DNA of 10,653 nt. Source: Desulfobulbaceae bacterium. GTDB taxonomy: Bacteria > Desulfobacterota > Desulfobulbia > Desulfobulbales > Desulfocapsaceae. The notes below the pieces were generated by a model. It worked only from the letters and a program-made list of their open reading frames with translations. It did no database searches and was not told the DNA's origin. This document shows, piece by piece, positions 1-10,653 of the stretch. The position numbers and the translations under genes were made by a program. Each line of letters begins with the position of its first letter. Positions within the stretch are counted from its first letter, which is position 1. The stretch covers positions 1-10,653 of the forward strand of contig JAUVON010000066.1 in the NCBI GenBank assembly GCA_030599175.1. The letters run 5' to 3'.

Positions 1-121
1 GCTCCAGAACTTTAGTCATAAAAAACAAGAAATCCAGGTAGGTCGTTTAAAATTATATCGTTGAATATACTTCCATAACACTTATCCAACCATTCTGAAA
101 TTCCGATTTATTCGGGTTTAT

Positions 122-262
122 ATGAAAGTCATGTGTAATTTGGAAGGAGAGGGATTCGGAGGGGTGTTGCCACAACAGGTAAGCGAGCCTGTGAGACTCC
201 GATCCACAGCTTGCGAGGACGTTTGGCAACACCCCTTCGAATCCCGGTGATACCACTTTCAT
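122..262. repeat. Long imperfect inverted repeat (about 141 bp)
   Basis: Two 22-base arms, 151-172 and 224-245, are reverse complements with a single difference (G159 opposite T237, a G-U pair in RNA). Both arms begin or end in GGGATTCG/CGAATCCC. A further outer pair, ATGAAAGT at 122-129 and ACTTTCAT at 255-262, flanks them across an asymmetric interior loop. After a one-base bulge the inner stem can continue by three pairs (AAC 174-176 with GTT 221-223). The interior can form a smaller hairpin from CTGTG (189-193) and CACAG (205-209). The structure carries no T-tract, so it is not a simple terminator. It could be a non-autonomous palindromic element (REP or MITE type) or a structured RNA. 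Copy number in the genome is not visible here. Confidence 0.7.
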
Positions 263-309
263 GCTTCGTTGTGAAATGTGTTTCATGGGTGTTAGATAAA
301 ATAACCAGA

Positions 310-340
310 GTTACATTTTTGAATAAAAAATGACTATACT
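310..340 (+). promoter_or_regulatory. Possible weak sigma-70-type promoter
   Basis: TATACT at 335-340 matches five of six bases of a -10 box. GTTACA at 310-315 is a poor -35 candidate with a long 19-base spacer. A start near 347 would leave a leader of only about 16 bases before the ATG at 363, just enough to include the ribosome binding site. This is a weak call. Confidence 0.2.
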
Positions 341-362
341 AAATAGCACTAAGGAGGGTTAC

Positions 363-1109
363 ATGAGAAATCAACGACCAATTATTGGCATAACAACTGT
401 CAACCAAAGGCGGGAAAAAAAAACCTACGCTGTGGTTAGTACTAACTATAGTTCCTCTGTACAATTGGCAGGCGGAACCCCTATTCTCCTGTCACTTTGT
501 GTTAATAAAGAAATTTTAGACAACTACTTAACCATTATGGATGGATTAATTATCACAGGCGGAGATGAAGCGGTAAACCCTCGCTTATATGGAGAAAATC
601 CCATACCTGCTCTTAGATCGACCTGTCCCAGTCGTGATGAATGCGAGACCTACCTCTTCAAAGGCGCACTGGAACAAGACATGCCTGTCCTCGGTATATG
701 CCGTGGCATGCAACTTATGAATGTTGCAGCTGGGGGTGCACTCTACCAGGATATTTTTACCCAAAAACAAAATGTGTTGGGGCATCAGCCAGTTGATATG
801 CCGGTTGATGAACTCTATCATAGCGTCCTGATTCAGAAAGATTCAAGGCTCAGAAATATTTTCAAAAAGAAAGAGCTTATGGTCAATTCTTTCCACCACC
901 AGGCTGTAAAAAAGCTCGCAGCGGATTTTGTCGGAACCGCAATTTCGGAAGACGGAATTATAGAAGCGATGGAACATAGGTACCGCAAATTTGCCATTGG
1001 TGTACAGTGGCATCCTGAGGACCTCACAGCTCGTCATGCCCACTTCCTGGAACTTTTCAAAGCACTGGTCTCAGCATCAGGAAACGTGACTATTCTTGAT
1101 TCACCGTAG
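363..1109 (+). CDS. Gamma-glutamyl-gamma-aminobutyrate hydrolase family protein (class I glutamine amidotransferase-like)
   Basis: Predicted cytosolic cysteine hydrolase of the PuuD / peptidase C26 family, which cleaves gamma-glutamyl amide bonds such as that of gamma-glutamyl-GABA in putrescine breakdown. The 248 residues match the usual length of about 250. The nucleophile-elbow motif GICRGMQ puts the catalytic Cys at residue 113, and GVQWHPED supplies His217 and Glu219, so the triad is complete. The family-typical N-terminal PIIGIT, LIITGGD (62-68) and FHHQAV motifs are present. I chose the ATG at 363 because AAGGAGG (351-357) sits at ideal spacing; an upstream in-frame ATG at 330 has no such site. 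No polyamine genes lie nearby, so the true substrate is uncertain, and other gamma-glutamyl amides are possible. The gene converges with the sigma-54 regulator and appears unrelated to the hdr-met operon. Confidence 0.9.
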   Translation: MRNQRPIIGITTVNQRREKKTYAVVSTNYSSSVQLAGGTPILLSLCVNKEILDNYLTIMDGLIITGGDEAVNPRLYGENPIPALRSTCPSRDECETYLFKGALEQDMPVLGICRGMQLMNVAAGGALYQDIFTQKQNVLGHQPVDMPVDELYHSVLIQKDSRLRNIFKKKELMVNSFHHQAVKKLAADFVGTAISEDGIIEAMEHRYRKFAIGVQWHPEDLTARHAHFLELFKALVSASGNVTILDSP

Positions 1110-1148
1110 GGTTGCCACGGAAAAATACAAAATAATTGTCAGGCAACC
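1110..1148. repeat. Short inverted repeat after the hydrolase stop codon
   Basis: GGTTGCC (1110-1116) and GGCAACC (1142-1148) can form a 7-bp stem enclosing 25 AT-rich bases, beginning one base after the TAG stop. No T-tract follows, so it is a poor intrinsic terminator, though it may protect the mRNA 3' end. The rest of the gap to 1320 shows no gene and no clear terminator for either converging gene. Confidence 0.35.
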
Positions 1149-1320
1149 AGTGGTGCAAGCAAGACACAGAGGATAGCTTCTCCTCCAATATGATTCTTCT
1201 CGAAGTCTGCGCGTATCGGGAGTCTACGCTTACCTACTTATCCATCGAAATTGAAGTTTTTACGAGTTTATCAATAAATTGCCGAATCAAATTTTAACAA
1301 ATTCTTTTCAGCCCGGGACT

Positions 1321-2685
1321 TTATTCTTCTGATATGATTTTCCGTCTGGACTGAAGGTTATACCGTTTCATCCTGTTCCATACAGTGACCCTGGAAACAC
1401 CCAATATTTTAGCAGCTTGTGACTGATTGCCGCCTGACTTCTCCAGGGCTTCCAGAAGTTCGAGCCGTTCAATCTCCTGCATATTGAATGCCCTCTGCTT
1501 CCCCCTGGACTGCACCTTTTTCTGGCGAAAAATGGTTTCCGGAAGATGGCTGGGGTGGATCATATTGGTGTGGCAGGTCACGAATGAGTATTCCAGAGCA
1601 CCTTTTAATTCCCTGACGTTCCCGGGCCAGCTGTGACGCATCAGGATGTCCATGGTATCTTCTCTAATACCATCTATTGCTTTCTCATTTTTCAGTCGCA
1701 TTTTGCGAAAAAATGATTCCACCAGTAATGGAATATCTTCGGCTCTGTCTCGTAGTGATGGCAGAAAGATTGGGATGACATTAATGCGAAAATAAAAATC
1801 TTTTCGAAATTTTCCCTTTTCGACAAGGGTGAGAAGATCTTGATTTGTTGCGGATATAATACGAACGTCAGTAGATATTGGAGCACTGGATCCGACCCGT
1901 TCGATGACTTTTTCTTCAAGGACTCTCAGTAATTTAATCTGGGTCGCCAGCGGCAGATCACCAATTTCGTCAAGAAAGAGATCCCCCTTATCCGCTTTTT
2001 CAAATCGACCTGCCCGATCTTTATAGGCGCCGGTGTAGGCACCTCGCACATGGCCGAACAGCTCGCTCTCAAGGAGCGACTCGGTAAGACTGGCACAATT
2101 GACTTTGATAAAGGGCTTATCTTTTCTGGTACCAATCTCATGGATTGCCCTGCTCACCAGTTCCTTACCGGTGCCACTTTCACCATAAATAATTACAGGG
2201 GCATCGGAATGAGCTGCATTTTCAATCATGTCGAAAACCCGCTGCATGGGAGTCGAGGAGCCGACAATGCCATGGAAATCATTTTCATTGTGCAGTTGCT
2301 CACGATATGCCTTCAGCTGGTTTTCTTTTTCAATTATCTCCGTTAGATCGGTGATCGTACCAACTGTGCCAATGATATTTCCGGTTGTATCTTTCAGTGT
2401 TGCCGTATTTTTCAAGGCGTGAATGTGAGAGCCGTCTTTTTGCCGGATACGGCATTTTCGTTGCTCTGATTCATCGTATGGCGAGATGTCATTCTGCTGG
2501 AAATCGGAACCAAGTATTTTGCAGGTCTGGCCTATTAATTCTTCTCGGGAGTATCCGGTTATCTGCTCAAAAGCCTGATTAATAGAGACAATGGCCCCGC
2601 TGGTGTTGACGATCACAATTCCGTCACGAATAGTGTTGACCACTGTTTTCCAAAAACCATCTAATTCCCGACCGATCATTAGCAT
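1321..2685 (-). CDS. PAS domain sigma-54-dependent transcriptional activator
   Basis: Bacterial enhancer-binding protein of 454 residues that would activate sigma-54 promoters by ATP hydrolysis. Domains in order: a PAS/PAC sensor (about 10-118); a linker likely to form a coiled coil (118-133); an AAA+ domain (about 137-365) with Walker A GESGTGKE (168-175), the sigma-54 contact loop GAYTGA (215-220), Walker B LFLDE (236-240), the RKDFYFRIN segment (294-302) and WPGNVREL (353-360); and a Fis-type helix-turn-helix (about 419-443). The contact loop has Tyr where GAFTGA has Phe, an aromatic swap that should keep function. There is no response-regulator receiver domain, so the signal is probably sensed by the PAS domain, with Cys55 and Cys78 as the cysteines there. 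A second ATG two codons in (first base 2679) has an AGGG seven bases upstream and may be the true start. It is transcribed away from the hdr-met operon and shares its upstream region, so it is the likely operon activator. Confidence 0.93.
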   Translation of the reverse strand: MLMIGRELDGFWKTVVNTIRDGIVIVNTSGAIVSINQAFEQITGYSREELIGQTCKILGSDFQQNDISPYDESEQRKCRIRQKDGSHIHALKNTATLKDTTGNIIGTVGTITDLTEIIEKENQLKAYREQLHNENDFHGIVGSSTPMQRVFDMIENAAHSDAPVIIYGESGTGKELVSRAIHEIGTRKDKPFIKVNCASLTESLLESELFGHVRGAYTGAYKDRAGRFEKADKGDLFLDEIGDLPLATQIKLLRVLEEKVIERVGSSAPISTDVRIISATNQDLLTLVEKGKFRKDFYFRINVIPIFLPSLRDRAEDIPLLVESFFRKMRLKNEKAIDGIREDTMDILMRHSWPGNVRELKGALEYSFVTCHTNMIHPSHLPETIFRQKKVQSRGKQRAFNMQEIERLELLEALEKSGGNQSQAAKILGVSRVTVWNRMKRYNLQSRRKIISEE

Positions 2686-2689
2686 ACCC

Positions 2690-2779
2690 TGTTAAAGCTT
2701 AACACCTGTTAAGAGGCACCTTGTTAACACTTTAACAGTCTCTTAACAGTTTTATGAGAAAATCCAAGGCATCTTAACA
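2690..2779. promoter_or_regulatory. Cluster of seven TTAACA/TGTTAA sites (candidate activator-binding region)
   Basis: The hexamer TTAACA or its complement TGTTAA occurs at 2690-2695, 2699-2704, 2707-2712, 2722-2729 (the palindrome TGTTAACA), 2732-2737, 2743-2748 and 2774-2779. Several pair up as inverted repeats, for example TTAACACCTGTTAA at 2699-2712 and TGTTAA-AGC-TTAACA at 2690-2704. The density is far above chance. Relative to a start near 2918 the cluster spans roughly -230 to -140, a normal range for enhancer sites of sigma-54 activators. The site at 2690-2695 lies just upstream of the regulator's own start codon, which would allow autoregulation. Which protein binds is inferred. Confidence 0.65.
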
Positions 2780-2835
2780 AATTTTTAAATGATTTGGAAC
2801 ACTATTTATACTGTGTACCGCACGTAATTAGTTGT

Positions 2836-2848
2836 TATCAGCCAGTAA
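2836..2848 (+). promoter_or_regulatory. Possible IHF-type bending site
   Basis: TATCAGCCAGTAA resembles the WATCAANNNNTTR consensus with two mismatches. It lies between the candidate enhancer cluster and the sigma-54 promoter, where DNA-bending proteins often act. The match is weak and the surroundings are AT-rich, so it may be chance. Confidence 0.2.
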
Positions 2849-2868
2849 TATAATTAACTGTTTTGTAG

Positions 2869-2885
2869 TATCAGTATAACTGATA
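2869..2885. promoter_or_regulatory. 17-bp palindrome next to the sigma-54 promoter
   Basis: TATCAGT-ATA-ACTGATA is a perfect 7-3-7 inverted repeat. It ends six bases before the -24 element of the sigma-54 promoter. It is unrelated in sequence to the TTAACA sites upstream, so it may be an operator for a second dimeric DNA-binding protein. Its function is inferred from position alone. Confidence 0.45.
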
Positions 2886-2891
2886 TGTGGT

Positions 2892-2907
2892 TGGCCCGTT
2901 TGTTGCT
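2892..2907 (+). promoter_or_regulatory. Sigma-54 (RpoN) promoter, -24/-12 type
   Basis: TGGCCCGTTTGTTGCT matches the consensus TGGCACG-N4-TTGCW at every position but one. The invariant GG (2893-2894) and GC (2905-2906) are separated by exactly 10 bases. Transcription should start near 2918, about 29 bases before the first gene of the operon. A divergent sigma-54 activator lies immediately upstream, which strongly supports the call. Confidence 0.88.
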
Positions 2908-2946
2908 CAATAATAGTAATTTTGAAAAGTAAGGGGTAAATGAACG

Positions 2947-3189
2947 TTGGCAGATAAAACAGACATTGTCATAGATGTAAGGCATTTCGTCTCCTGGTTT
3001 TCCCTGTTGAAAGTAACCCAGGTATTCAGAGAGATGAAGCCATATGACATCCTGGAGGTACGGGGAGCCGATACTGATACGAGAGAAGATCTTTTCAAGG
3101 TCTTGCCTGAATCGACATACCAGATTCTCACAGCAGGTTGTGAGGATGATGACGGTTTTCTTCAGTTTCGAATACAAAAAAATGTGTGA
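2947..3189 (+). CDS. TusA-like small protein lacking the catalytic cysteine
   Basis: An 80-residue protein resembling the TusA/SirA fold, the small sulfur-relay proteins that carry persulfide on a Cys in a CPxP motif. The aligned features are IDVR near the N-terminus (9-12), LLKV leading into the first helix (20-23), the DILEV strand (34-38), and a C-terminal FRIQK strand (74-78). Where TusA has V-CPxP-LLK, this protein has V-SWFS-LLK, so the catalytic Cys is Ser16 and both prolines are gone. The only Cys is Cys65. It is therefore unlikely to be an ordinary sulfurtransferase; a structural or regulatory role in the Hdr complex is possible. The start is TTG at 2947, with AAGGGG at 2931-2936 ten bases upstream; the nearby ATG at 2940 runs into a stop after five codons. 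It is the first gene after the sigma-54 promoter. The fold assignment rests on pattern matching by eye. Confidence 0.7.
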   Translation: MADKTDIVIDVRHFVSWFSLLKVTQVFREMKPYDILEVRGADTDTREDLFKVLPESTYQILTAGCEDDDGFLQFRIQKNV

Positions 3190-3239
3190 TTATATCATTT
3201 ATTTAAATGTGGTCTGGTTAGAACAAAAGGAAAAAACAA

Positions 3240-4562
3240 ATGGCAGAAACCAGCATTAAAATCAGAGGAAAAAAGCAAACCGTATTTAAGGATAAAGTCA
3301 AGGAGATCATCCCCGGTGGTGGCAACCTTGATCTTTGTCTGACTTGCGGCGCATGTGCTTCAGGGTGTCCTGCTTCCGGACTCGAGGACATGGACCCGCG
3401 CAAATTTCTGCGCATGTGTGCTATGGGACTTGATGAAGAGGCAACGAGCAGTCCATGGGTCTGGATGTGTACCATGTGTCAGCGATGCATTTATGTGTGT
3501 CCGATGCAGATAGACATTCCACAGCTTATTTATAATGCTCGGGCAACCTGGCCCCGGGAAGATCGGCCCAAGGGCATCCGTGATTCATGTGATATGGCCC
3601 TTAGAAACGATTCCAACAGTGCTATGGGAACTGCCCCGGATGACTTTGTTTTCGTGGTTGGAGATGTGTTGGATGAATATCGTGAGGCGCAGCCGGAGTT
3701 CAAAGATATGGTTGCCCCGATTGATAAACCGAACACCCAGTTTTTTGTCAATCAGAACTCCAGGGAGCCGAATGTCGAGCCAGATGAGATGGTTCCGTTA
3801 TGGAAAATACTCCACCTTGCCGGAGTTGACTGGACGTATGGCAGTAAGGGGTGGGCTGCAGAAAACTACTGTATGTTCCTGGCAGACGACAAATGCTGGG
3901 ACCACGTAACCCGCGTCTCAGCAAAACAGGCTGACGATCTCGGCTGCAAGGTCTTTCTCAATACAGAGTGAGGACACATCACATTCTCAGTCCGGGCCGG
4001 ACTGAAAAAATTCAATATCGATCATAAATTTGAAGTTGCATCCATCTACCAGTATTACGCTAAGTGGATCCGTGAGGGTCGTCTTAAGGTAAATTCTGAC
4101 TGGAATAAGGATCGTAAGATCACATTCACTATCCAGGATCCCTGCCAGATCGTACGCAAGGGATATGGCGATGAAGTAGCCGATGATTTACGCTTTGTTA
4201 TCAAATCGGTAGTTGGCGAAGAAAACGTTATAGAAATGACACCAAACAAATCGAATAACTACTGCTGTGGCGGTGGTGGTGGTTTCCTGCAATCAGGGTT
4301 TACGGATGCCAGGCGGGAGTACGGCGAACTTAAATACCAGCAGATCATTTCAACTGGTGCAGACTATTGCATTACCGGCTGTCATAACTGCCATGCCCAG
4401 GTTCATGATATGGGACATCACCATGGCGCTGCTTACGGCACAGTACACATATGGACGCTCATCTGTCTTTCGTTGGGCATTCTTGGACCGAATGAACGGG
4501 CGTATCTTGGCGATGATTTGAAAGACGTTGATGTCTTCCATCCTGAATCGTCTCTCTACTAA
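3240..4562 (+). CDS. Selenocysteine-containing HdrC-HdrB fusion (HdrD-like iron-sulfur protein)
   Basis: A 440-residue electron-transfer protein of the heterodisulfide reductase type, with the UGA at 3969-3971 read as Sec244. The HdrC-like N-terminal part has two [4Fe-4S] motifs: Cys33, 36, 39, 43 followed by Pro, and Cys77, 80, 83, 87 followed by Pro. The HdrB-like part has one clear CCG domain: Cys302, Cys342-Cys343-Gly344, and Cys381-x-x-Cys384. The earlier CCG-like half (about 185-260) is degenerate, with Cys211, Cys219, Cys236 and Sec244. Sec sits in a TE-U-GH context where relatives, as I recall them, have Cys. After the UGA the same frame stays open for 197 codons and contains no ATG, GTG or TTG for 264 bases, so the downstream part cannot easily be a separate gene. 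AAGGA at 3227-3231 serves the ATG at 3240. It would pass electrons between HdrA and a substrate or the MetFV core. Standard pipelines will truncate it at 243 residues. It cannot be made full length without selA, selB, selC and selD elsewhere in the genome. Confidence 0.92.
3969..4008 (+). promoter_or_regulatory. UGA selenocysteine codon with bacterial SECIS-like hairpin
   Basis: The in-frame TGA (3969-3971) is followed by CAGTCC (3988-3993) and GGACTG (3999-4004), a perfect 6-bp stem. It extends by a G-C pair inside (3994 with 3998) and a T-A pair outside (3987 with 4005). After a C-A mismatch come two more T-A pairs (3984-3985 with 4007-4008). The apical loop starts with G and begins about 22 bases after the UGA. 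A short stem with a loop G at this distance is the established form of the bacterial SECIS bound by SelB. Confidence 0.85.
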
Positions 4563-4601
4563 CACCAATCTGTCAGCTCTTATCTGGAGGGAAGAAGGTA
4601 T

Positions 4602-5474
4602 ATGAGTTTTCAAAAACGATTATCAGCGAACGAATTTGTTGTATTGGCAGAGATGCATACTCCCAAGGGAGTGAACATCTCCAGACTTGTAAATGATGCC
4701 CGTCGCATGAAAGGGCGAATCGACGCTATTGTCGTACCCGATATGGACAACGGCATCATGCGTATGAGTGCCCTGGCAGGCGGGGTTCTTATGCAGCAAC
4801 AGGGGGTGGAAGCGATCATCCATGTTTATTGCCGGGATCGAAACCGAATGGCACTGCAGGGTGATATGCTGGCAGCATATGTGCTCGGTGTTCAGAATCT
4901 GCTGGTCACCCACAGCGAGGATATCGAACAGAGTGATCACCGGGAGGCGAAGCAGGTTTTTGATCTGGATGAAGTCGAACTTGTTCAGGTTATTGCCACA
5001 CTTAATCAGGGTAAAGATATGGGTGGTTTCGAACTGGACGGGGTTCCTGAGTTTACCGCCGGATGTACTATTGCTCCGTATAGCGATGAAAAAGGCCTTG
5101 CCGGGGAGCTGGAAGCGGCAGCTAAAAAGATTGAAGCTGGAGCGGGATATATAATCACTCCACCGGTTTTTGATCTGGATTCTTTTGCCGGATTTATGGA
5201 GAAGGCAAAAGAGTTGAATGCACCAGTTATTCCCACGGTCTTTCTTCTTAAATCACTTGCCATTGCGCAGTATATCGCGAGAAGTGAGCCCGGTGCCAAT
5301 ATTTCCGAAGATCTGATCAAACGAATCCGCAAATCTTCCGACCGGGAGCTCGAAGGCATCAAAATTGCCGGAGAAACCATTGCGGCACTCAAGGATTTGT
5401 CCCAGGGAGTGATGCTGCAGACACTGGGTTGGGAGCATAAGCTTCCAGAGATCCTTGATATCGCAGGACTCTAA
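4602..5474 (+). CDS. Divergent methylenetetrahydrofolate reductase (MetF) family protein
   Basis: A 290-residue TIM-barrel protein of the MetF family (E. coli MetF has 296 residues), clearly paralogous to the MetF at 9725. The catalytic Glu is kept (Glu17 in LAEMHTP), as are RMSALAG (54-60), QQQG (65-68) and the CRDRNRMALQGD segment (77-88). Two active-site positions differ. The Asp of the usual L-x-G-D motif (E. coli Asp120) aligns with Glu106 in VTHSED, and the folate-contacting Gln of the TQ motif (E. coli Gln183) is Pro187 in IITPP. The protein may bind flavin but use another substrate, or act as a non-catalytic partner in the complex. The ATG at 4602 is preceded by GGAGG and AAGG. It starts 39 bases after the selenoprotein stop and ends 33 bases before the chosen hdrA start. 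Confidence 0.88.
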   Translation: MSFQKRLSANEFVVLAEMHTPKGVNISRLVNDARRMKGRIDAIVVPDMDNGIMRMSALAGGVLMQQQGVEAIIHVYCRDRNRMALQGDMLAAYVLGVQNLLVTHSEDIEQSDHREAKQVFDLDEVELVQVIATLNQGKDMGGFELDGVPEFTAGCTIAPYSDEKGLAGELEAAAKKIEAGAGYIITPPVFDLDSFAGFMEKAKELNAPVIPTVFLLKSLAIAQYIARSEPGANISEDLIKRIRKSSDRELEGIKIAGETIAALKDLSQGVMLQTLGWEHKLPEILDIAGL

Positions 5475-5507
5475 ATTAACCCATTAACTTTGCGGAATAA
5501 AGGTACA

Positions 5508-8500
5508 ATGCAAAATACAAATACATTACAAACGAGCAACAGGGTCCTTGTTGTCGGTGGTGGTCTTGGAGGTATACGGACTGCACTGGACCTGGCTGAA
5601 GCTGAAAAGGATGTTATCCTTGTTGATAAGGCAGAAAATATCGGCGGGCTGATGACCCAGTTGGACAGAACCTTTCCGACCAATAACTGCGACCTGTGCA
5701 CACTTGCCCCGAATCTTTCAGAAAGTGGCAGGCAGGAACATATTTCTCTGCTGTCCATGACGACAGTTCAGGGCGTAACAGGAGAAAAAGGAAACTTTAC
5801 TGTCAGCCTGAAATCGGCACCGCGATATATCAATCTTGATAAATGCACCGGTTGCGGTGCGTGTTATGAAGCATTTCCTGAATGCGTACGTTTCAGTCCG
5901 GGACTTGATCACCGGGCACCTACCTGTATGCGTTACCCTCAGGCCATACCTCAGGCCTACTCTATTGAGCTGGACAAGTGTCAGGATATCGAAGCACTGG
6001 TGAAGAGCTGTCCCGCAGGTGCAATTAACCCTGATGACCTGGGCAGCAGTGGTGACATCTCTTGTAGTGCAATCGTGATGTCGCCCGGGGCTTCTCTGTT
6101 TGATCCAAGCGGCATTGATTACCTCGGCTATTCGGAGCATCCTGATGTGGTAACCAGCCTTGAGTATGAACGTATTCTTTCAGCTTCCGGTCCAACTTCG
6201 GGTCAGCTTCTACGGCCGTCCAACGGTAAGCAGCCGAAAAAAATTGCCTGGATTCAGTGCATTGGCTCCCGTGGACTGCAGAAGGGTGCAGCACCTTACT
6301 GTTCCGGTGCCTGCTGCATGTTTGCTTTAAAAGAGGCCATGGTTACCAAGGAGCGCTTCCAGGAGGATATTGAGACCACTATCTTTTATATGGATATGCG
6401 GACCTTCGGAAAAGATTATGAATTGTATTACCAGCGGGCCAAAGATGACTTCGGCATTCGTTTTATTCATAGTCGTCCCCATAGTATCCTGCGGCAGCCG
6501 GGAGCGGAAAAACTTGAAATGTCTTATACCACAGACGAGTCTTCCAAGCTTATCACCGAAGAATACGATATGGTTGTGCTTTCAACCGGTTTTCGTGTAG
6601 GCGATGACGTTCGAGATCTGGCTGTGAAAATGGGTATTGAACTTAATGAAAGCAATTTTCCCGCACATACCGGTCTTAATCAGATAGCTACCAGTCGACC
6701 GGGAATTTATGTAGCGGGCACCTTTCAAGGCCCTAAAGATATTCCGGAAACAATGGTGCAGGCCAGTGCTGCTGCCTGTCTTGCCGGAAAAGATATAGCT
6801 GCACCCAAAAAGAGTCCTGATACTAAGCCGCTGTTGCCGCCGGAGAAGCATGTGGTTGGTGAAGAACCGAAGGTTGGAGTCTTTATCTGTGACTGTGGTG
6901 AGAACATTGGCGGCGTCATCGATGTCGAGGCTCTTGTTGAGCGTGTTGGGAAGCTGCCGCATGTTGTTGTCGCCCAGGCAGAAGGGCATGGCTGCAGTCG
7001 TGAGTCAATGGATCATATCCGCAGTACCATCAAGGAAAAGGGCATTAATCGGGTGGTCATAGGCGGTTGTTCTCCTCGAACCCACGAAACCAAATTTCAG
7101 GATCTTATTCGTCAGGAAGGACTGAATAAGTACCTTCTTGAAATGGCAAATATCCGGGATCAGGTGACATGGGTTCATGCGCTCCAGCCGGAGAAGGCTG
7201 TTAAGAAAGCGGAAGAGCTCATACGAATGGCAGTTGGCGCCGTAATTAAGGCACAACCCCTTGCAGAACACAGTCTGCCGATTAATAAAAATGTACTTGT
7301 GGTTGGCGGCGGAGTTACCGGCATGACTTCTGCGCTGGAACTTGCTGAGCAGGGCTTTAAGGTCTATCTGGCCGAAAAAAGCCCCGATCTCGGCGGTATT
7401 GCCAGTCAGCTTCGCAAAACCCTGGAAGGGGATGATGTTCAAGCATTTCTGAGCAGCCTGATCGAAAAAACCATGGCAAACGAGAACATCGAAGTGATAA
7501 CCGGGGCAATCATTGTTGACCACTCCGGGATGCCCGGCATGTTTACCACCGGTATGCAGGTAGGCCGACAGATGTTTTATCGTCAGATTGAACATGGGGT
7601 AACAATACTTGCCACCGGCGCCCTGCCGAATCGACCCGAGCAGTTTATGCTTGATGAGTGCAAAGAGGTTGTGACCCAGATCGAGATACAGGTATTGATT
7701 GAGGATCAATCGGAAATCGTCAGGCAGTGGGAAAATGTGGTTATGATCCAGTGCGTTGGCTCGAGAACCAAGGACAACCCCAATTGCTCGAGAATTTGCT
7801 GTCAAAATGCCATAAAGAATTCGTTGAGAATTCTTGAGATCAATCCCGATGCCAGGGTTTTTGTGCTCTACCGTGATATGAGAACGTATGGGTTCCAGGA
7901 AGAGTATTATCAGAAAGCCAGAGAGAAAGGTGTCATTTTTGTTCGCTACCATCAGGATAATCCACCTCAAGTGGCATCAGTTGACGGTAAAGTGGATGTC
8001 AGTTTTACAGACATTATTCTTGGTAGAGAGATTGTGGTCAGTGCAGACTGTCTCTGTTTGAGTACCGGATTGGTTGCTGACCAGGATTCAACGGAAGAAC
8101 TTGCAATGATATTCAAGCTGCCTCGGACCCACGATGGTTTTTTCCTTGAAGATCATGTGAAATTGCGGCCGGTTGATTTGCCGGTCCCCGGTTTTTTTGT
8201 TGCCGGAACTGCCCATTCACCGAAAACTATCAGCGAAAGCCTGGTGCAGGCCAGAGCTGTTGCTTCGCGGGCCCAGACTTTGCTGGCAAAAGAATTTATC
8301 AATCTTGGTGCCGCTACGGCAAAGGTAGACAGCACCCGCTGTGCTTCCTGTCTGATCTGTGTTCGTGCCTGTCCGTTTGATGTGCCGTTTATCAACGCTG
8401 ATGGGTATTCAGAGATTGATCCTGCTAAATGCCATGGCTGCGGAATATGTGCAACTGAATGTCCGGCAAAGGCAATCCAGCTGATGCAGTTTGAGGATGA

Positions 8501-8549
8501 CCAGATTCTCGCCAAGCTGGAGCAACTTTTTGAAGAGGTGGTAGGATAA
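5508..8549 (+). CDS. hdrA: Double-flavin HdrA-type electron-transfer subunit (HdrA-HdrA fusion)
   Basis: FAD-dependent electron hub of 1013 residues, larger than classical HdrA (about 650). Order: first FAD/NAD fold (VVGGGLGG, 15-22) with the HdrA-type C61-x-x-C64 pair after FPT; an inserted ferredoxin segment (110-175); QCIGSR and CSGACC cysteines (251, 265, 269, 270); the HdrA N-terminal-type domain (about 455-585; Cys461, 463, 496, 521); a second FAD fold (VVGGGVTG, 598-605) with QCVGSR (Cys749) and Cys760, 764, 765; and a C-terminal ferredoxin with two complete [4Fe-4S] motifs (Cys945, 948, 951, 955 and 975, 978, 981, 985). The inserted ferredoxin is damaged: CTGCGAC is followed by FP instead of CP (Phe123), and the second motif keeps only Cys158 and Cys168, with Ile161 and Leu164 in place of Cys. 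I chose the ATG at 5508, with AAGG just upstream, over a TTG at 5490 with no binding site. Its TAA overlaps the mvhD ATG. In such complexes HdrA flavin splits or merges electron pairs between ferredoxin and other carriers. Confidence 0.93.
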   Translation: MQNTNTLQTSNRVLVVGGGLGGIRTALDLAEAEKDVILVDKAENIGGLMTQLDRTFPTNNCDLCTLAPNLSESGRQEHISLLSMTTVQGVTGEKGNFTVSLKSAPRYINLDKCTGCGACYEAFPECVRFSPGLDHRAPTCMRYPQAIPQAYSIELDKCQDIEALVKSCPAGAINPDDLGSSGDISCSAIVMSPGASLFDPSGIDYLGYSEHPDVVTSLEYERILSASGPTSGQLLRPSNGKQPKKIAWIQCIGSRGLQKGAAPYCSGACCMFALKEAMVTKERFQEDIETTIFYMDMRTFGKDYELYYQRAKDDFGIRFIHSRPHSILRQPGAEKLEMSYTTDESSKLITEEYDMVVLSTGFRVGDDVRDLAVKMGIELNESNFPAHTGLNQIATSRPGIYVAGTFQGPKDIPETMVQASAAACLAGKDIAAPKKSPDTKPLLPPEKHVVGEEPKVGVFICDCGENIGGVIDVEALVERVGKLPHVVVAQAEGHGCSRESMDHIRSTIKEKGINRVVIGGCSPRTHETKFQDLIRQEGLNKYLLEMANIRDQVTWVHALQPEKAVKKAEELIRMAVGAVIKAQPLAEHSLPINKNVLVVGGGVTGMTSALELAEQGFKVYLAEKSPDLGGIASQLRKTLEGDDVQAFLSSLIEKTMANENIEVITGAIIVDHSGMPGMFTTGMQVGRQMFYRQIEHGVTILATGALPNRPEQFMLDECKEVVTQIEIQVLIEDQSEIVRQWENVVMIQCVGSRTKDNPNCSRICCQNAIKNSLRILEINPDARVFVLYRDMRTYGFQEEYYQKAREKGVIFVRYHQDNPPQVASVDGKVDVSFTDIILGREIVVSADCLCLSTGLVADQDSTEELAMIFKLPRTHDGFFLEDHVKLRPVDLPVPGFFVAGTAHSPKTISESLVQARAVASRAQTLLAKEFINLGAATAKVDSTRCASCLICVRACPFDVPFINADGYSEIDPAKCHGCGICATECPAKAIQLMQFEDDQILAKLEQLFEEVVG

Positions 8550-8968
8550 TGGAAAATTTTGAACCAGTAATTGTGGCGTTCTGCTGCCACTATTGTGCAT
8601 ATACGGCTGCGGATATGGCCGGCAGTCAAAGACTCCCTTATCCGTCCAATGTGAAAATAATTCGCGTACCCTGTTCCGGCAAGGTAGACGCCCTGCATAT
8701 CACCAAGGCCTTTGAGAAAGGAGCAGACGGTGTGTATGTTGCAGGGTGCCTGGATGGTGACTGTCATTTCAAGAACGGCAATGACAAAGCTGCCAAGCTG
8801 GTTACCTATGTGCAGAATTATCTTGAGGAAATAGGCCTTGAACCCGAACGGCTGGAGATGGTCAGAATTTCGGCCGGTATGGGGGATAGATTTGCACTTA
8901 TTGCAACGGAAATAACAGAGAAGATACGTAAACTGGGTCCCAGTCCGATTAAAACTGTTGCGGCTTAG
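8549..8968 (+). CDS. mvhD: MvhD/FlpD-family [2Fe-2S] electron-transfer subunit
   Basis: A 139-residue protein of the MvhD (methyl-viologen-reducing hydrogenase delta) family, at the usual length. The family signatures are FCCHYCAYTAADMAG (Cys12, 13, 16), VPCSGKVD (Cys42) and GCLDGDCHFKNGN (Cys67, Cys72); these cysteines include the [2Fe-2S] cluster ligands. In known complexes MvhD is the adaptor that carries electrons between HdrA and a hydrogenase, formate dehydrogenase or similar electron donor. No such donor is encoded in this window, so the partner is unknown. The start codon overlaps the hdrA stop by one base (TAATG), which indicates translational coupling. Confidence 0.94.
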   Translation: MENFEPVIVAFCCHYCAYTAADMAGSQRLPYPSNVKIIRVPCSGKVDALHITKAFEKGADGVYVAGCLDGDCHFKNGNDKAAKLVTYVQNYLEEIGLEPERLEMVRISAGMGDRFALIATEITEKIRKLGPSPIKTVAA

Positions 8969-8978
8969 CCATAGGAAC

Positions 8979-9003
8979 TGTCAGAGATGTCTATTCTCAG
9001 ACA
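8979..9003 (+). other. Intra-operon hairpin between mvhD and metV
   Basis: TGTCAGAGA (8979-8987) and TCTCAGACA (8995-9003) form a nine-pair stem with one A-A mismatch and a 7-base loop. It lies in the only long gap (91 bases) of the otherwise compact part of the operon downstream of hdrA. No T-tract follows, so it is not an obvious terminator. An mRNA processing or stability element is possible. AAGGAG near 9042 serves metV. Confidence 0.4.
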
Positions 9004-9059
9004 ACCTCCACTGCGGCACCAACTGTAATGACGGAACATAAGAAGGAGAAAGAACCACA

Positions 9060-9728
9060 ATGATTACGGCTGAACGGAAACCTTTGGAAGAAATTATAGA
9101 ATACATCAAGCCTTTTAAACGTATTCTGCTGCTTGGTTGCAACGAGTGTGTCACTGTATGTGCTGCAGGGGGTCGCAAGGAAGTCGGGCTGCTCGCCTCA
9201 GGATTGCAGCTGGCTCTGTTGAAAAGTGGCAGCAGTATCGAAATCCGGGAGCATACCCTTGAGCGGCAATGCGATCCGGAGTATGTGGAAGAGCTTGTAC
9301 CCATGATTGGCAGTGAAGAAGCCATTTTGTCCATGGCATGCGGGTGCGGTGTACAGCAGCTGGCCACACGGTTTAAGGATAAACCGGTCTTTCCTGCTTT
9401 AAACACCAAGTTCATGGGAGGATCTTTGAGTCAGGGCATGTGGGATGAACGGTGCAAGGGCTGCGGCGACTGTCTGCTAGGCTTAACTGGAGGGATCTGC
9501 CCCATCGCCAAATGCGCCAAGCAATTGATGAACGGGCCTTGTGGCGGTTCCACCGACGGCAAATGTGAAATCAGCGATGATGTTGAATGCGCCTGGCAGC
9601 TGATCTGGAACAGACTCAAGGCCCTTGGCCAGGAGGATAGATTTCTTGATATAATGCCTGCGAAAGATTGGCGATCTGGGGGAGGAGGTGGACCCCGTAA
9701 GATTATTAGAGAGGACTTAGCAGAATGA
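9060..9728 (+). CDS. metV: MetV: iron-sulfur/zinc partner subunit of methylene-THF reductase
   Basis: A 222-residue cysteine-rich protein of the MetV type (methylene-tetrahydrofolate reductase C-terminal domain family), the partner that MetF needs in acetogens. The N-terminal half has Cys27, Cys30 and Cys34 (GCNECVTVC), and Cys94 and Cys96 (ACGC). The C-terminal half has CKGCGDC (Cys132, 135, 138), CPIAKC (Cys147, 152), the diagnostic NGPCGG (Cys161) and Cys169 and Cys177. This is enough for the two [4Fe-4S] clusters reported for MetV proteins or for a cluster plus zinc. It probably delivers electrons from the Hdr module to the MetF flavin. The stop overlaps the metF start (ATGA), so the two should be made in equal amounts. 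A glycine-rich stretch (207-211) near the C-terminus looks like a flexible tail. Confidence 0.92.
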   Translation: MITAERKPLEEIIEYIKPFKRILLLGCNECVTVCAAGGRKEVGLLASGLQLALLKSGSSIEIREHTLERQCDPEYVEELVPMIGSEEAILSMACGCGVQQLATRFKDKPVFPALNTKFMGGSLSQGMWDERCKGCGDCLLGLTGGICPIAKCAKQLMNGPCGGSTDGKCEISDDVECAWQLIWNRLKALGQEDRFLDIMPAKDWRSGGGGGPRKIIREDLAE

Positions 9729-10651
9729 AAACAGAGAGCAATTTAGAAAAAGTATTAGCCGCGGGACATCTGGCAGTAACTTCGGAATGTGGTCCTCCCC
9801 GCGGGGCGGTAGCTAAGGAATTAACAGACAAAGCTAAATATCTGGAAGGCGTTGTCGATGCTGTCAATGTCACAGATAATCAGACTGCCATGGTGCGGAT
9901 GTCAAGTCTGGCCGGTTCAGTACTTATAAAACAACAGGGGATGCATCCTCTGCTACAGGTGGTTACCCGCGATCGCAATCGTCTGGCCATTCAGGCGGAT
10001 ATCCTTGGAGCGTATTCTTTAGGGATTGATACCATGCTCTGCCTGTCTGGAGATCACACAAAGTTCGGCGATCATCCCATGGCGGCAAATGTCCATGACA
10101 TTGATTCGATCCAGCTTATTCAGATGGTCAAGGGTATGCGCGATGAATCTAAATTCCAGGGAGGATCAGATATAAAAGGTGCTCCAAAAATGTTCATCGG
10201 TGCAGCAGCCAATCCCTTTGCGGATCCTTTTGAACTGAGGGTGATGCGTCTGGCCAAGAAAATTGCAGCCGGAGTCGATTTTATTCAGACCCAGTGTATT
10301 TTCAATGTCGAAAAGTTTGAGCTCTGGATGGAAGGCGTGCGTAAAATGGGATTGCATAAAAAATGTTACATCCTGGCGGGAGTGACACCCATGAAATCAG
10401 TCGGTGCTGCCCGCTACATGAAGAACAGGGTTCCGGGAATGGATGTGCCGACAGATGTCGTTGAACGTATGGCCAGTGTTCCCAAGGAAAAACAACCGGA
10501 AGAAGGTGTAGATATCTGTATCGAAACCATTGAGCGTCTGAAAAAAGTTGAAGGGGTCGCTGGTTTTCATATCATGGCAATAGAATGGGAAGAGAAGGTG
10601 GAAGAGATCGTTAGACGAGCAGGCCTATACCCCAGACCAGAAATCAGCTGA
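9725..10651 (+). CDS. metF: Methylenetetrahydrofolate reductase
   Basis: FAD-dependent interconversion of 5,10-methylene-THF and 5-methyl-THF in the methyl branch of the Wood-Ljungdahl pathway, which can run either way in sulfate reducers. The 308 residues match the family. Key positions are intact: Glu21 (TSECGPP, E. coli Glu28), Asp110 (CLSGDH, E. coli Asp120) and Gln190 (IQTQ, E. coli Gln183). RMSSLAG (58-64) and TRDRNRLAIQAD (81-92) are typical of MetV-dependent MetF proteins. Electrons probably come through MetV rather than by direct NAD(P)H binding; this is inferred from the context. The gene ends two bases before the window edge, so later operon genes, if any, are out of view. Confidence 0.95.
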   Translation: MKTESNLEKVLAAGHLAVTSECGPPRGAVAKELTDKAKYLEGVVDAVNVTDNQTAMVRMSSLAGSVLIKQQGMHPLLQVVTRDRNRLAIQADILGAYSLGIDTMLCLSGDHTKFGDHPMAANVHDIDSIQLIQMVKGMRDESKFQGGSDIKGAPKMFIGAAANPFADPFELRVMRLAKKIAAGVDFIQTQCIFNVEKFELWMEGVRKMGLHKKCYILAGVTPMKSVGAARYMKNRVPGMDVPTDVVERMASVPKEKQPEEGVDICIETIERLKKVEGVAGFHIMAIEWEEKVEEIVRRAGLYPRPEIS

Positions 10652-10653
10652 TA

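Follow-up and report, generated by a model that had tools for sequence, protein, structure and literature searches.

A UGA codon almost certainly read as selenocysteine in an HdrC-HdrB fusion gene that lies beside MetV and MetF genes in a Desulfobulbaceae bacterium

Here, I describe, from a Desulfobulbaceae bacterium allied to sulfate reducers, a gene in which HdrC- and HdrB-type parts are fused and in which codon 244, an in-frame UGA, is, judging from comparison with its relatives, almost certainly decoded as selenocysteine (Sec). The protein belongs to a known family, namely the Fe-S oxidoreductase-like "GlpC" proteins with a UGH motif. Less familiar are its folate setting and the selenium beside an unusual iron-sulfur cluster, a setting undescribed in the literature examined, which is cited here and below from excerpts of the papers. 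The selenoprotein is probably, though by no great margin of confidence, the end that acts on a disulfide or chalcogen in an Hdr-type methylene-THF reductase system. The window, that is, the whole 10,653-nucleotide stretch of DNA that was analysed, contains the following features:

1321 to 2685, minus strand: divergent PAS sigma-54-dependent activator (PF00158, PF02954, PF13426)
2892 to 2907, plus strand: sigma-54 (-24/-12) promoter-like site, TGGCCCG-N4-TTGCT, before the TusA-like gene, scored against the consensus
2947 to 3189, plus strand: TusA-like small protein, first gene of the operon (PF01206, 24.7 bits, below the cut-off of 28.6)
3240 to 4562, plus strand: predicted HdrC-HdrB fusion selenoprotein gene, 440 aa (translation, Fer4 and CCG domains, 81-gene alignment)
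3969 to 3971, plus strand: UGA codon, predicted Sec244, in a TE-U-GH motif
3987 to 4005, plus strand: SECIS-like hairpin, 8-bp stem (3987-3994 with 3998-4005) and 3-nt loop (3995-3997), from folding, covariation and synonymous recoding
4602 to 5474, plus strand: MetF-like gene, divergent member of the methylene-THF reductase family, 290 aa (PF02219)
5490 to 8549, plus strand: HdrA-like flavoprotein, 1019 aa, with FAD/NAD-binding profile matches in both halves
8549 to 8968, plus strand: MvhD/FlpD (PF02662)
9060 to 9728, plus strand: MetV, methylene-THF reductase C-terminal family (PF12225)
9725 to 10651, plus strand: MetF methylene-THF reductase (PF02219)

The frame of the fusion gene runs from the ATG at 3240 to the TAA at 4560-4562, with a single in-frame TGA between them. 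The HdrC-type double Fer4 part occupies residues 30-91 (PF13183, over cut-off) and the CCG part residues 297-388, downstream of the TGA (PF02754, over cut-off). The original prediction had placed an uninterrupted frame with a CCG motif after the UGA, and no alternative start for 264 bases; both points are borne out, the earliest ATG, GTG or TTG in that frame lying at 4236.

Homologues were expected to show a mixture of Cys and Sec at residue 244, and they do. Of 395 genomes of the phylum that were searched, 109 gave matches with an E-value of 1e-60 or lower, and most of the 150 matches listed contain one TGA. The window gene was aligned with 80 of the 149 other matches, the higher-scoring ones being included nearly completely and the lower ones by selection; residue 244 is UGA in 58 of these 81 genes, Cys in 23, and never anything else. 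Among named relatives, all of the best 80 of 570 (72-98% identity) have UGA at this position, in a set that is biased toward UGA because the query alignment held UGA genes only, and that overlaps the 81-gene set by at least one contig. The nearest of these 80 is Desulfobulbaceae bacterium UBA2775, 98% identical, and the isolates Desulfofustis glycolicus DSM 9705 and Desulforhopalus singaporensis DSM 12130 are among them. Homologues ending at residue 243, named beforehand as evidence against Sec, occur in neither set. A quick tree of 95 proteins was built with site 244 masked; it contains long branches, and 25 of its forks are weak. On this tree the Sec/Cys label has to change 11 times, and no fewer than 10 times by well-supported branches. 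Most genes of the sample are in the Sec state, and the two states have been exchanged at least 10 times.

The TGA could instead be an error of sequencing, a mutation in a pseudogene, or a real stop with a separate CCG gene behind it. The assembly is a draft, and Cys stands at 244 in each of the 120 database relatives listed, out of 2395 found; yet a UGA in the same register occurs in 57 other genes of the 81-gene set and in all 80 of the best-80 set, which rules out an error or a pseudogene, and neither the covariation of the hairpin described below nor the long stretch without a start codon fits a genuine stop, so that the probability left to such explanations is negligible. As to the database relatives, where the query row itself is printed as C, I attribute their uniform Cys to gene calling, which ends a frame at UGA. 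Since UGA is the commoner state in the sample whereas every listed database relative has Cys, ordinary gene calling seems to miss the UGA members of this family.

The source genome also holds a Cys paralogue of 59% identity (contig C67) and a second predicted Sec member (contig C419). Three other genomes of the same family (G339, G357 and G376) contain distant relatives only, the best being just 52-53% identical, and the place of the contig in its bin therefore rests on the assembly; the content of the bin is not beyond doubt, and the Sec reading is independent of that placement.

A hairpin at SECIS distance had been predicted with a perfect stem of 6 bp; the hairpin stands and its length does not, the stem having 8 Watson-Crick pairs and beginning 15 nt after the UGA. 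In the window alone it is only moderately unlikely by chance: an equally good or better fold was given by 7 of 200 dinucleotide shuffles, and 8 of 8 pairs by 275 of 20,000 synonymous variants encoding that peptide. For this reason the hairpin by itself was rejected as a proof of Sec. Across genes it is well beyond chance, the synonymous-recoding test giving P<0.05 for 45 of the 58 UGA genes vs 2 of the 23 Cys genes. In the closer set, made up of 31 distinct UGA genes, the paired share of cells is 93.5% and falls to 8.5-41.5% once the partner is shifted by 1-3 nt; 18 cells there carry a change in both partners vs 4.7 in shuffles. Over the whole set, 86.0% of cells pair (shifted controls at most 52.0%), with 64 double-changed cells vs 27.4 in shuffles. 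Weaker measures are the number of pairs changed on both sides, reached by 7 of 500 shuffles in the closer set and 77 of 500 in the whole set, and the further pair types, reached by 274 and 487 of 500, respectively. The hairpin is thus kept by compensatory changes in UGA genes and is mostly absent from Cys genes. Along the same line, the 48 nt after the codon fold with a mean of -13.7 kcal/mol in the 58 UGA genes vs -8.8 kcal/mol in the 23 Cys genes (Mann-Whitney p 8.6e-8, which is indicative only, because the rows are related), and the mean number of pairs out of 8 is 6.9 vs 3.8, with two Cys genes reaching 7. The best 80 of 570 relatives all have 7 or 8 pairs. Ten of the 58 UGA genes, all from a distant group of about 35% identity, form just 2-5 pairs in the exact register; the minimum-energy fold is a shifted stem containing a single bulged base in six of these genes and a different one in the other four. 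An Rfam search of the window returned no SECIS family for the hairpin, and its three matches elsewhere were below gathering scores.

The UGA would be read as Sec by SelB and tRNA-Sec with the aid of the adjacent hairpin. The draft genome itself (2.9 Mb, 430 contigs, 86.8% complete) contains, all over cut-off, tRNA-Sec (77.2 bits), selB (368 bits) and two selD genes (361.2 and 338.3 bits), each selD having a UGA at residue 10-11 of the match, presumably the catalytic place. These two selD genes, together with fragments of a third, lie on contigs C44, C185 and C369. Of the four sel genes that were to be looked for, selB, selC and selD are therefore present, and selA was found by neither family nor protein search in the 86.8% complete draft. 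An assembly gap is the likeliest explanation. selA itself occurs in 29 of 30 related genomes (the exception being G392) and in seven of the eight genomes of named relatives, all eight of which have tRNA-Sec. The exception among the latter, Desulfosediminicola flagellatus IMCC35005 (locus L146, genome G398), is titled complete and gave no selA by family or protein search; it has the Sec gene and tRNA-Sec nonetheless.

As for the family, the TEUGH motif in a protein with Fer4 and CCG parts is that of the Fe-S oxidoreductase-like GlpC selenoproteins. Sec-containing GlpC was described in 2006 in an operon glpC-hdrA-frhD-frhG-frhA with five selenoproteins (PMC1794560), and a 2026 review lists "Fe-S oxidoreductase-like, UGH", calling the interactions within the GlpC operon unclear (PMC13188914). 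The likeness to GlpC (COG0247, PTHR43551) extends to the UGH motif, the Fe-S oxidoreductase type, the occurrence in Deltaproteobacteria and the hdrA and frhD/mvhD neighbours (PMC1794560, PMC13188914, PMC9312934). The published operon, however, has frhG-frhA, whereas the scanned proteins of the window include no hydrogenase alpha subunit and the partners are instead MetF-like, MetV and MetF. A second precedent is HdrD4 of the sulfate reducer Desulfobacterium autotrophicum HRM2, which by its published description is likewise a Sec-containing, soluble HdrC-HdrB fusion (PMC2702500). The remark that Sec-containing Fe-S oxidoreductases were already reported is accordingly right.

Other identities were tried and rejected. 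The score for GlpC sensu stricto, subunit C of the anaerobic glycerol-3-phosphate dehydrogenase, is 32.3 bits (TIGR03379, cut-off 279.9), and the NCBIfam scores for DsrK, TmcB and HmcF are 87.6, 154.1 and 150 bits against cut-offs of 400, 735 and 750. DsrK, TmcB and HmcF belong to the same overall CCG protein group, with Cys where Sec is predicted here. The source genome has a DsrK-like fragment of its own, cut by a contig edge (265 bits, under the cut-off of 400), with Cys in an ECGH motif. HdrB identity fails on the incomplete N-terminal CCG motif: the double CCG fold is present, but only the C-terminal of the two cluster motifs is complete. The fold of the protein model is counted as established; the model carries no cofactors, and the distance between Sec and the cluster is one that I infer.

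That C-terminal motif (C302, C342, C343, C381 and C384) is complete in 81 of 81 genes. In the N-terminal half, alignment to EtfD (9OJN), a membrane-bound protein with a linear [3Fe-4S] cluster, indicates that all cluster ligand positions are lost except residue 244, which aligns with Cys581, a ligand of that cluster (D1). The other D1 positions are W198, a non-Cys residue at 166 and the variable residue 247, and an ordinary N-terminal cluster is therefore not expected. An N-terminal noncubane cluster was rejected on the same alignment, and so was C211 as a member of an N-terminal CC pair, given that the profile alignment puts W198-T199 there and that C211 is Cys in just 60 of 81 genes. The original prediction located Sec in a degenerate first CCG half, with the intact half at the C-terminus, and this agrees with the alignment; its choice between a non-standard ligand and a redox residue is narrowed, since the N-terminal half appears unable to hold an ordinary cluster of its own. 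HdrB of methanogen HdrBC (5ODC) has two noncubane clusters (PMC13083937), whereas only the C-terminal five Cys are kept here. Another peculiar feature is H246, two residues from Sec244, which in the alignment matches EtfD His583, a ligand of the noncubane cluster. The EtfD histidine has been read as rendering the cluster non-catalytic (PMC13083937), which argues against substrate chemistry at the cluster here.

The methylene-THF reductase system would consist of HdrA, MvhD, HdrCB-Sec, MetV and MetF, possibly as a physical complex, and membership of the selenoprotein in such a MetVF-Hdr system is rather likely. Electrons would move between the flavins of HdrA and the pair of cubane clusters in the HdrC half, and onward to a single C-terminal noncubane cluster, held by the five Cys named above. 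Sec244 would be the one chalcogen left in the N-terminal CCG half, beside H246, which, by analogy with EtfD His583, may contact the noncubane cluster. Where HdrB has two noncubane clusters facing each other, one cluster and a selenol would here do the work, cleaving or making an S-S or Se-S bond of a putative partner and coupling Sec244 and this partner to MetVF. The identity of the partner, the direction of flow and the selenenylsulfide chemistry are suggestions, and the chances of the facing-selenol chemistry itself are put at somewhat less than even. Ferredoxin-thioredoxin reductase uses a cluster plus a disulfide, and HdrB uses two clusters. A still more tentative proposal is that many sulfate reducers have a selenium-dependent methylene-THF reductase in which the two-cluster site of HdrB has been rebuilt as a noncubane cluster plus selenol, a third kind of Fe-S-assisted dichalcogenide chemistry.

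Alternatively, Sec244 might itself coordinate the C-terminal noncubane cluster, or else a small cluster lying between the two halves, and tune the cluster potential without covalent substrate chemistry. The alignment of Sec244 with a D1 ligand and the fact that residue 244 is always Cys or Sec in the 81 genes fit such a role; as the remaining D1 positions are non-Cys or variable, and the C-terminal half already holds the five Cys of a noncubane cluster, it is considered unlikely. Somewhat less probable again is a plain electron wire in which Sec merely protects the site against oxidation and no disulfide is processed. A wire would agree with the Cys form being common to many relatives, with the repeated switching of the label and with the non-catalytic reading of the homologous EtfD clusters, but not easily with the majority of the costly Sec form (58/81) in lineages of anaerobes, as the lineages carrying it are generally known to be.

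A candidate for the partner in the proposed cluster-selenol chemistry is DsrC. That the disulfide processed is that of DsrC, or its trisulfide, which would join methylene-THF chemistry to sulfite reduction, was judged as improbable as the wire. The best NCBIfam scores are those for TmcB, HmcF and DsrK, the corresponding Cys, in an ECGH motif, is found in the DsrK-like fragment of the source genome, and TmcB/HdrB-like CCG proteins have been described as predicted DsrC partners (PMC10553843); on the other side, these similarities lie far below the curated cut-offs, and DsrC is not among the nine proteins of the window that were scanned.

If the proposal of a Sec-dependent MetVF-Hdr system is true, the methyl branch of one-carbon metabolism is affected by the supply of selenium in carriers of the operon. 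The family offers natural Sec/Cys swap pairs at one defined site beside an unusual cluster, whereby the role of the chalcogen becomes directly testable.

The gene cluster itself has the make-up expected for an Hdr-type MetVF enzyme, with metV, metF, hdrA, hdrBC and mvhD together. Such enzymes are known from Moorella and Sporomusa (PMC9430772), whose MetVF-HdrCBA-MvhD has the same gene set in one cluster, and HdrC and HdrB are fused also in marine Chloroflexi (PMC9430772, PMC5736913). The present locus differs from the Moorella and Sporomusa system in an HdrCB of the predicted Sec type with a degenerate first half, and in the additional MetF-like and TusA-like genes. HdrABC occurs beside metF in seep sulfate reducers (PMC10553843), in a paper whose main text does not contain the word selenocysteine, and a literature search covering open-licence papers found none that joins a Sec HdrCB with MetVF. 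The two MetF-family genes score 88.6 bits (4602-5474) and 126.5 bits (9725-10651, MetF2 hereafter) with PF02219. The TusA-like protein at 2947-3189 is without the CP motif, a feature of TusA.

The MetFV-Hdr setting named in the original prediction is borne out and is shared by relatives of the gene, though not by all of them. Within the flanks available on the same strand, many of them short, the best 80 of 570 relatives have MetF2 in 41 loci, MetV in 44, HdrA in 56, the MetF-like gene in 28 (directly downstream in 27) and the TusA-like gene in 20, while TusA-like, MetF-like and HdrA occur together in 18. MetF2 is present in 25 of the 35 loci with at least 6 kb on both sides. The flank has no MetF2 in 39 of the 80, and others have HdrA-MvhD alone, so the protein is best regarded as a module with several partners. 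In the 81-gene set, where flanks are unequal, MetF2 lies near 12 of 58 Sec genes, a count that includes the window, and near none of the 23 Cys genes; at the flank edge of a single Cys locus there is part of MetV. The gene order of the window is found also in locus L066.

Upstream of the TusA-like gene, a sigma-54-like site has a best score against the -24/-12 consensus, which serves for sigma-54 scoring, of at least 9 of 12 in 17 of 18 loci and at least 10 in 13 of 18, the loci being scanned over 620 nt; in 500 mononucleotide shuffles of the 261-nt gap of the window, 42 reached 9 and two reached 10. A homologue of the activator sits in the same divergent place in many window-type loci. Several TTAACA/TGTTAA half-sites lie at about 2686-2790, between the activator and the promoter-like site.

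In a subfamily of about 35% identity, a helix-turn-helix (HTH) is fused in frame before the Fer4 and CCG parts. Predicted Sec members are encoded on contig C419 of the draft genome (L215:1492-2934, minus strand) and in L121, L122, L123 and L128, and Cys members in L125 and L131; homologues of HdrA and MvhD follow downstream in six of these loci (L121, L122, L123, L125, L128 and L131). Pfam HTH_17 is over cut-off in four of the five scanned, L128 being just below. Its Sec members would be redox proteins that bind DNA and contain selenocysteine; the open-licence literature search returned nothing on this subfamily.

Incidentally, an inverted repeat at 158-238 of the window, with 15-nt arms and one mismatch, gives a weak Rfam miRNA match; one similar repeat was seen elsewhere in the genome (C22:42-90) with a shorter-armed pattern and a spacer of 20-50, which does not cover the window copy, whose spacer is 51.
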